64,000 bases of DNA from Haloplanus vescus. Lineage in GTDB: Archaea; Halobacteriota; Halobacteria; Halobacteriales; Haloferacaceae. Shown piece by piece: positions 1 through 64,000 of this stretch. The DNA is taken from positions 1 through 64,000 of the forward strand of contig NZ_FNQT01000003.1 of the NCBI RefSeq assembly GCF_900107665.1. The letters run 5' to 3'. How positions within the stretch are numbered: position 1 is the stretch's first letter; each line of letters starts with the position of its first letter. Both the position numbers and the translations under genes were made by a program. Under the pieces are notes generated by a model. That model did no database searches and was not told the DNA's origin. It worked only from the letters and a program-made list of their open reading frames with translations.

Positions 1-163
1 GAGACGGGTATGAACTATTAGCCTCAGTTTCCCGAGGTTATCGTTCTCTGTAGGGTAGTTTGGCCACGTGTTACGGAGCTATTTGCTACGAGTGTGAACT
101 CGTACAACTAGCATGGCTAAATCGGACCCCGATAGCAATGGCCTCCGGCAGGATCAACCGGAA
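1..163 (-). rRNA. rrs: 16S ribosomal RNA, 5' end (partial)
   Basis: Read on the minus strand, this begins at about 163 with the archaeal 16S start ATTCCGGTTGATCCTGCC and continues into conserved 5'-domain sequence, including CACGTGGCCAAACTACCCTA and GAAACTGAGGCTAATA. These are the usual haloarchaeal 16S helices. The gene runs off the window at base 1, so only about the first 160 nt are present. The ORFs that can be read through it are not genes. The exact mature 5' end (162-164) is set by homology. Confidence 0.97.
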
Positions 164-620
164 TGGTCTCACTCCATGTGGAGTGAGGGGTGGCGGGAAA
201 CGTCGAATCGTTTCCGCGTCGTAAAGACCACTGAGGTCCAAGGTGGTGGTTCGAGTCACCGGTCCGACCGGATGACATCGAACCACCGAGGCTCACATCA
301 GATTCCGTCTTACGGCGGACCGCAGGGGTGGAATCCTCATGTTTCGTCCGGACCTGAACCGAGTAGGGCGACCCATATAAGCCCGTTGATCGGGCCTCGT
401 TGGGTGGCCGAATCGTGCGTGTGGTCCGGGGCCGAGGGCATCGTCGCCCTCGTCGCCTTCGCATTACCACCGAACGCCCTTAACCACTTAAGGGCGTCGG
501 AAGCGTCCCGCCGCCGGCAGTCGATTAGGAAGCAACCGGAACGAGTCCGGCTGTCCTCGTCGACGCCGACGACGCGCGTACTACAACACAAACCGGTGTG
601 ATAGATAAGGCCGTCGAAGT
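164..620 (-). promoter_or_regulatory. 16S rRNA leader and promoter region
   Basis: About 450 bases upstream of 16S hold no convincing ORF but much structure. Directly before the rRNA is a perfect 8-bp hairpin with a 4-base loop (168-187), then a 7-bp hairpin (196-215), then a long stem with 10-bp outer arms at 245-254 and 278-287 that encloses a second stem. Such leader structure is usual for pre-rRNA processing and ribosome assembly. Candidate minus-strand TATA boxes are CTTATATGGG at 372-381 and CTTATCTAT around 603-611. A perfect inverted repeat with 10-base arms at 474-483 and 488-497 (loop CCAC) carries CCTTAA on both strands. Tandem promoters are typical of haloarchaeal rRNA operons; which one is active is inferred. 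Confidence 0.75.
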
Positions 621-787
621 AGATCGCCGTACGTCAATGGATTTCATGGGAACGGACGACGATCAATGAGGAAAGCTATCGGAATAGAGAGAACGGTATT
701 GCGTGGCTGGAGGCCGGTCGGTCATCCCTCGCTCGCACGGTCGGTCCCGCCGGGGAGCGGCCACGCGACCGGCCGTGGTCGGCGCAC

Positions 788-819
788 GAACAAAGCCCTG
801 TCGGCACTAACCGACGGGG
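788..819 (-). terminator. Probable terminator of the MC1 gene
   Basis: Arms at 796-804 and 811-819 form a 9-bp hairpin (one G-T pair) with loop CACTAA. On the minus strand it is followed by CTTTGTTC, a short T-rich tract. It lies 20 bases past the MC1 stop codon and before the 16S promoters, so it would separate the two transcription units. Confidence 0.6.
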
Positions 820-839
820 CACGGCTGGTCGGGGTGGCG

Positions 840-1151
840 TCAGTCCTCGATGTGTTCGATGCCTTTCTTCGAGACGTTGCCTTTCGTGATCTCCTCGCCC
901 ATCCAATCGGGCTTGTCGTCGGGTGCCTCCTGCTCCCACGCCCACGCCTCGAAGATGTGGACTTTGTCTGTCCCTTTCTCTCGGAGTCGAATCTCCGTCG
1001 AGTCGTCCTCGGCCTCGCTCTCCGAGTCGTCGGGGTCGAGTCGACGAGCAGCCTTGAGTGCCGCCTGCCGGGGCATGTTCCCCGAGTACACACTGTCCTC
1101 GTCTCCGTCCTCGCGCATCACGAAGTTTCGCTTACCGTCCTCTCGTACCAT
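840..1151 (-). CDS. Non-histone chromosomal protein MC1
   Basis: The 103-residue acidic protein matches the MC1 family of small archaeal DNA-bending proteins. The diagnostic parts are the NFVMRE and PRQAALKAARRL segments near the N terminus, EIRLREKGTDKVHIFEAWAW in the middle, and a C-terminal stretch of the form NVSKKGIEH. MC1 binds and bends DNA as a monomer and contributes to nucleoid packing. The start at 1151 keeps the whole conserved N terminus. A TATA-like ATATATTTAT at 1191-1200 would give a leader of about 18 nt. The gene stands alone between the rRNA promoters and the divergent pyrD unit. Confidence 0.93.
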   Translation of the reverse strand: MVREDGKRNFVMREDGDEDSVYSGNMPRQAALKAARRLDPDDSESEAEDDSTEIRLREKGTDKVHIFEAWAWEQEAPDDKPDWMGEEITKGNVSKKGIEHIED

Positions 1152-1338
1152 GATTTTGAACCTCTATGAGAAGCGAGCACATGGCACAACATAAATATAT
1201 CGGCAAAACGAGGGCTCAACGGCTAATCGACGTATAAAGGAGGGGTGTTCGACCGCGATACCCGACTCGACGACTAGCGGGTTCGACAGTAGACAACCTT
1301 ATGTGCTTGGTGTGGCGAAAGACGGCTAGACACCCCCG

Positions 1339-1536
1339 ATGGTCCGGAAAAAGACGCTCAGTCCAAGCGGTGCCAAGGACGAGAACGGCGAATACCACAA
1401 CGTCCACGTGAACCTTCACGAAGACGAACTCGCCGTGGCCGGGATGGACATCGGCGACGAGGTGTTCGTCCGGGTCCGCGACGGGAAGATAATCATCCAG
1501 AAAGCAGACCAAGACGACGTCGAACACGACTTCTGA
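1339..1536 (+). CDS. Small AbrB/MazE-like protein
   Basis: This 65-residue acidic protein has a segment (about residues 26-56) with the pattern hxxDELAVAGMDIGDEVFVRVRDGKIII. That is the swapped-hairpin AbrB/SpoVT fold: short strands around a G-D-x-V turn. The family includes DNA-binding antitoxins and transition regulators, but no toxin gene is next to it and the function is unknown. A TATA-like CCTTATG near 1298-1304 predicts a short leader before the ATG. It is followed after 36 bases by pyrD on the same strand, so the two are probably co-transcribed. Confidence 0.7.
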   Translation: MVRKKTLSPSGAKDENGEYHNVHVNLHEDELAVAGMDIGDEVFVRVRDGKIIIQKADQDDVEHDF

Positions 1537-1572
1537 GCCGATGCGCGGCCGACTGCGACGGACCAACATCCA

Positions 1573-2628
1573 ATGAACGCATACGACCTGTGTAAGCCGT
1601 TCCTGTTCGCACTCCCGGCAGAGACGGCTCACCGAGCCACACACCGCCTACTCCAGACAGTCCAGCACACGCCCGCGGAGGACGCCCTCCGTGACCGGTA
1701 CACCGTCGACGACGACCGACTCCGGACCGAGGCGTTCGGCCTCGAGTGCGACAACCCGGTCGGCGTCGCCGCTGGCTTCGACAAGAACGCCGAACTCCCC
1801 TCGGTGCTCACCGCACTCGGCTTCGGGCACGTCGAAGTGGGCGGCGTCACCGCCGAGCGCCAACCCGGCAACAGCCGACCGCGCCTCTTCCGTCTCCCGG
1901 AGGATGGCGCCCTCATCAACCGCATGGGGTTCAACAACGAAGGTGCCGACCGAATCGGCGCCCGTCTCGACGACGCGACCCTGCCCGACGCGCCCGTCGG
2001 CATCAACATCGGGAAGTCGAAGTCGACGCCGCTCTCGGAGGCCGTCGACGACTACTGTTACACGTACGAGCGCGTCGCGGACGCGGGGGACTACTTCGTC
2101 GTGAACGTCTCCAGTCCGAACACGCCGGGCCTGCGCGACCTCCAGAATCGCGAGTCCCTGGAGCGCATCCTCGGTGGCCTCTCCGACGCCGGCGCCGACC
2201 CCCTCCTCGTCAAGCTCTCGCCGGACCTCGCGGCACCGGCCATCGAGGAGGCACTCGCCGTCGTCGACGACCTCGACCTCGACGGTGTCGTCGCCACCAA
2301 CACGACCGTAGAGCGTCCGGACACCCTGACGAACCCGAGCCGAGTCGAGCGCGGTGGCCTCTCGGGCAAGCCAATCGAGGAGCGGGCCACGGGGACGATC
2401 AAGTTCATCGCGGAACGCACCGACGTACCCGTCGTCGGCGTGGGCGGCGTCACGGACGCGGCGGGCGCCTACCGCAAAATCCGTGCCGGCGCGAGCGTCG
2501 TCCAACTGTACACCGGACTGGTGTACGAGGGGCCGAGTCTCGCACGCGACATCAACCGCGGACTGCTCGACCTCCTCGAACGCGACGGCTTCGACACCGT
2601 CGCCGACGCCGTCGGTGCCGACCTCTGA
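1573..2628 (+). CDS. pyrD: Dihydroorotate dehydrogenase (quinone), class 2
   Basis: PyrD oxidises dihydroorotate to orotate in pyrimidine synthesis, using FMN and passing electrons to membrane quinone. The 351-residue protein has the class 2 layout. The N-terminal helical segment (residues 1-30, ending HRATHRLLQ) makes the membrane/quinone tunnel. It is followed by the FMN barrel with AAGFDKNAE (66-74), the catalytic-loop motif NVSSPNTPGLRDL (178-190; class 2 enzymes use a Ser base here) and the phosphate-binding GVGGVT. The length is normal. It lies just downstream of the small AbrB-like gene and is convergent with valS, with about 50 bases between the stop codons. Confidence 0.96.
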   Translation: MNAYDLCKPFLFALPAETAHRATHRLLQTVQHTPAEDALRDRYTVDDDRLRTEAFGLECDNPVGVAAGFDKNAELPSVLTALGFGHVEVGGVTAERQPGNSRPRLFRLPEDGALINRMGFNNEGADRIGARLDDATLPDAPVGINIGKSKSTPLSEAVDDYCYTYERVADAGDYFVVNVSSPNTPGLRDLQNRESLERILGGLSDAGADPLLVKLSPDLAAPAIEEALAVVDDLDLDGVVATNTTVERPDTLTNPSRVERGGLSGKPIEERATGTIKFIAERTDVPVVGVGGVTDAAGAYRKIRAGASVVQLYTGLVYEGPSLARDINRGLLDLLERDGFDTVADAVGADL

Positions 2629-2679
2629 GGTGTGCGAGTGACGCCGCAGCGAAAGAAATAGCGCGATTCGGCGGAGCGA

Positions 2680-5280
2680 TCAGTTCTCGACGATGACGAC
2701 GGTGTCGCCCGCTTCGACCATCTCTCCCTCGCCGGTGTACTGCCGTTCTTCCTCGATTTCGAACATCTCGGGGGCGAGTTCGGCGTCCGCGGCGTGGAGG
2801 TGGCCGTCGACGACTTCGTAGTCACCCTCGGCGATGGCGGCCTCGATATCGGAGACCTGACTGCCGAACTCGGGGCCGACAAGCGAGTAATCGAGGTCGA
2901 CGCCCGTCACGACGGACTCGACCGGCGGTTCCTCGTCGACGGAAGTCAGGTCGTCGACGTGCATCACGCGTTCGATGTCGGCGGCGAACGCCGCCACGTC
3001 GCCGTACACCCGAACGTGGTCCACGTCGGCGTTCATCGACAGTTGGTGATCGGTCTTGTACTTCCGGAGCGCGGCCACGACGGCCATCGCTCGCTCGCCG
3101 GCGTCAAGGTCGGCCTCGACGCCCAGCGGTTCGGGCCAGTCGGCAGTGTGGACGCTCCCCTCGCCGTACATGTCGCGCCAGAGTTCCTCGGTGACGTGCG
3201 CGAGGATGGGCGCGAACAGTTTACAGAAGCGCCGGTGGGCGGTCTGAAGCGTGTACGCCGCAGAGGGGTCGTCGCCGTCGCGGAGTCGCTGTTTGGCGAT
3301 TTCGAGGTAGTCGTCACAGAACGTGTGCCAGAAGAAGGACCGAAGGCTGTCGCGAGCCTTCGAGAAGTCTCGGTTCTCGAAGTGCTCCGTCACCGTCTCG
3401 ATTTGTTCGTCAAGTTCGGCCAAGAGCCAGCGGTCGATTTCGCGGAGGTCGGGTCGCGAGAGGTTCGACTCCGGCGTGAGGTCGTCGACGAGTTTCGACG
3501 CGTTCCAGAGCTTGCGCATCAGGCGCTCGCCCGCGCGAAGTCCCTTTTCCTTGTAGGGCAGGTCGTCGCCGACGGCGCTCCCGGCGGCCCAGTAGCGCGC
3601 GGCGTCGACGGGGTACTGCTCCAGCACTTCGTCCGGAGAGACGATGTTGCCGAGCGACTTCGACATCTTCACTCGGTTCTCGTCAAGGACCATCCCGTTG
3701 ACCATCACGCTGTCGAAGGGCACCTCACCGGTGTGCTCGTAACACTTCACGACGGTGTGGAACAGCCAGAAGGAGATGATGTCGTGGCCCTGCGGGCGCA
3801 TGTTCATCGAGTAGAGTTCGGGCCGCTCTATCTGCATCTCCTCGGCCTCAGCGTTCCACTCCCAGCCGGCGTTGATGAGCGGCGTCAGCGACGAGGTGGC
3901 CCACGTGTCGAAGACGTCCTCTTCGGGGACGAGTTCGTCGTGGTCGCACTCGGGGCAGTGGTCGACCGGCGGGTCGTCCGAGAGGGGGTCAACCGGCAGC
4001 TGGTCGCGGTCGGCGATGATCTCCGTGTCACAGGCCTCGCAGTACCAGACTGGGAACGGGATTCCCGACGAGCGCTGGCGCGAGATAGCCCAGTCCCACT
4101 GGAGCCCCTCGATCCAGTTTTTGTACCGCGTGAACATCTTGTCGGGGAACCAGTCCATCGACCGGCCCGCCTCCAGATACTCCTCGGTCTTATCGAGTAG
4201 TTTGATGTACCACTGCTCGGTGACGAGGAACTCGACTTCCGTGTCACAGCGCTCGTGGACGTTGACGACGTGCGTAATCGGTCGTCGGTCCAGCAGCGCA
4301 CCGTCCTCTTCGAGGTCGTCGACGATGGCCTCGCGGGCCTGGTCGGCGGACAGTCCCTCGTAGTCGCCGGCGACGTCGGTCATCGTCCCCGACTCGTCGA
4401 TGGCGATGCGGAGCGGCAGGTCGTGAGCCTGATACCACTCGATGTCGGTCTGGTCGCCGAACGTACAGCACATCACGATACCGGAGCCGGTGTCCTTGTC
4501 GACGCGTTCGTCCTCGATAATGGGCACCGTCTGGCCGAACAGGGGGATGTCTGCCTCCTCGCCGACGAGATACTGGTTGTCGTCGTCCTCGGGATGGACG
4601 AAGACCGCCACACACGCCGGGAGGAGTTCCGGGCGCGTCGTGGAGATGGTGAACGTCTCGTCGCCCCCGGCGACGCCGAACTCGATGTCGTGGAAGTGAG
4701 AATCCTGCTCGGAGTCCTCCATCTCGACCTGCGAGATGGCGGTCTGGCAGTCCGGACACCAGATGGCGGGGGCGCGCTGGCGGTACTCGCGGCCCTGTTC
4801 GTAGAGGTCGATGAAGGAGAGCTGCGAGATGCGCTGGACTCGCGGCTCGATGGTCTGGTAGGTCTCCGTCCAGTCGATGGAGATACCCAGCGCCTGCATC
4901 TTCTCCGTGAAGTCCGCCTCGTATTTCGCGCAGACGCCGCGACACATCTCCTGGAACACGTCGCGGTCGTACTCCTGGTGTTGGACGTCGAGTTCGTCCT
5001 CAGTCAGGCGCTCCGAGGCGATGCCGTTGTCGTCGTAGCCGAACGGGAAGAACACGTCGTCGCCCTGCATCCGGTTGTAGCGGGCGACGAAGTCCTGGAG
5101 CGTGAATCCGTAGACGTGGCCCCAGTGGAGACTTCCCGACACCGTCGGCGGCGGCGAGTCGATGGAGAAGACGGTGTCCGGGTCTACGGCCCCGCCCTCG
5201 TAGGCGTACACATCCTCCTCGACCCACCGCTCCTGCCACTGTCGTTCGACCGTCTCCGGGTCGTATTCTCCGCTCGGCAT
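2680..5280 (-). CDS. valS: Valyl-tRNA synthetase
   Basis: Class I synthetase that charges tRNA-Val and edits mis-activated Thr. The 866 residues begin with an ATG at 5280. They contain the HIGH-type signature HWGH at about 52-55, the zinc-ribbon and editing (CP1) region, the KMSKS loop KMSKSLG at about residue 537, and an anticodon-binding helical domain. The C terminus ends in a hydrophobic segment of the form GDTVVIVEN. The archaeal form lacks the long bacterial C-terminal coiled coil. It is the last gene of a co-oriented synthetase block (trpS, pheS, pheT, valS). A TATA-like GTTTAAC near 5309-5315, about 30 bases from the ATG, suggests its own promoter. Confidence 0.97.
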   Translation of the reverse strand: MPSGEYDPETVERQWQERWVEEDVYAYEGGAVDPDTVFSIDSPPPTVSGSLHWGHVYGFTLQDFVARYNRMQGDDVFFPFGYDDNGIASERLTEDELDVQHQEYDRDVFQEMCRGVCAKYEADFTEKMQALGISIDWTETYQTIEPRVQRISQLSFIDLYEQGREYRQRAPAIWCPDCQTAISQVEMEDSEQDSHFHDIEFGVAGGDETFTISTTRPELLPACVAVFVHPEDDDNQYLVGEEADIPLFGQTVPIIEDERVDKDTGSGIVMCCTFGDQTDIEWYQAHDLPLRIAIDESGTMTDVAGDYEGLSADQAREAIVDDLEEDGALLDRRPITHVVNVHERCDTEVEFLVTEQWYIKLLDKTEEYLEAGRSMDWFPDKMFTRYKNWIEGLQWDWAISRQRSSGIPFPVWYCEACDTEIIADRDQLPVDPLSDDPPVDHCPECDHDELVPEEDVFDTWATSSLTPLINAGWEWNAEAEEMQIERPELYSMNMRPQGHDIISFWLFHTVVKCYEHTGEVPFDSVMVNGMVLDENRVKMSKSLGNIVSPDEVLEQYPVDAARYWAAGSAVGDDLPYKEKGLRAGERLMRKLWNASKLVDDLTPESNLSRPDLREIDRWLLAELDEQIETVTEHFENRDFSKARDSLRSFFWHTFCDDYLEIAKQRLRDGDDPSAAYTLQTAHRRFCKLFAPILAHVTEELWRDMYGEGSVHTADWPEPLGVEADLDAGERAMAVVAALRKYKTDHQLSMNADVDHVRVYGDVAAFAADIERVMHVDDLTSVDEEPPVESVVTGVDLDYSLVGPEFGSQVSDIEAAIAEGDYEVVDGHLHAADAELAPEMFEIEEERQYTGEGEMVEAGDTVVIVEN

Positions 5281-5385
5281 TGCTCGCGTGAGGCTACCGG
5301 ATGGACCGATGTTAAACGCCTCGGTTAGCCACGCGTCGCAGGAGGAGAGACCGCGTTCTGCGGGTCGCGACGACGCTCGGCGGAA

Positions 5386-7152
5386 CTATTCGAGCGCGTC
5401 CAGCCTGAACTCGAACGCCGCGACGGGCAGTTCGAGGTCGTGTTCGACCAGCACTCGCGGATGTACCTCGCCGATGACGCCCACCGTCTCGCCGTCGATG
5501 ACGACGTCGGCCGCGCGGCCGTCGATGAACGTCGGATGCTCCGCCGCGGGCGTCTCGAGGTCCACGTCGAAGTCGTGACACAGCGCCGCCAGCCGCGATT
5601 TCGCATCCTCGTACGTGGCGTCGTGGCGCGCGAGGACACCGGCGACCGTCCGGTGTTCCGCGACGCCCGTGTTCTCGCTATCGTCGGCGTGGGCCGCCAA
5701 CCCGATTTCCGCGAGGTCCTGCGGATACGCCCGGTGGGTGTTGTTCTCCAGCACCATCAGCAGCGAGGGGAGCGCCCACGTCCGGAGCATGGTGTAATCC
5801 TCGCTGTAGGGTTCGGTGATGGTCACCGGTGGCTCGGCCCCGCGCGGGCCGTCGGTCTGCCCGCCGTCGAGTCCCATCCGGTCGTAGTTCTCCGCCTCGG
5901 ATATCATGTGGAAGTTGAGCAGGTCCTCGAAACCGAGGCCGACGAGCGAGGTTCGCGCCGCCGCTTCGAGTTTCGAGCGGTCGTGTCGCCCGCCAACCGT
6001 GGCTACGTCGGGATACTGCGGGTCAAGTTCGTTGAAGCCGTAGGCCCGCCCCACGTCGTCGACGAGGTCGAGGGGGTGGAGCACGTCCGTACGGTACGGC
6101 GGGACCGAAACCTCGTAGGTCGTGTCGTCGCCGGACGGCATGTCTTCCTCCCGGCGAATCTCCGACAGCGTCTCGTCGCCGGCGAGGTCGACGCCGAGTC
6201 CCGAACGCTCGAACAGGTCGACCGCGTCCTGGACCGAGAGGTCGACGCCGAGCATCCCCTCGATGCGCTCGTGGGAGACGGTCTTGGTCTCCACCTCGAA
6301 GTCCGGGCGAGAGAGCGTGCCGTCCGGGTACGCGATTTCGACGTCCTCGATGGTCGCGCCGCGAGCGGCCAGCGCGTAGCAGATGACGTTACACATCCGG
6401 TCGATGGTCCACTGGTCCGTGCCGGTGAGTTCGACGAACAGGTCGCGGGATTCGGTCGACACCTCGGTCCGACTGCCGTTGATGACCGGCGGGAACGAGA
6501 ACAGCCCGATTTCGTCGTAGATGGCCGGATAGCGGTCGTACTCCTGGACGAGGTCGGCGTACGTCTCGCCGGTCGGGTGGTCGGTGAGCACCTCGGCGGG
6601 CGTCATCGCCGCGTCAGCGTCGAGGGGGACGAACTGGTCGCCCTCGGGGTCGATGCCGCGGTAGGTGATGGACCTCTGTGTCGGCCCTTCGGACTCGTAC
6701 ACCGACCCCTTCAGCATCGTGAGGTCGTGGATGCCGATGGCGCCTTTCGCCCGCTTGCGCCCCATCGTCGCGTGGAGTTTCTCCTGCAACTGGATGAGCG
6801 AGTCGAGGGCCGCATCGTCCAAGTCGACGCCGCGAATCACGGCACCGGTGACGTACGGTCGTTCCTCGGGCACCGATTCGTCGACCTCGATGGTCCACTC
6901 GGGATTGTTCGTGTTCGGGACGTAGACACCTCGGTCGTCGCCGTACTGGTAGCGGAGCGAGCGAGCGACGCCCTCGACCGAGAGGCGGTCGAGGCGGTCC
7001 GGGCCGAACTCGAGTTGGAGGTCGCCGTCCTCCGTCTCGCCCTCGTACTCCAGGCCGAGGGCGAACAGGTCGTCTTTGAGTTCCTCGTCCGATTTCTCCT
7101 CGTGGCCCGTCAGTTCGCGGAGTTCGTCGGGGTCGACGTCGACGACGGGCAT
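5386..7152 (-). CDS. pheT: Phenylalanyl-tRNA synthetase beta subunit
   Basis: The beta subunit of the heterotetrameric PheRS carries the editing and tRNA-recognition domains. The 588 residues are the compact archaeal form: B1/B5-type domains, the editing region with the tripartite segment around GSRTEVSTESRDLFVELTGTD, and a catalytic-like C-terminal domain. It lacks the N-terminal tRNA-binding extension and the C-terminal anticodon domain of bacterial PheT. Its ATG overlaps the pheS stop codon by one base (TGATG), so translation is coupled in the order pheS-pheT. About 105 bases separate it from valS. Confidence 0.96.
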   Translation of the reverse strand: MPVVDVDPDELRELTGHEEKSDEELKDDLFALGLEYEGETEDGDLQLEFGPDRLDRLSVEGVARSLRYQYGDDRGVYVPNTNNPEWTIEVDESVPEERPYVTGAVIRGVDLDDAALDSLIQLQEKLHATMGRKRAKGAIGIHDLTMLKGSVYESEGPTQRSITYRGIDPEGDQFVPLDADAAMTPAEVLTDHPTGETYADLVQEYDRYPAIYDEIGLFSFPPVINGSRTEVSTESRDLFVELTGTDQWTIDRMCNVICYALAARGATIEDVEIAYPDGTLSRPDFEVETKTVSHERIEGMLGVDLSVQDAVDLFERSGLGVDLAGDETLSEIRREEDMPSGDDTTYEVSVPPYRTDVLHPLDLVDDVGRAYGFNELDPQYPDVATVGGRHDRSKLEAAARTSLVGLGFEDLLNFHMISEAENYDRMGLDGGQTDGPRGAEPPVTITEPYSEDYTMLRTWALPSLLMVLENNTHRAYPQDLAEIGLAAHADDSENTGVAEHRTVAGVLARHDATYEDAKSRLAALCHDFDVDLETPAAEHPTFIDGRAADVVIDGETVGVIGEVHPRVLVEHDLELPVAAFEFRLDALE

Positions 7153-8693
7153 CAGTGAAGCACCTCCGTGTCCCGCAGGAGGTCGAGGTCACAGAGCGTC
7201 CCGTGCACGTCGCGAATGTCGTCGAAGCCGTACATGAGCATCAGGAGTCGTTCGAGCGCCAGCCCCCACGCCATCACGTCGCACTCGACGCCGAGTGGGC
7301 GAAGGACTTCCTCGCGGAACATGCCGCTGTTGCCGATTTCGATCAGTTCGCCCGTCTCGGGGTGGGTGCCGAACAGTTCGAAACTCGGCTCCGTGTAGGG
7401 GTTGTAGTGGGGCTTGAACTGCAGGTCGGTGATGCCGAACTGCTGGTAGAACTCCTCGAAGGTGCCCATCAGGTCACGCACCGAGAGGTCCTCGGCCATC
7501 ACCCAGCCCTCGATTTGGAAGAACTCCAGCAGGTGCGTCGGGTCGAGCGTGTCGTTGCGGTACACCTTCTCGACGCTGAAGAAGCGCTCCGGCGGGTCGA
7601 GTTCACCCACCTCGGTCCCGGAGAGATACCGCATCGAGAGCGAGGTGGTGTGACCGCGAAGGTCCACTCCGCGAGCGACCTCCTCGGTCCACGGCGAGTG
7701 ATAGCCATCGCCGTCCTCGCCGACCCCCTCCAGATGCGCCGAGCGAACGCTGTCGAGGAGGTCCTCGGGGATATCGTCCATCGGCGGCACGTCGAGGGCG
7801 AACTGGTCCCAGTGGGTGCGCGCCGGGTGGTCCTGCGGCATGAACAGGCAGTCGTTGATCCAGAACTCCGAGTCGGCGTGCGGGCCGTCCATCTCCTGGA
7901 AACCCATGCCGACGAGGGTGTCTTTCACTCGTTCAGCGGTCTGGCGGAGGATGTGAACCTTCCCGCCGCGGTGGTCGGGTGCGTCGGCCTCGACGTTGTA
8001 GGCGGCGAACTCCACGTCCTCCCACTCGCCGGAGGCGAGCATCTCGGGGGTGAGGCGGTCGACCGTCTCCGCCACCTCGACGCCCTCCATCAGCAGAGTC
8101 ACGCCCTCGTCGGTCAGCGTCACCGAGCGCACGGTTCGTTCCGTACGCTCGACGAGGCCGCGGCGCACGAGTTGGTCGAGGGCGTCCTCGTGTGCCACGT
8201 CGATATCGTCGAGCGATTCCTCGGAGGCGCGCGACCCCTCTTCCGCGACGAGTGCGCGCAGCGCCGCCGCCTCGGTGTCCGTCGCGGGGTCGGCATCGGG
8301 GTCGGCGGTAATCTGTCCCGACTCCACCTCGCCGTACCCTTTCCGAGCGTAGTTGGCGAGGGCGATGTCCACCTCGGGACCGTCGAGGTCGGCCTGTCCG
8401 ATGACCGCGCCCATCGAGACGGGCGCGTCGTCGGCGCCGGCGTCGAGGGCGGCCCGGTAGAGGCGCACCTCGGGCAGGCCGTCGTCGGCGTAGGTCTCCC
8501 CCTCGTCCGTGACGGTGTACGACACCGTCTCGTCGGTCGAGACGGTGAGATAGCCCGCGTCTTCGAGGTCGAAGACCGCGCCGGTCACCGTCTCCGGCGG
8601 GACCCCCGCGGCTTCGCTCACCTGGTCGATGGTCAGTTCCTCCGTCGCGTCCGCGGCTTCCAACACCGCGACCTGTGATTCCGGAAGTCGCAT
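7152..8693 (-). CDS. pheS: Phenylalanyl-tRNA synthetase alpha subunit
   Basis: The catalytic subunit of PheRS activates Phe and charges tRNA-Phe. The 513 residues begin with winged-helix DNA/RNA-binding-like modules (about 1-90 and on to 200), as in archaeal/eukaryotic PheS. The class II catalytic core follows, with FKPHYNPYTEPSFE and the motif 3 region GLALERLLMLMYGFDDIRD near the C terminus. The Phe-binding pocket residues FxPxxxPxTEPS are intact. It is preceded by about 240 bases of structured leader containing a Phe-codon-rich ORF (8820-8900), described separately. A small hairpin (GGT...CTCT-GACA-AGAGACC) ends directly at the ATG. Confidence 0.96.
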   Translation of the reverse strand: MRLPESQVAVLEAADATEELTIDQVSEAAGVPPETVTGAVFDLEDAGYLTVSTDETVSYTVTDEGETYADDGLPEVRLYRAALDAGADDAPVSMGAVIGQADLDGPEVDIALANYARKGYGEVESGQITADPDADPATDTEAAALRALVAEEGSRASEESLDDIDVAHEDALDQLVRRGLVERTERTVRSVTLTDEGVTLLMEGVEVAETVDRLTPEMLASGEWEDVEFAAYNVEADAPDHRGGKVHILRQTAERVKDTLVGMGFQEMDGPHADSEFWINDCLFMPQDHPARTHWDQFALDVPPMDDIPEDLLDSVRSAHLEGVGEDGDGYHSPWTEEVARGVDLRGHTTSLSMRYLSGTEVGELDPPERFFSVEKVYRNDTLDPTHLLEFFQIEGWVMAEDLSVRDLMGTFEEFYQQFGITDLQFKPHYNPYTEPSFELFGTHPETGELIEIGNSGMFREEVLRPLGVECDVMAWGLALERLLMLMYGFDDIRDVHGTLCDLDLLRDTEVLH

Positions 8694-8935
8694 GGTCTCT
8701 TGTCAGAGTTCACCGAAGCTGGCCAGTTAGCAGTTCCGAAGGCCACACGGGCGTCGCCGTGTGCCTAGCCGAACAGGCCGGTTTCGTCCACCCGCCGCAG
8801 GCGGAGTCCACCGAGCCAGTCAGGCCACGAAGAAGAACCCGAACTCGACTGCGGTCGCTTCGCGGGCGAACGACTCCGTCGTGGCGAGTTCGGGCGCCAT
8901 ACGCCCACAATTCGGAGCGCGAGCCAAAAGCGTTC
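8694..8935 (-). promoter_or_regulatory. pheST promoter and structured leader
   Basis: The untranslated part between the Phe-rich ORF and pheS holds several hairpins. One pairs GGCACACGG with CCGTGTGGCC (8757-8765 with 8741-8750, one bulge). A second is the 5-bp CCGCC-TGC-GGCGG stem near 8796-8808. A third ends at the pheS ATG (about 8694-8714). A copy of GAACTC (minus strand, 8706-8711) lies just before pheS and could pair with GAGTTC inside the Phe-codon region, competing with the 10-bp pairing inside the small ORF. There is no long T tract, so control at translation or by factor-dependent termination is more likely than a simple intrinsic terminator. Confidence 0.6.
8820..8900 (-). CDS. Putative Phe-rich leader peptide of pheST
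   Basis: A 26-codon ORF lies between trpS and pheS, too short for usual gene calling. Codons 20 and 22-24 are TTC (E-F-G-F-F-F-V-A end), with another Phe at codon 11. A TATA-like CGCTTTTGG at 8924-8933 is centred 28 bases upstream of the ATG, the right distance for a leaderless mRNA starting at this ATG. Its codons 3-5 and 18-21 form a perfect 10-bp inverted repeat (8885-8894 with 8838-8847), and the Phe triplet directly follows the second arm. Position and composition resemble bacterial pheST (pheM) leader peptides. That it is translated, and regulates, is inferred. Confidence 0.7.
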   Translation of the reverse strand: MAPELATTESFAREATAVEFGFFFVA

Positions 8936-8944
8936 TGCCAGTCG

Positions 8945-10549
8945 TCAGTGCTCGCCGCCGGGGACGCCCCGCCGGTCCGAATCGAGGTCGATGTCGAGGC
9001 CGTCGAGCACTTCCTCCATCTCCGCGCGTTTCTCCTGGTGCTCTTCGAGGAATTCGCGCATGAGTTCGGCGGCTTGCTCCTTGCACCCGCCACAGAGTCG
9101 CTCGCCGCCGACACACTCCTCGTACACCTCGGTCGCGAACTCGTCGTCGTCGCCCGAGAGGAGGTAGGCGTACAGTTCGTAGACGGGACACTCGTCGGCC
9201 TCGCCGCCGAGTTCGCGCTGTTTCTCCGCCGTCTCGCGTCCGCCCGTCGTGGCCGACTTCACCTTGTCGTAGCCATCCTCGGGGTCGTCGAGCAAGGAGA
9301 TGTGCGAGGCCGGCACCGACGACGACATCTTCCCACCGGTCAGCCCGGTCATGAACCGGTGGTAGATGGAAGACGGTGGGAGGAAGCCGTAGCCGCCGTG
9401 GTCGACCTCGATATCGCGGGCCAGCTCCTCGGCCTCGACGCGGTCCATGTCGAAGGCGTCGATGTGTTCGTCGTAGCGGCGCTTCTCGCCCGGAATCGCC
9501 TCGATGAGCGCGTCGAACGCCTCGTCGGTGGCGTTGCGGTCGAGAAAGCGGACGCGGGGGCGGAGCGGCTCTTTCCCAGCTTCGCGCAGTTTGTCGATGG
9601 CGGCGTCGCGGGCGGTGTCGGGCGCCATCTCCGCGTCGAGCCAGTCGGCGGCGTCCTCACACCGCACCGTCTCGCGCTCGTCTTCGAGGGCGGCGTAGGC
9701 GGCGGCGAGGTGGTCGCGCTCCCCGGCGTCGGCTTCGAAGGAGGCGTACGCCTCGGTCACCTTGAACGAGCGCATCCGGGCGGCCACGTCGCGCGCGAGG
9801 CGCATGTGCGGGTCTTGGTCGGGGCCGACCGGGATGACGGTGGGTTTTGGCTCCTCAAGTTGGGGATAAAGGATGTCCGCCATCTGCGTGACGACAGACT
9901 GCATGTGCGAGACGGAGGTTTCGCCGTCGAAGCCGTAGATGCCCTCGAACTCCGCGAAGCGGGCGTTCGACCCGAGTTCGAACGCGAGGTCCTGCACCTC
10001 GCGGTTGGTGGACTGCCGATACAGCTCGCCCTCCTTGGGGTCGAACCCCAGCGCGAGCAGGGAGAGCAGGTAGTCGCGGGCGTGCTCGTCGATTTCGTCC
10101 CACGAGAGGCCGCGGGCGCTGTGAGCCTCCAGGTCCGCGATGAGGCCGTAGGCGTCGGCCCCCTCCTGCTGGTGCCAGATTATCTCGTCGAAGACGAGTT
10201 TGTGGCCGATGTGAGGGTCGCCCGTGGGCATGAAGCCCGAGAGGACGGCCGCGTCCTCGCCCTTGCGGAGTGCCTCGGCGACCGGTCGGTAGTCGCGGTG
10301 GCCGAAGATGACGCCCCGACGCATCAGATAGTGCGGGTTCGGCACCTCGTCGAGCACCTCGTCGAAGGATTCGATGCCGAACTCCTCGAACAGCTTGCGG
10401 TAGTCGGAGACGGTCGAGGAGCCCCACGGGTCGAGCGCGACGTCGTCGGCGCCGGCAGCGGTGTCGCTCCCGCCGTCGGTCACGGTCGTCGAATCGCTCG
10501 GGTCGTCGTCGGACGCCGAATCGGCGTCGGGTGTGTCGTCTCGTGTCAT
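8945..10549 (-). CDS. trpS: Tryptophanyl-tRNA synthetase
   Basis: Class I synthetase charging tRNA-Trp. The 534 residues start with an acidic, low-complexity tail of about 40 residues. The archaeal/eukaryotic TrpRS core follows, with PTGDPHIGH (HIGH signature), the Trp/ATP-site segment PVGPDQDPHMRLARD and the KMSSS loop (KMSSSVPASH). A Cys-containing C-terminal region (CVGGERLCGGCKE) may bind metal. It starts one base after the endA stop codon, so the two form an operon; the pair links tRNA-Trp charging with tRNA splicing. The stop codon is only about 45 bases from the next ORF start, with a new promoter in between. Confidence 0.96.
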   Translation of the reverse strand: MTRDDTPDADSASDDDPSDSTTVTDGGSDTAAGADDVALDPWGSSTVSDYRKLFEEFGIESFDEVLDEVPNPHYLMRRGVIFGHRDYRPVAEALRKGEDAAVLSGFMPTGDPHIGHKLVFDEIIWHQQEGADAYGLIADLEAHSARGLSWDEIDEHARDYLLSLLALGFDPKEGELYRQSTNREVQDLAFELGSNARFAEFEGIYGFDGETSVSHMQSVVTQMADILYPQLEEPKPTVIPVGPDQDPHMRLARDVAARMRSFKVTEAYASFEADAGERDHLAAAYAALEDERETVRCEDAADWLDAEMAPDTARDAAIDKLREAGKEPLRPRVRFLDRNATDEAFDALIEAIPGEKRRYDEHIDAFDMDRVEAEELARDIEVDHGGYGFLPPSSIYHRFMTGLTGGKMSSSVPASHISLLDDPEDGYDKVKSATTGGRETAEKQRELGGEADECPVYELYAYLLSGDDDEFATEVYEECVGGERLCGGCKEQAAELMREFLEEHQEKRAEMEEVLDGLDIDLDSDRRGVPGGEH

Positions 10550-10550
10550 G

Positions 10551-11594
10551 TTAGGGCGTGAGTCGCTCGACCGAAAGCCAGTCTATCCCCTCGTTCACGT
10601 CGGTCAGCGCAAAAACCATTCGCTTCCGGACCCCGCCCGCCAGTCGAACGTCGAGCGAGAGGTCCCGCGGCAGGAACGTGTGGTCGGGGGCGACGACCCG
10701 AATCAAGCGCGTGGAGTGGTCCATCTCGTCGACGGTGGTGAAGGTGTCGTAGGTGCGGAAGTCGGCGCCGAACTTGAACCCGCTCTTGGGGACGCTCCCG
10801 GCCGCCCGGAGCGCCGCGTACGCGCGGAGCCGACGGTCGAAGCGTTCGCCCTCGACCTGCCGGCCGCGTTCGACGACGCGGGGTTCGTCGAGGGCGAGGG
10901 CACCCCGCCGGGCGAGATACGCCGCCTCGACCAGGGAGAGCTGGAGCGGCCCGGACTCGGCGTTCCGGCCGTGGAGGCGCTGGCCGTAGAACCCCCGGTC
11001 GTGGAGGTGAGCGGGCGGGTCCCACACCACCGCGCGGTCGGCGAGGAGGGCGGCGTCCAACTCCGTCGGCGGGTCGTATCGCTCGCTCTCGCCGTCCGCG
11101 GCGCCCGCCGCCTCGGGGCGTCCCGTCTCCAGATACGTGAGTTCGCCCTCCTCGTCGACGACGGCGAGGACGATGTCCCCGAGGGCCGCCGCGGCGATGG
11201 TCTCGCGTTCGCCCGCGACGCGAACGCGGTAGGCGACGGCGTCGTCCGAGGGGCCCTTCCCCCGCGGGTAGACGACGAAGTCGGCGTCGTCGGGGTCGTC
11301 GACCCAGCCGTCGCGGGCGGGCGAGAGGTAGAAGCCCCGGTCGCGGAGGTCCTTGTAGACGACGAACTCGAGGGCGACGTCGGTGGCGACGAGGAACGTC
11401 CGGAAGTCGAGTGCATCGCCGTCGGGGCCGACCACGCTGTCGAGGTCACCGCGAAAGAGGAGGTGGGCGGCCTCGACCGGCGCGAGTTCGATGCGGTTGC
11501 CCGAGAGCGGGCGGCCGTATCCGCGGGCGTCGTAGAACCGCTGTCGAGCGTCGTCGCCGACGCGGACCGTCCCCGCCTCGAACGTCCCTTGCAT
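10551..11594 (-). CDS. endA: tRNA-splicing endonuclease
   Basis: EndA cuts introns from archaeal pre-tRNAs at bulge-helix-bulge motifs. At 347 residues this is the fused two-repeat form that works as a homodimer. The N-terminal repeat is degenerate and the C-terminal repeat carries the catalytic triad: Tyr in GADFRTY, His in EMDHSTRL and Lys in VRKRM. A TATA-like CCTTTAC near 11618-11625 is about 27 bases before the ATG, fitting a leaderless transcript. It is first in the endA-trpS operon. Confidence 0.95.
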   Translation of the reverse strand: MQGTFEAGTVRVGDDARQRFYDARGYGRPLSGNRIELAPVEAAHLLFRGDLDSVVGPDGDALDFRTFLVATDVALEFVVYKDLRDRGFYLSPARDGWVDDPDDADFVVYPRGKGPSDDAVAYRVRVAGERETIAAAALGDIVLAVVDEEGELTYLETGRPEAAGAADGESERYDPPTELDAALLADRAVVWDPPAHLHDRGFYGQRLHGRNAESGPLQLSLVEAAYLARRGALALDEPRVVERGRQVEGERFDRRLRAYAALRAAGSVPKSGFKFGADFRTYDTFTTVDEMDHSTRLIRVVAPDHTFLPRDLSLDVRLAGGVRKRMVFALTDVNEGIDWLSVERLTP

Positions 11595-11642
11595 ACCCGT
11601 GTGGGGACGGGGCGACGGTAAAGGGTCTGCGGTGCGGGCGAG

Positions 11643-12362
11643 TCACCGGTCGCAGGTCCCGTCGAGACACCGCTCCCCCGTCGCCGTCTCGAAGACCGGC
11701 AGGCCACAGGAACACTCGTCGACGACGACGCCCGCCGGTATCGTGAAGGCCGTCTCGCAGTCGGGGTAGGCGTCACAGCCCGCGAGCAAGCGTCCGTTGC
11801 GACGGATGACGCGGAGGTCGGATCCGCAGTCGGGGCAGGTCCACTCGCGGTCGAACGCCTCGCGCACCGCGTCGTCGAGCGGTTCGCACGCGCGGTCGAT
11901 ACACACCTCGAAGGTGGCGCCGCGGTCGACGGCCATCAGCGGGAGGCCGCAGTCCGGACACGTTTCGTCGAGGACCGTCGCCCCCGCGACCAGCGGGTAG
12001 CGCGCCCCGGCGTCGAGGTCGACCACGGCGCCGCCGGCCCGGACCAGCGGCCCGCCCGTCTTCGGACTGGTTCCCACGGGGACGCCCGCCTCGGTGACGG
12101 GGTAGACCGAGCGACGGATTCGGCGACCCGTCACCCGGAGCGTCCGGTCGTCGAGGTGGGCCGTCAGGCCGAAGCCGTCGCCGTCTCGCTCGACGGTCAC
12201 GTCGTCGGCGCGGGTGAGCCACGCGACTGGCTGGTAGCCGTCCGCGTCGTGGACGAGAACGGTCCGGTCGGATTTGACGAGGACGAGCACCCGCCCCCGA
12301 TGGGTTCGGTCGTCGGTCGTGACGGTACAGTCGCCGGCGAAGGCGCGGATGGCGTCTGGCAT
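11643..12362 (-). CDS. DUF91 (NucS N-terminal-like) protein with topoisomerase-type zinc fingers
   Basis: The start at 12362 (MPDAIRAF) is preferred over an upstream ATG at 12437, because CTTTTC on the minus strand is about 28 bases upstream and the longer form would overlap the divergent HAD gene. The first ~80 residues resemble the NucS N-terminal (DUF91) beta domain, with RGRVLVLVKSDRTVLVHDADGYQPVAW. No NucS nuclease domain follows. Instead there are three Cys-rich modules of topoisomerase C4 type (CPDCGLPLM, CPDCGSDLR with CDAYPDC, and CSCGLPVF...CLDGTCD). A nucleic-acid-binding role is likely and the precise function is unknown. It lies directly upstream of endA. Confidence 0.8.
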   Translation of the reverse strand: MPDAIRAFAGDCTVTTDDRTHRGRVLVLVKSDRTVLVHDADGYQPVAWLTRADDVTVERDGDGFGLTAHLDDRTLRVTGRRIRRSVYPVTEAGVPVGTSPKTGGPLVRAGGAVVDLDAGARYPLVAGATVLDETCPDCGLPLMAVDRGATFEVCIDRACEPLDDAVREAFDREWTCPDCGSDLRVIRRNGRLLAGCDAYPDCETAFTIPAGVVVDECSCGLPVFETATGERCLDGTCDR

Positions 12363-12439
12363 GGCGCGAGGGTGGCGCCGTCCCCGGATGAAAAGCCTCG
12401 GACGAAGCCCTTTCAGCGATGGCGAGCGGTCGGGCACGT

Positions 12440-13066
12440 ATGGACGCGGTCCTCTTCGACATGGACGGGGTGCTGGTCGACACCGAGGAGTTCTGGCGCA
12501 CCCACGAGGCCGACATCGTCCTGCCGACGGCAGTCGCGGCTGGCGACCCCACGCAGGACGAGATTCGCGGTATCAACTATCGCGAGACGTACGACTACCT
12601 CGCCGAGCGCTACGAGATGGCGGTCGACCGCGAGGCGTTTCTCGACCTCTACGAGGAGGCGGCGGTCGACCTCTACGAGGAAACGTCGCTGCTTCCGGGG
12701 TTCGAATCCCTGCTCGCGGACCTGCGAGCGCGCGGGTGTGGAGTCGCCATCGTCTCCTCCAGTCCCCGCCACTGGATTACCCGCGTCGTGGACCGATTCG
12801 ACCTCGACGTGGACGTGATACTGAGCACGGAGGACGTGGACGGCCCGGGCAAACCGGCGCCGGACGTCTACACCGTGGCGGCGGAACGCGTCGGCGTCGC
12901 TCCGGAGCACTGCGTCGCCGTCGAGGACTCCCCGAACGGCGTCCGCGCGGCGACCCGCGCCGGGATTCCGACGGTGGCGTACGGCGGCGACCCGGAGGCG
13001 ACGGCGCTGGCCGACTACGCGGCCGCCGACCCCGAGGAGTTGCGGACGACACTGGCCGACCTGTAA
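12440..13066 (+). CDS. HAD-superfamily phosphatase (phosphoglycolate phosphatase / beta-PGM type)
   Basis: The start at 12440 is preferred to an ATG 21 bases upstream, since it places the HAD motif I, FDMDGVLVDT, right at the N terminus. The 208-residue protein has a helical cap (about 20-75), motif II SSS (in VAIVSSSP), motif III Lys in GKPAPDVY and motif IV EDSPNG. This is subfamily I with a C1 cap, as in phosphoglycolate phosphatases and beta-phosphoglucomutases. The substrate cannot be told from the sequence. CCTTTC about 28 bases upstream may be its TATA box. It is divergent from the DUF91 gene and abuts the end of hel308. Confidence 0.88.
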   Translation: MDAVLFDMDGVLVDTEEFWRTHEADIVLPTAVAAGDPTQDEIRGINYRETYDYLAERYEMAVDREAFLDLYEEAAVDLYEETSLLPGFESLLADLRARGCGVAIVSSSPRHWITRVVDRFDLDVDVILSTEDVDGPGKPAPDVYTVAAERVGVAPEHCVAVEDSPNGVRAATRAGIPTVAYGGDPEATALADYAAADPEELRTTLADL

Positions 13067-15406
13067 CTACTCGACGCGGACGGACCGCTCTGCCACCACG
13101 GGTCGCAACGGCACCTCCGGGAACGTCACTTCGACGCGGAAGTCGAGGGTCTCCGCGTCGGCGCCGAACACGCCCACGGGCACCGTCGTCACGTCGGAGA
13201 GATACGCCGTCGTCTCGTGCATCTCGACGCCGTTGACGGTGACGCGGACGCCGACGCGGGCGCTGCCGCCGTCGTTGCGGACGCGCACCTCGCACATCTC
13301 GTTCTCTCCCGTCGCGATGGCGTCGGGCAGGTCGTCCCACGACACGTCGATGGCGGGGAGGTCGGCGGCCGCGGAGGCGACGCGTTCGGCGACGCCCGCC
13401 GAGAGCCCGGCGCGTTCGAGTTCGTCGGCGCCGGCGTCGACGATATCGGCGGGTCGCGAGAGGCCACCGGCGGCGAGCGAGCGGGCGCGTCCGGCGCCGA
13501 CGCCGTCGATGGCGGTGAGCGAGACGGCGTCGCGGCTGACGCCGTGTTCGACGCGGGCCTCCAAGCGGCGGACGAGGTTGGCCGCCCGCGGGCCGGCGAA
13601 GCGCGCGAGGAACTCCCGGAGCGCGGCGAGGAGGCGGAGCGCGTTCCGGCGGATGACCCACGCGTCGCTCCGCAGGTCGGCGGGGACGGAGTCGCTGGTC
13701 GACGCTCGGAGGATGGCGAGCACCTTCCGCGGGCCGTCGTCGAGCGTCCCGGCCTCGTCGCCCAAGACGGCGTCGACGGCGTCGGCTTCGGACTGGCGCG
13801 CGGAGACGGAGTCGAACTCGTCGGCGTCGGCGACGGTTTCGAGGATGGCGTCGGCGTCGATACGCTCCCGGTCGGCCAGAGTGTGAAAGGCCTGCGCTGT
13901 CGACAGCCGGAGGTAGTACTTCGAGGCGAGCTGGCCGAGCGGTGTCGGGTCGATGGCCAAGTCGTCGCCCATCTCGACGAAGCCGCGGTCGACGAGCGAT
14001 TCGAGCGTCTCGCGCACCCGGTCGCGAAGCCCCTCGAAGTCGTAGGCGTCGGGGACGGCCGCGGCGCGGACGTAGTAGTAGGTGGTCTCCAGCCACGAGA
14101 GCACGTCGTCCAAGTCGTCGATGGTCCCCATCGCGATTTCGGCGTTGAGGTGGGCGTCCAGGTCGGCGGCGAGGTGGGATTCGATTTCGGTCCCCTCCCG
14201 CAGGAGTCGACGGTAGCGGTCGGCGTCCGAGCGGTCACAGACCACCCAGCCGTAGCCCACGTCGTCGTAGCCGGGGCGTCCAGCGCGGCCCAGCATCTGG
14301 AGGAGGTCGAGGGGACTGATGTCCACCTCGCCTTCGAGCGGGTCGTGGTACTTGGTGTCACGGACGATGACACAGCGCGCGGGGAGGTTGACGCCCCACG
14401 CGAGCGTCGAGGTGGAAAACAGGATGTCGATCTTCCCCTCGCGGAACCACTGCTCGATTCGGTCGCGGTCGTCTTTCGACAGGCCGGCGTGGTGGAAGGC
14501 GACGCCGTCGAGGACGGCCTTGTGCAGTTGCTCGTCGCTCAGCTCCTTCGCCTCGGTGTGGAAGTCGTAGTCGCCGCGGGCGCCGACGGGGATATCGCGT
14601 TCGGCGAGTTCGTCTCGCGTCTTGGCGGCGGCGCTGACGGCGTCCTGTCGCGAGGCGACGAAGACGAGGGCTTGGCCGTCCTCGCGGACATGAGGTTCGG
14701 CCAAGTCGAGGGCGCGGTAGAGCCGTCGGTACTTGTCGGCGAAGGAGTTCTCGCCGTGCGTGTAGGTCTTGACGCCGGTCTGGAGGTCGACGGGGCGGTA
14801 CTCGTCGTCGAAGGCGAAGGTGGCCTCCTCGGGGGCGTCCAGCCACGCGGCCACGTCTTCGACGTTCGGCATCGTCGCCGAGAGCGCGACGAAGCGAGGG
14901 TCACAGAGGCGTCGCAGGCGCGAGACGGTGACTTCGAGGACGCCGCCGCGGCGTTCGGAGTCGAGGAGGTGGACCTCGTCGATGACGACACAGTCCACGT
15001 CGGTCACGAAGTCGTAGCGCCGGGAGTCGTGTTTGCGCGTCGCCGAGTCCACCTTCTCCGGCGTCATCACGAGTACGTCGGCGCGGCGGGCACGGCGCGG
15101 GTTCAGGTCGCGTTCCCCGGTGACGACGTAGACGGAGTAGCCCATGTCCTCGAAGCGCTCCCACTCGTCTTCTTTCTCGTTGGTGAGGGCGCGCATGGGG
15201 GCGATGAAGAGCGCGGTGCCGCCCTCGCTCAGCGTCTTGCAGATGGCGAGTTCGGCGAGTGCGGTCTTGCCGCTGGCGGTGGGGGCCGACGCGACGACGT
15301 TGTGGTCCGTCTCGACGAGGACGGGGAGCGCCTCGCGTTGCATCGCGTTGAACTCCTCGAAGTCGAAGGCGTCGGCGAACTCCGGGACGGCGTCGGCGAC
15401 CTTCAC
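13067..15406 (-). CDS. hel308: ATP-dependent DNA helicase Hel308 (Ski2-like)
   Basis: Hel308 is a 3'-5' superfamily 2 helicase that unwinds lagging-strand and forked DNA at stalled replication forks. The 779 residues show the Q-motif region, Walker A APTASGKT (41-48), DEVH box (143-146), SATMPN (motif III), the second RecA domain with GRAGRPGYD, a winged helix, a ratchet domain and a C-terminal helix-hairpin-helix (TAIDGVGAGRARSLAAGG). The start is a GTG at 15406 with a GGAGGTG ribosome-binding site about ten bases upstream, so this mRNA is probably led rather than leaderless. Normal full length. Confidence 0.95.
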   Translation of the reverse strand: MKVADAVPEFADAFDFEEFNAMQREALPVLVETDHNVVASAPTASGKTALAELAICKTLSEGGTALFIAPMRALTNEKEDEWERFEDMGYSVYVVTGERDLNPRRARRADVLVMTPEKVDSATRKHDSRRYDFVTDVDCVVIDEVHLLDSERRGGVLEVTVSRLRRLCDPRFVALSATMPNVEDVAAWLDAPEEATFAFDDEYRPVDLQTGVKTYTHGENSFADKYRRLYRALDLAEPHVREDGQALVFVASRQDAVSAAAKTRDELAERDIPVGARGDYDFHTEAKELSDEQLHKAVLDGVAFHHAGLSKDDRDRIEQWFREGKIDILFSTSTLAWGVNLPARCVIVRDTKYHDPLEGEVDISPLDLLQMLGRAGRPGYDDVGYGWVVCDRSDADRYRRLLREGTEIESHLAADLDAHLNAEIAMGTIDDLDDVLSWLETTYYYVRAAAVPDAYDFEGLRDRVRETLESLVDRGFVEMGDDLAIDPTPLGQLASKYYLRLSTAQAFHTLADRERIDADAILETVADADEFDSVSARQSEADAVDAVLGDEAGTLDDGPRKVLAILRASTSDSVPADLRSDAWVIRRNALRLLAALREFLARFAGPRAANLVRRLEARVEHGVSRDAVSLTAIDGVGAGRARSLAAGGLSRPADIVDAGADELERAGLSAGVAERVASAAADLPAIDVSWDDLPDAIATGENEMCEVRVRNDGGSARVGVRVTVNGVEMHETTAYLSDVTTVPVGVFGADAETLDFRVEVTFPEVPLRPVVAERSVRVE

Positions 15407-15501
15407 GCGGTCGGCACCTCCAGAGTGGCGTGGGCGCCGGACAGAAGCATAGATGGGTCGCAGGGCCGGGGCGTCAAAGGCGTTTCCGTCGGGGCCGTTC
15501 G

Positions 15502-16944
15502 TCAGTCAGTGGCAGGGGCGGCTTCGGCATCACCGTCGGCGTCCTCGGGCGCGAACAACCCGCCCCGAACCTCGTGGGCGTAGTACGCCCCCACTCCAAT
15601 CGCGGCGACGACGTTCGACCCCGTGACGGCCCAGAAGACGACGGGCATCCCCAGGTCGAGGCCGGGGGCGAGGGTGACGCCGAAGATGGAGACGGCGGCC
15701 GTCGGGGGGAGCGCGAGGGCCGCGACGGGGAGGCGCACGCCCCAGTATTTCAGCAGGTCGGCGACGAAACTCGTCTGCGTGCGTCCCGCGCCGTTGAAGC
15801 CGGCGAGCAAGAGGTCGACGGCGCCGATGGCGGGGTAGCCGTAGACGAGGACGGTCAGATACTGGACGGTGAAGGCGAAGCCGTCGCCGGAGAGGTCGGG
15901 GACGAACAGGCGGGCGACGGCGCCGGGGGCGACCCACTGCACGGCGCCGAGGGCGGCGAGGAGGCCGGCCGCGAGGGCGACGCCGACGCGGGTGGTGCGC
16001 CGGGCGCGGTCGGGTTGCTCGGCGCCGACGTTCTGCCCGACCATGCTCTGGGCGGCTTGGGCGAGGCCCTGCGAGGGGAGGACGGCCACGCTGGCGACGC
16101 GGGCACCGACGGTGTAAGCGGCGAGGCCGGCGGCGCCGCCCGCGGCGGCGACGACGCCGACGAGGGCGACGCGGACGCTCTGACTCGCCATCTGTCGGCC
16201 GGTAATGGGCGCGCCGACGGCGAGGAGTTCGCGGGCGTCGTCGGCGCGAAAGGAGAGGTGGCGAGTGGTGAGGCGCATCCGCGGGCCGAGTGCGAACGCG
16301 AGGGCGAGACAGAGGCCGCCGCCGTAGCCGGCGACCGTCGCGAGCGCCGCGCCGTAGACGCCGAGCGGGGGAATCGGGCCGGCGCCGAAGATGAGGATGG
16401 GGTCGAGGACGAGGTTGACGGCGACGGTGGTGACGTTTATCCAGAGGGAGGTTCGCGAGTCGCCCTGTCCGACGAATCCGGCTTCGAGGGCGTCGCTCGC
16501 GCCCGCGAGCGGTAGGCCGAGCGCGACGGTGCCGAGGTAGACGGCGGCGAGGGGCGCCACGTCGGGGCCGGCGCCGACGAGGCGGACGATGCGGGGTGCG
16601 CCGACGGCGGTGACGGCGCCGAGGAGGGTGCCGAGAACGAGAGCGAGGGCGACGCCGTGCACGACCATTCGGCGCGCGCCCGCGTCGTCGTCGGCGCCGA
16701 CGCGCTGGGAGACGAGTATCTGCGTGCCGACGAAGGGCGTCACGAGGAGGGCGAAGAGGAGGCCGAGAACGGGGATGGTGAGGCCGACGGCGGCGACGGC
16801 CGTCTCGCTGAGGCGGCCGATCCAGAGCGTGTCGATGACCTGCTGGGCGACGCGAACGACGTTCTGGACGACGAGCGGGAGCGCGAGCGAGACCAGCGTC
16901 CGCGGAATCGACCCCTCGACGATGGCCGAGCGCTGGTCGCTCAT
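15502..16944 (-). CDS. MATE-family efflux transporter
   Basis: An integral membrane protein of 480 residues with about twelve hydrophobic segments and two homologous halves. The first half begins with IPRTLVSLALPLVVQNVVRVAQQVIDTLWIGRLSE, the usual MATE N terminus. MATE proteins export organic cations and drugs using a Na+ or H+ gradient. The ATG at 16944 (MSDQRS) is preferred over one 99 bases upstream that would run into the divergent gene; a possible TATA box lies near 16974. It is very rich in Ala, Gly and Val, as haloarchaeal membrane proteins usually are. The substrate is unknown. Confidence 0.92.
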   Translation of the reverse strand: MSDQRSAIVEGSIPRTLVSLALPLVVQNVVRVAQQVIDTLWIGRLSETAVAAVGLTIPVLGLLFALLVTPFVGTQILVSQRVGADDDAGARRMVVHGVALALVLGTLLGAVTAVGAPRIVRLVGAGPDVAPLAAVYLGTVALGLPLAGASDALEAGFVGQGDSRTSLWINVTTVAVNLVLDPILIFGAGPIPPLGVYGAALATVAGYGGGLCLALAFALGPRMRLTTRHLSFRADDARELLAVGAPITGRQMASQSVRVALVGVVAAAGGAAGLAAYTVGARVASVAVLPSQGLAQAAQSMVGQNVGAEQPDRARRTTRVGVALAAGLLAALGAVQWVAPGAVARLFVPDLSGDGFAFTVQYLTVLVYGYPAIGAVDLLLAGFNGAGRTQTSFVADLLKYWGVRLPVAALALPPTAAVSIFGVTLAPGLDLGMPVVFWAVTGSNVVAAIGVGAYYAHEVRGGLFAPEDADGDAEAAPATD

Positions 16945-17036
16945 TCCAATGACAGGTTCACGAACGCCGCTGATAGACGTATCGGTCGCGGCGACCGACA
17001 CGGAAGGCGTAAATCGCCGGGAGTCGTATCGACACC

Positions 17037-18038
17037 GTGGCACGACCGCTCCGTTTTCGACACGCCCCCGGTCGCTGGACCGAGGGTCGAGTACGCGCCG
17101 AGGTGTTCGAACCGCTCGACGACAACCTCGGTGCGACGAGCAGTCGCCCGTGGTTCAAGCCGCCCGAGGGGTACGAAGCCCGGCGGTTCGACGTCGACAA
17201 TGGCGACACGGCGCTTTTCTGCTGGACCGACGGCGAGGCCTACTGGCTTGGCAACACCGAGACACCGTCGAGTCTCTGGCGAACCGAGAAGTACGGCTTC
17301 ACCGAAGTACCCACCGAACTCGCCGAGTGGGCCGAACGCGAACTGCAGGCGGAACTGCACGAGCAGTCGCCGTGGCTCGCGGACTATCCCCACCTCTCGT
17401 GGTTCTTCCTCCCTGTCTTCCTGTCGAAGGACGGCCGGGAGACGACGCGCGAGTTCTTCGAAGAACACGCCGCTGGCTTCCCGGACGCGAATCGAGACGA
17501 CGCCCTCGCGTTCTACGAGTCGTTCCTGTCGACGGGGGTGCTGGACGACGACCGTGAACTGATGGCGGGGAAACTCGGCACTTCGGAACAGCTCGATTTG
17601 ACCCGGATGGCGGCGTCGATGGGCGAATTCCACACAGCGAAGCTGCTCGTCGACATGGGCTACGACGTGGAGCCGGAAATCGAGGTGTCGACGGGGCATT
17701 CCATCGACTTTCAGGCGCAGACCGAGACGGGCGAACAGCCGTTGGTCGAGGTGACCCGACCGCTCCCCCCGAACCGCCGGTCGGCAGGGACGCCCGTCGC
17801 GGCGGTGCGTGATACGGCGCAGACGAAGACGAGCGGGCAACTGTCGGCACACGCTGGGGGCGTGGTGCTGTTCGTCGACTGCTCATCGTTCCCGGACGAC
17901 GACTGGTTGGCCGTCGCTGGCGAGCGACCGGACGTAGGGCACCGCCCGGCGGTCGTCTACCGAATTCGACCGGACGGGCGCGTCGAAGGTTACACGAAGG
18001 GCTCAGTGCCGCTAGAACTGGGTTCGATACTGGATTAG
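17037..18038 (+). CDS. Haloarchaeal DUF5784-type protein with possible nuclease-like core
   Basis: A 333-residue protein that I believe belongs to the haloarchaeal family DUF5784. It starts at a GTG at 17037; GGCGTAAATC centred about 26 bases upstream is a plausible TATA box for a leaderless transcript. The C-terminal half contains MASMGEFHTAKLLVDMGYDVEPEIEV, then HSIDFQAQT and PLVEVTRPL. This order (helix, D, strand with E-x-T) recalls the PD-(D/E)xK restriction-endonuclease fold, though the usual Lys is Thr. The last codons overlap the end of the convergent 99-codon gene by four bases. Function unknown. Confidence 0.75.
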   Translation: MARPLRFRHAPGRWTEGRVRAEVFEPLDDNLGATSSRPWFKPPEGYEARRFDVDNGDTALFCWTDGEAYWLGNTETPSSLWRTEKYGFTEVPTELAEWAERELQAELHEQSPWLADYPHLSWFFLPVFLSKDGRETTREFFEEHAAGFPDANRDDALAFYESFLSTGVLDDDRELMAGKLGTSEQLDLTRMAASMGEFHTAKLLVDMGYDVEPEIEVSTGHSIDFQAQTETGEQPLVEVTRPLPPNRRSAGTPVAAVRDTAQTKTSGQLSAHAGGVVLFVDCSSFPDDDWLAVAGERPDVGHRPAVVYRIRPDGRVEGYTKGSVPLELGSILD

Positions 18039-18319
18039 AGGGAGAGCGGCGTCGGGCCGGTTTCGCCGAGCGCCGTCGGGTCGCGGTCGCTGTAGAAGCG
18101 TCGGCCGATGGCCTTGTGTCCGACGGCGGAGCGGACGGAGAGGCGGACGTCCTCGGGCGATTCGAACTCCTCCTGACCGAGGCGTTCGAGCACGTCGCCG
18201 ACACGCTCGGTGCCGCGCTGGAGCTCGAGCTCGGCGTCGCCGTGGTTCGCGATGATTTCTTCGGTGGTCGTGGGGTATTCCAGGGCGTCGATCATGTCGC
18301 CGGTGCCGTTGAACTTCAT
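18035..18319 (-). CDS. Haloarchaeal DUF5789-type small protein
   Basis: This 94-residue acidic protein begins MKFNGTGDMIDALEYPTTTEE and contains VGDVLERLGQEEFESPEDVRL and a C-terminal AIGRRFYSDRDP. I recognise it as DUF5789, a family found only in haloarchaea with no known function. The second ATG (18319) is chosen because ATTATAGT at about 18343-18350 lies 27 bases upstream, fitting a leaderless mRNA; the earlier ATG at 18334 would lie inside that spacing. It is convergent with the DUF5784-type gene. Confidence 0.8.
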   Translation of the reverse strand: MKFNGTGDMIDALEYPTTTEEIIANHGDAELELQRGTERVGDVLERLGQEEFESPEDVRLSVRSAVGHKAIGRRFYSDRDPTALGETGPTPLSL

Positions 18320-18463
18320 CAACGAATTCCACACGGTCGATAACTATAATGGTTTTCCATTTACGTCGTTAGTCTGACCTAGGTCCTTAATCAACCTTCA
18401 TTGAGAATCCGTGTCGCGCGAACGAGGCACAAGGTCTTTCGGCGGCGGCAGTCAGGGAGAGCT

Positions 18464-19255
18464 ATGAATATTTTCGCCGACCTGCACGTTCACACGCGGG
18501 TTTCGGACGGTCGGCTGACGCTCGCGGACCTCCCCGCTGCCGCGCGGTCGGCGGGCGTCGAGGTGGTGGCGGTGACGGACCACGACCGACTCCACCCGGG
18601 GTTGGACGCGCCGGTGACGACCCGCGACGGCGTGACGGTCGTTCGCGGCGTCGAGTTGCAAGTCGCGACGGCGACGGGGCGGGTGGACTTGCTCGGCTAC
18701 GGCGTGGAAGCGACGCCGTCGCTGCGGGCAGAACTGGACCGCATCCAGACCGACCGAATCGAGCGGGCACGCCGCATGACCGAGCGTGTCGAGGACCGCC
18801 TCGGCGTCTCGCTGGACGTAGATTTCGAACCGGGCGTCGGGCGCCCCCACGTCGCCCGCGCCGTCGACGAGAGCGAGGCCGACTGCGACTACGCGGGGAC
18901 GTTCGAGCGGTTCATCGGCGACGACGGGCCGTGTTACGTCGCGCGCGACGTACCGAGCGTCGAGCGCGGACTGTCGCTGCTCTCGGCGGCGTCGGCCGTC
19001 GTCTCGCTCGCTCACCCGTTCCGCTACGACGACACGGAGGCGGCGCTGGACCTCGCGCCCGAACTCGACGCCATCGAGCGCTACTACCCCTACGAGCGAC
19101 CGGTCGACGAGTCGCGGTTGGACGCGGTCATCGAGCGCCACGACCTGCTGGCGACAGGGGGGAGCGACGCCCACGACGAGCGACTGGGTGTCGCGGGACT
19201 GTCGGCGGACGCGTACGCGCCCATCGCGTCACGTCTGCCGGATGCGCAGGGTTAA
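18464..19255 (+). CDS. PHP-domain metal-dependent phosphoesterase
   Basis: The 263-residue PHP protein begins at the ATG at 18464, which puts the first metal-binding motif DLHVHTRVSDG at the N terminus. Further metal ligands are in VTDHDRLHPG, in the SLAHPFRY segment and in GGSDAHDERLG. PHP proteins of this size hydrolyse nucleoside monophosphates, histidinol phosphate or similar phosphoesters with two or three bound metal ions. The specific substrate is unknown. It lies alone between two divergent regions; a small CxxC protein follows 25 bases downstream and may be co-transcribed. Confidence 0.87.
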   Translation: MNIFADLHVHTRVSDGRLTLADLPAAARSAGVEVVAVTDHDRLHPGLDAPVTTRDGVTVVRGVELQVATATGRVDLLGYGVEATPSLRAELDRIQTDRIERARRMTERVEDRLGVSLDVDFEPGVGRPHVARAVDESEADCDYAGTFERFIGDDGPCYVARDVPSVERGLSLLSAASAVVSLAHPFRYDDTEAALDLAPELDAIERYYPYERPVDESRLDAVIERHDLLATGGSDAHDERLGVAGLSADAYAPIASRLPDAQG

Positions 19256-19280
19256 ACCGGAGGGAGCGCCAAGAGCGCGT

Positions 19281-19445
19281 ATGCACTGCCACTACTGCGA
19301 TCGCGAGGCCGCCTACGCCGCGGAGAAGGAGGGCATTCGCGTCGGCCTCTGCGAGAGCCACTTCCGCGAGCGTCTGGAGGAGCTCGCGGAGTCTGACGAC
19401 CTCGCCGCCCTACGCGAGAAAATCGACATCGACCGCACCGAGTAA
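19281..19445 (+). CDS. Small CxxC protein, haloarchaeal
   Basis: A 54-residue protein starting MHCHYCDREAAYAAEKEG, with a CHYC pair and a later Cys-x-x-His (LCESH), so it probably binds one zinc. The rest is an acidic helix. The start at 19281 follows the stop of the PHP gene by 25 bases; a longer in-frame ORF upstream overlaps that gene and looks non-coding. I think it belongs to a small haloarchaeal family (DUF6757 or similar). Function unknown. Confidence 0.7.
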   Translation: MHCHYCDREAAYAAEKEGIRVGLCESHFRERLEELAESDDLAALREKIDIDRTE

Positions 19446-19457
19446 CCTCCGCCCTTT

Positions 19458-19979
19458 CTACAGCACCGTTCCGAACCAGAGATACAGCGCCGCCAGAATC
19501 GACTGAAAGGAGAGCGAGCCGAGCGCCGAGAGGAGAGCGAACCGCCGGTCGTCCATCCCGGCCAAGCCGGCGGGAACGGTCACCATCCCGCGCGTGAACA
19601 GGAGCGTGTTGCTCACGGGGACGACCACCGGCCCCCAGCGGTCAAACCACCCCTCGAAGCGTTCGAGGCTCTCGTCGCTGACGCGGAACCACCGCGACTG
19701 GAGGAGCCGTTCCCGTCCGGCGCGTTTCGCGAGCGTAAAGAGGAGGACCTGTCCGACCGTCGCGCCGGCGACGGCGACGACGACGACAGTCACCGCCATC
19801 CCGACGGAGCCACCGAGGAGTGCGAGCGCACCCGGCACCACCAGTTCGCTCGGGACGACGTACAACAACATCGCGCCTTCGAGAACGAAGACACAGAAGA
19901 GGACGAGCAGCCCGTAGTCTGCGGTCAGCAGGTCGCGGAGGGCGGTGGGCAGTTGGGAGACCTGAAGCGGCGCGAACAC
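19458..19979 (-). CDS. DedA-family membrane protein
   Basis: The 173-residue membrane protein has the DedA/SNARE-associated (VTT) pattern: a first hydrophobic block with [27 protein letters not shown], then [19 protein letters not shown] and a later [15 protein letters not shown] block. DedA proteins act in membrane lipid handling, including lipid-carrier flipping in bacteria. The start is a GTG at 19979, with GATATATC about 26 bases upstream (20002-20009), fitting a leaderless mRNA. It is convergent with the small CxxC gene and divergent from hemB. Confidence 0.88.
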
Positions 19980-20061
19980 GTCCGGTCATGTAGCGCGTGG
20001 CGATATATCGGTTACGTCACGGAACGACGAGGTTTTGGGCGCTCCGGCCGAGGCGTTCGGT

Positions 20062-21042
20062 ATGCATTCGACCGACCGACCGCGCCGTCTCCGCCGCGAC
20101 GGCGTGCGTTCGATGGTCAGCGAGACGGACCTCCAACCGACCGACCTCGTCGCCCCCGTCTTCGTCGACGCGACGACCGACGAACGCGTCCCCATCGAGT
20201 CGATGCCGGGCCACGAACGCGTCCCCGTCGACGAGGCCGTCGCCCGCGTCGAGGAAGTGCTGGCGACGGGCGTGGAGGCCGTCATGCTCTTCGGTATCCC
20301 CGAGTCCAAAGACGAGGAGGGGTCGCGAGCGTGGGCCGAGGACGGCGTCGTCCAGCGGGCGACCCGCGCCATCACCGCCGAGACGGACGCGACGGTCATC
20401 ACCGACGTCTGTCTCTGTGAGTACACCGAGCACGGACACTGCGGCGTGCTGGAGGCGGACGCCCGCGACGACCCAACGCTGACCGTCGACAACGACGCGA
20501 CCCTCGACCTCCTCGCGCGCACCGCCGTCTCGCAGGCCGAGGCGGGCGCCGACATGGTCGCACCCTCCAGCATGACCGACGGGATGGTCGGCGCCATCCG
20601 AACGGCCCTCGACGACGCCGGCTTCGACGACGTGGCCATCATGTCCTACGCCGCGAAGTACGAGAGCGCGTTCTACGGCCCCTTCCGCGACGCCGCCGAC
20701 GGCGCGCCCGCGTTCGGCGACCGGCGCCACTACCAGATGGACCCCGCGAACGGCCGGGAGGCGCTCCGCGAAGTCCGACTCGACGTGGAACAGGGGGCTG
20801 ACGTGCTGATGGTCAAGCCCGGCCTCCCGTATCTCGACGTGGTGAGCGACATCCGCCGGGAGTTCGACCATCCCGTCGCGGCCTACAACGTCAGCGGCGA
20901 GTACGCGATGCTCCACGCCGCAGCGGAGAAGGGATGGCTCGACTTGGACGCCGTCGCCCGGGAATCGCTCCTCTCGCTGAAGCGTGCGGGCGCCGACATC
21001 ATCGTGACGTACTTCGCGGAATCCGTCGCGGCCGAGTGCTGA
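20062..21042 (+). CDS. hemB: Porphobilinogen synthase (delta-aminolevulinate dehydratase)
   Basis: HemB condenses two 5-aminolevulinate molecules to porphobilinogen. The 326 residues begin at the ATG at 20062; GGTTTTGG centred 27 bases upstream supports a leaderless mRNA and excludes an in-frame ATG at 20035. The protein carries the zinc-site cluster [14 protein letters not shown], so it is the Zn-dependent form. It also has the two catalytic-lysine regions [22 protein letters not shown] and [11 protein letters not shown]. Together with hemL, hemC and hemD nearby it forms the uroporphyrinogen III branch; hemA is not in the window. Confidence 0.96.
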
Positions 21043-21210
21043 CACTGTCGGCTGTCAGTCCGGACAGGTACAGCTAGCAGTAGGTATCGACGGCCCGAAC
21101 GAGACCAGGCGAGCGCGCAGACGGTCGCTCGTCTCCCGAGAAGTTGACATCCATTCTACACTACGTTCGTCAAATTATCTCGCGAAGTGGCGCGCCACAG
21201 TGGCTAATTT
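21043..21210. other. Intergenic region after hemB
   Basis: Between hemB and the amt promoter block there is no convincing ORF. The only clear structure is a perfect 12-base palindrome GTGGCGCGCCAC at 21187-21198. The region becomes AT-rich toward the amt promoter. Confidence 0.5.
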
Positions 21211-21305
21211 ACGACCTTATACACATCATATCCACTATTAAACCGGACGAACATCCACAGTAACCGCGTTATACAGACATTTGTCAACGCTAATCCTTAT
21301 ATTAT
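21211..21305 (+). promoter_or_regulatory. Nitrogen-type promoter of amt, shared with nirA
   Basis: This block aligns without gaps to 45461-45555 upstream of nirA (about 65 of 95 identities, hand count). The conserved parts are ACCTTATA (21214-21221), ATATCC, TAAACCGGAC (21239-21248), then GACATTTGTCAACG (21276-21289) and the TATA box CTTATATT (21296-21303). The upstream CCTTATA may be a second promoter element or operator. Only genes for reduced nitrogen supply carry it here, so it is probably bound by a nitrogen regulator. The predicted start of transcription is near 21327. Confidence 0.65.
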
Positions 21306-21344
21306 GTCCCAACAGTACGTTCTATCGCAACACGGAGAACGAAC

Positions 21345-21425
21345 ATGGTAGAAGTAATCGGAAACACGAACGTCTGTCCAAGCACCGATAGCGAAGTACC
21401 GTCAGCGGAGGTGGCTGCATGCTGA
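21345..21425 (+). CDS. Short upstream ORF coupled to amt
   Basis: A 26-codon ORF starts with the first ATG after the predicted transcription start and ends with TGA at 21423-21425, overlapping the amt start (ATGCTGA). Within its end lies GGAGGTG, about seven bases before the amt ATG, so amt looks like a led gene translated with coupling. The peptide begins [13 protein letters not shown] and has no evident domain. It may be a leader peptide or a real small protein; the evidence is position and overlap only. Confidence 0.45.
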
Positions 21426-23092
21426 CGCCACTGCAGATGGATCCATCGGCTATCACGTCGGGCGTCAACAACGCCTGGATCCTGCTCGTCAGCTTCCTCA
21501 TCTTCTTCATGCACGCCGGCTTCGCCATGCTCGAGGCGGGGCAGGTGCGCTCGAAGAACGTCGCCAACCAGCTGACGAAGAACATGTTGACTTGGAGCGT
21601 CGGCGTCCTCGTCTACTTCCTGATCGGCGCCGGTGTCTCGACGATTGTCGGCGGTGGTTCGAACCCGTTCGGCTACATCACCGGGGGTTCGGCCGGCTGG
21701 ATCGGCTGGTTCTACGGCGCTGTGTTCGCCATGACGGCGGCGACCATCGTCAGCGGGGCCGTGGCGGGGCGCGCGAAACTCCGCGCGTACGTCACGTACA
21801 CGATTCTCCTGTCCGCGATCATCTACCCCGTGGTCACCGGCCTCACGTGGGCCGGCGGCTTCCTGACCACCATCGGTCCGGGCTTCCAGGACTTCGCGGG
21901 CGGCATGATCGTCCACGGCATGGGCGGCATCGCCGGCCTCACGGCCGCGTGGGTGCTCGGTCCCCGGATGGACCGCTACAACGACGACGGCTCGGTGAAC
22001 ATCATCCCCGGTCACTCGCTCACCTTCGCGGTGCTGGGGACGCTCATCCTCTGTTTCGGGTGGTTCGGCTTCAACGTGGGCACGTCGGCCGTCTTCGCTG
22101 ACAGCGGTGCTCTCAGCGACCAGCTCGGCCGCGTCGTCCTCACGACGACGATGGGCATGGCCGCGGGCGCCATCGGCGCCGGCGCCGCTGCGCTCGCCAA
22201 GACCGGCAAGGTCGACACGCTGTACGTCGCAAACGGCATGCTCGCCGGTCTCGTCGGCATCACGAGCAACACGAACGCAATCACGTGGATTGGCGCACTC
22301 GTCATCGGTGGCGCTGCCGGCGCGCAGCTCCCCATCGTCTTCGAGTTCATCGAGAAGCGACTCAAGATCGACGACGTCTGTGCGGTGTTCCCGGTCCACG
22401 GGAGCGCGGGCGTCCTCGGTGCAGTGCTGTTCCCGCTGTTCGCGGTTCCCGGCTACTCCGTCAGCTTCGTCGGCCAGCTCGCCGGCGTGGTCGTCATCGC
22501 GGTGTGGACCATCGTCGCGACGGCGCTGGTCTTCGGCGTCCTGAAGGCGGCCGGTCAGGCCCGCGTCTCCGAGGAACACGAGCGTGAAGGCCTCGACGTG
22601 GCCGAACACGGCGTCAACACCTACCCCGAATTCGGCGAACCCGACGTGGTCGCCGACGGCGGCGACAATCTGCGAACGGACGGCGGCGACGATCCCGAAA
22701 TCCGCACCGACGGCGGTCGGGACGTCCGCACGGACGGCGGTGACGACCGCGACATCAAGATGGTCGTCGCGATGCTCCGCCCCGAGAAACTCGGCGACGT
22801 GAAGCAGGCCATCGCAGAGGTCGGTGCCCCCTCGATTACGGTGACGAACGTCTCGGGCCGCGGCTCACAGCCCGCGAAGAAGGGCCAGTGGCGCGGTGAG
22901 GAGTACACGGTCGACCTCCACCAGAAGGTGAAAGTCGAGTGTGTGGTCGCCGACGTGCCCGCCGAAGACGTGGCCGAGGCGATTCGCGAGGGCGCCAACA
23001 CGGGCGAACCCGGCGACGGCAAAATCTTCATCATGCCCGTCGACAACGCCATTCAGGTTCGGACGGGTAAGGAGGGTTCGGACGCGGTCTGA
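21419..23092 (+). CDS. amt: Ammonium transporter fused to a PII (GlnK) domain
   Basis: The first ~400 residues are an Amt ammonium channel with about eleven membrane helices. The twin pore histidines lie in [11 protein letters not shown] and [12 protein letters not shown] hydrophilic linker (about 415-444) holds four TDGGD-like repeats. Residues 446-557 are a complete PII domain: [15 protein letters not shown], the T loop with Tyr496 (Tyr51 in PII numbering; position 46 is Trp), the B loop [11 protein letters not shown] and the C-terminal [14 protein letters not shown] proteins bind ATP/ADP and 2-oxoglutarate and plug Amt channels with the T loop; normally glnK is a separate gene. The regulator is thus built into the channel. 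The reading frame is continuous. Confidence 0.93.
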
Positions 23093-23175
23093 GCGGTAAC
23101 GGCTGACCACAGAGCACCAGCGGTTGCGGCTCCTTTTCCCGTACATTCTTTCCGCCGTAGTACGGAACGACGAGT

Positions 23176-24510
23176 ATGAACCACGACGAATCGCAGGAAC
23201 TGTACGACCGGGCGCTGTCGGTGCTTGCCGGCGGCGTCAACTCGTCGGTACGGGCGTCGATGCCGTACCCATTCTTCGTCGAACGCGGCGATGGCGCGCA
23301 CGTCATCGACGCCGACGGCAATCGCTACCTCGACTACGTGATGGGCTACGGCCCGCTCCTGTTCGGTCACGACCTGCCCGAGTCCGTCGAGGCAGCCATC
23401 CAGTCACACGCGAGTGCCGGCCCGATGTACGGCGCCCCCACGGAAGTCGAAGTCGACCTCGCGGAGTTCGTCGCTCGCCACGTCCCCTCCGTCGAGATGG
23501 TCCGATTCGTCAACTCGGGCACGGAAGCCACCGTCTCGGCGGTCCGTCTCGCCCGCGCATACACCGGGCGCGACAAAATCGTCGTGATGCAGGGCGGCTA
23601 CCACGGCGCGCAAGAGTCGACGCTGGTCGAAGGCTCGCCCGAGGGGGCGACGCCCTCCTCGCCGGGCATCCCCGACTCCTTCGCCGAGCACACGATTCCG
23701 GTGCCGTTCAACGACTCCGACACCGTCACGGACGTGTTCGAGGAACACGGCGACGACATCGCCGCGGTCCTCACGGAACCCATCCTCGGCAACATGGGCG
23801 TGGTGATGCCCGTGGACGGCTTCCACGACACGCTCCGCGAACTCTGTGACGAACACGGCTCGCTGCTCATCTTCGACGAGGTCATCACGGGGTTCCGCGT
23901 CGGCGGCCTCGGCTGTGCCCAGAGCAAGTTCGGCGTCACGCCGGACCTGACGACGCTCGGCAAAATCGTCGGCGGCGGCTTCCCCGTCGGCGCCGTCGGC
24001 GGCCGCGCGGAAATCGTCGAACACCTCACGCCCGGCGGTGACGTGTTCCAGTCGGGCACCTTCTCGGGCCACCCGGTGACGATGGCGGCTGGACTCGAAA
24101 CGCTGCGCTACGCCGCCGAGAACGACGTGTACGACCACGTCAACGACCTCGGCGAGCAACTGCGCGCGGGCATCACGGACATCCTCGAAGAGCAGGCACC
24201 CCAGTACACCGTCGTCGGCACCGACAGCATCTTCAAGACCATCTTCACCCGCGACGGGCAGGCCGGCGCGGGTCGCTGTGAGGCTGGCTGTCGACAGCGC
24301 GAGGACTGTCCGAACTTCGACGCCTGTCCCAAGACCGGCGCGGACGTCGCCGCCGCGGAGACCAACCGCTGGGAGCGGGTGTTCTGGCAGCAGATGAAAG
24401 AACAGGGCGTCTTCCTCACCGCCAACCAGTTCGAGACGCAGTTCGTGAGTTACGCCCACACCGAAGAGGACATCCAGCGGACGCTGGACGCCTACCAAGA
24501 GGCGCTTTAG
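23176..24510 (+). CDS. hemL: Glutamate-1-semialdehyde 2,1-aminomutase
   Basis: HemL converts glutamate-1-semialdehyde to 5-aminolevulinate with PLP. The 444 residues show [20 protein letters not shown], the PLP aspartate in [12 protein letters not shown] and the Schiff-base lysine K263 in [18 protein letters not shown]. An unusual insert near 365-390 contains Cys368, Cys372, Cys378 and Cys384 (spacing x3, x5, x5) before the conserved C-terminal helix. It could bind a metal or Fe-S cluster; I think related haloarchaeal HemL proteins share it. The stop codon overlaps the convergent nitrilase-fold gene by four bases. Confidence 0.95.
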
Positions 24511-25586
24511 CGCTCGTCGTACGGCGGGACGAAGATATCCTCCTCGACCATCTTCTCTATCTGGCGCTCCGTCACTTCCTCGGCGTAGGTCTCGTGGTCG
24601 ACTGGCTGACGGTCGAGCCAGAGGTTTTTGGGGTAGATTTCGCGGTCGTAGATGGGCTGGATGAGTTCGGTCCGGAGGTCTTTGATCCAGTTCGTGAGCG
24701 GCGACTGCGTGCGATGCTCGCGGAGGCCCTCCACGTCGATGGGGGCCGCACAGTAGGAGGAGCCGGCGCCGTAGTCGTGTTCGGCGAGAATCTGCCCGCG
24801 GTGGTCGACGACCATCGACCCGCCGCCGAAGGTGTCGACGGGCGTCTCGGCGTCGGGCGAGACGTAGTAGGTGCCGAGGTTCGGCGCGACGACGTAACAG
24901 GTGTTGTCGAGGGCGCGCGCCCGGTTCTGAATCTCCCAGCTGTCGTTGGCGACGAGGGGTTCGGGGCAAGCGATGCGACAGATGACCTCCGCGCCGTTCA
25001 TCGCGAGGCCGCGGACGTACTCGGGATAGGCCCCCTCGATGGCAAGCGAGATGCCGATGCGCCCGATGTCGGTGTCGACGACGGGGAAGATGTCGTCGAG
25101 GTCGTCGCCGTGAGTCTCGGTCCAGTCGTCCCACACGTCGTGGGGCGACACCGAGCGCTCGACCGGAAGGAGGGGCGTGACCTTCCGGTGGGTGTGGACG
25201 ATTTCGCCGTCGGGGCTGATGACGAAGGCGGTGTTGTAGAACTTCTCGTCGTACTCGGGTGCCTTCTCCTTCGCGGAGGCGACGAGATACACCTCGAACT
25301 CCTTGGCGTACTCCGCGAGCGTGTCGGTCTCGGGACCGGGAATGTCGATGGCAATCTCCTCCCGATAGGTGGCGTGGTCCATGTCGCGCACCTCGTCGGT
25401 GAAGCCTTGGAGAGCACCCTCGGGGAGGACAGCGAGTTTGACCGGAAGCTCGAGGCCGCTGAGCCAGGTGGCCGCCGAGAGGGCTTCGTGGATGTGGTCG
25501 AGATTCTTCTCGATGTCGCTGCGCTCTTCGGCGCCCCACACCGTGGGGGAGAGACCGACCGCGTTGTAGGTGGGAATCTTCGACAT
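24507..25586 (-). CDS. Nitrilase-fold (aliphatic amidase-like) protein lacking the catalytic Cys
   Basis: The 359 residues align with the carbon-nitrogen hydrolase family, closest in style to aliphatic amidases. Two catalytic residues are in place: Glu56 in LPEGALQ and Lys135 in THRKVTP. At the nucleophile elbow, where active enzymes have a Cys followed by x-D/E-x-x-x-P-E, the sequence reads [11 protein letters not shown], so the expected Cys is Ala182. Cys203 and Cys207 (CRIAC) lie further on in a different strand. It may therefore be a pseudo-enzyme or use another nucleophile. CTATTAC about 27 bases upstream fits a leaderless mRNA. It is divergent from hemC. Confidence 0.85.
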
Positions 25587-25690
25587 CGGGCACGTCTATT
25601 CGATGCGACCGTAATAGGTTCCGGGGCGGCAGTCGACTGCCTGCCGACGGAACTGATGGGCTTTTCACGTTCGGGAGCGACGGCTCTGCC

Positions 25691-26776
25691 ATGAACACGC
25701 GCGGGACGATTCGGCTAGCGACGCGCGGGTCCGACCTCGCCCTCCGCCAGACGGCGAGCGTCAGCGACCGCCTCTCCGCCCGACGCCTCGACGTCGACGT
25801 GGTCGAGGTGTCGACCCGCGGTGACGAGATTCGCGACGAACTCATCCACCAACTCGGGAAGACGGGCGCGTTCGTGCGCGCACTCGACGAACAGGTGCTC
25901 GACGGCGACGTGGACGCCGCGGTCCACTCGATGAAAGACATGCCCACGGAGTCGCCGCCGGAACTGGTCGTCGCGGGCGTGCCCGAGCGAGCGCCCGCGG
26001 GCGACGTACTGGTGACGCCGGACGGAAGCGAACTCGACGGACTGCCCGAGGGCGCCGTTGTCGGCACCTCGTCGCTCCGTCGCGGGGCGCAACTGCGCCG
26101 CGAGCGCCCGGACCTGCAGGTCGAACCCCTGCGGGGCAACGTCGACACGCGCGTCGAGAAGTTGCTCGGGCCGGAACTGCAACGCGAACACCAGCGCCGC
26201 CTCGACGCGGAGGACGAAGACGAGGGCGAACACCCGGACGCCTTCGACCAGTCGGTCGAAGACTGGTTCGACGGTCTGACCGAACTGGAGCGGCGCGCGA
26301 TGGAGCGTGACCCCGACGTGGAGTACGACGCCATCGTCCTCGCCGAGTCGGGACTGCAGCGGAGCGGCCTGCTCGACACGGTGCCGACGACGCGACTCCC
26401 GACGGAGTCGTTCGTCCCTGCGCCGGGGCAGGGCGCCATCGCGGTGACGGCGCGCGCCGACGGGGACGCGATGGAGACGATTCGCGAACTCGTCGACGAC
26501 CCGGTGACGCGGGTGGCGACGACAGTCGAGCGGACGGTGCTGGCCGAACTCGGCGGTGGCTGTATCGCCCCCATCGGCGTCCACGCTCTCGTGCAGGGCG
26601 AGTACGTCCAGGTTGCGGTGCAGGTGCTCTCCCTCGACGGGACGGAAGTCATCGAACGCACCGCCGACCTGCCGATTACGGACCACGCTGACGCCGCGGC
26701 GGACCTCGCGGCCGACCTGCGCGAGGCGGGCGCCGCCGACCTGATCGACCAGGCGCGCGAGGAGGCCGAGGAGTGA
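25691..26776 (+). CDS. hemC: Hydroxymethylbilane synthase (porphobilinogen deaminase)
   Basis: HemC polymerises four porphobilinogens to hydroxymethylbilane. The 361 residues have the N-terminal RLATRGSDLALRQT, VHSMKDMPTE, GTSSLRRGAQL and the dipyrromethane-anchoring Cys291 in ELGGGCIAPIGVHA. A long acidic insert (about 160-205) lies before AIVLAESGLQR, which makes it longer than bacterial HemC. A TATA-like CTTTTC at 25661-25666 is about 28 bases before the ATG, fitting a leaderless start. The stop overlaps the GTG start of hemD by four bases, so both are translated as a coupled pair. Confidence 0.96.
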   Translation: MNTRGTIRLATRGSDLALRQTASVSDRLSARRLDVDVVEVSTRGDEIRDELIHQLGKTGAFVRALDEQVLDGDVDAAVHSMKDMPTESPPELVVAGVPERAPAGDVLVTPDGSELDGLPEGAVVGTSSLRRGAQLRRERPDLQVEPLRGNVDTRVEKLLGPELQREHQRRLDAEDEDEGEHPDAFDQSVEDWFDGLTELERRAMERDPDVEYDAIVLAESGLQRSGLLDTVPTTRLPTESFVPAPGQGAIAVTARADGDAMETIRELVDDPVTRVATTVERTVLAELGGGCIAPIGVHALVQGEYVQVAVQVLSLDGTEVIERTADLPITDHADAAADLAADLREAGAADLIDQAREEAEE

Positions 26777-27501
26777 GCGAACGCGTCGCCGTCTTCCGCC
26801 CGGACGACGAGCGAATCGAGGACGCGCGGCGCCTCCTCACGGACCTCGGCGTCGACCCCATCGCCGACCCGATGCTCGCAGTCGAAGCCACGGGCGCGAC
26901 GCCCCGAGACGCCGAGTACGTGGTCTTCACGAGCAAGACGGGCGCCGAACTCGTCGCCGACGCCGGGTGGGGCCCCGGCGACGCGACGGTGGTTGCCATC
27001 GGCCCGCGAACCGCCGAAGCGCTCGAAGCGGCGGGCTACGCGGTCGACCTGCTTCCCGAGGAGTACTCCTCGACGGGGCTGGTCGAGTTGCTCGCCGACC
27101 GCGTCGCGGGCGCGACGGTCGAGGTGGCGCGGAGCGACCACGGCAGCGACGTGTTGCTCGACGGCCTCCGCGACGCCGGCGCGGACGTGCACGAGACGGT
27201 GCTCTACCGGCTGGTCAGACCCGACGGGTCGGGCAAGTCGGCGACGCTCGCCGCCGAGGGTGACCTCGACGGGGCCTGTTTCACCTCGTCGCTGACGGTC
27301 GAACACTTCCTCGACGCCGCGGCGGAGCGCGGAGTTCGCGACGCGGCGATTCGCGGCCTGAACGACGCCGTCGTCGGCGTCATCGGTGAGCCGACACGGG
27401 AGACGGCGACGGACCTCGGCATCGACGTCGACGTGGTGCCCGCGGAGGCGACGTTCGAGGCGTTGGCGCGCGAGACAGTCGAGCGCCTGCGCGAGCGGTA
27501 G
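26773..27501 (+). CDS. hemD: Uroporphyrinogen-III synthase
   Basis: HemD closes and inverts ring D of hydroxymethylbilane to give uroporphyrinogen III. The 242-residue protein begins with a GTG inside the hemC stop (GTGA). It has the typical two-domain pattern with weak conservation: VAVFRPDDERIEDARRLL, YVVFTSKTGAE, AIGPRTAEALEAAG, then ACFTSSLTVEHFL and VIGEPTRETA. The family diverges strongly, and the identification rests on these segments and on the hemC neighbour. Its product feeds both haem and, through the SUMT at 47720, sirohaem. Confidence 0.93.
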   Translation: MSERVAVFRPDDERIEDARRLLTDLGVDPIADPMLAVEATGATPRDAEYVVFTSKTGAELVADAGWGPGDATVVAIGPRTAEALEAAGYAVDLLPEEYSSTGLVELLADRVAGATVEVARSDHGSDVLLDGLRDAGADVHETVLYRLVRPDGSGKSATLAAEGDLDGACFTSSLTVEHFLDAAAERGVRDAAIRGLNDAVVGVIGEPTRETATDLGIDVDVVPAEATFEALARETVERLRER

Positions 27502-27539
27502 TCGAAGATTTATCCGCGATGCCGACCGACGGTCGAGTA

Positions 27540-28946
27540 ATGTCTCAGCCCGTCCCCGAACTCGCAGAGCGGGCGGCGGCGTGTGCTGACCGCCTCCGCC
27601 ACGCCGACGCGGTGTTGCTCGCCTCCCACATCGACGCGGACGGGTTGACGAGCGCCGCCATCGCCGCGACGGCGCTCGAACGCGCCGGGATTCCGGTCGA
27701 CGTGGTCTTCGAGCGACAACTGGACGAGGCGGCCGTGGCCAGCATCGCCGAGACGGACCACGAGACGGTGCTGTTCACCGACTTCGGGAGCGGTCAGTTG
27801 GATATCATCACGGAGTACGACGACGCGTTCACGCCGGTCATCGCCGACCACCACCAGCCCGCGGACGCCGAGACGACGTATCACTGCAACCCGCTGTTGG
27901 AGGGGATAAACGGCGCCAGCGAACTCTCGGGAGCGGGGGCAACCTACTGTCTCGCGCGCGCACTCGAAGACGAGGAGACGGACAACCGTGACCTCGCGGC
28001 GCTGGCCGTCGTCGGCGCCGTCGGCGACATGCAGGGCGGCCCCGACGGACTCACGGGCGCCAACGAGGGCATCGTCGCGGAGGGCGTCGACGCGGGCGTC
28101 GTCCGCGAGGGGACGGACCTCGCGATGTACGGCCGCCAGACGCGCCCGCTCCCAAAGCTGCTGGAGTACGCGAGCGACGTTCGCCTCCCGGGCATCACGG
28201 GCGACGAATCCGGAGCGATGCGCTTTCTCTCTGACCTCGACATCGACCTGCGCGAGGACGGCGAGTGGAAGCGGTGGGTCGACCTGACCGCGCCAGAGCG
28301 CCAGACGCTGGCTAGCGCCCTCCTCAAACACGCGGTGACTCGCGGCGTGCCGTCGGCCCGCGTCGACGACCTTGTCGGGACGACGTACACGCTCCTCGCG
28401 GAGACGGAGGGGACGGAGCTGCGCGACGTGAGCGAGTTCTCGACGCTCCTGAACGCGACGGCGCGCTACGACCGCGCGGACGTTGGATTGGCCGTCTGTC
28501 TGGGCGACCGCGAGGCGGCGTTAGAGCGCGCCCGAACCCTCCTCCGGAACCACCGCAAGAACCTCTCGGAGGGCATCGACCTCGTGGTGGAGGAGGGCGT
28601 CACCGTCGAGGAGCACCTGCAGTGGTTCGACGCGGGGACGCAGATTCGAGAGACCATCGTCGGCATCGTGGCGGGGATGGCGCTCGGGTCGGAGGGAATC
28701 AGTCGCGACCAGCCCATCATCGCCTTCGCCGCCACGGAGGAGGGCGAGGTGAAAGTCTCCTCGCGCGGGACGCACGCGCTGGTCCGCGAGGGCCTCGACC
28801 TCTCGGCAGTCATGCGCGAGGCGTCTCGGTCGGTCGGCGGCGACGGCGGCGGACACGACGTGGCCGCGGGCGCGACGATTCCGGCGGGCGAACAGGCGGC
28901 GTTCGTCGCGGCGGCCGACGACATCGTCGGGGAGCAGCTCAGCTGA
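27540..28946 (+). CDS. RecJ-like DHH-family phosphoesterase
   Basis: The 468-residue protein carries the DHH phosphoesterase motifs: SHIDADGLTSA (motif I), FTDFGSGQ (II) and IADHHQP (III). It ends with a DHHA1 domain including GGDGGGHDVAAGATIP. Archaeal RecJ-like proteins are single-strand DNA or RNA 5' exonucleases, and some act with the replicative helicase as GAN/Cdc45 relatives. Which role applies here is not visible. The start at 27540 is preferred, since GATTTATCC near 27507-27515 is about 28 bases upstream and fits a leaderless mRNA. Confidence 0.88.
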   Translation: MSQPVPELAERAAACADRLRHADAVLLASHIDADGLTSAAIAATALERAGIPVDVVFERQLDEAAVASIAETDHETVLFTDFGSGQLDIITEYDDAFTPVIADHHQPADAETTYHCNPLLEGINGASELSGAGATYCLARALEDEETDNRDLAALAVVGAVGDMQGGPDGLTGANEGIVAEGVDAGVVREGTDLAMYGRQTRPLPKLLEYASDVRLPGITGDESGAMRFLSDLDIDLREDGEWKRWVDLTAPERQTLASALLKHAVTRGVPSARVDDLVGTTYTLLAETEGTELRDVSEFSTLLNATARYDRADVGLAVCLGDREAALERARTLLRNHRKNLSEGIDLVVEEGVTVEEHLQWFDAGTQIRETIVGIVAGMALGSEGISRDQPIIAFAATEEGEVKVSSRGTHALVREGLDLSAVMREASRSVGGDGGGHDVAAGATIPAGEQAAFVAAADDIVGEQLS

Positions 28947-29011
28947 CCCCGACTACGTGTCAAAATAACATACAAAGATAGAAGCCCGTTCGGGTCGAAC
29001 GCCTATCACGA

Positions 29012-29077
29012 ATGAGAACAGCGCGGAACCCTCCCGGTGGGTCGTGCCCACCGACCCGCACGCCGGAGGCGGTGTGA
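29012..29077 (+). CDS. Short upstream ORF coupled to the pilin-like gene
   Basis: A 21-codon ORF (MRTARNPPGGSCPP...) starts at the first ATG after an AT-rich promoter-like stretch (28960-28981) and stops with TGA at 29075-29077, overlapping the GTG start of the next gene by four bases. The GGAGG at 29065-29069 inside it would serve as ribosome-binding site for that gene. No domain is visible; it may only couple translation. Confidence 0.35.
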   Translation: MRTARNPPGGSCPPTRTPEAV

Positions 29078-31071
29078 GCGACCGAGCGACGCGGCGGGGA
29101 CAGAGCACCGTCATCGGCGTCGTGCTGATTCTGGGACTCGTCGTCGTCGGAACGACGGGCGTCCTGTTGCTCGGTAGCGAGGCGATTCAGGGCGTTCGCG
29201 ACGAGGCGGGCGCCAGTCAGGCCGAGGTAGCCATGTCGACGGTCGATTCACAGGTGAGCGAAGTCGCCCTCGGCTACGCGAACACGCGGCAGGTCGAACT
29301 GGGTGGGCAGCGACAGGCGACGCTCGACGAATCGGCGGGTCGAATCACGATTTCGCGGGCCGGCGCCAACGCAACCGGCCCACCGCTCGTGAACACGACG
29401 ATGGGCGCTATCGAATACCGGGCCGGTGGCTCGACCGTCGCGTATCAGGGCGGGGGCGTGTGGCGGACCAGCGGTGCGGGGCAGGCGCGAATGATATCGC
29501 CGCCGGAGTTTCACTACCGGTGGGGGACGGGCGCGAGCGGCGAACCGACGTTGACCTTCCCGCTGGTGGTGCTTCGCGGCCCGGCGACCTCTTCCGACCA
29601 ACTGCGGTTCGTCGACGGGCCGACGAACGCCGCGTTCCCGAACGCCAGCGCGGGGATGCAGAACCCGCTGGACGCGGGCACGGTCGAAGTGAGCATCCAG
29701 AGCGAGTACTACCGCGCGTGGGCCGAATACTTCGAGACGCGCACCGACGCGGACACGGTGCGAACCGACGACGCCAACCAGACGGTCGAAATCGTCCTCA
29801 GCGTCCCCACGCGGGGGCGAGAGGTGCAGGAATCCATCGCCTCGGAGGCGCCGACGGTGACGGTCCAGAACGGCGCGACCGTCGACAGCTACAACTCTTC
29901 CGAGGGGACCTATCCGGCGACGAAAGGCGAAAACGGGAGCGTCTACGTCGGCGAGAATCTCACCAACAGCGGCGGCGGGAGAATCGAGGGCGACATGCGC
30001 GTCGACGGTGACTTCGGGGGCGGCGGTGGCATCGAGGTGACGGGGCAGCTGGTCGTCGACGGCGACGCCGACCTGTCGGGCGGTGGCATCACCGTCAACG
30101 ACCGCGTCATCGCGGACGGTGACCTCGTCCTCGGTGGCGGCGGCGCGCTCAACGGCCCGGCGACCGTCAGCGGCGACGTAATCGAGGGGGCGGGCGGTAT
30201 CACCGTCGATGACGACGTGACCGCGGGCGGCGACTACCGAAGCGAACCGGGGGGCTCGGTCAACGGCGACGTCCACCTCGGCGGCAACTTCTACCCGGCA
30301 GACGGGCAGAACATCCGAGGCGACCTGACGGTCGCCGGCACCTTCGAGAACGGGCCGGACGTCTACCCGAACATCCACCCGAGCGCGACGATTCAGGAGA
30401 ACGGGCCGGAGCCGGACCTGAGCGACGTGTCGGCAGCGAGTGACCTCCGCCCGCCGAACCTGCGCCCAATCGACACGACGGTACAGACGCGGGTCTCGAC
30501 GACTGCCGCGTCGAACGACAACGACGGGAGCGACGTGTCGAAAATCGAGGGCGGTTCCTGTCCCTGTACGCTGACCAACGGGAGTTACTCCCTCGACTCC
30601 TTCGAGCCAGAGGGAGACGTCACCCTCGACACGACGGGCGGGCCCATCTACCTCGCCATCAACGGCGACGTGCTCACCGACAGCGAGAACATCGAGGTCA
30701 TCGGACCGAACGAGGTTCACGTCTACGCCACGGGCGACTACACCATCTCAGGGGGGTCGCGGTGGGACAGCGTCGACGACCGAGGCGACCAGATATGGCT
30801 CTACGGGACGAGCGACTCGGCGGTGACGATTGCTAACGGGGCCAGATTCTACGGTGTCGTCTACGCACCCGGGAACGAGGACATCAGGGTCGAGAGCGGC
30901 GCGAGGGTGTACGGGGGTCTCGTCGGCGGTGTGAGCGCCGTGGAGAGTGGGTCGAGAGTCAGCTACGACACGGTGCTCGCGGACCAGACGCCGGAGCTGA
31001 CGGGTGGCGGCGGGGCGCCGGTTACCTACCTCCACGTCAGCGTCAACGAGATTCGGGTCGAAGAGGCGTAA
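29074..31071 (+). CDS. Pilin-like N terminus with bactofilin-like repeat protein
   Basis: Starting at the GTG at 29074, preceded by GGAGG, the protein has 665 residues. Its N terminus RRGQSTVIGVVLILGLVVVGTT resembles the hydrophobic helix of archaeal type IV pilin-like or DUF7289 proteins. The middle (about 300-430) holds repeats of the form hhVDGDhxhxGGGhxVxG, as in polymer-forming bactofilin/beta-helix domains. A GGSCPC pair and a further glycine-rich beta-solenoid follow. It is probably a surface-exposed, membrane-anchored structural protein. It is clearly acidic with many Asn/Thr/Ser, as in glycosylated cell-surface proteins. Function unknown. Confidence 0.72.
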   Translation: MSDRATRRGQSTVIGVVLILGLVVVGTTGVLLLGSEAIQGVRDEAGASQAEVAMSTVDSQVSEVALGYANTRQVELGGQRQATLDESAGRITISRAGANATGPPLVNTTMGAIEYRAGGSTVAYQGGGVWRTSGAGQARMISPPEFHYRWGTGASGEPTLTFPLVVLRGPATSSDQLRFVDGPTNAAFPNASAGMQNPLDAGTVEVSIQSEYYRAWAEYFETRTDADTVRTDDANQTVEIVLSVPTRGREVQESIASEAPTVTVQNGATVDSYNSSEGTYPATKGENGSVYVGENLTNSGGGRIEGDMRVDGDFGGGGGIEVTGQLVVDGDADLSGGGITVNDRVIADGDLVLGGGGALNGPATVSGDVIEGAGGITVDDDVTAGGDYRSEPGGSVNGDVHLGGNFYPADGQNIRGDLTVAGTFENGPDVYPNIHPSATIQENGPEPDLSDVSAASDLRPPNLRPIDTTVQTRVSTTAASNDNDGSDVSKIEGGSCPCTLTNGSYSLDSFEPEGDVTLDTTGGPIYLAINGDVLTDSENIEVIGPNEVHVYATGDYTISGGSRWDSVDDRGDQIWLYGTSDSAVTIANGARFYGVVYAPGNEDIRVESGARVYGGLVGGVSAVESGSRVSYDTVLADQTPELTGGGGAPVTYLHVSVNEIRVEEA

Positions 31072-31108
31072 CCGTCCGACTTTTGCCGTCCGGCGGGCAA
31101 GCACGGGC

Positions 31109-31444
31109 ATGGCCGATTTCGACCCCGAGAAGTTCGAGGACAAGTACGCCAACTACTTCACCGAACTCCAGCGGGCGTACAAGAACGCCTTCGAGACGAT
31201 GAACGACAAGTACGACTCCGAGCTCATCCACGCCATCGACCAGCAGGTGCTCAACGAGTCAGAGCCGTTCTACGAGGACGGCGAGTTCCGAATCGAACTT
31301 CCCGAGAACCCGACGGACCGCGTGACGGCCATCGTCGTCGACGAGGAGAAGCTGACGACCACGCTCGACCGCTACGTCGAGGAAATCGAGGCGGAGCTGC
31401 GCTCGGTGTTCGGGCTCGGTGATGCGGACGAACCAAAGGCCTAA
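31109..31444 (+). CDS. Haloarchaeal DUF5783-type protein
   Basis: This 111-residue acidic protein starts MADFDPEKFEDKYANYFTELQ and continues with a helical, charged sequence. It ends with VDEEKLTTTLDRYVEEIEAELRSVFGL. I believe it is the haloarchaeal family DUF5783, of unknown function. The start at 31109 follows the surface-protein stop by 37 bases; longer in-frame versions reach back into that gene and are not credible. It precedes the NifU-like gene by 25 bases in the same direction. Confidence 0.72.
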   Translation: MADFDPEKFEDKYANYFTELQRAYKNAFETMNDKYDSELIHAIDQQVLNESEPFYEDGEFRIELPENPTDRVTAIVVDEEKLTTTLDRYVEEIEAELRSVFGLGDADEPKA

Positions 31445-31469
31445 GCCGGTCGGTACCGTTGCTACACCC

Positions 31470-31844
31470 ATGAGCACTGACGCCCAGGACACGAACGCCG
31501 AGGACGACCTCCGCGAGCGCGTGACCAACTTCCTCCGACGCAACTTCCCCCAGATTCAGATGCACGGCGGGAGCGCCGCGATTCAGAACATCGACATGGA
31601 CACCGGCGAAGTGAGCATCCAGCTCGGCGGCGCCTGTTCCGGCTGTGGCATCTCGCCGATGACGATTCAGGCCATCAAGAGCCGGATGGTCAAAGAGATT
31701 CCCGAGATTACGAAGGTCCACGCCGACACCGGCATGGAAGGCATGGGCGGCGAGGGTGCGGAGGAAGGGATGGAGCCTTCCTTCCCCGGCGAAACGACCG
31801 ACGACAGCGAGGGCCGCGACGAAGGCCCGCAGGCCCCCTTCTAA
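31470..31844 (+). CDS. NifU C-terminal domain iron-sulfur protein
   Basis: This 124-residue protein holds one NifU C-terminal domain: RNFPQIQMHGGSAAIQNIDMDTGEVSIQLGGACSGCGISPMTIQ. The CSGC pair binds a transient Fe-S cluster that is handed to target proteins. A Gly/Glu-rich acidic tail of about 40 residues follows and is probably disordered. The start at 31470 is used because the in-frame upstream extension overlaps the previous gene. Fe-S clients encoded in this window include NirA, the XPD-like helicase and possibly HemL. Confidence 0.9.
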   Translation: MSTDAQDTNAEDDLRERVTNFLRRNFPQIQMHGGSAAIQNIDMDTGEVSIQLGGACSGCGISPMTIQAIKSRMVKEIPEITKVHADTGMEGMGGEGAEEGMEPSFPGETTDDSEGRDEGPQAPF

Positions 31845-31951
31845 GGCCGAGCGCAGGCGTTTCTGATTCGTTTTTACAACACATCGACCAACGGCGGTGC
31901 TGCCTGCCGCGCCACTGAAAGGTTTAATCCGGGGCCGGCCGTGTCGCGTCT

Positions 31952-32338
31952 ATGGACGCTCGTGAACTCGCCGTACGCGCAGAGTATCGCGTCGCCATCG
32001 AGGACGGCGACGACTGGCGAGCGGCAATCGAGCACGTAGCCGACACCGAGGGCGTCAGCGCGGCGTGGTTCTCCGGAACGGGGACGGTCCGCGACGCCGA
32101 CGTGTGGCACTACGACCCGACCGCGGACGAACACCGCGCCGTGCGGTTCGACGAACCGCTCACCGTCGCGACGTGCGTGGGAGACGTGTCTGTCGACGAC
32201 GGCGACGCCGTCGCCCGCCCCTACGCCGTCCTGACGCGGCCGAGCGGACAGGCCGTCGGCGGCTACCTCAACGCGGCGACGGCCGTCGAAGGGACGATTC
32301 AACTCCGGAGTTTCGAGGAGGGGACGAACCAATCGTGA
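31952..32338 (+). CDS. PPC (DUF296) domain protein
   Basis: This 128-residue protein contains the PPC/DUF296 fold: EYRVAIEDGDDWRAAIEHVADTEGVSAAWFSGTGTVRDADVWHYD, followed by LTVATCVGDVS and VGGYLNAATAVEGTIQL. In plants this domain follows AT-hooks; stand-alone archaeal forms are trimers with a possible metal or nucleotide site and no proven role. Its stop overlaps the GTG start of polC by four bases (GTGA), so it is co-translated with the replicative polymerase. TTTAATC about 25 bases upstream (31922-31928) is a likely TATA box. Confidence 0.85.
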   Translation: MDARELAVRAEYRVAIEDGDDWRAAIEHVADTEGVSAAWFSGTGTVRDADVWHYDPTADEHRAVRFDEPLTVATCVGDVSVDDGDAVARPYAVLTRPSGQAVGGYLNAATAVEGTIQLRSFEEGTNQS

Positions 32339-35300
32339 CACCGGACGACGAGCAGTACTTCGCGCGCATCGAAGACCAACTCGACGAGGCGTTCGACCGC
32401 GCGGAGCGAGCCCGGGGACGCGGCGCCGACCCGAGCGAAGAGGTCGAGATTCCGGTGGCGCGGGACATGGCCGACCGGGTGGAGAACATCCTCGGCATCG
32501 ACGGCGTCGCGGAGCGCGTGCGCGAACTCGACGGGGAGATGAGCCGCGAGGAGGCGGCGCTGGCGCTCGTCACCGACTTCGTCGAGGGGTCGGTCGGCGA
32601 CTACGACACGAACGCCGGGAAAATCGAAGGGGCAGTCCGGACGGCCGTCGCCCTCCTCACCGAGGGTGTCGTCGCCGCGCCCATCGAGGGCATCGACCGC
32701 GTGGAAGTGCTTGCAAACGACGACGGGACGGAGTTCGTCAACGTCTACTACGCCGGGCCGATTCGCTCGGCGGGCGGGACAGCACAGGCGCTCTCGGTGC
32801 TCGTCGCGGACTACGCCCGCTCGCTCCTCGGCATCGACGAGTTCAAGCCCCGAGACGACGAGATAGAGCGCTACGCCGAAGAGGTGGGGCTCTACGACTC
32901 CGAGACGGGGCTGCAGTACACGCCCAAGGACAAGGAGACGAAGTTCATCGCCGAGCACACCCCCATCATGCTCGACGGGGAGGCGACGGGCGACGAGGAG
33001 GTGTCGGGCTTTCGCGACTTGGAGCGTATCGACACCAACGCCGCCCGCGGGGGGATGTGTCTCGTCCTCGCAGAGGGCATCGCGCTCAAGGCGCCGAAGA
33101 TTCAGCGCTACACCCGCGACTTGGACGAGGTGGAGTGGCCGTGGCTCCAGGACCTCATCGACGGCACCATCGGGGAGAGCGACGACGGCGACGAGGCGGC
33201 AGACGAAAGCGACGGCGACGACGAGAGTGACGATGCCGATGCCGAGGAATCGAGCGACGACGCGGGCGCCCCCCGCGTCGAACCGTCTGGGAAGTTCCTC
33301 CGCGACCTCATCGCCGGGCGGCCGGTGTTCGGCCACCCGTCCGAAGCGGGCGGGTTTCGACTGCGGTACGGACGCGCCCGGAATCACGGGTTCGCGACGG
33401 CCGGCGTCCACCCGGCGACGATGCACCTCGTCGACGACTTCCTCGCGACGGGGACCCAAATCAAGACCGAACGGCCGGGGAAGGCCGCGGGCGTCGTCCC
33501 CGTCGACACCATCGAGGGGCCGACGGTCCGATTGGCCAACGGCGAAGTGCGGCGCATCGACGACCCGGCGGAGGCGCTGACCGTCCGCAACGGCGTCGAG
33601 GAGATTCTCGACTTGGGCGAGTATCTCGTGAACTACGGCGAGTTCGTGGAGAACAACCATCCGCTCGCGCCCGCCTCCTACACGTTCGAGTGGTGGATAC
33701 AGGAGTTCGAGGCGAGCGACGCGGACGTGCAGGCGCTCCGCGACGACCCGCGGGTCGACCTCGAATCCCCGAGCGTCGAGACGGCGCTGGAGTGGGCGCG
33801 GCGATACGACTGCCCGCTCCACCCGGCGTACACCTACCTGTGGCACGACGTGAGTGTCGAGGCAGTCGACGCCCTCGCTGACGCCGTGAGCGGGGGAAGT
33901 GTCGTCGCCATCGAGGGCGACGGCGGCGTCTCGCAGGCCCGCGACCCGGCGCAGGCGGCAGATGCGCTGGTCATCGACCTTCCGGACGGCGAGGAGGCCG
34001 ACGTTCGGGGCGCCTTCGAACGCCTGCTGGTCGAACACGTCGCGACGGAAGAGGCCATCCGCGTCGCCGACTGGCGACCGCTCGCCCGGTCGCTCGGCGT
34101 GACGACCGACCTCGACCGCGAGTGGACGCTCGACGACCTCTCCGAGACGGCACGAACCTACGAGGACGGCGAAAACGCCATCCGCGCCGTCAACGAGGTG
34201 GCGCCCTTCACCGTCCGCGAGCGAGCGCCGACCCGAATCGGCAACCGGATGGGGCGCCCGGAGAAGTCGGAGGGACGCGACCTGTCGCCCGCCGTCCACA
34301 CGCTCTTCCCCATCGGCGAAGCGGGCGGGAGCCAGCGGGACGTGGGCAGCGCCGCCCACGCCCACACGGACGCGGGTCGAGGCGTCGTGAACGTGCAGGT
34401 GGGGCGGCGGACCTGTCCCGACTGCGGCGCGACGACCTACCGGCCGGGATGCCCGGAGTGTGGCGGGCACACGGGCCCCGTCTTCGAGTGTGACTCCTGC
34501 GAACGCGAAATCGAACCCGACGAGTCCGGGCGCGTCCACTGCGACCGATGTGACCGGGACGTGACCAGCGCCGAGTGGCGCGAAATCGACCTCGGTGGTC
34601 GCTATCAGGAGGCCCTCGACACCGTGGGCGAGCGCGAAGCCGCGTTCGAGATTCTCAAGGGCGTGAAGGGGCTCACCTCGGCGAACAAGACGCCCGAGGC
34701 GATGGAGAAAGGCGTCCTCCGCGCCAAACACGGCGTCAGCGCGTTCAAGGACGGCACGGTCCGCTACGACATGACGGACCTGCCGGTGACGTCGGTGCGA
34801 CCCGAGGAACTCGACGTGACCGCGGAGGACTTCCGCGAACTCGGCTACGACACCGACATCGACGGCGAACCCCTCCGCTTCGACGACCAACTCGTCGAAC
34901 TCCGAGTGCAGGACATCGTCCTCTCGGACGGCGCCGCGGAACACCTCCTCAAGACCGCCGACTTCGTCGACGACCTGTTGACGGAGTTCTACGACCTGCC
35001 CGCGTTCTACGAGGTAGAGGAACGGCAGGACTTGGTGGGCGAACTCGTCTTCGGCATGGCACCCCACACGTCGGCGGCGGTGGTCGGGCGTGTCGTGGGG
35101 TTCACCTCGGCGTCCGTCGGGTACGCGCACCCTTATTTTCACGCAGCCAAACGCCGCAACTGTGACGGAGACGAAGATTGCGTCATGCTCCTGATGGACG
35201 GCCTCCTCAACTTCAGTCGGGAGTACCTCCCGGACAAGCGCGGCGGGCGGATGGACGCCCCCCTCGTCATGTCCTCGCGCATCGACCCGACCGAAATCGA

Positions 35301-35907
35301 CGACGAGGCGCACAACATGGACGTGGTGCGGGAGTACCCACTGGAGTTCTACGAGGCGACGCGCGAGATGGCCGACCCCGAGGACGTGGACGTGGAAATC
35401 GCGGAGGCGTCGCTGGGGACGGAGTCGGAGTATCACGGCTTCGACCACACCCACGACACCTCGAACATCGCCCTCGGGCCGGACCTCTCGGCGTACAAGA
35501 CGCTGGGGTCGATGATGGACAAGATGGACGCTCAACTCGGCCTCGCCCGGAAGCTCCACGCCGTCGACGAGACGGACGTGGCCGAGCGCATCATCGAGTA
35601 TCACTTCCTGCCGGACCTCATCGGGAACCTGCGGGCGTTCTCGCGCCAAGAGACGCGGTGTCTCGACTGCGGGGAGTCGTACCGGCGGATGCCACTCTCG
35701 GGCGACTGCCGGGAGTGTGGTGGACGCGTCAACCTGACGGTCCACGAGGGGTCGGTGAACAAGTACATGGACACCGCCATCCGCGTGGCCGAGGAGTTCG
35801 GCTGCCGGCCCTACACGAAACAGCGCCTCGAAGTCCTAGAGAAGAGTCTGGAGAGTGTCTTCCAGAACGACCAGAACAAGCCGTCGCGGCTCGACGACTT
35901 CATGTGA
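32335..35907 (+). CDS. polC: DNA polymerase D large subunit (DP2)
   Basis: DP2 is the catalytic subunit of the archaeal replicative family D polymerase. With the GTG at 32335 (overlapping the PPC stop) it has 1190 residues, normal for an intein-free haloarchaeal DP2. An acidic insert of alternating Asp/Glu/Ser lies at about 280-307. Zinc sites are TCPDCGATTYRPGCPECG, FECDSCE...CDRCDRD and, near the C terminus, RCLDCGESYRR...CRECGG. The catalytic core includes NRMGRPEKSEGR and SAGGTAQALSVLVADY. The end, SRLDDFM, looks like a weak PCNA-binding motif. No intein is present at the sites known in other haloarchaea. Confidence 0.95.
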   Translation: MTPDDEQYFARIEDQLDEAFDRAERARGRGADPSEEVEIPVARDMADRVENILGIDGVAERVRELDGEMSREEAALALVTDFVEGSVGDYDTNAGKIEGAVRTAVALLTEGVVAAPIEGIDRVEVLANDDGTEFVNVYYAGPIRSAGGTAQALSVLVADYARSLLGIDEFKPRDDEIERYAEEVGLYDSETGLQYTPKDKETKFIAEHTPIMLDGEATGDEEVSGFRDLERIDTNAARGGMCLVLAEGIALKAPKIQRYTRDLDEVEWPWLQDLIDGTIGESDDGDEAADESDGDDESDDADAEESSDDAGAPRVEPSGKFLRDLIAGRPVFGHPSEAGGFRLRYGRARNHGFATAGVHPATMHLVDDFLATGTQIKTERPGKAAGVVPVDTIEGPTVRLANGEVRRIDDPAEALTVRNGVEEILDLGEYLVNYGEFVENNHPLAPASYTFEWWIQEFEASDADVQALRDDPRVDLESPSVETALEWARRYDCPLHPAYTYLWHDVSVEAVDALADAVSGGSVVAIEGDGGVSQARDPAQAADALVIDLPDGEEADVRGAFERLLVEHVATEEAIRVADWRPLARSLGVTTDLDREWTLDDLSETARTYEDGENAIRAVNEVAPFTVRERAPTRIGNRMGRPEKSEGRDLSPAVHTLFPIGEAGGSQRDVGSAAHAHTDAGRGVVNVQVGRRTCPDCGATTYRPGCPECGGHTGPVFECDSCEREIEPDESGRVHCDRCDRDVTSAEWREIDLGGRYQEALDTVGEREAAFEILKGVKGLTSANKTPEAMEKGVLRAKHGVSAFKDGTVRYDMTDLPVTSVRPEELDVTAEDFRELGYDTDIDGEPLRFDDQLVELRVQDIVLSDGAAEHLLKTADFVDDLLTEFYDLPAFYEVEERQDLVGELVFGMAPHTSAAVVGRVVGFTSASVGYAHPYFHAAKRRNCDGDEDCVMLLMDGLLNFSREYLPDKRGGRMDAPLVMSSRIDPTEIDDEAHNMDVVREYPLEFYEATREMADPEDVDVEIAEASLGTESEYHGFDHTHDTSNIALGPDLSAYKTLGSMMDKMDAQLGLARKLHAVDETDVAERIIEYHFLPDLIGNLRAFSRQETRCLDCGESYRRMPLSGDCRECGGRVNLTVHEGSVNKYMDTAIRVAEEFGCRPYTKQRLEVLEKSLESVFQNDQNKPSRLDDFM

Positions 35908-35984
35908 CGAGACGCCGCCGAACTCGTGTCACGGAAAGGAGCCACGCAGAACACTTAGTGTAGTCGGGAATACACCAGGACAGT

Positions 35985-38063
35985 ATGGGGGAGCAACGCG
36001 GGCGGGGGGTCGTACTCGTGACTATCCTCGTACTGCTCGGCACGTTAGCTGTCACGGCATTCGCACCGACAGCCGTGGCGCAGTCGACAGTCAATATCAC
36101 TATCGACGGAAGTACCGTACAGGACGGCAATCGCGTTGTCGTCACCGACGATCCGGAGGTGGACATCGAACTCGACGCGAACGAATCGATCGAGACGGTC
36201 GCAGTTCGAGTCGGCGGTGAGACCCGTCGAACCTTCGAGCCCGAATCGTCGTCGTTCTCCGAACGGATCACACTCGATCTCGACGACGGCGAGTACGAGG
36301 TGAGCGTGGTCGCGGAATCCATCGGCGTCCAACGAACCACGACGGTGATAAAAGACTCCGACGGCCCGGAGGTAACGTACACGTCGCCGTTCGAATCGGT
36401 GGGTTACCCGTCGAACGGCGAGGTCACACTCACGCGTGCGGATACGACATTGGCGGCCGAGCTCTCCGATCAGAACAACGTTAGCAAGGTGCGGATCGAG
36501 CGGAAATACGAGTGGCTCTTCGCCGGCAAGCGAGACCAGGTTCGGCAAACCTATCGCATCAAGAACCCCGGGACGAACATCACCCAGCCAATACTGTTCG
36601 GACTCGGTGAGAACGAACTGCAGGTCGAGGTAATCGACGAATACGGGCAGCGAACCATCCACGACATCACGGTTTCGGTGGTCGATAGTCAGCGGCCGAG
36701 CATCGATCTGGACCGCTTCGAACGCTCGGAGAACGGCGAACTCACCGTCGCGGGCACCGTCAGCGACGGTGTGAAGGTGAATTCGCTCAGTTACCGGTTG
36801 GAGAGCACGAGTCAGACGGTGAGGATCCTGAATCCAACCACGAAGGAACCCACGCGAGATCGGGTGAACACCGACTTCGAGTTCGCGACCGAGACACCCA
36901 CCGGGGCGACAGCAATTATCCTCGTCGCGACCGACGTCGCCGGTAATACGCGACAGTGGAAGATTCCGTTCGATTATCAAGGCCACCTCGAACCGACGAT
37001 CACGATCGACGAGGCGGCGACGCACGTCAGCGGGGACTCACTCGTCTTCGAAGGCAAGGTCAACGATACCCGCGCCCGCAAGGTGGTAGTCAAATCGACG
37101 ACAGCCGACGGGGAGACCGTGCGAACGATCACCGTTCACGAGGGCGAGACGGCCGACCGTATCCCGTTCCGAGGGCGGATCGACGCTGCGGCCGGGCAAA
37201 CGAGGCTCATCGTCGAAGTGACGGATATCGAAGGTGGAGTTCACCGTGAATCGATGATGTTCGAGACGAACGTGGCGTCGTCACCGTCCGCCGCCACCGA
37301 ACCAGTCGATTCACCGGGGCCGCCAGCCACGACGACGCCGACGGCTACACACACCCGAACGCCGACCGCGACGCTGACGGCCACTCAACCGCTCACGGAG
37401 ACGCCGACCGACGGAGACGGCGAATCTGTGGGAGTAGTCATCGGCGTCGCCATGGTCGGTCTCGGCGGGGTCGCAGTAGCCGCGTCCGCCCTTCGACGGA
37501 TGGGAGCAATCTCCGGATTCACAAGCGCGATCGGTGGCGGGGGAGGGTGGCTTTTCGCCGGCGTCAAGCGACTCCTCGGCGGCGCGTTCCGCATCGGAGT
37601 TCGCGGCGGTGAACTGATCCGCGCAATCGCCGCCAGCCTCGCGTCGGCCCTCGCGGGACGAGTGAGTGGAGACGCAGCGCAGGACGAGGCAGACTGGCGC
37701 GAACGGGACGAGAGCGACACCGACGTTCCGAGCGGCGCATCAAGTATGGCCGAAGAAAACGAGACGGAGACGAAGGTACTGGCGGGGACATCGCACCAAG
37801 TTACGGAGCTGTCCGAGAGGCCAGTGGCGGAGCTCAAGCGGACTGACGTCGAGACGCTGGTGACCGGGCTGGACGCCGAGGACTCGGAGACGGTCGTGGC
37901 GGCTGCGAAGCAGTTGACCGAAATCGCCGAGGAGCAACCGGATCTGATCGCCGGCACCGAGGCGACGGCGCGTCTCCGCGACCTCCGGATGGCCGAAGAC
38001 GCCGACGTTCAGGCGGCCGCCGAGCAGGCGCTCCGAGCGTTCAGGGATACCGATCTCTACTGA
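35985..38063 (+). CDS. Secreted, membrane-anchored Ig-like protein with HEAT-like C-terminal tail
   Basis: The 692-residue protein begins with a signal peptide (GVVLVTILVLLGTLAVTAFAPTAVAQ). Several beta-rich Ig/cadherin-like segments follow (about 30-430; note ATDVAGNTRQWKIPF and VTDIEGG). Then come a Thr/Pro-rich stalk (TTTPTATHTRTPTATLTATQ, 440-465), one membrane helix (GVVIGVAMVGLGGVAVAAS) and a cytoplasmic tail with a helical repeat (VETLVTGLDAEDSETVVAAAKQL). It looks like a surface receptor or anchor. GATC, rare in the neighbours, occurs about 18 times here, and Asp/Ile codons ending in T/C-A are more even, hinting at a different origin. Function unknown. Confidence 0.75.
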   Translation: MGEQRGRGVVLVTILVLLGTLAVTAFAPTAVAQSTVNITIDGSTVQDGNRVVVTDDPEVDIELDANESIETVAVRVGGETRRTFEPESSSFSERITLDLDDGEYEVSVVAESIGVQRTTTVIKDSDGPEVTYTSPFESVGYPSNGEVTLTRADTTLAAELSDQNNVSKVRIERKYEWLFAGKRDQVRQTYRIKNPGTNITQPILFGLGENELQVEVIDEYGQRTIHDITVSVVDSQRPSIDLDRFERSENGELTVAGTVSDGVKVNSLSYRLESTSQTVRILNPTTKEPTRDRVNTDFEFATETPTGATAIILVATDVAGNTRQWKIPFDYQGHLEPTITIDEAATHVSGDSLVFEGKVNDTRARKVVVKSTTADGETVRTITVHEGETADRIPFRGRIDAAAGQTRLIVEVTDIEGGVHRESMMFETNVASSPSAATEPVDSPGPPATTTPTATHTRTPTATLTATQPLTETPTDGDGESVGVVIGVAMVGLGGVAVAASALRRMGAISGFTSAIGGGGGWLFAGVKRLLGGAFRIGVRGGELIRAIAASLASALAGRVSGDAAQDEADWRERDESDTDVPSGASSMAEENETETKVLAGTSHQVTELSERPVAELKRTDVETLVTGLDAEDSETVVAAAKQLTEIAEEQPDLIAGTEATARLRDLRMAEDADVQAAAEQALRAFRDTDLY

Positions 38064-38327
38064 GCGACCCGCTATCCGTCTCGACCAAGCAAAAATTATT
38101 GGGTCCAGTTATCAATCACGCCCCATTATCGATGATTCGGACTCGAAACCGCTCCTGCGGGGTTCGAGACGGCTATTGGAACGCATGACAGACTGAGCGC
38201 GGTACGAGTGTACGCGGAGACGGACGATCGGTTGCTGGACACGGGTACGAAGACTGGCGACGGCGCACGCGGAGGCAACCGTTAACCCCACGAGAAGAGA
38301 CGATATCGCCGGCCGTATTCGCTACGG
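38064..38327. other. Intergenic region with a hairpin
   Basis: No convincing ORF. Arms CTCGAAACCGC (38142-38152) and GCGGGGTTCGAG (38157-38168) form an imperfect hairpin that could end transcription of the upstream gene, though no T-run follows. The GGTTCGAG in it resembles a tRNA T loop, but no tRNA can be folded around it. An AT-rich stretch lies at 38090-38100. Confidence 0.45.
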
Positions 38328-39875
38328 TTACTCCAGATAGCCCAAATCCCGCAACCGCTCCTGAGCGTCGTCGTCCATGTTGGCGACGGCGTCGTCGGTT
38401 ACGTCGGCGTCGTCGGCGCCGGTCCACGCCCCGCCGACGCGCGTCTCGAAGTCGGCGAGGGCGCGTTCGGCGTCGGCTATCAGGTCGTCGTCGCCGCTGG
38501 CGAGGGTCGTCTCCTCGCCGGGGTCGGTGTCGAGGCGGTAGGCCTCGTCCTCGATACGGTCGATGCGGACGTACTTCGCGTCGGGGCGGCGAGAGGCGCG
38601 CATCCGGGAGTAGAAGCGCGAGTCCTCGGGGATGTCGATGCCGGCGGCGGCGGCTTTCTCCTCCAGTTGCTTGAGTTCGACCACGGGTCGCGAGTACTCG
38701 ACGAAGCCGTAGTCGCCGTCGGGCGCGGCGGCCTGGCCGGGGTCGGGGTCAGTCACGCTGTCGAACGCACGGTAGTCGTCGCTGAGGAGGGAGCGCGTCG
38801 GGTCGCGGGAAACGGCGGTGTCGCCGGCGGTGGCTGGGTCGCCGCCGTCGACGTCGAGGGCGTCGAGGACGGTGTGGTACAGGTCGACGAGTTCGACGGT
38901 GTCGGTCCGGCGGTCGGCGTCCAAGTCGGGATGTTTGACCATCAGCGGGACGTTCACCAGCGGGTCGTAGAGGCAGAACTCGTGGCCGTACAGGTCGTGT
39001 TCGCCGTGGAGTTCGCCGTGGTCGGCACAGACGACGACGGTGGTGTCCTCCCACTCGCCGCGCTCTTTGAGCCAGTCGAACAGGCGGGTGAGCTGGGCGT
39101 CGATATGGGCGATTTCGGCGTCGTAGAGCCCGCGGATGTCGTCCCACTCCTCGTCGTCGATGTCGCGCGCACCCGAGTTGAACTCCTTCGAGTTCTGGCA
39201 GATTTCGTCGGAATCGGCGCCGGGCGCGAACTCTGCGGCGAACTCCTCGGGCGGGTGGTAGGGGAGGTGGGCGTCCATCAGGTTGATGAACGCGAACCAG
39301 TCGTCGGAGTCTGCGATGAACTCTTGGGTGCGGTCGATGACGGCGGGCGTCTTGGAGTCGGCGCTCTCGCCGCCGGCGAAATACTCGTGGGCGACGTTGC
39401 CGAGGGAGACGAGTTTGTCGGCGATGGTTCGCAGGCGGTCGTTGTCGTTCATCGTCTTCCACGCGCGGGCGAGGGGCCCGGAGAGCAAGTCGCCGGGCAT
39501 CACCTCGAAGAAGTTGTCCTGCGCGTCGAAGCCGTCGGTGAGGTGAGTGTAGGGCGTAATCCAGGCGTTCGAGGAGTAACAGGCGGTGTCGTAGCCCGCG
39601 TCAGAGAGCGTCTCGGCGAGGGTCGTCGCGCCTTCGAGGTAGGGATTCTCCTGGTCGGCGCCGTGTTGGCTGGGGTACAGGCCGGTAAAGAGTGAGGCGT
39701 GGACCGGCAGCGTCCACGGCGCGGGGGCGACGGCTTCCTCGAAGACGGTCGCCTCGGTGGCGAAGTCGTCCAGACCGGGCGTCGTCGGCCGGTCGTAGCC
39801 GTACGGTGTGAGGTGGTCCGCCCGCACCGTGTCCATAACGACGAAGAGGACGTTCCCGGGGGCGTCGCTCGTCAT
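38328..39875 (-). CDS. Sulfatase / alkaline-phosphatase-superfamily hydrolase
   Basis: The 515-residue protein has the sulfatase fold. Metal-binding Asp15 lies in VLFVVMDTVRADHLTPYGY, the nucleophile region is TLPVHASLFTGLYPSQHG, the VVCADHGELHGEHDLYGHE segment supplies Asp/His ligands, and a C-terminal subdomain completes it. The formylglycine consensus C/S-x-P-S-R is replaced by T-L-P-V-H (Thr55), so Thr would act directly, as in phosphonate monoesterases and phosphodiesterases. The substrate could be a sulfate or phosphate ester, perhaps of surface glycans. There is no signal peptide, so it is cytoplasmic. It is convergent with the Ig-like surface gene. Confidence 0.88.
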   Translation of the reverse strand: MTSDAPGNVLFVVMDTVRADHLTPYGYDRPTTPGLDDFATEATVFEEAVAPAPWTLPVHASLFTGLYPSQHGADQENPYLEGATTLAETLSDAGYDTACYSSNAWITPYTHLTDGFDAQDNFFEVMPGDLLSGPLARAWKTMNDNDRLRTIADKLVSLGNVAHEYFAGGESADSKTPAVIDRTQEFIADSDDWFAFINLMDAHLPYHPPEEFAAEFAPGADSDEICQNSKEFNSGARDIDDEEWDDIRGLYDAEIAHIDAQLTRLFDWLKERGEWEDTTVVVCADHGELHGEHDLYGHEFCLYDPLVNVPLMVKHPDLDADRRTDTVELVDLYHTVLDALDVDGGDPATAGDTAVSRDPTRSLLSDDYRAFDSVTDPDPGQAAAPDGDYGFVEYSRPVVELKQLEEKAAAAGIDIPEDSRFYSRMRASRRPDAKYVRIDRIEDEAYRLDTDPGEETTLASGDDDLIADAERALADFETRVGGAWTGADDADVTDDAVANMDDDAQERLRDLGYLE

Positions 39876-39919
39876 AGCCGTCAGTGCGTGGGTCGAGCGA
39901 ATAAAGCCCGTGGTCGCCG

Positions 39920-40084
39920 CTACCGCCAGTCGTCAAGTCGGGACGCGTCGCGAAGCTGGATAGACAGCCACGCGTCGTCGCGCGAGACGTCCGCGATGAC
40001 GAATTCGGATGCCCCAGGCCCGTCGTCGACGGAAGCCATGACATCCGCACCCTGCCCCCCGACAGCGGTTACGTCGGTCGCCAT
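39920..40084 (-). CDS. Small haloarchaeal protein (DUF7556-like)
   Basis: A 54-residue acidic protein beginning MATDVTAVGGQGADVMASVDD and ending DASRLDDWR. The start at 40084 is set by TTTTTATATT at 40107-40116, about 28 bases upstream, an excellent leaderless promoter; the longer ORF would begin upstream of that TATA box. I believe this is DUF7556, a short haloarchaeal family without known function. It is divergent from the CBS-domain gene. Confidence 0.72.
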   Translation of the reverse strand: MATDVTAVGGQGADVMASVDDGPGASEFVIADVSRDDAWLSIQLRDASRLDDWR

Positions 40085-40184
40085 GTGTGTTAGATACTCC
40101 CAATCGAATATAAAAACACCGATACGACGGTCAGCCGACACGGTGTTCGCAGAGTATTAGAGGGTGGGCGGCGGAACGGGGGAC

Positions 40185-41030
40185 ATGCACGTAGCCGACG
40201 CGATGACGCCCCGTTCGGACGTCGTGACCGTCGCTCTCCCGGGAACCCGGGACGACGCGCTCGAATATCTCCAGGAACGGGGCTTCTCGTCTATTCCCGT
40301 CGTCAAAGAGACCGACGACGGCGAGGTGTACCGCGGCCTCGTCTCGCGGGACGACCTCATCGAGAACCCCGACGAAGACCAGTTGGCGCTCCTGATGCGC
40401 GAGGTGCCGACGACGACGCCGGAGACGGACATCGTCGATGTGGCCGAGCTGATGCAGACCGAAGGTGCCCGACGGGTGCCCGTCGTCGACGACGGACTGG
40501 TGGGCATCATCACCGTGACGGACGTGGTTCGGGCCATCGCCCGCGGTGAAGTCGACGGCGACACCACGGTCGACACGCTGGCGACCCCGGAAGTGAACAC
40601 CACCTACGTCGAGACGCCGCTGACGGTCGCGGAACGCGAAATCAACTACGCGAACGTCCCCTACGCCGTCGTCCTCGACGACGAGGGCGGGATGGCAGGG
40701 ATACTCACCGAAGTCGACATCATCGACGTAGCACGCGTCGTCGAGGGTGAGGACGACACAGGCGAGAGCATCGCCAATCAGGACGACGAGTGGATGTGGG
40801 AGGGAATCAAGGCCGTCGGGAACCGCTACTTCCCGACCCGGAACGTCGAGATTCCGCGCGAACCCGTCGCGACGTTCATGACCGAGGACGTGGTGACCGT
40901 CTCGGGCCACAAGACGGCCCGAGAGGTGGCGAAGGTCCTCCTCTCGAACGACGTGGAACAGGTACCGCTGGTCGACGGCGGGGCGCTCGTGGGCATCGTC
41001 CGCGACGTCGATCTGTTGCGAGGCGTCTGA
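40185..41030 (+). CDS. CBS-domain protein (four CBS motifs)
   Basis: The 281 residues hold four CBS repeats and no other domain: VADAMTPRSDVVTV; EVPTTTPETDIVDVAELMQ...GIITVTDVVRAI; DTLATPEVNTTYVE...GILTEVDIIDVA; and TFMTEDVVTVSGHKTAREVAKVLL...GIVRDVDLLRGV. CBS pairs bind adenosine nucleotides such as AMP, ATP or SAM and act as energy sensors. The start at 40185 is preferred over one 21 bases earlier, because AGTATTAG (40153-40160) is about 28 bases upstream. glyS starts two bases after its stop, so the pair is probably an operon; what the link means is unknown. Confidence 0.9.
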   Translation: MHVADAMTPRSDVVTVALPGTRDDALEYLQERGFSSIPVVKETDDGEVYRGLVSRDDLIENPDEDQLALLMREVPTTTPETDIVDVAELMQTEGARRVPVVDDGLVGIITVTDVVRAIARGEVDGDTTVDTLATPEVNTTYVETPLTVAEREINYANVPYAVVLDDEGGMAGILTEVDIIDVARVVEGEDDTGESIANQDDEWMWEGIKAVGNRYFPTRNVEIPREPVATFMTEDVVTVSGHKTAREVAKVLLSNDVEQVPLVDGGALVGIVRDVDLLRGV

Positions 41031-41032
41031 GG

Positions 41033-42844
41033 ATGGACCGGACGCGCGCCATCACCGAACTCGCGAAGCGCCGTGGCTTCTTCTTCGGCGCTGACGAAGC
41101 CTACGGCGGCGTCGCCGGGTTCTACACCTTCGGCCCGGAGGGCGCGGCGCTCAAGCGCAACGTCGAGGCCGCGTGGCGGGACCGCTTCACCGTCCGCGAG
41201 GGCAACGACGAAATCGAGGCGCCGACCATCGCCCCCGAACCCGTCTTCGAGGCGTCGGGTCACCTCGACGGCTTCGACGACATGCTCGTCGAGTGTGGCG
41301 AGTGTGGCGAGAGCCACCGCGCTGACCACCTCATCGAGGACGCGACGGACATCGAGGAGGCCGAGAGCCTGCCGATTCCGGAAGTGGAAGAACTCGTCGC
41401 CGCACACGAAATCGCCTGCCCCTCCTGTGGGGCGCCTCTCGCCGGCCGGTCCGTCGAGGAGTTCAACCTCATGTTCGAGACGTCGATTGGTCCCGGCTCC
41501 GGTCAGCCGGGCTATCTGCGTCCCGAGACGGCACAGGGCATCTTCGTGGAGTTCCCGCGACTCAAGGAGTACGCCCGCAACCAGTTGCCGTTCGGCGTCA
41601 CCCAAATCGGTCGCGCCTACCGCAACGAGATCAGCCCGCGCAAGGGCATCGTCCGCACGCGGGAGTTCACGCAGGCGGAACTTGAGCAGTTCGTCGACCC
41701 CGACGCCGACGAGCCACCTCTCGACCGGGTGGCGGACGTATCGCTTCGCCTCTATCCCGCCGACGAACAGGAGGACCCGGAGGGCGGCTACGTCGAGCGA
41801 ACGGTCGGCGAGGCCGTGGAGGAAGGCATCATCGAGAGCGACTGGGTGGCCTACTACCTCGGCGTCGCGCGCGAGTGGTACGAACGCATCGGCGTCGACG
41901 ACGACCGCTTCCGCTTCCGTCAGCATCTCCCGGGCGAACGCGCTCACTACGCCGCGGACTGCTGGGACGCCGAGAGCGAGGTGAGCGGTGCGGTGAGCGA
42001 CGACCCCACCGTCGGCGACTGGATAGAGATTGCGGGCTTCGCCTACCGAGGGGACTACGACCTCTCGAAACACGCCGAGCACAGCGACGACGACTTCACT
42101 GTCTTCCAGCAGTACGACGAACCGAAGACGGTCGAACGCGCCGTCGTCGAACCCGACATGAGCGTGCTGGGGCCGGAGTTCGGCGGGAAAGCAGGAAACG
42201 TCGCCGACGAACTGCGCGCCCTCGCGGAGCGCGACCCGTCGGCGTTCGAGGCCGACGAGGTGACGGTCACCGTCGACGGCGAGGACGTGACCGTCGACGC
42301 CGACGTGGCCAACTTCCGCATCGAGGAGCAGACGGAGGCGGGCGAACACGTCACCCCGCACATCGTCGAACCCTCCTTCGGCGTCGACCGGACGGTCTAC
42401 ACCCTCCTCGCGCACGGGTACGACGAGGACGAGGTCGACGACGAGGAGCGGACCTACCTCTCGCTGGCGCCCGAGGTGGCGCCGACCGACGTGGCGGTGT
42501 TCCCGCTGGTGAGCGACGACGCGCTGGAGACGCTGGCCGACGACGTGGTGGCCGACCTCCGCGAGGCGGGGCTGTCGGTGGCCCACGACGACTCGGGGAA
42601 CATCGGCCGTCGCTACCGCCGACAGGACGAAGTCGGCACGCCGCTGTCGGTGACAGTCGACCACGAGAGCATCGAGAACGACCCGACGACGGTGACGGTG
42701 CGGGACCGCGACACGACGGCGCAGGTCCGTGTGCCGGTCGCCGACCTCGCGACGGAACTGCAGGTCGTCCTCCAGAGCGGAGGTAGCTTCGACCGCCTGC
42801 TGGAGTCGTACGAACGAATCGACACCGACGTGACGCGCTCCTGA
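41033..42844 (+). CDS. glyS: Glycyl-tRNA synthetase
   Basis: A class II synthetase of the archaeal/eukaryotic dimeric type, 603 residues. It starts AITELAKRRGFFFGADEAYGGVAGFYTFGPEGA, the typical N terminus. A Cys4 segment (CGECGESH...CPSCGAPL) follows, then motif 2 with FGVTQIGRAYRNEISPRKGIVRTREFTQAELEQF, a glycine pocket region and an anticodon-binding C-terminal domain. The ATG at 41033 lies two bases after the CBS gene stop. A longer in-frame ORF runs back through that gene and is not credible. Confidence 0.96.
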   Translation: MDRTRAITELAKRRGFFFGADEAYGGVAGFYTFGPEGAALKRNVEAAWRDRFTVREGNDEIEAPTIAPEPVFEASGHLDGFDDMLVECGECGESHRADHLIEDATDIEEAESLPIPEVEELVAAHEIACPSCGAPLAGRSVEEFNLMFETSIGPGSGQPGYLRPETAQGIFVEFPRLKEYARNQLPFGVTQIGRAYRNEISPRKGIVRTREFTQAELEQFVDPDADEPPLDRVADVSLRLYPADEQEDPEGGYVERTVGEAVEEGIIESDWVAYYLGVAREWYERIGVDDDRFRFRQHLPGERAHYAADCWDAESEVSGAVSDDPTVGDWIEIAGFAYRGDYDLSKHAEHSDDDFTVFQQYDEPKTVERAVVEPDMSVLGPEFGGKAGNVADELRALAERDPSAFEADEVTVTVDGEDVTVDADVANFRIEEQTEAGEHVTPHIVEPSFGVDRTVYTLLAHGYDEDEVDDEERTYLSLAPEVAPTDVAVFPLVSDDALETLADDVVADLREAGLSVAHDDSGNIGRRYRRQDEVGTPLSVTVDHESIENDPTTVTVRDRDTTAQVRVPVADLATELQVVLQSGGSFDRLLESYERIDTDVTRS

Positions 42845-42869
42845 CGATGGCGCGGGGACGAGGCCACGC

Positions 42870-43472
42870 ATGACGAGCGGCCCGGAACTCCGGCGGCGGG
42901 GCGTCCACGCCAGCGGGGTGGGCTTTCCCGCGCTCTACATGCTGGGCCTCGTGGACTGGCAGACGCTCCGATATCTCCTCGTCTTCGCGGCCGTCGTCGC
43001 CGCAGTCTTGGAGACGATTCGGCTCCTCGTCGGCCTCGACTGGCAGATTTACGAGACGCTGACCCGCGAGTACGAACGGGACAACGTCGCCGGCTACGCG
43101 CTCTACATGTTCAGCATGACAGCCGTCGCGTGGGTGCCGGTGTTCGACCCGCCGGTCGCCGTGGCCGGCATGTTGATGCTCGCCATCGGCGACCCCGTGA
43201 GCGGCCTCCTCGGGTCGAACGAAGCGGGGCGAGCCAAGCGCGCGGGCGTCATCGCCGCGATGTTCGTCGTCTGTTTCTCGCTGGGGGTGCTGGCGCTGAC
43301 GCCGAGTATCACACTCCCCGTCGCCGTCGTCGCCGCGGCGGTCGGTGGCGCGGGCGCCACGGTCGCAGACGGATTCACACCCGTCGTGCGCGGCTACGTC
43401 CTCGACGACAACCTCACCATCCCGCCGGCGGCGTGCGTGGGGATTTGGGTCGTGTTGCGCGTACTGGCGTGA
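42870..43472 (+). CDS. Dolichol/polyprenol kinase-like membrane protein
   Basis: The 200-residue membrane protein has about six hydrophobic helices. It shows the pattern of CTP-dependent lipid kinases (SEC59, phytol and dolichol kinases): RRGVHASGVGFPALY at the N terminus, MLAIGDPVSGLLGSNEAGRAKR and GAGATVADGFTPVVRGYVLDDNLTIP. In archaea such enzymes may phosphorylate dolichol or other isoprenoid alcohols for N-glycosylation or lipid salvage. It begins 25 bases after glyS in the same direction and is convergent with cynS. Confidence 0.85.
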   Translation: MTSGPELRRRGVHASGVGFPALYMLGLVDWQTLRYLLVFAAVVAAVLETIRLLVGLDWQIYETLTREYERDNVAGYALYMFSMTAVAWVPVFDPPVAVAGMLMLAIGDPVSGLLGSNEAGRAKRAGVIAAMFVVCFSLGVLALTPSITLPVAVVAAAVGGAGATVADGFTPVVRGYVLDDNLTIPPAACVGIWVVLRVLA

Positions 43473-43493
43473 ACAGAAAAGGGGCTGGTCGGC

Positions 43494-43967
43494 TTACCAG
43501 CGCTTGTAGGGCAGGAACTTGCCGTCGTAGGTGATGACGACGTGGTCACCGTCGGGGCGTTCCTCTCGCTGGACGTCCACCTCGAAGTCGATGGCGCTCA
43601 TGATGCCGTCACCGAACTCCTCGTGGATGACGGCCTTCATGGCCCGGCCGTACACCTGCGGGACCTCGTAGAACCGGTAGATGCAGGGGTCGGAGGGAAT
43701 CGTCGGGTCCTCCATGCCCTTCATCGGCGCCTCCTGAAGCGTCTCGGCGACGGGGGCACCGAGGTCGAGTTCGCTCGTGAGCGCGTTGGCATCCTCTGCG
43801 GTCATGCTCGCCGCATCGAAGATAGCAGAGGCGACGAACATCTTGCTTCGCCCCGGCACGAGGTCAGCTAGCTCCTCGTAGGTGAGGCCGCGCTCCTCCT
43901 TCTCGGTCAGAATCCGCGCTCGCATCTCGGATTTGGTCAACTTGTTCTCGCGTTCTGGGATGTTCAT
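43494..43967 (-). CDS. cynS: Cyanate hydratase (cyanase)
   Basis: Cyanase decomposes cyanate with bicarbonate to ammonia and CO2. The 157 residues have the helical N-terminal domain (about 1-80, with LTYEELADLVPGRSKMFVASAIF) and the highly conserved catalytic domain IYRFYEVPQVYGRAMKAVIHEEFGDGIMSAIDF, ending GKFLPYKRW. The catalytic Arg and Glu of that segment are present; the catalytic Ser would be in the following region, which is less clear to me. The start at 43967 (MNIPERENKL) is preferred; ATTTATGATA at 44001-44010 predicts a 12-nt leader. It lies beside nitrite-assimilation genes, so it probably supplies ammonium. Confidence 0.95.
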   Translation of the reverse strand: MNIPERENKLTKSEMRARILTEKEERGLTYEELADLVPGRSKMFVASAIFDAASMTAEDANALTSELDLGAPVAETLQEAPMKGMEDPTIPSDPCIYRFYEVPQVYGRAMKAVIHEEFGDGIMSAIDFEVDVQREERPDGDHVVITYDGKFLPYKRW

Positions 43968-44348
43968 TGTCGATATCTCCCACCCGAATCGAATTGGAAG
44001 TATCATAAATCGTTTGCCCTGAATTTGTGCCTATTTGTTAGGATATTACTGGATATAATAGGTAAATATACAGTATTTTGCGCCCAATTTCTTATTTTAT
44101 CCATCGAGAGTCAAAGGACGATCGCCCCGAGAACGGACCGCTGACGACGCGAGCGTTCGGACGGACAGCGGCGACGACGCAGCCGGCATCTCTCGACACT
44201 CGTTTTCTGCAACTCAAGACCTTATATTTGGACAAACACATCAAATATCTCTGAGATACCCCTAGGAATGGAACCTTCTTGGGTGAAAAAATAGATGACC
44301 AATGAGCAGTCTTATATACCGGGAATCGAATCGGTTACTCGTCCGAAG
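43968..44348. promoter_or_regulatory. AT-rich divergent promoter region between cynS and the FNT operon
   Basis: This region is far richer in A/T than its surroundings. For cynS (minus) the TATA box is ATTTATGATA (44001-44010). About 18 bases upstream of it is AAATAGGCA (44028-44036), a 9-base match to the nirA promoter at the same relative place. For the plus-strand operon there are CCTTATATTT (44219-44228), followed by a GGACAAACACATCAAATATC segment, and a second TATA, CTTATATA (44311-44318), 34 bases before the ATG at 44349. The G/C-rich stretch 44110-44200 shows nothing I recognise. Confidence 0.55.
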
Positions 44349-44489
44349 ATGAATATGAGCGAACCTAATCCGGGAAAAGAAGAACAGACGTTTGATTCGA
44401 AGCGGCCGAAGATGACGGTGCGACCGAGTCTCGGGCTAGAAGCGAACGTCCCGCGGGCACGGGGCGCGGTAGACACGGAGGAGCAGTAA
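44349..44489 (+). CDS. Small ORF upstream of the FNT channel
   Basis: A 46-residue ORF (MNMSEPNPGKEEQTFDSKRP...) ends with TAA at 44487-44489, one base before the ATG of the channel gene; GGAGGAG near its end would serve the next gene. The start follows CTTATATA (44311-44318) by a normal distance. The peptide is hydrophilic with no predicted helix or motif and contains KRPKMTVRPSLGLEANVPRA. An earlier in-frame ATG at 44295 lies before the TATA box. It may be a small protein of the transport operon. Confidence 0.5.
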   Translation: MNMSEPNPGKEEQTFDSKRPKMTVRPSLGLEANVPRARGAVDTEEQ

Positions 44490-44490
44490 G

Positions 44491-45336
44491 ATGTACGATA
44501 ACACGCTCGAAGGCGTCAGCGAGGCGGCAGCGGCACAGGTCGAACTCATCGACAAGAAACTTCCCGCCTACCTCATCCACGCGGGGATGGCGGGTGCGTA
44601 CATCGGCCTCGCGATTCTCCTCATCTTCGCACTGGGGACGCCGATGGTCGGGACGCCGCTAGAACCGATTCGTGGCGTCGTGATGGCCGCGATGTTCGGC
44701 ATCGCACTCAGTCTCGTCATCATCGCTGGCTCCGAGCTGTTCACCGGCAACGCGATGATCATGGGCGTGGGTGCCCTCGAGGGGCGCACCAGCTGGGGCG
44801 CACTCGGCAAGGTGTGGGTATGGTCGTGGGTCGGCAACCTCTTCGGCTCCCTGCTCGTCGCCGCGATGGCCGCGTGGGGCGGCGTCTTCTCGGACCCGAC
44901 GCTGGTCTACGCCGTCGCAGAGACGAAGATGACCCTCTCGCCGCTGGAACTGTTCATCCAGGGTATCTTCTGTAACTGGCTGGTCGTGCTCGCGGTGTGG
45001 AGCAACTTCCGTCTGGACAACGCCGTCGCCAAACTCATCATGATTTGGTGGTGCCTGCTGGCGTTCATCGGGACGGGCTTCGAACACAGCGTCGCCAACA
45101 TGACGGTGCTCTCGCTGGCGAACTTCCTGACGATGACGACGGGACAGGCTGCGCCCGCGGCCATCAACTGGATCAACATGGCCTACAACATCTCCATCGT
45201 CACCGTCGGCAACACCTTCGCCGGCGTCGTCATGATGGGTGCCGCGTACTGGTACATCAACGAGTCGTACAAGATCGACCTGTCCTCCGACGACACCTTC
45301 GGCGGCGAAGGCAGCGTCGCGAGCGCAGACGACTAG
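44491..45336 (+). CDS. Formate/nitrite transporter (FNT) family channel
   Basis: The 281-residue protein has six membrane helices and FNT signatures: YLIHAGMAGAYIGLAILL in helix 1, GSELFTGNAMIMGVGALEGR after helix 2-3, and GIFCNWLVVLAVWSNF plus GFEHSVANMTVLSLANFLTM in the later helices, including the conserved pore histidine (FEHSVANM). FNT channels are pentamers passing formate, nitrite or hydrosulfide. The gene sits directly before nirA, so nitrite uptake is the likely role (NirC-like). The acidic C-terminal tail (SSDDTFGGEGSVASADD) is cytoplasmic. Confidence 0.9.
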   Translation: MYDNTLEGVSEAAAAQVELIDKKLPAYLIHAGMAGAYIGLAILLIFALGTPMVGTPLEPIRGVVMAAMFGIALSLVIIAGSELFTGNAMIMGVGALEGRTSWGALGKVWVWSWVGNLFGSLLVAAMAAWGGVFSDPTLVYAVAETKMTLSPLELFIQGIFCNWLVVLAVWSNFRLDNAVAKLIMIWWCLLAFIGTGFEHSVANMTVLSLANFLTMTTGQAAPAAINWINMAYNISIVTVGNTFAGVVMMGAAYWYINESYKIDLSSDDTFGGEGSVASADD

Positions 45337-45428
45337 CGGACAGTCACGTTCTGAGGCGCGCGACCGACGCACATTCGACCGCACGGCTGACGAACGGCGC
45401 AGGCATTTTCCGAATATTGCACAACGAA

Positions 45429-45456
45429 CGTTCACTCTATCCGATTTGAGTGAACG
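45429..45456. repeat. Inverted repeat upstream of nirA
   Basis: Perfect 9-base arms CGTTCACTC (45429-45437) and GAGTGAACG (45448-45456) are separated by ten bases, five bases before the conserved nitrogen promoter block. It could be a regulator-binding palindrome or a hairpin ending the FNT transcript. No T-run follows. Confidence 0.5.
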
Positions 45457-45460
45457 AAAT

Positions 45461-45555
45461 ACAACCTTATATCCGGTATATCCCATAATAAACCGGACAG
45501 CCATCGACTCAGACAGCCGAAAATAGGCATTTGTAAACGGTTATGCTTATAATCT
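45461..45555 (+). promoter_or_regulatory. Nitrogen-type promoter of nirA, shared with amt
   Basis: The counterpart of 21211-21305, with no gaps over 95 bases. Conserved blocks are ACCTTATA (45464-45471), ATATCC, TAAACCGGAC (45489-45498), GGCATTTGTAAACG (45526-45539) and the TATA box CTTATAAT (45546-45553). The predicted transcription start is near 45576, giving a leader of about 75 nt. A GGAGG at 45640-45644 precedes the nirA ATG, and a 9-codon ORF (45625-45654) overlaps that ATG. Confidence 0.65.
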
Positions 45556-45650
45556 CTAACCAACAGACATTCTGATGTGACAAACACTCCGTCCACCAAA
45601 GCAAATGGGAGCGAAGTTGGACAGATGGCTAGTCCGATTGGAGGCCGACC

Positions 45651-47417
45651 ATGAGCAACAAGAAAGAGGCGTGGAAAGAGGGGATGTACGGCGACGAAGT
45701 GCGCGAGAAGATTCTCGAGTTCGCCGAGAAGGGGTGGGAGTCCATCCCCGAGGAGGAGAAGGACATGTGGTTCTCCCGGTTCAAGTTCTGGGGCATCTTC
45801 CACCAGCGCGACGGCCAGGAGTCGTACTTCATGATGCGGCTGACGAACGTCAACGGGCAGATGACCGCCGAACAGCTCCGCGCCATCGGCGAAGTCGCCC
45901 GCGACTACGCCACCGGCCCCGTCGACAACCCCGAGTTCGGTGACGCGTGGATCGACCTCACGACGCGGCAGTCCATCCAACTGCACTGGATCAAACTGGA
46001 GGACGTGCCCGCCATCTGGGACAAGCTCGAATCCGTCGGCGTGACCACGCGGTCCTCGGGCGGCGACACGATGCGCAACATCGTGGGCTGTCCGGTCGCC
46101 GGCAAGGACAAGGAAGAGCTGGTCGAGAGCCAGCCCATCCTCGAACGACTGGAGGAGGACCTGCGTGGCGACGACGAGCTGGCGAACATGCCCCGGAAGT
46201 TCAACATCAGCGTCACGGGGTGTCGCGAGGGCTGTGCGCAAGACGCCATCAACGGCATCGGCCTCGAACCCGCCGAGAAGGAAATCGAGGGCGAGACGGT
46301 CACCGGTTTCAACGTCCGCGTGGGCGGCGGGACGGGGAGCCGCGAGCCCCGACGCGCCCGCGAACTCGACGTCTTCGTCACGCCGGAGAACGCCTACGAC
46401 GTGGTGCGTGGCTTCGTCGAACTCTACCACGAGGAGGGGCGTCGCGACAACCGACAGAAGAATCGGAGTCGCTTCTTCATCGACGACCACGGCACCGAGG
46501 AAGTCCGCGAGCTCCTGCAGGAGGAGTACGTCGACTTCGACCTCCACCGCCGCGGCCGGAACTTCCGCGAGGAGTACACGTACAACGCGGGGCGGCCCCC
46601 GGAGGAGGGGAAGACCGACCACGTTGGCGTCCACGAACAGCCGAACGGCGACTACTACGTCGGCCTGAACGTCCCGGTGGGACGGATGACCGCGCGAGAA
46701 ACCATCGCGCTCGCGGACCTCGCGGAGGCGTACGGCTCCGGCGAGATTCGACTCACCCGCCGACAGAACCCGCTCATCATGGACGTGGACGAGTCGGCCG
46801 TCGACGCCCTGCTGGAGGAACCGCTCCTCGACACTCACTCCCCGGAGCCGTCGGCGTTCGCGCGCGGCGGCATGGCCTGTACCGGCACCGAGTTCTGTGG
46901 TATCGCGCTCACGGAGACGAAGCTCCGCCTGACGCGGATGCTCCGCTGGCTCAACACGAACGTCGACGTGCCGGACGACGTGGAGGCCATCAAGATTCAC
47001 TACTCGGGCTGTACCGCCGACTGTGGCCACGCCCAAACCGCCGACATCGGGCTGCAAGGGATGCGCGCCCAGAAGAACGGCGACATCGTCGAGGCCCTCG
47101 ACATCGGCGTCGGCGGCGGGATGGGTCCCAACCCCGAGTTCATCGACTGGGTCAGCCAGCGCGTGCCCGCCGACGAGGTGCCCGGCGCGATTGAGAGCCT
47201 CGTCGGCGCGTTCGCCGCGCACCGCGAGGAGGGCCAGCCCTTCCGCGAGTGGCTCGAAGACTTCGGCGTCGAGTCGGTGGTCGACGTCTGTGAGCCGAAA
47301 GAGACGGACTACGAGGACCCGTACATGCACGACGCCAAGCAGTCGTGGTACCCGTTCTCGAAAAACGAGAGCCCGGCACCGACCACCGTCGACGACGTGC
47401 CCATCTCCTCGGACTGA
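45651..47417 (+). CDS. nirA: Ferredoxin-dependent assimilatory nitrite reductase
   Basis: The 588-residue protein reduces nitrite to ammonium with six electrons from ferredoxin, using sirohaem coupled to a [4Fe-4S] cluster. The cluster/sirohaem cysteines are C410-x5-C416 (ACTGTEFC) and C454-x3-C458 (GCTADC). Both ferrite-like half domains are present (TRQSIQLHWIKLEDVP and TRRQNPLIM). Sulfite reductases share this fold; the FNT channel, SUMT and cyanase neighbours favour nitrite. The start is at 45651 with a GGAGG site. The next gene overlaps its stop by one base (TGATG). No nitrate reductase gene is in the window. Confidence 0.93.
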   Translation: MSNKKEAWKEGMYGDEVREKILEFAEKGWESIPEEEKDMWFSRFKFWGIFHQRDGQESYFMMRLTNVNGQMTAEQLRAIGEVARDYATGPVDNPEFGDAWIDLTTRQSIQLHWIKLEDVPAIWDKLESVGVTTRSSGGDTMRNIVGCPVAGKDKEELVESQPILERLEEDLRGDDELANMPRKFNISVTGCREGCAQDAINGIGLEPAEKEIEGETVTGFNVRVGGGTGSREPRRARELDVFVTPENAYDVVRGFVELYHEEGRRDNRQKNRSRFFIDDHGTEEVRELLQEEYVDFDLHRRGRNFREEYTYNAGRPPEEGKTDHVGVHEQPNGDYYVGLNVPVGRMTARETIALADLAEAYGSGEIRLTRRQNPLIMDVDESAVDALLEEPLLDTHSPEPSAFARGGMACTGTEFCGIALTETKLRLTRMLRWLNTNVDVPDDVEAIKIHYSGCTADCGHAQTADIGLQGMRAQKNGDIVEALDIGVGGGMGPNPEFIDWVSQRVPADEVPGAIESLVGAFAAHREEGQPFREWLEDFGVESVVDVCEPKETDYEDPYMHDAKQSWYPFSKNESPAPTTVDDVPISSD

Positions 47418-47719
47418 TGGCGATTAGACTACTCGACGTCACGTCGTACACGACGTTCGACTTCGTGGAGGGGTACGCCTTCGGCCCGGACTGGAAGGAC
47501 GAATCGGCGGCAGTCGTCGACGTCGACCGCCCGAAGGAGTCGCCGGGGACCGTCCGTCTCCAAATCGAGTTCGACGGCGGCGACTTAGAGCACGTCGAAC
47601 ACCACGCCGACGCCCTGTCGCTCTCGCCGGAGCAAGCCCGCGGCCTCGCGGCCGACTTGGAGCGACACGCGGCGAACGCCGAGGCGGAGGAAGACGTACC
47701 ACGGGGACGGGGTCGGTAG
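47417..47719 (+). CDS. Small DUF6360-type protein in the nirA operon
   Basis: This 100-residue acidic protein starts at the ATG overlapping the nirA stop and ends directly before the SUMT gene. It contains RLLDVTSYTTFDFVEGYAFG, TVRLQIEFDGGDLEHVEHHADALSLSPEQARGLAADLERHA. I think it is the haloarchaeal family DUF6360, of unknown function. Its place between nitrite reductase and sirohaem synthesis suggests a helper role, for example in cofactor insertion or regulation, but nothing in the sequence proves this. Confidence 0.7.
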   Translation: MAIRLLDVTSYTTFDFVEGYAFGPDWKDESAAVVDVDRPKESPGTVRLQIEFDGGDLEHVEHHADALSLSPEQARGLAADLERHAANAEAEEDVPRGRGR

Positions 47720-48541
47720 ATGCGCACTGGGACGGTCTATCTCGTCGGCGCCGGTCCGGGCGACCCCGACCTGTTGACGGTCAAGGCCCGGCGCTTGCTC
47801 GACGAGGCCGACGTTGTGCTGTACGACGCGCTGGTGAGCGAGGCAGTTCGTGACCTGCCACCCGAGTCGGTCGACTGCATCGACGTGGGGAAGCGAAGCG
47901 GGGGCGAGCGGACGACGCAGGCGGAAATCAACGACCTGCTGATTCGGCGCGCCACCGCGGGCGACGACGTGGTGCGTCTCAAGAGCGGCGACCCCTGCGT
48001 GTTCGGCCGCGGGGGCGAGGAGGCCGAAGAGCTCGCCGCGGCGGGCGTCCCCTTCGAAATCGTTCCCGGGGTGACGAGCGCCATCGCCGGCCCGGGACTG
48101 GCGGGCGTGCCGCCGACTCACCGCGACCACGCCTCCAGTCTGACGGTCGTGACGGGGCACGAGGACCCCACGAAAGAAGACAGCGCCCTCGACTGGGACG
48201 CGCTGGGGCGGTCGGTCACCGCGGGTGGCACGCTCGTCATCCTGATGGGCGTCGGCCGACTCCCGGACAACGTCGACGCCCTCCGCGCGGCGGGCGTCGG
48301 CCCCGACACGCCGGTGGCGATGGTGGAACGCGCGTCCCGCGAGGACGAGTTCACGGTGACGGGGACGCTGGAGACGATAACCGAACGGGCCCGCGAAGTG
48401 GGCATCGACCCGCCCGCCGTCACCGTCGTCGGGGACGTGGTGTCGGTCCGCGACCGGGTGTCGGAGTACTTGCGCGCCGCGGGGACGGCCCGGTCCACCG
48501 GCGGGGCGATGGCCGACGACCCCGCGGTGCCGACGGAGTGA
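47720..48541 (+). CDS. cobA: Uroporphyrinogen-III C-methyltransferase (SUMT)
   Basis: SUMT adds two SAM-derived methyl groups to uroporphyrinogen III to give precorrin-2, the precursor of sirohaem. The 273 residues have the family marks VYLVGAGPGDPDLLTVKA, VVLYDALVS, VVRLKSGDPCVFGRGGEEAEEL, VPGVTSAIAGPGLAGVPPTHR and the later LVILMGVGRLPDN. It is the stand-alone enzyme, without the bacterial CysG dehydrogenase/chelatase domain. It starts directly after the small gene stop, so nirA and its cofactor enzyme are made from one operon. Substrate comes from hemC/hemD earlier in the window. Confidence 0.95.
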   Translation: MRTGTVYLVGAGPGDPDLLTVKARRLLDEADVVLYDALVSEAVRDLPPESVDCIDVGKRSGGERTTQAEINDLLIRRATAGDDVVRLKSGDPCVFGRGGEEAEELAAAGVPFEIVPGVTSAIAGPGLAGVPPTHRDHASSLTVVTGHEDPTKEDSALDWDALGRSVTAGGTLVILMGVGRLPDNVDALRAAGVGPDTPVAMVERASREDEFTVTGTLETITERAREVGIDPPAVTVVGDVVSVRDRVSEYLRAAGTARSTGGAMADDPAVPTE

Positions 48542-48587
48542 ATCGAGCCGTCAGGGACGAGACGGCCCGCGAGCGCCCCGTTCGCAA

Positions 48588-48600
48588 GATATTAGTAGCG
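48588..48600 (+). promoter_or_regulatory. Promoter of the Arg-rich leader ORF
   Basis: The AT-rich GATATTAG (48588-48595) lies in a GC-rich surrounding, centred about 29 bases before the ATG at 48621. This is the distance expected for a haloarchaeal TATA box with a leaderless transcript starting at or next to that ATG. Confidence 0.6.
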
Positions 48601-48620
48601 AGCCGCGATTTGTACCCATA

Positions 48621-48692
48621 ATGGACCGGACAGTTCCGTCCGTACACGTCCGCCTTCCCGTAGTCCGACGACTGCGACGACGGGGCCGATAG
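48621..48692 (+). CDS. Putative Arg-rich leader peptide of the arginine operon
   Basis: A 23-residue ORF upstream of argG in which eight residues are Arg, six of them in residues 16-23 (RRLRRRGR). Five of the eight codons are CGA. The start is placed at leaderless distance from GATATTAG. Its TAG stop (48690-48692) lies in the loop and 3' arm of a GC hairpin followed by a T/C-rich tract. Amino-acid content, position before the matching biosynthetic operon, and overlap with a terminator are the marks of transcription attenuation leaders in bacteria. No homologue is known to me; translation is inferred. Confidence 0.72.
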   Translation: MDRTVPSVHVRLPVVRRLRRRGR

Positions 48693-48706
48693 CCCCATCT
48701 TTCTCT
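48682..48706 (+). terminator. Putative attenuator at the end of the Arg-rich leader
   Basis: GGGGC (48682-48686) pairs with GCCCC (48692-48696) across the loop CGATA, followed by ATCTTTCTCT, a pyrimidine-rich tract with several T's. An alternative pairing exists: CCCGT (48657-48661) with ACGGG (48680-48684) would occupy the 5' arm and prevent the terminator. A ribosome halted on Arg codons 16-21 would cover this same region. About 115 further bases separate it from argG. Confidence 0.62.
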
Positions 48707-48819
48707 CACTCTCCACCCTGCGTTCGACATCAGCGACTTCCGGTGAGCGTCCCGTTTCGCATTTTATTTCAATTACAAAAACGTAGAATTTAAGTCTTTG
48801 AAGGGTCGAGAAGTCGATA
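48707..48819 (+). promoter_or_regulatory. argG proximal promoter region
   Basis: A second, AT-rich segment directly before argG contains CATTTTATTTCAATTACAAA (48758-48777) and GAATTTAAG (48786-48794), the latter about 28 bases before the argG ATG. So argG can also be read from a leaderless promoter of its own. The long A/T tract upstream may bind an activator or ArgR-like regulator, but no palindrome stands out. Confidence 0.55.
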
Positions 48820-50010
48820 ATGACACGTGTGGCACTCGCGTTCTCCGGCGGTCTCGACACCACAGTATGCGTCCCGCTGCTCGAAGACGAGTGGGGGTAC
48901 GACGAAGTCGTCGGCGTCACCGTCGACGTCGGTCAGCCCGACGCAGAGTTCGAGGAGGCAGCGGAAACGGCCGAAGCGCTCGACCTGGAGCATCACATCG
49001 TCGACGCGAAGTCGGAGTTCGCCGACCTGTGTTTCGACTCCGTGCGCGCGAACGCGACCTATCAGGGCTATCCGCTCGGCACGGCGCTCGCGCGTCCGGT
49101 CATCGCCGAAGCGATTCTCGACGTGGCCAAGGAGAACGACTGCGACGCCGTCGCCCACGGCTGTACGGGCAAGGGTAACGACCAACTTCGCTTCGAGGCC
49201 GTCTGGCGCGCGTCCGACCTCGAAGTCATCGCGCCCGTGCGCGAACTCGGCCTGACCCGCGAGTGGGAAATCGAGTACGCGGCCGAGAAGGACCTGCCCG
49301 TCGAGGGCGGCAACGAGGGCGTCTGGAGTATCGACACGAACCTCTGGAGTCGCTCCATCGAGGGCGGTGACCTCGAACAGCCGGGTCACGTCCCCGGCGA
49401 GGAAATCTACGACTGGACGCGCTCGCCCGCGGGTGACACCGAGGAGATAGAGCTCACCTTCGAGGACGGCTACCCTGTCGCCGTCGACGGCGAGGAGATG
49501 GAACCCGTCGCGCTCATCGACCACCTCAACGAGGTGGCCGGGGAGTACGGCGTCGGTCGCACGGACATGATGGAAGACCGGATGCTCGGCCTGAAGGTGC
49601 GCGAGAACTACGAGCACCCGGCGGCGACGACGCTCTTGAACGCCCACGAGACGCTGGAATCGCTCGTCCTCACCAAGGAGGAGCGCGACTTCAAGAAACT
49701 CGTGGACAACGAGTGGTCCCAGAAGGGCTACGAGGGCCTCGTCGACGCGCCGCTGATGGGCGCGCTCGAAGGCTTCATCGACGAGACACAGAGTCGCGTG
49801 ACGGGGACGGTGACGATTCGGTTCGAGGGCGGACAGGCCCGCCCGGTCGGCCGCGACAGCGAGTACGCCGTCTACGACGAGAGCTTCGCCTCCTTCAACA
49901 CCGAGGACGTGGGCGACATCACGCAGGCCGACGCGACGGGCGTCGCGAAATACCACGGTTTCCAAGAGCGCCTCGCGGCGAAGGTGCTCTCGAAGGCCAA
50001 GGAGGAGTAG
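48820..50010 (+). CDS. argG: Argininosuccinate synthase
   Basis: ArgG joins citrulline and aspartate with ATP. The 396 residues contain the P-loop-like ATP site RVALAFSGGLDTTVCVPLL, AVAHGCTGKGNDQLRFE and GREWE-type segment LTREWEIEYA; length and ends are normal. It heads the arginine operon. In many haloarchaea argG is followed by argH and the carrier-protein gene argW, but here argX begins two bases after the argG stop. Confidence 0.96.
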   Translation: MTRVALAFSGGLDTTVCVPLLEDEWGYDEVVGVTVDVGQPDAEFEEAAETAEALDLEHHIVDAKSEFADLCFDSVRANATYQGYPLGTALARPVIAEAILDVAKENDCDAVAHGCTGKGNDQLRFEAVWRASDLEVIAPVRELGLTREWEIEYAAEKDLPVEGGNEGVWSIDTNLWSRSIEGGDLEQPGHVPGEEIYDWTRSPAGDTEEIELTFEDGYPVAVDGEEMEPVALIDHLNEVAGEYGVGRTDMMEDRMLGLKVRENYEHPAATTLLNAHETLESLVLTKEERDFKKLVDNEWSQKGYEGLVDAPLMGALEGFIDETQSRVTGTVTIRFEGGQARPVGRDSEYAVYDESFASFNTEDVGDITQADATGVAKYHGFQERLAAKVLSKAKEE

Positions 50011-50012
50011 TC

Positions 50013-50867
50013 GTGCACGTAGGCCTCCTCTACTCCCGGATTCGTCGGGACGAGAAGCTCCTGCTCTCGGAGCTTCGCGAGCGCGACCACGAGGTGACGA
50101 AAATCGACGTGCGGAAAGAGCAGTTCAACATCAGCGAGGCGCCGGAGGCGTTCGACGACGTCGACATCGCCATCGACCGCTGTCTCGCCACCAGCCGAAG
50201 CAAGTACGTCACGCGCTTTCTCGACGCCTACGACGTGCCCGTCGTCAACACCGCCGACACCGCGGAGCTGTGCGCCGACAAGGTGAAAAACAGCCTCGCG
50301 CTGGAGGCGGCGGGCGTCCCGACGCCGAACACCGAGGTGGCGTTCACGACCGACAGCGCCCTCGAAACCATCGAGAAGTTCGGCTATCCCTGCGTCCTCA
50401 AGCCCGTCATCGGCTCGTGGGGACGGCTGATGGCCAAGGTGGACTCCCGGAGCGCCGCGGAAGCGATTCTGGAGCACAAGGCGACGCTCGGCCACTACGA
50501 GCACAAGGTGTTCTACGTCCAGGAGTTCGTCGAGAAACCCGGGCGTGACATCCGCGTCGTCGCCACCGACGGCGAACCCGTCGCAGGGATGACCCGCAGT
50601 TCCGACCACTGGCTCACCAACGCCGCGAAGGGCGGCGAGGTCAACGAGTTCGACATCGACGACGAGGTGGCCGAACTGGTCGAACGCGCCTCCGACGCCG
50701 TCGGCGGCGGGTTGCTCGGCATCGACCTGATGGAGACGGGCGACTCCTACACCGTCCACGAGGTGAATCACACGGTGGAGTTCAAGGCTCTCGACTCCTG
50801 TGTCGACTTCGACGTGCCCGCCGCCATCGTCGACTGGCTAGAGACGAAAGTGGAGGCCACACCATGA
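50013..50867 (+). CDS. argX: Glutamate-[amino carrier protein] ligase (ArgX/LysX family)
   Basis: The 284-residue ATP-grasp protein ligates glutamate to the C terminus of the carrier protein ArgW/LysW, the first step of carrier-protein-based arginine synthesis. Motifs include VHVGLLYSRIRRDEKLLL at the start, VLKPVIGSWGRLMAKV (ATP-grasp loop), KVFYVQEFVEKPGRDIRVV and VHEVNHTVEFK (metal ligands Glu/Asn). The start is a GTG at 50013; a longer in-frame ORF runs back into argG. The next gene overlaps its stop by four bases. The gene for its protein substrate is not in the window. Confidence 0.93.
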   Translation: MHVGLLYSRIRRDEKLLLSELRERDHEVTKIDVRKEQFNISEAPEAFDDVDIAIDRCLATSRSKYVTRFLDAYDVPVVNTADTAELCADKVKNSLALEAAGVPTPNTEVAFTTDSALETIEKFGYPCVLKPVIGSWGRLMAKVDSRSAAEAILEHKATLGHYEHKVFYVQEFVEKPGRDIRVVATDGEPVAGMTRSSDHWLTNAAKGGEVNEFDIDDEVAELVERASDAVGGGLLGIDLMETGDSYTVHEVNHTVEFKALDSCVDFDVPAAIVDWLETKVEATP

Positions 50868-51901
50868 CCTACACCGCGAGCGTCGTCGGCGCCAGCGGGT
50901 TCGCGGGCGGGGAACTCCTCCGCCTGCTGAACGGCCACCCCGAGTTCGAGGTGGCCCAAGCGACGAGTCGGAGCTACGAGCGCAAGACGGTGGGCCACCA
51001 ACACCCCAACCTCCGCTCGATGGACCTCCGCTTCAGTTCGCCGACGGACCTCGAATCCGTCGACGTGCTCTTCGCGGCGACGCCCCACGGCGTCTCGATG
51101 GAGCGCATCGACGACTTTCAGGACGCCGCCGACACCGTCGTCGACCTGAGCGCCGACTTCCGCCTCGGGAGCGAGGCCCAGTACGACGAGTGGTACGACG
51201 GCCACGACAGCCCCGAACTGCTCGACGAAGCCGAGTACGCACTCCCCGAACTCAACCGCGACAACCTCCGCGGCGCCGACCTCATCGCCTCCGGTGGCTG
51301 TAACGCGACGGCGACGATTCTGGGGCTGAAGCCCCTCTTCGACGCCGGCATCCTTTCCGGCGACGAACAGGTGGTCGTCGACGTGAAAGTGGGGTCCTCG
51401 GAGGGCGGCGCCGGCGGCGGCGCGGCCTCCTCCCATCCGGAGCGCTCGGGCATCGTCCGCCCGTACGCGCCGACGGGCCACCGCCACGAGGCCGAAATCG
51501 AGGAGTTCCTCGGGCTCTCGGTGTCTTTCACCGTCCACGCAGTCGACATGATTCGCGGCGCCGCCGCGACCTGTCACGTCTTCCCGGACAATCCGGTGGG
51601 GAAGAAAGACCTCTGGAGCGCCTACCGCGACTCCTACGACGACGAACCGTTCATGCGGACCGTCGCGGGCGGCGGTGGCGTCTATCGCTACCCCGAACCG
51701 AAGGCCGTGGCGGGCACCAACCACGGCGAAGTCGGCTTCGAACTCGACCCCGGAAACAAGCGACTGGTCGTGTTCTCGGCTATCGACAACATGATGAAAG
51801 GCTCGGCGGGACAGGCGGTCCACGCCGCGAACGTCGCCCTCGGTATCGAGGAGACGGCGGGACTGGAGTTCCAGGGTCTGCACCCGGTGGGCGCGCCATG
51901 A
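50864..51901 (+). CDS. argC: N-acyl-gamma-glutamyl-phosphate reductase (ArgC/LysY)
   Basis: The NADPH-dependent reductase of the third step makes the semialdehyde of carrier-bound glutamate. The 345 residues show the Rossmann start ASVVGASGFAGGELLRLL, VLFAATPHGVSMERI, the catalytic-Cys region IASGGCNATATILGLKPL and KVGSSEGGAGGGAASSHPERSG. The 'SEGGAGG' loop is typical of the LysY/carrier-protein type rather than classical bacterial ArgC. It is coupled by ATGA overlaps to argX before and argB after it. Confidence 0.94.
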   Translation: MTYTASVVGASGFAGGELLRLLNGHPEFEVAQATSRSYERKTVGHQHPNLRSMDLRFSSPTDLESVDVLFAATPHGVSMERIDDFQDAADTVVDLSADFRLGSEAQYDEWYDGHDSPELLDEAEYALPELNRDNLRGADLIASGGCNATATILGLKPLFDAGILSGDEQVVVDVKVGSSEGGAGGGAASSHPERSGIVRPYAPTGHRHEAEIEEFLGLSVSFTVHAVDMIRGAAATCHVFPDNPVGKKDLWSAYRDSYDDEPFMRTVAGGGGVYRYPEPKAVAGTNHGEVGFELDPGNKRLVVFSAIDNMMKGSAGQAVHAANVALGIEETAGLEFQGLHPVGAP

Positions 51902-52725
51902 CCGTCGTCGTCAAAATCGGCGGCGCGAAGGCCGTCGACCCCGCGGGCGCCGTCGCTGACATCGCCGACCTGGTTGACGAGGGCGAACCCGTCGCCGTCG
52001 TCCACGGTGGCTCCACCGCCGTCGACGACCTGTTGGACCGTCTCGGCATCGACCCGACGTACGTCGAGACGCCGGACGGCGTCGTCGGCCGGTTCACCGA
52101 CGAAGAGACGATGGAGGCGTTCACGATGGCGATGGCGGGGACGGTGAACACCGACCTCGTGGCGACGTTCCGCGAGGCGGGCGTCGACGCCGTCGGTCTC
52201 TCGGGCGTCGACGGTGGCCTCATCACCGGCCCGCGGAAGTCCGCGGTCCGGGTGGTCGAGGACGGCAAGAAGAAGATCAAGCGCGGCGATCACTCCGGCA
52301 AAATTGAGTCGGTGAACGCCGAGCTGCTGGAGACGCTGCTGGCGGACGGCTACACGCCCGTCGCCGGCCCGCCGATGCTCGCCGACGACGGCGTCCCGGT
52401 CAACACGGACGCGGACCGTGCGGCGGCGGCCGTCGCGGGCGCCCTCGGTGCGACGCTGGTCGTCCTGACCGACGTGTCGGGCGTCTACGCCGACCCCGAC
52501 GACCCCGAGACGCTCATCGAATCGGTTCGCACGCCCGCGGAGTACGACGCCCTCACCGACGCGGCGGAAGGGTTCATGACGAAGAAGGTGATGGCCGCGA
52601 CGGAGGCACTCGAACGCGGCGCGAGCGAAGTCGTCGTCGCCGACGCCAACGCGGACGCGCCGGTGACGGCAGCACTGGGCGAAAGCGGTACACACATTCA
52701 TCCGAGCGCACTGGAGGACACATGA
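51898..52725 (+). CDS. argB: Acetylglutamate / carrier-bound glutamate kinase (ArgB/LysZ)
   Basis: The amino-acid kinase phosphorylates the side-chain carboxyl of carrier-bound glutamate. The 275 residues contain VVVKIGGAKAVDPAGA and AVVHGGSTAVDDLLDRLG (N-terminal substrate and ATP loops), GLSGVDGGLITGPRKSAVRV and VLTDVSGVYADPDDPETLI. The usual Lys of the KIGG motif is present. It overlaps argC and argD by four bases each (ATGA), so the whole set is translated in tight coupling. Confidence 0.94.
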   Translation: MTVVVKIGGAKAVDPAGAVADIADLVDEGEPVAVVHGGSTAVDDLLDRLGIDPTYVETPDGVVGRFTDEETMEAFTMAMAGTVNTDLVATFREAGVDAVGLSGVDGGLITGPRKSAVRVVEDGKKKIKRGDHSGKIESVNAELLETLLADGYTPVAGPPMLADDGVPVNTDADRAAAAVAGALGATLVVLTDVSGVYADPDDPETLIESVRTPAEYDALTDAAEGFMTKKVMAATEALERGASEVVVADANADAPVTAALGESGTHIHPSALEDT

Positions 52726-53846
52726 GCGGCTTCGTCTTCTCCGAGAAACCCATCGGCATCGAACGCGGCGAGGGGGCGTACCTCTACGCCGACGACGGCA
52801 CCGAGTATCTGGACTTCGGCGCGAGTTACGCCGTCACGCCCGTCGGCCACAGCCACCCCGACGTGGTCGACGCCGTGAAATCCCAGGCCGAGGACCTGAT
52901 GTACGTGCAGGCATCGTACCCCGTCGCCGAGCGGACGGAGCTGTACGAGAAACTGGCGACGGTGTCGCCGCCGGGGCTGGACAACGTCTGGCTGTGTAAC
53001 TCGGGGACCGAAGCCAACGAGGCGGCGATGAAGTTCGCCCGCAACGCCACGGGGCGGTCGAAAATCGTCGCCACGCGCCGCGGCTTCCACGGGCGCACGT
53101 TCGGCGCCCTCTCGATGACCTGGAAGGACAAGTACAAGAAGCCGTTCGAGCCGCTGCTCGACGACATCGAGTTCGTCTCCTACGGCGACGGCGACGAACT
53201 CGCCGAGGTAGTCGACGACGAGACGGCGGCCGTCTTCCTCGAACCCATCCAGGGCGAGGGTGGCATCCACCCCGCCGACACCGCGTACCTCCAGCAGGCA
53301 CGCGAACTCACCGAGGAGGCGGGCGCGGCGCTCGTCTTCGACGAGATTCAGACCGGGATGGGGCGGACGGGGACGCTCTGGGCGTGTGAGCACGCCGGCG
53401 TCGACCCCGACATCCTCACGACGGCGAAAGGCGTCGCCAGCGGCCTGCCACTCGGCGCGACGGTGTGTGCCGACTGGATTGCCGACGCCGACCCCGAGCA
53501 CGGGTCGACGTTCAGTGGCGGGCCCGTCGTCTGCGCGGCGGCCAACGCGACGCTCGACTTGCTGGTCGAGGAAGACATCCCAGCCCACGCCGCCGAGATG
53601 GGCGACTACCTCGTGGACGAAATCGAAGCGACGGACCTGCCCGTCCGCGACGTTCGCGGGCGGGGGCTGATGGTCGGCATCGAGGTGAAGCGGGGGGCGA
53701 ACCGCCTACTCCGTGACCTCGCCCTCGAAGAGCAGGTGTTGGCGCTGCCGGCCGGGCGGACCGTCCTCCGCCTGTTGCCGCCGCTGACCATCGACGAGAG
53801 TCACGCCGACGAGTTCGTGGCGTCGCTGGAGGCGGTACTGGAATGA
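52722..53846 (+). CDS. argD: Acetylornithine / [carrier]-ornithine aminotransferase
   Basis: A class III PLP aminotransferase that transfers an amino group from glutamate to the carrier-bound semialdehyde, giving carrier-bound ornithine. The 374 residues have the PLP-phosphate loop NSGTEANEAAMKFARNATGRSKIV, the PLP aspartate in LVFDEIQTGMGRTG and the Schiff-base lysine in LTTAKGVASGLPLGA. The C-terminal LRLLPPLTIDESHADEF is normal. It starts inside the argB stop and is followed by argE with a four-base overlap. Confidence 0.95.
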   Translation: MSGFVFSEKPIGIERGEGAYLYADDGTEYLDFGASYAVTPVGHSHPDVVDAVKSQAEDLMYVQASYPVAERTELYEKLATVSPPGLDNVWLCNSGTEANEAAMKFARNATGRSKIVATRRGFHGRTFGALSMTWKDKYKKPFEPLLDDIEFVSYGDGDELAEVVDDETAAVFLEPIQGEGGIHPADTAYLQQARELTEEAGAALVFDEIQTGMGRTGTLWACEHAGVDPDILTTAKGVASGLPLGATVCADWIADADPEHGSTFSGGPVVCAAANATLDLLVEEDIPAHAAEMGDYLVDEIEATDLPVRDVRGRGLMVGIEVKRGANRLLRDLALEEQVLALPAGRTVLRLLPPLTIDESHADEFVASLEAVLE

Positions 53847-54913
53847 CCGCGGGCGAACACGAGATTCAGGAGCCGGACGTGGCGCTGACCGAGAGCCAGC
53901 GACTGCTGTTCGACCTCGTCTCCATCCCCTCGCCGTCGGGCGAGGAGGAGGCGGCCGCGGAACGGCTCGTCGACTTCTTCGAATCTCACGACCGCGAGGT
54001 GTGGACCGACGAGGTGGGGAACGTCCACGCGCCCGCGGACGACTCGGTGCTCCTGACCTCGCACATCGACACCGTGCCGGGCGACATCCCGGTCGAGATT
54101 CGGGAGGAAGACGGCGAGCGGAGCCTATGGGGTCGCGGGAGCGTCGACGCGACGGGCCCATTGGCGGCGATGGCCGTCGCCGCCGTCGAGACGGGCACGA
54201 GCTTCATCGGCGTCGTCGGCGAGGAAGTCGACTCCCGCGGGTCGCGACACGTCATCGAGAGCGACCGGCCGGAACCCGACGCCCTCATCAACGGCGAACC
54301 CAGCGGGTGGACGGGCATCACGCTCGGCTACCGCGGCTTGCTCGCGGGGACGTACGTCGCCACCAGCGAGTCGGGGCACACCTCCCGCCCGGAGAACAAC
54401 GCGATTCAGGACGCGATGGACTGGTGGGAGCGGGTCGAAGAGGAGTTCGACCCCGACGAGTACCTCCCGGTCTTCGAGCGCGTCACCTGCAAGCCCACGT
54501 CGTTCGAGGGCGGCACCAGCGTCGACGGCCTCTCCGTCGAGGCGACGATGGAAGTACAGTTCCGCGTGCCGCCGGAGTACACCGTCGACGACGTGCGCGA
54601 GATGGCGGACGGCCGCCTGGAAACGGGGACCGTCCACTGGTACGACCGCGTGCCGCCGGTGATGGAGAGCCCGCGGACGAACATCGCGCGGGCGTTTCGC
54701 GCCGCCGTCCGGAACGCCGGCGGCGACCCGCGTCTCCTCCGCAAGACCGGCACCGCCGACATGAACGTCTTCGCGTCCGCCTGGGACTGCCCGATGGTGA
54801 CGTACGGGCCCGGCGACTCCGACTTGGACCACGCGCCGAACGAGCACCTCGCACTCGACGAGTACGACCAGTCTATCGAGGTGTTGATCGACGCCTGCGA
54901 ACGCCTACGATGA
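53843..54913 (+). CDS. argE: Carrier-protein-ornithine hydrolase (ArgE/LysK family)
   Basis: An M20-family metallopeptidase that releases ornithine from the carrier protein. The 356 residues have the metal-binding segments LTSHIDTVPGDIPV, LWGRGSVDATGPLAAM, VGEEVDSRGSRHVIE and the C-terminal TGTADMNVFASAWDCPMVTYGPGDSDLDHAPNE region. The EE pair supplies the catalytic base. The start is the ATG overlapping the argD stop; the stop overlaps argF (ATGA). Confidence 0.93.
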   Translation: MTAGEHEIQEPDVALTESQRLLFDLVSIPSPSGEEEAAAERLVDFFESHDREVWTDEVGNVHAPADDSVLLTSHIDTVPGDIPVEIREEDGERSLWGRGSVDATGPLAAMAVAAVETGTSFIGVVGEEVDSRGSRHVIESDRPEPDALINGEPSGWTGITLGYRGLLAGTYVATSESGHTSRPENNAIQDAMDWWERVEEEFDPDEYLPVFERVTCKPTSFEGGTSVDGLSVEATMEVQFRVPPEYTVDDVREMADGRLETGTVHWYDRVPPVMESPRTNIARAFRAAVRNAGGDPRLLRKTGTADMNVFASAWDCPMVTYGPGDSDLDHAPNEHLALDEYDQSIEVLIDACERLR

Positions 54914-55806
54914 TAGAACCCACCCACATCCTCGACGTTGACGACCTCACGGCCGAGGACCTGACCACGGTGTTGGATCGTGCGGCCGCCATCAAGGCGG
55001 GCGAGGACCAGACGGACCTCGACCGACAGACGCTCGCGATGGTGTTCGAGAAGCCGAGCACGCGCACCCGAACGTCCTTCGAGACGGCGATGACGCGTCT
55101 CGGCGGTCACGCCATCTTCCTCGGCCCGGACGATATCCACCTCGGCCGAGGCGAACCAGTGAAAGACACCGCCCGCGCCCTCGCGGGCTACACCGACGCC
55201 ATCATGGCGCGTCTGTTCGACCACGCCGACGCCGAGGAACTCGCGGAGTACTCGGACGTCCCCGTCATCAACGGGTTGACCGACGACGCCCACCCCTGCC
55301 AGACGCTCGCGGACCTGCTGACGATTCGCGAGCGATTCGGCGGTTTCGACGACGTGACCGTCGCGTGGGTCGGCGACGGCAACAACGTCGCGCAGTCGTT
55401 CGTGTTGGGGGCGGCGCTCGCCGACCTCGACGTCGTAGTGTCGACGCCGCCCGAGTACGGCCTCGACGACGACGTACTCGACCGGGCGGCGGAGCTGGGT
55501 GGGACTCCCGAACTCGTCGACGACCCCGCCGACGCCGTCGAGGGCGCGGACGTGGTCTACACCGACGTGTGGGTGTCGATGGGCGAAGAAGACGAACGCG
55601 AGGAGAAACTCGCGGCGTTCGAGGGGTTCCAACTGAACGCCGACCTCCTCGCCGGCAGCGACGCCGAGGTGATGCACTGCCTGCCCGCCCACCGCGGGGA
55701 GGAAATCACCGACGAAGTCGTCGAGAGCGAGCGTTCTATCGTCTGGCAACAAGCAGAGAACCGCCTGCACGCGCAGGCCGGCCTGCTGGTCGAACTGCTC
55801 GCGTAA
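54910..55806 (+). CDS. argF: Ornithine carbamoyltransferase
   Basis: ArgF makes citrulline from ornithine and carbamoyl phosphate. The 298 residues contain the carbamoyl-phosphate motif EKPSTRTRTSFE, the HPCQTLAD segment, VGDGNNVAQSF and the ornithine loop VMHCLPAHRGEEI. The start at 54910 overlaps argE by four bases; a longer in-frame ORF through argE is not real. It closes the operon, so the pathway from glutamate to citrulline, plus ArgG, is present except for the carrier protein ArgW. ArgH, for the last step, is also absent. Confidence 0.96.
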   Translation: MIEPTHILDVDDLTAEDLTTVLDRAAAIKAGEDQTDLDRQTLAMVFEKPSTRTRTSFETAMTRLGGHAIFLGPDDIHLGRGEPVKDTARALAGYTDAIMARLFDHADAEELAEYSDVPVINGLTDDAHPCQTLADLLTIRERFGGFDDVTVAWVGDGNNVAQSFVLGAALADLDVVVSTPPEYGLDDDVLDRAAELGGTPELVDDPADAVEGADVVYTDVWVSMGEEDEREEKLAAFEGFQLNADLLAGSDAEVMHCLPAHRGEEITDEVVESERSIVWQQAENRLHAQAGLLVELLA

Positions 55807-55867
55807 CGGGCGCGTCGCCCGCCACGCGTCGGCGAGGGTTTTAATCCGAGGGCGCGTAAGACCGCGC

Positions 55868-58036
55868 GTGGCCGAAACCGCGGGGTACGAGCGGTTCTTC
55901 CCCTACGACGACCCGTATCCGAACCAGCGCGAGGCGATGGACCGCATCGCCGACGCCCTCGATAGCGGACAGGACGTCCTGATGGAGGGCGCGCCGGGGA
56001 CGGGCAAGACGCTCTCGGCGCTGGTGCCAGCGCTCGCACACGCCCAAGAGCACGACCGGACGGTTGTCATCACGACGAACGTCCACCAGCAGATGCGCCA
56101 GTTCGTCGCCGACGCCCGCGCCATCGCCGCCGAGGAGCCGATTCGCGCGGTGGTGTTCAAGGGCAAGGCGTCGATGTGTCACATCGACGTGGGCTACGAG
56201 GAGTGCCGGAGCCTCAAGGAGACGACGCGCTCGCTGGTCGAGGCCGAGGCTGAGCGGGCGGAACTCGCCGAGCGAAACGACGCCTTGCTGGCCGAGATGC
56301 AGAACGGGAGCGACGAGGCCGCGGCGGCCCGGTCGGCCGTCGTCGACGAACTCGAACAGCTGGACGACGAGATAGCAGAGTTGGAGTCGGCGAACGTCTG
56401 CGAGCATTACCGCGCGAACCTCGAACGAGACACCGACGCCTTCCACGACTGGCTGTTCGAGGGGGTCCGCACGCCGGAGGAAATCTACGAGTACGCCGAC
56501 GAGCAAGGGCTCTGTGGCTACGAACTCCTCAAGGAGGGGATGGAGGGCATCGACCTCGTGGTCTGTAACTACCACCACCTGCTCGACCCGACCATCCGCG
56601 AACACTTCTTCCGGTGGCTGGGCCGCGACCCCGAGGAGGTCATCACCGTCTTCGACGAGGCCCACAACATCGAATCCGCGGCACGCGAACACGCCACGCG
56701 AACGCTCTCGGCGCGGACGCTGGAGGGCGCGCTGGCCGAACTCGACGAGACGGACGACTCGCGCGCAGAGAGCGCCAGAAACGTCGTCGAGGCGTTCCTG
56801 ACGGGGCTGGAGACGGCCGTCGACGACGCACTCGGCTTCGGCGAGCGCGAACAGGTCGGCGACGAGTGGCACGACGTGGCCATCGCCAACGACGACCGAC
56901 GCGACGACCTGACGCTCGCCTTCCTCGACGCCTACGAGGGGAGCGGCATCGACGCCGAAATCGACCTCGCGCTACAGGTGGGCGAGGCGCTGGACGAACA
57001 GTACGAGGAGGCGTATCGACGGGGCGAGACGGCGACGCGGAGCGAGTCCGCGACGCTGCAGGCCGCGGGATTCGTCGCCGACTGGATGGGAAAGGGCACG
57101 GACCTCGGTCGGCATCCGATGGCCGCGGTGCGGCGCGACGTGACCACGGAGGAGGTGTACGGGCGCGCAGAGCTCTACACCTGCATCCCCCGAGAGGTGA
57201 CCGAAGGCCTGTTCGACGAGGTGGCCGCGAGCGTCCTGATGAGCGCGACGCTGCGACCGTTCGACGTGCTCGAAGACGTCCTCGGCCTGACAGAGCCGGA
57301 GACGATGGCGTACGGGTTGGCGTACCCGGAAGAGCGCCGGCGTACCTTCGCCGTCGAGGGGCCGGCGCTGTTTTCGAGCGAGCGCGACGACCCGGAGACA
57401 CAGGCGACGGTGGCGGACACCCTCGCCGACGCGATACGGATGACGCCCGGGAACACGCTCGTGTTCTGCCCCTCCTACGCGGAGGCAGAGCGGTATCACG
57501 ACCGCCTCGACCTCCCGGACACGTATCTCGACGGGTCGGACGTATCGACCGAGGACCTGCGACAGCGGTTCGTCGCCAGCGGCGCCGACGGCGCCACCCT
57601 CTTCACCTCGCTCTGGGGCACCCTCGGTGAGGGGGTGAGTTTCGACGGCGACGACGCTCGGACGGTCATCGTCCTCGGGGTGCCGTATCCGAACCTCTCG
57701 GAGCGCATGGAGGCGGTCCAGGCCGCCTACGACCGCGTCTACGCCGACCGGCCGAACGCGGGGTGGCGCTACGCCGTCGAGATTCCGACCATCCGCAAGA
57801 CGCGACAGGCGCTCGGGCGCGTGATTCGCGCCCCCGACGACTTCGGGGTGCGCATCCTACTCGATAAGCGCTACACGCGCGCCGGGCGCGACATGGGACA
57901 GTACGGTGTGCGCGACGCCTTCCCACCGGGCGAACGGGACGAACTCATCGACATCGACCCCGAGAAACTGAAGTTCGCGATGCTGAACTTCTACGCCGAC
58001 CTGGACGCCTACGACGGCGACCCGCCGGCGCCGTAA
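55868..58036 (+). CDS. XPD/Rad3-like DNA helicase
   Basis: The 722-residue superfamily 2 helicase has Walker A GAPGTGKT (41-48) and DEAH (263-266). Four cysteines (C104, C113, C178, C216) lie between them in the place of the [4Fe-4S] domain of XPD proteins, with a long charged coiled-coil segment (about 121-175) between the second and third. The C-terminal RecA domain holds SLWGTLGEGVSFDGDDARTVIVLGVPYP and a QALGRVIRAPDD motif VI. XPD-type helicases unwind 5'-3' in DNA repair. The start is a GTG at 55868 just after argF; a TTTTAATCC near 55839-55847 may be its own promoter. Confidence 0.92.
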   Translation: MAETAGYERFFPYDDPYPNQREAMDRIADALDSGQDVLMEGAPGTGKTLSALVPALAHAQEHDRTVVITTNVHQQMRQFVADARAIAAEEPIRAVVFKGKASMCHIDVGYEECRSLKETTRSLVEAEAERAELAERNDALLAEMQNGSDEAAAARSAVVDELEQLDDEIAELESANVCEHYRANLERDTDAFHDWLFEGVRTPEEIYEYADEQGLCGYELLKEGMEGIDLVVCNYHHLLDPTIREHFFRWLGRDPEEVITVFDEAHNIESAAREHATRTLSARTLEGALAELDETDDSRAESARNVVEAFLTGLETAVDDALGFGEREQVGDEWHDVAIANDDRRDDLTLAFLDAYEGSGIDAEIDLALQVGEALDEQYEEAYRRGETATRSESATLQAAGFVADWMGKGTDLGRHPMAAVRRDVTTEEVYGRAELYTCIPREVTEGLFDEVAASVLMSATLRPFDVLEDVLGLTEPETMAYGLAYPEERRRTFAVEGPALFSSERDDPETQATVADTLADAIRMTPGNTLVFCPSYAEAERYHDRLDLPDTYLDGSDVSTEDLRQRFVASGADGATLFTSLWGTLGEGVSFDGDDARTVIVLGVPYPNLSERMEAVQAAYDRVYADRPNAGWRYAVEIPTIRKTRQALGRVIRAPDDFGVRILLDKRYTRAGRDMGQYGVRDAFPPGERDELIDIDPEKLKFAMLNFYADLDAYDGDPPAP

Positions 58037-58546
58037 CTAGGGCCGCGGGAGCGACACGGTCCACGCCTTCTCGTGGTGGACCTGACTCCAGAGGTCGAGC
58101 TCCGAGACGGTCCACGTGACGGGGTCGATGTCGAGGTCACGGAGTCGGTCCGCGTCCAGACTGTCGCCGCCGCGAGCGAGCGTGACGTGGGGGACGTACC
58201 CTTCGCCCTCTAACTCGTCGTGGACGATGTCGAACTCCTCGACCAGCCGACGGTGCAAATCGTAGAGCCCGGGGCTCTCGACGGAGAGATAGACGACCGG
58301 CCCGGGCCCACGGACCGGCGTGTCGAAGGCGTCGATGCCGGTGATGCGAATCTCGAACGCGGGCGTCGGCGAGAGGGCGACGCGGAGGCGTTCGCGCAGG
58401 TGGTCGTACGCAGTCTCGTCGACGTCGAAGCGCTTGCAGACCAAGGAGTGTCGTTCGCGAATCTGGTCGAACACCACGAGCCGTGGATGGAGGTCGGCAG
58501 CGAGGCGTTCGACCGTGCCCGGGACGGGAACGTTGAGACTGTACAC
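58037..58546 (-). CDS. 2'-5' RNA ligase / cyclic phosphodiesterase-like protein
   Basis: A 169-residue 2H-phosphoesterase-like protein with two H-x-T/S-x motifs: HSLVCKR early and HVTLARG late. The start is taken as the GTG at 58546 (VYSLNVPVPG), since the upstream in-frame extension is Ser-rich and reads antisense to the neighbouring gene. 2H proteins open 2',3'-cyclic phosphates or ligate tRNA halves in vitro. In a genome with tRNA introns, EndA products would be natural substrates. It lies 67 bases downstream of the small membrane-protein gene and is convergent with the XPD-like gene. Confidence 0.8.
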   Translation of the reverse strand: MYSLNVPVPGTVERLAADLHPRLVVFDQIRERHSLVCKRFDVDETAYDHLRERLRVALSPTPAFEIRITGIDAFDTPVRGPGPVVYLSVESPGLYDLHRRLVEEFDIVHDELEGEGYVPHVTLARGGDSLDADRLRDLDIDPVTWTVSELDLWSQVHHEKAWTVSLPRP

Positions 58547-58613
58547 GACGGGCTGTCGCACGCCGGGGAGAAGAGCGTTGCGCGCTCGTACTGTCGACCG
58601 TACGTCGAGACAA

Positions 58614-58802
58614 TCAGACCCAGTCGAGCAACCAGAGGACGATGAGGACGGCGATGAGGAGGCCAATGACGGGGCCAGCGAAGTTGAGCAGGCCGAAGAG
58701 GACGCCAAACAGCTCCCCGACGATTTCGAGCACGAGCCAGACGATGATGAGGAGGAGGACGAGCTTCAGCAAGTCCTCGACGTCGATGGCTGCGCGATTC
58801 AT
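58614..58802 (-). CDS. Small membrane protein, haloarchaeal
   Basis: A 62-residue protein (MNRAAIDVEDLLKLVLLL...) with two hydrophobic helices, residues about 12-36 and 42-62. The start at 58802 is supported by CCTTTTGC near 58826-58833, about 28 bases upstream, giving a leaderless mRNA. I believe it is one of the haloarchaeal DUF7554-like membrane families; function unknown. It is divergent from the TauE/SafE unit. Confidence 0.72.
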   Translation of the reverse strand: MNRAAIDVEDLLKLVLLLIIVWLVLEIVGELFGVLFGLLNFAGPVIGLLIAVLIVLWLLDWV

Positions 58803-58918
58803 AGTGTATAGTGCGGGGTGGCAGTGCAAAAGGATAGTGGCCGGTGTGTGGACGAAACCCATGCGGTACGACGAACCTCAAGACTTTTTATGGGCGGTGG
58901 GGTACGGGAATCCCAAGA

Positions 58919-59029
58919 ATGAGTCGTACTGCGGTAGTTGAGGCGGTACTCACCCGAACGAAGCAGTCACGTTTCGATTCCTCGCCGCCGTCTTCGGGGG
59001 CGCGAGTGACGGTCACCACCACACACTGA
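58919..59029 (+). CDS. Leaderless short ORF upstream of the TauE/SafE gene
   Basis: A 36-residue ORF (MSRTAVVEAVLTRTKQSRF...) whose ATG lies about 29 bases after the centre of CTTTTTATG (58884-58892), a strong haloarchaeal TATA box, so it should be the first codon of the transcript. It stops 13 bases before the exporter ATG. The end is rich in Ser/Thr/Val (TVTTTH). It could be a leader peptide that controls the exporter, or a true small protein. No domain is visible. Confidence 0.5.
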   Translation: MSRTAVVEAVLTRTKQSRFDSSPPSSGARVTVTTTH

Positions 59030-59042
59030 ATTTCTTGGATAG

Positions 59043-60119
59043 ATGAGCATTCCGCCATACAGCCGCATCCAGAAGTGGTTCCTGAAGTATCAGCATTTCT
59101 TCGTGTTCGCGGCGCCCGTGCTGTTCGTCGTTGGCGTGGTCGTCGGAGCACCGACGGAGATGAGTAATCCGGGGACGGATTACTGGCTCGAATACTGGTG
59201 GCTCTTCCCCGCCTTCTTGGCCGGAGCGACCATCGTGAACACGGTGGGAATCAGTGGGTCGGCGATATTCGTCCCCTTCCTGATTTTCATCTTCCCGCTG
59301 TTCGCTCAGCCACTCGAACCGGAGACGCTGGTGAAAGTCGGCCTCATCAGCGAGGCGTTCGGGCTGTCGAGTTCCTCCGTGGCGTTCATCCAGTACGGCC
59401 TCGTCGACCGCCGACTGGCGCTGACGCTCGTCGGCGGGTCGATTCCGTTCGTCATCGGCGGCGCCCTGCTCTCGTTTATCATTCCCGAAGCGGTGTTTCA
59501 CGCACTCCTCGGGATTGCGCTGTTGGCGGCGGCGTATCTCCTGTTCAAGACGAACCTCGACCACAGCGGCGACAGTGACGGCGCGACAGCTGACGGCGGC
59601 ACGGCGTCGGCCGGCCTCCCGAACGACAGCGGCAAACTCGGGCCGGCGGGCGTCCACACCGACGAGGAAGGGACGGTCACGCGCGTCGACCGCGACGGCG
59701 ACGACTACACCTACACCCGCGGTGGCTACCTGCGTCGCGCCGCGAACTACAGCATCGGCGGCACCTTCCAAGGGCTGGCCGGCTTCGGCATCGGCGAACT
59801 CGGCCTCATCTCGATGCTCGGGACGAAGGTGCCCGTCCGGATTGCCATCGGGACGAACCACATCGTCGTCGCGCTGACGGCGATTCTGGCGTCGCTCGTC
59901 CACGTCTTCGGCGGCGGCCTCGTCGGCGGGCACTCGCTCAGCCTCGCCTCGACGCCGTGGAACATGGTCGTCTTCACCGTCCCGGCGACGGTGACTGGCG
60001 GCCAGATTGCCCCCTACGTCTCGAACGCGCTCAGCACGCGGACCATCAAGCGGTTCGTCGCCGGGCTGTTCGGAATCATCGCCATCGCGCTGTTCCTGAT
60101 GGCGGCGGGGCCGTGGTAA
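59043..60119 (+). CDS. TauE/SafE-family membrane exporter
   Basis: The 358-residue membrane protein has about eight hydrophobic helices and the TauE/SafE (DUF81) pattern with two repeats. The first carries VNTVGISGSAIFVPFLIF and the second GGTFQGLAGFGIGELGLISML. A long acidic cytoplasmic loop (about 180-235, with SGDSDGATADGG and TDEEGTVTRVDRDGDDYTY) joins the two halves and is unusually large. Members export sulfite or related organosulfonates. It is preceded by a short ORF and a strong TATA box; its translation probably depends on that ORF. Confidence 0.88.
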   Translation: MSIPPYSRIQKWFLKYQHFFVFAAPVLFVVGVVVGAPTEMSNPGTDYWLEYWWLFPAFLAGATIVNTVGISGSAIFVPFLIFIFPLFAQPLEPETLVKVGLISEAFGLSSSSVAFIQYGLVDRRLALTLVGGSIPFVIGGALLSFIIPEAVFHALLGIALLAAAYLLFKTNLDHSGDSDGATADGGTASAGLPNDSGKLGPAGVHTDEEGTVTRVDRDGDDYTYTRGGYLRRAANYSIGGTFQGLAGFGIGELGLISMLGTKVPVRIAIGTNHIVVALTAILASLVHVFGGGLVGGHSLSLASTPWNMVVFTVPATVTGGQIAPYVSNALSTRTIKRFVAGLFGIIAIALFLMAAGPW

Positions 60120-60146
60120 TCGGGACCGCAGAAAGACAGCGGTGAC

Positions 60147-60305
60147 TCAGCGCTCGGGGTCGAGCGCCTCAACCTGTTGCTCGACGTACCGTCGCGGCCA
60201 CTCGGCGAGATGCTGTTCGAGACGTCCGAGGAGGCTGTGCGACGTCGGGTCTTCGGGAGTGGACCGGTCGTCTCCACGAAGACGAGGGTCAGTTTCGTGG
60301 CTCAT
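60147..60305 (-). CDS. Short haloarchaeal-like ORF between TauE/SafE and uvrB
   Basis: A 52-residue acidic ORF (MSHETDPRLRGDD...AEWPRRYVEQQVEALDPER), not in standard ORF lists because of its length. TTTATTAG on the minus strand at 60334-60341 is about 33 bases upstream of the ATG, a plausible promoter with a six-base leader. The composition and codon use are like the neighbours. The C terminus may form a helix. No homologue recognised; function unknown. Confidence 0.5.
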   Translation of the reverse strand: MSHETDPRLRGDDRSTPEDPTSHSLLGRLEQHLAEWPRRYVEQQVEALDPER

Positions 60306-60389
60306 CTGTGACACATAATACCATCCTTCCTGTCCTAATAAACCTTGGTGACAGTTCGCAGGATGCGGACAGAGTCCGCCGAGACGGCG

Positions 60390-62453
<2,064 letters not shown>

Positions 62454-62571
62454 ACGCGTACTCGTCGCTCGAAGGACTTGACGGATTCGCTTGGGTGGGT
62501 GACTGGCCGCCCGACGGGACGCCCGGCGGCGAGTGGATACTAACTTGACCCCCCCGTCCGTAGCGTCGCGC

Positions 62572-62835
62572 ATGGGACACGAGCAACTCGAACGAGCGAG
62601 TGACACACTGCACAGCGCGGCGGACCTGGCGACGGGCGACGCGGCCGAACGCCTCACCACACAGGCCGACCAGTTCGAAGAGCTGGCGGAAACGGGCGCC
62701 GACCACGGGCGACTCGCCCGCCACGAGAACGCGCTCCGCGAAATCAAATCGTCGGCAAGCGACGAGGTTGTCGAGAAAATCGACGAGGCGATGTCGGCCA
62801 TCACCGCGTACCGCGAGACAATCGAGGGCGTGTGA
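62572..62835 (+). CDS. Haloarchaeal DUF7553-type protein
   Basis: The 87-residue protein is almost all helix ([20 protein letters not shown]...), with a heptad-like pattern and an acidic surface. The ATG at 62572 follows a short stretch after the divergent uvrB start. I believe it is DUF7553, a haloarchaeal helical family of unknown function. Its start lies about 120 bases from the uvrB start, leaving room for divergent promoters. Confidence 0.72.
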
Positions 62836-62880
62836 GGCGTTCCCGAACCCCCCTGATTTCAGGTGGAGGTCGGGACCGCG

Positions 62881-63471
62881 TCAGCAGACGTTTTTGGGCT
62901 GGACGCCCATTGCTTCGAGCGTCTCGACGTAGTCGTCGTACGTCGCGTCGATGACCGTCGTGGCCGCGTCCTCGGCGCGTTCCCACGCGTCGTCCGAATC
63001 GCAGCGCGTTTCGAGCGTGTCGAGAATTGCTTCCTGAACGGCGTCGTGGTCGTCGCGGAAGCCGCGGAAGTCGTTGGCCGTCGAGGGGTCGGCGTCGCCG
63101 ACGAAGAAGCCGACCATCTGGCCGAGCGTGCGGTCGACGACGAGTGCGTAACCGAGCGCACCGCCGGCGCGTTCGACGGGGTCGTCGAACGACGCGAGGG
63201 CGTCGTAGGTTTCGCGGTCGGCGGCGTCGGCGTCGGCGTCGAGGGCGTCGCGCCGGTCGGCGGCGTCGGCCGCGAGCGTGTCGAACAGGTCGCCGTCCCA
63301 GTCCGCGAACGTCTCGGCGGCGGCGGCGGCGTCTGCGGCCGCCGCGGCCCGAATCGCCTCGCCGGTCATGTCGCCGTCAGTCAGTGCGTAGAGCCACTTC
63401 GAGGAGCCGAGCCGCGAGAGCTCGGTCTCCAAGTCGTCAGTCAGCGTGTCGACGAGCGTCGTCCCGTCCAT
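62881..63471 (-). CDS. Haloarchaeal helical protein, sometimes annotated as transcription antitermination protein
   Basis: The 196-residue, mostly helical acidic protein begins MDGTTLVDTLTDDLETELSRLGSSKWLYALTDGDM and is rich in Ala and Asp. A C-terminal helix ends EAMGVQPKNVC. I have seen homologues annotated as transcription antitermination proteins in haloarchaeal genomes, but I see no NusA/NusG domain and do not trust that name; a TenA or haem-oxygenase-like helical fold is equally possible. The start at 63471 excludes an implausible extension into the repeat region. Confidence 0.6.
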   Translation of the reverse strand: MDGTTLVDTLTDDLETELSRLGSSKWLYALTDGDMTGEAIRAAAAADAAAAAETFADWDGDLFDTLAADAADRRDALDADADAADRETYDALASFDDPVERAGGALGYALVVDRTLGQMVGFFVGDADPSTANDFRGFRDDHDAVQEAILDTLETRCDSDDAWERAEDAATTVIDATYDDYVETLEAMGVQPKNVC

Positions 63472-63559
63472 GCTCCGCGGTACGACAGCCCCTCGTTTGT
63501 ATGCATCGGGACGTGACTGGTCGGTCGTCAAAAGAAGATGAGAACAGAGGGGCGTGTTG

Positions 63560-63675
63560 CCCTGCTTCACAGTACGCTCGCCGTTCCGCGTCGAAGCCTC
63601 GCGTTATTCGGCTTCGCCCTGCTTCACGGCTACCACTCGCCGTTCCGCGTCGAGGCTTCGTGTTACTCAGCCTCG
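63560..63675. repeat. Two tandem copies of a rhodanese 3'-end hairpin unit (about 58 bp)
   Basis: The unit CCCTGCTTCAC ... CGCCGTTCCGCGTCGA ... TCG occurs at 63560-63616 and again at 63617-63675, the latter covering the rhodanese stop codon. Each copy holds a 7-bp hairpin around the stop codon: CGAAGCC/GGCTTCG in the first (63592-63598, 63610-63616) and CGAGGCT/AGCCTCG in the second (63651-63657, 63669-63675). Both pairs that differ change on both sides. The first copy still reads as the GEAE-stop end of a rhodanese. Confidence 0.75.
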
Positions 63676-64000
63676 CCCTTCTCGATGGGGACGCCGACGA
63701 GGTTGCCCCACTCGGTCCAGGAGCCGTCGTAGTTGATGGTGTCCTCGTAGCCGAGGAGCTCGTGAAGCGCGAACCACGCGACCGAGGAGCGCTCGCCGAT
63801 GCGGCAGTAGGCGACGGTCGTACCCTCGCCGTCGATGCCTTCCTCGGCGTAGAGCTGTGCGATTTCGTCGCGGGTTTTGAAGGTGCCGTCGTCGTTGGTG
63901 ACGGCCGCCCACGAGATGTTCTTCGCGCCGGGGACGTGGCCGCCGCGCTGGGCGGTCTCCTGCAGTCCCGGGGGTGCGAGAATCTCGCCCGTGAACTCCT
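63663..64000 (-). CDS. Thiosulfate sulfurtransferase (rhodanese), C-terminal part
   Basis: Only the last 112 codons are in the window; the 5' part lies beyond base 64000. The segment holds AAVTNDDGTFKTRDEIAQL, the active-site loop YCRIGERSSVAWFALHELLGY with the catalytic Cys, and the conserved end INYDGSWTEWGNLVGVPIE. This is the catalytic second rhodanese domain of two-domain haloarchaeal enzymes that move sulfur from thiosulfate to an acceptor. The stop (TAA, 63663-63665) lies within the second copy of the hairpin repeat. Confidence 0.92.
   Translation of the reverse strand, partial: EFTGEILAPPGLQETAQRGGHVPGAKNISWAAVTNDDGTFKTRDEIAQLYAEEGIDGEGTTVAYCRIGERSSVAWFALHELLGYEDTINYDGSWTEWGNLVGVPIEKGEAE

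Follow-up and report, generated by a model that had tools for sequence, protein, structure and literature searches.

Does an archaeal arginine operon carry, ahead of its first gene, an attenuator in which a ribosome translating a short leader peptide senses the supply of arginine? The question is raised by the 278-nt intergenic region between cobA and argG in Haloplanus vescus, which lies within the 64,000-nt stretch of DNA analyzed here (the window; contig NZ_FNQT01000003.1, positions 1 to 64,000). The first gene of the operon, argG (argininosuccinate synthase; 48820..50010, forward strand), was assigned from its ORF and from relatives found by search. It is followed on the same strand by argX-argC-argB-argD-argE-argF (50007..55806), ORFs whose order was compared with that at loci L003, L018, L029 and L063. 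In other genera argH and argW lie between argG and argX; neither is present there in the window. The best matches to the window are genomes of the same genus, and Haloplanus ruber is the nearest named relative.

An earlier note had described a TATA-like box, a 23-codon Arg-rich ORF and a hairpin around its stop codon in this region, and all three are found where it had placed them. The TATA-like box GATATTAG (48588..48595, forward strand) is the core of P1, the promoter predicted for a leader transcript. It lies inside the block GTTCGCAAGATATTAGTA, which is nearly unchanged, and at a fixed distance from the ATG, in an alignment of 12 Haloplanus genomes. The ORF, for which the name argL is proposed, translates as MDRTVPSVHVRLPVVRRLRRRGR (48621..48692, forward strand, stop codon included). 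It runs from an ATG at 48621 to a TAG at 48690-48692, has eight Arg among its 23 codons, ends in RRLRRRGR, and encodes a peptide with a calculated pI of 12. A search of Rfam with positions 48400-49000 returned no match to a T-box or other known regulator at E values up to 1.

The frame of argL is open in all 12 Haloplanus genomes, and every indel within it is a multiple of three. All 12 also keep the Arg cluster at the C-terminus and the hairpin at the stop codon. Variation is spread over the codon positions without a third-position bias (10, 15 and 11 of 27 columns are variable at the first, second and third positions, respectively), and the N-terminal part of the peptide does not look as if selection had acted on it as a protein. 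Over the last ten codons, first positions are invariant, as Arg (CGN) requires.

The earlier note had staked its case on conservation of the ORF, its Arg codons and the hairpin in relatives, and this conservation extends well beyond the genus. A joint pattern of at least three Arg in the last 12 residues and a stop codon inside a GC hairpin of at least 5 bp is present in 62 of 78 named haloarchaeal argG upstream regions. Among controls, it was found in 7 of the 78 reverse complements, in 13 of 780 sequences shuffled by dinucleotide, and in 11 of 680 windows drawn at random from these loci. When an ATG and a TATA-like box were also required, 53 of the 78 regions qualified, against no reverse complement, one shuffle and no random window. 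A larger set of 168 argG loci (59 genera, 7 families), which includes the 12 Haloplanus and some genomes shared with the named set, yielded 122 leaders under strict and 135 under slightly relaxed rules, the latter covering 51 of the 59 genera; here the best ORF per locus was scored without a shuffle control of its own, so that 62 of 78 is the controlled figure. The TATA-like box is 31-34 nt ahead of the leader ATG in 128 of the 135 leaders. Given this spacing, the transcript is predicted to be leaderless. Start, frame, Arg codons and hairpin are kept across leaders and the remaining peptide drifts, which fits an arginine sensor rather than a protein. It is reasonable to suggest that the arginine leader is widespread in haloarchaea and probably ancestral to them. 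Among further DNA matches, L112 and L117 proved to be argG leaders from other genera, while the weak matches L113-L115, with no argG in the vicinity, were taken to be coincidences.

A leader ORF with a cluster of cognate codons is a mark of ribosome-mediated attenuators, and the 135 leaders have such a cluster of Arg codons. In the window the candidate control codons are CGA CGA CTG CGA CGA CGG (48666..48683, forward strand), directly adjoining the hairpin. Within the last 12 codons of the leaders, 67.5% of the Arg codons are CGA, compared to 1.7% in the argG genes of relatives and 9.9% for nine window genes. The position of the cluster is also constrained; in 131 of 135 leaders the last Arg codon before the hairpin starts at a distance of 4-5 nt from it. 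Rare control codons are what a sensor predicts, although constraints on RNA structure could also favor CGA.

The hairpin, H1 (48682..48696, forward strand), has the form GGGGC-CGATA-GCCCC, with arms at 48682-48686 and 48692-48696, and the stop codon spans the loop and the right arm. Its five pairs are retained in each of the 12 Haloplanus genomes in one of two registers. Relative to the first base of the stop codon, H1 extends across leaders from 6-11 nt upstream to 5-9 nt downstream. The stems are compensatory between clades (GGGCC/GGCCC, GGCCC/GGGCC, GGGGC/GCCCC, GGGTC/GACCC and CGGGC/GCCCG). H1 folds better than shuffled sequences in every family, with mean z-scores of -2.2 and -2.6 in two clade groups; the sequences behind these and the following z-scores are related, not independent, and the scores are trends rather than probabilities. 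Most families also give support to a hairpin in the leader's first half (overall z -1.5), which was not detectable in Haloplanus (z -0.07).

The logic of the bacterial trp operon cannot be transferred to H1. The stop codon lies inside it, and the pyrimidine-rich tract that follows (48697..48714, forward strand) has no T-run; the T fraction in the next 15 nt is 0.30-0.32 in all clades. H1 is thus not a terminator of the bacterial type, and no hairpin plus T-run resembling an intrinsic terminator follows the leader. The competing pairing proposed in the earlier note, CCCGT at 48657-48661 with ACGGG at 48680-48684, is intact (5 of 5 pairs) only in H. vescus; the number of pairs kept in the other 11 Haloplanus ranges from 0 to 4. 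Of the bacterial layout that the note had recognized, the conserved leaderless Arg leader before the arginine operon therefore stands, whereas the competing pairing and a terminator of the bacterial type do not. Pairing of the right arm of H1 with downstream RNA gave no signal (mean z -0.05), and no mutually exclusive terminator and antiterminator pair proved common to all clades. A hairpin between the Arg codons and upstream sequence (48659-48676) was considered and rejected, being fully intact in 6 of 12 Haloplanus and not significant across families.

The whole window was scanned for short ORFs with a TATA-like box, an ATG and at least four identical residues in the last 12. Five matches were obtained, including argL and a Phe-rich leaderless leader, MAPELATTESFAREATAVEFGFFFVA (8820..8900, reverse strand), which ends in EFGFFFVA and lies 207 nt ahead of pheS (start about 8693). 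Of 39 haloarchaeal genomes, 29 have a Phe-rich leader in front of pheS (31 by a looser count), compared to 18 of 624 control windows, and its C-terminus is typically GFGFFFA. No second promoter box was seen at pheS. Similarly, a leader with Trp-x-Trp precedes a second trpS at 7 of 9 loci, compared to 23 of 270 control windows. The Trp leaders (L350, L351, L352, L353, L354, L355 and L357) carry motifs such as CWRWHAS, PWRWWS and RWRWRS; the loop that holds their Trp codons is closed by a variable stem, for example GTCCGCTCC/GGGAGCGGAC, and a conserved GCTCACTCGC-like motif follows. No leaders were found in front of ilvB and trpC of Haloplanus. The match between leader residue and downstream gene, arising independently for Arg with the arginine operon, Phe with pheS and Trp with the second trpS, supports sensing by codons.

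Based on these results, argL and its hairpin probably constitute an arginine-sensing leader-peptide attenuator of the arginine operon. The sequence evidence consists of conservation, cognate codons, codon bias, covariation of the hairpin and, in several families, the lack of any other promoter; from it we infer stalling, masking and the direction and level of control. The leaderless mRNA would begin at the leader ATG, so that the first ribosome would load immediately behind RNA polymerase. When charged Arg-tRNA is scarce, especially that reading CGA, this ribosome would stall on the Arg cluster abutting H1 and mask the 5' side of the hairpin. With plentiful arginine the ribosome would finish and leave, allowing the structures to form, and argG would be reached by less RNA polymerase or by fewer ribosomes. 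Sensing of arginine by the pioneer ribosome is well supported by comparison of the leaders. The output step is the least certain part of the scheme, and we infer that premature termination is the favored form of it.

The output has to be considered against two architectures of the region between leader and argG. A TATA-like box is present there in 53 of 55 loci classed as P2-bearing, the window included, and in 1 of the other 80, so that 79 of the 80 P2-less loci have no promoter between the leader and the structural genes. Type I comprises family f1 (Haloplanus and Haloferax), f7, f14 and part of f17, with a T-rich block and the second promoter, P2, whose TATA-like box is some 31 nt ahead of the argG ATG, and type II comprises f4, f5, f12 and Halorussus, in which argG is preceded by C+A-rich sequence (0.78 C+A); both types were assigned after the P2 data were seen. 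In type II no promoter other than that of the leader is apparent, and the leader is therefore predicted to lie in the 5' UTR of argG. In these clades, pairing between the Arg codons and RNA downstream clearly exceeds that in shuffled sequences (z -1.9 in f4 and -2.25 in f12, again as trends), as in the Natronomonas example of GGCGACCGCGAC with GTCGCGCTCGCC, in which some pairs vary. A stalled ribosome would here mask, in addition to H1, this helix between the Arg codons and a segment that lies some 25-55 nt beyond the stop codon. No such advantage over shuffles was seen in f1 (z -0.15) or f7 (z -0.23), and in Haloplanus the helix was not detectable (z 0.33). In Natronomonas loci L063, L075 and L049, a second conserved hairpin, ACCGTCCGGTTGACGGT, lies ahead of the C+A-rich stretch before the argG start.

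The type II architecture could also accommodate translational control, in which the leader, as the 5' UTR of argG, senses arginine and the switch acts on the access of ribosomes to argG. The C+A-rich stretch before the argG ATG and the absence of a Shine-Dalgarno sequence at argG in P2-less clades (0 of 104) are consistent with such a switch, as is the general lack of a T-run terminator between leader and argG (a T-rich block in 8 of 80 P2-less loci). However, the conserved structures lie about 25-60 nt past the stop codon with no visible overlap with the argG start, and in clades with P2, argG is expected to be translated from a leaderless mRNA that does not include the leader. Translational control is unlikely to be the main output.

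In Haloplanus, P2 (GAATTTAAG; 48786..48794, forward strand) is a conserved TATA-like core at a fixed distance in all 12 genomes and the predicted leaderless promoter of argG itself; it does not figure in the earlier note. P2 could drive argG independently of the leader; with P2 at argG, the leader in Haloplanus can contribute no more than one of two inputs. Upstream of it is the T-rich block TTTTATTTC (48762..48770, forward strand), which may terminate the leader transcript or belong to a P2 operator. At least six T in 9 nt are found at 49 of 55 P2-bearing loci. Several P2-bearing genera also have an inverted repeat, TTTC-N8-GAAA, upstream of P2 (48762-48785 in the window) at a near-constant distance from the TATA-like box; it resembles an operator.

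This arrangement suggests another output for the P2-bearing clades, in which the P1 transcript would either end at the T-rich block or read through and occlude P2, depending on where the ribosome sits. P2 and the TTTTATTTC block do co-occur, and the block resembles the intergenic terminators of Haloferax, T-stretches ending in TC that are 95% efficient in a reporter (PMC7237163); in the same reporter test, one hairpin alone terminated 59% of transcripts. Membership of the block in a P2 operator is equally possible, and its near-constant distance from P2 could instead mark a regulator site. Furthermore, the leader is conserved equally where P2 is absent. Occlusion of P2 is quite improbable, and premature termination remains the favored output of the argL attenuator. 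The value of arginine control in Haloplanus is itself questionable, since a haloarchaeal-type argH was not found, at the threshold used, in 11 of 12 genomes. The only haloarchaeal-type argH among the twelve is a divergent copy with 41% identity in genome G002. Haloplanus spp. that lack argH may be arginine auxotrophs or use another lyase.

The remaining explanations concern what argL is rather than what it controls. It might encode an arrest peptide, whose nascent chain stalls the ribosome in response to free arginine as the fungal arginine attenuator peptide does; the fixed position of the stop codon within the hairpin and the Arg-rich C-terminus could be read in this way. The fungal peptide needs a conserved arrest sequence, however, whereas haloarchaeal leaders vary freely in sequence and length outside the Arg clusters. 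As the cognate Phe and Trp leaders also favor codon sensing, an arrest peptide is very improbable. The conservation of start, frame and stop might point to a functional small basic protein, a reading with next to no likelihood given that third-position bias is missing and that the conserved residues coincide with the Arg codons and the hairpin arm. Although spurious Arg-rich frames are common in the Haloplanus genome of the window, a chance frame in GC-rich DNA combined with a 3' hairpin of cobA is ruled out for practical purposes by composition-preserving controls (below 2%) and by a pattern that tracks argG over 7 families.

Like the bacterial trpL, hisL, leuL and ilvL attenuators, argL is a short ORF with clustered cognate codons before the cognate operon and has RNA structures beside the control codons. 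Unlike these attenuators, argL is archaeal and leaderless, its stop codon lies in a conserved hairpin with no T-run after it, argG has a second promoter in some clades, and no universal antiterminator pairing was found. The E. coli pheM-pheST attenuator likewise has a Phe-rich leader before pheS, with a peptide sequence unrelated to that of the haloarchaeal Phe leader. The latter differs in being leaderless, and no terminator was identified for it. In Streptomyces an auxiliary trpS is controlled by an attenuator with a Trp-rich leader, like the haloarchaeal Trp leader before the second trpS; no homology is claimed.

The Phe and Trp leaders have probably been seen before in another guise. In the parts of the H. 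volcanii transcription start site study drawn on here (Babski et al. 2016, PMC4983044), experimentally mapped start sites place a 26-aa uORF before pheS, with no second start site, and a 23-aa uORF before a trpS. The Phe leader of Haloferax denitrificans (26 aa) has a pI of 5.94, compared to 5.9 in the portion of the published table used (PMC4983044), and the Trp leader of Haloferax prahovense (23 aa) has a pI of 5.43, compared to 5.4. The masses differ (2792 versus 2772 for Phe, 2625 versus 2743 for Trp), and the published uORFs appear to be the Phe and Trp leaders in related, not identical, sequences. Those same parts of the study list only uORFs of low pI and not argG (the pI of argL is 12), and do not discuss cognate amino-acid content or attenuation. 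The primary transcriptome paper of another archaeon noted no direct experimental support for attenuators or riboswitches in vivo in archaea at its date (PMC4247193). An archaeal leader-peptide attenuator was not found in the open literature searched; subscription journals lie mostly outside that literature, and a prior description is possible.

Finally, we lean towards the broader view that haloarchaea have a general class of independently evolved leaderless leader-peptide attenuators (Arg with the arginine operon, Phe with pheS and Trp with the second trpS), in which the pioneer ribosome senses charged tRNA. The proposal is directly testable, as cognate leaders for three amino acids are found in genetically tractable hosts such as Haloferax. 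If correct, these would be the first such class of attenuators in archaea, working without terminators of the bacterial type, and leader-peptide attenuation would have arisen or persisted outside bacteria. Leaderless initiation would tie the first ribosome to RNA polymerase, and the leaders would provide a natural probe of transcription-translation coupling and termination in archaea.
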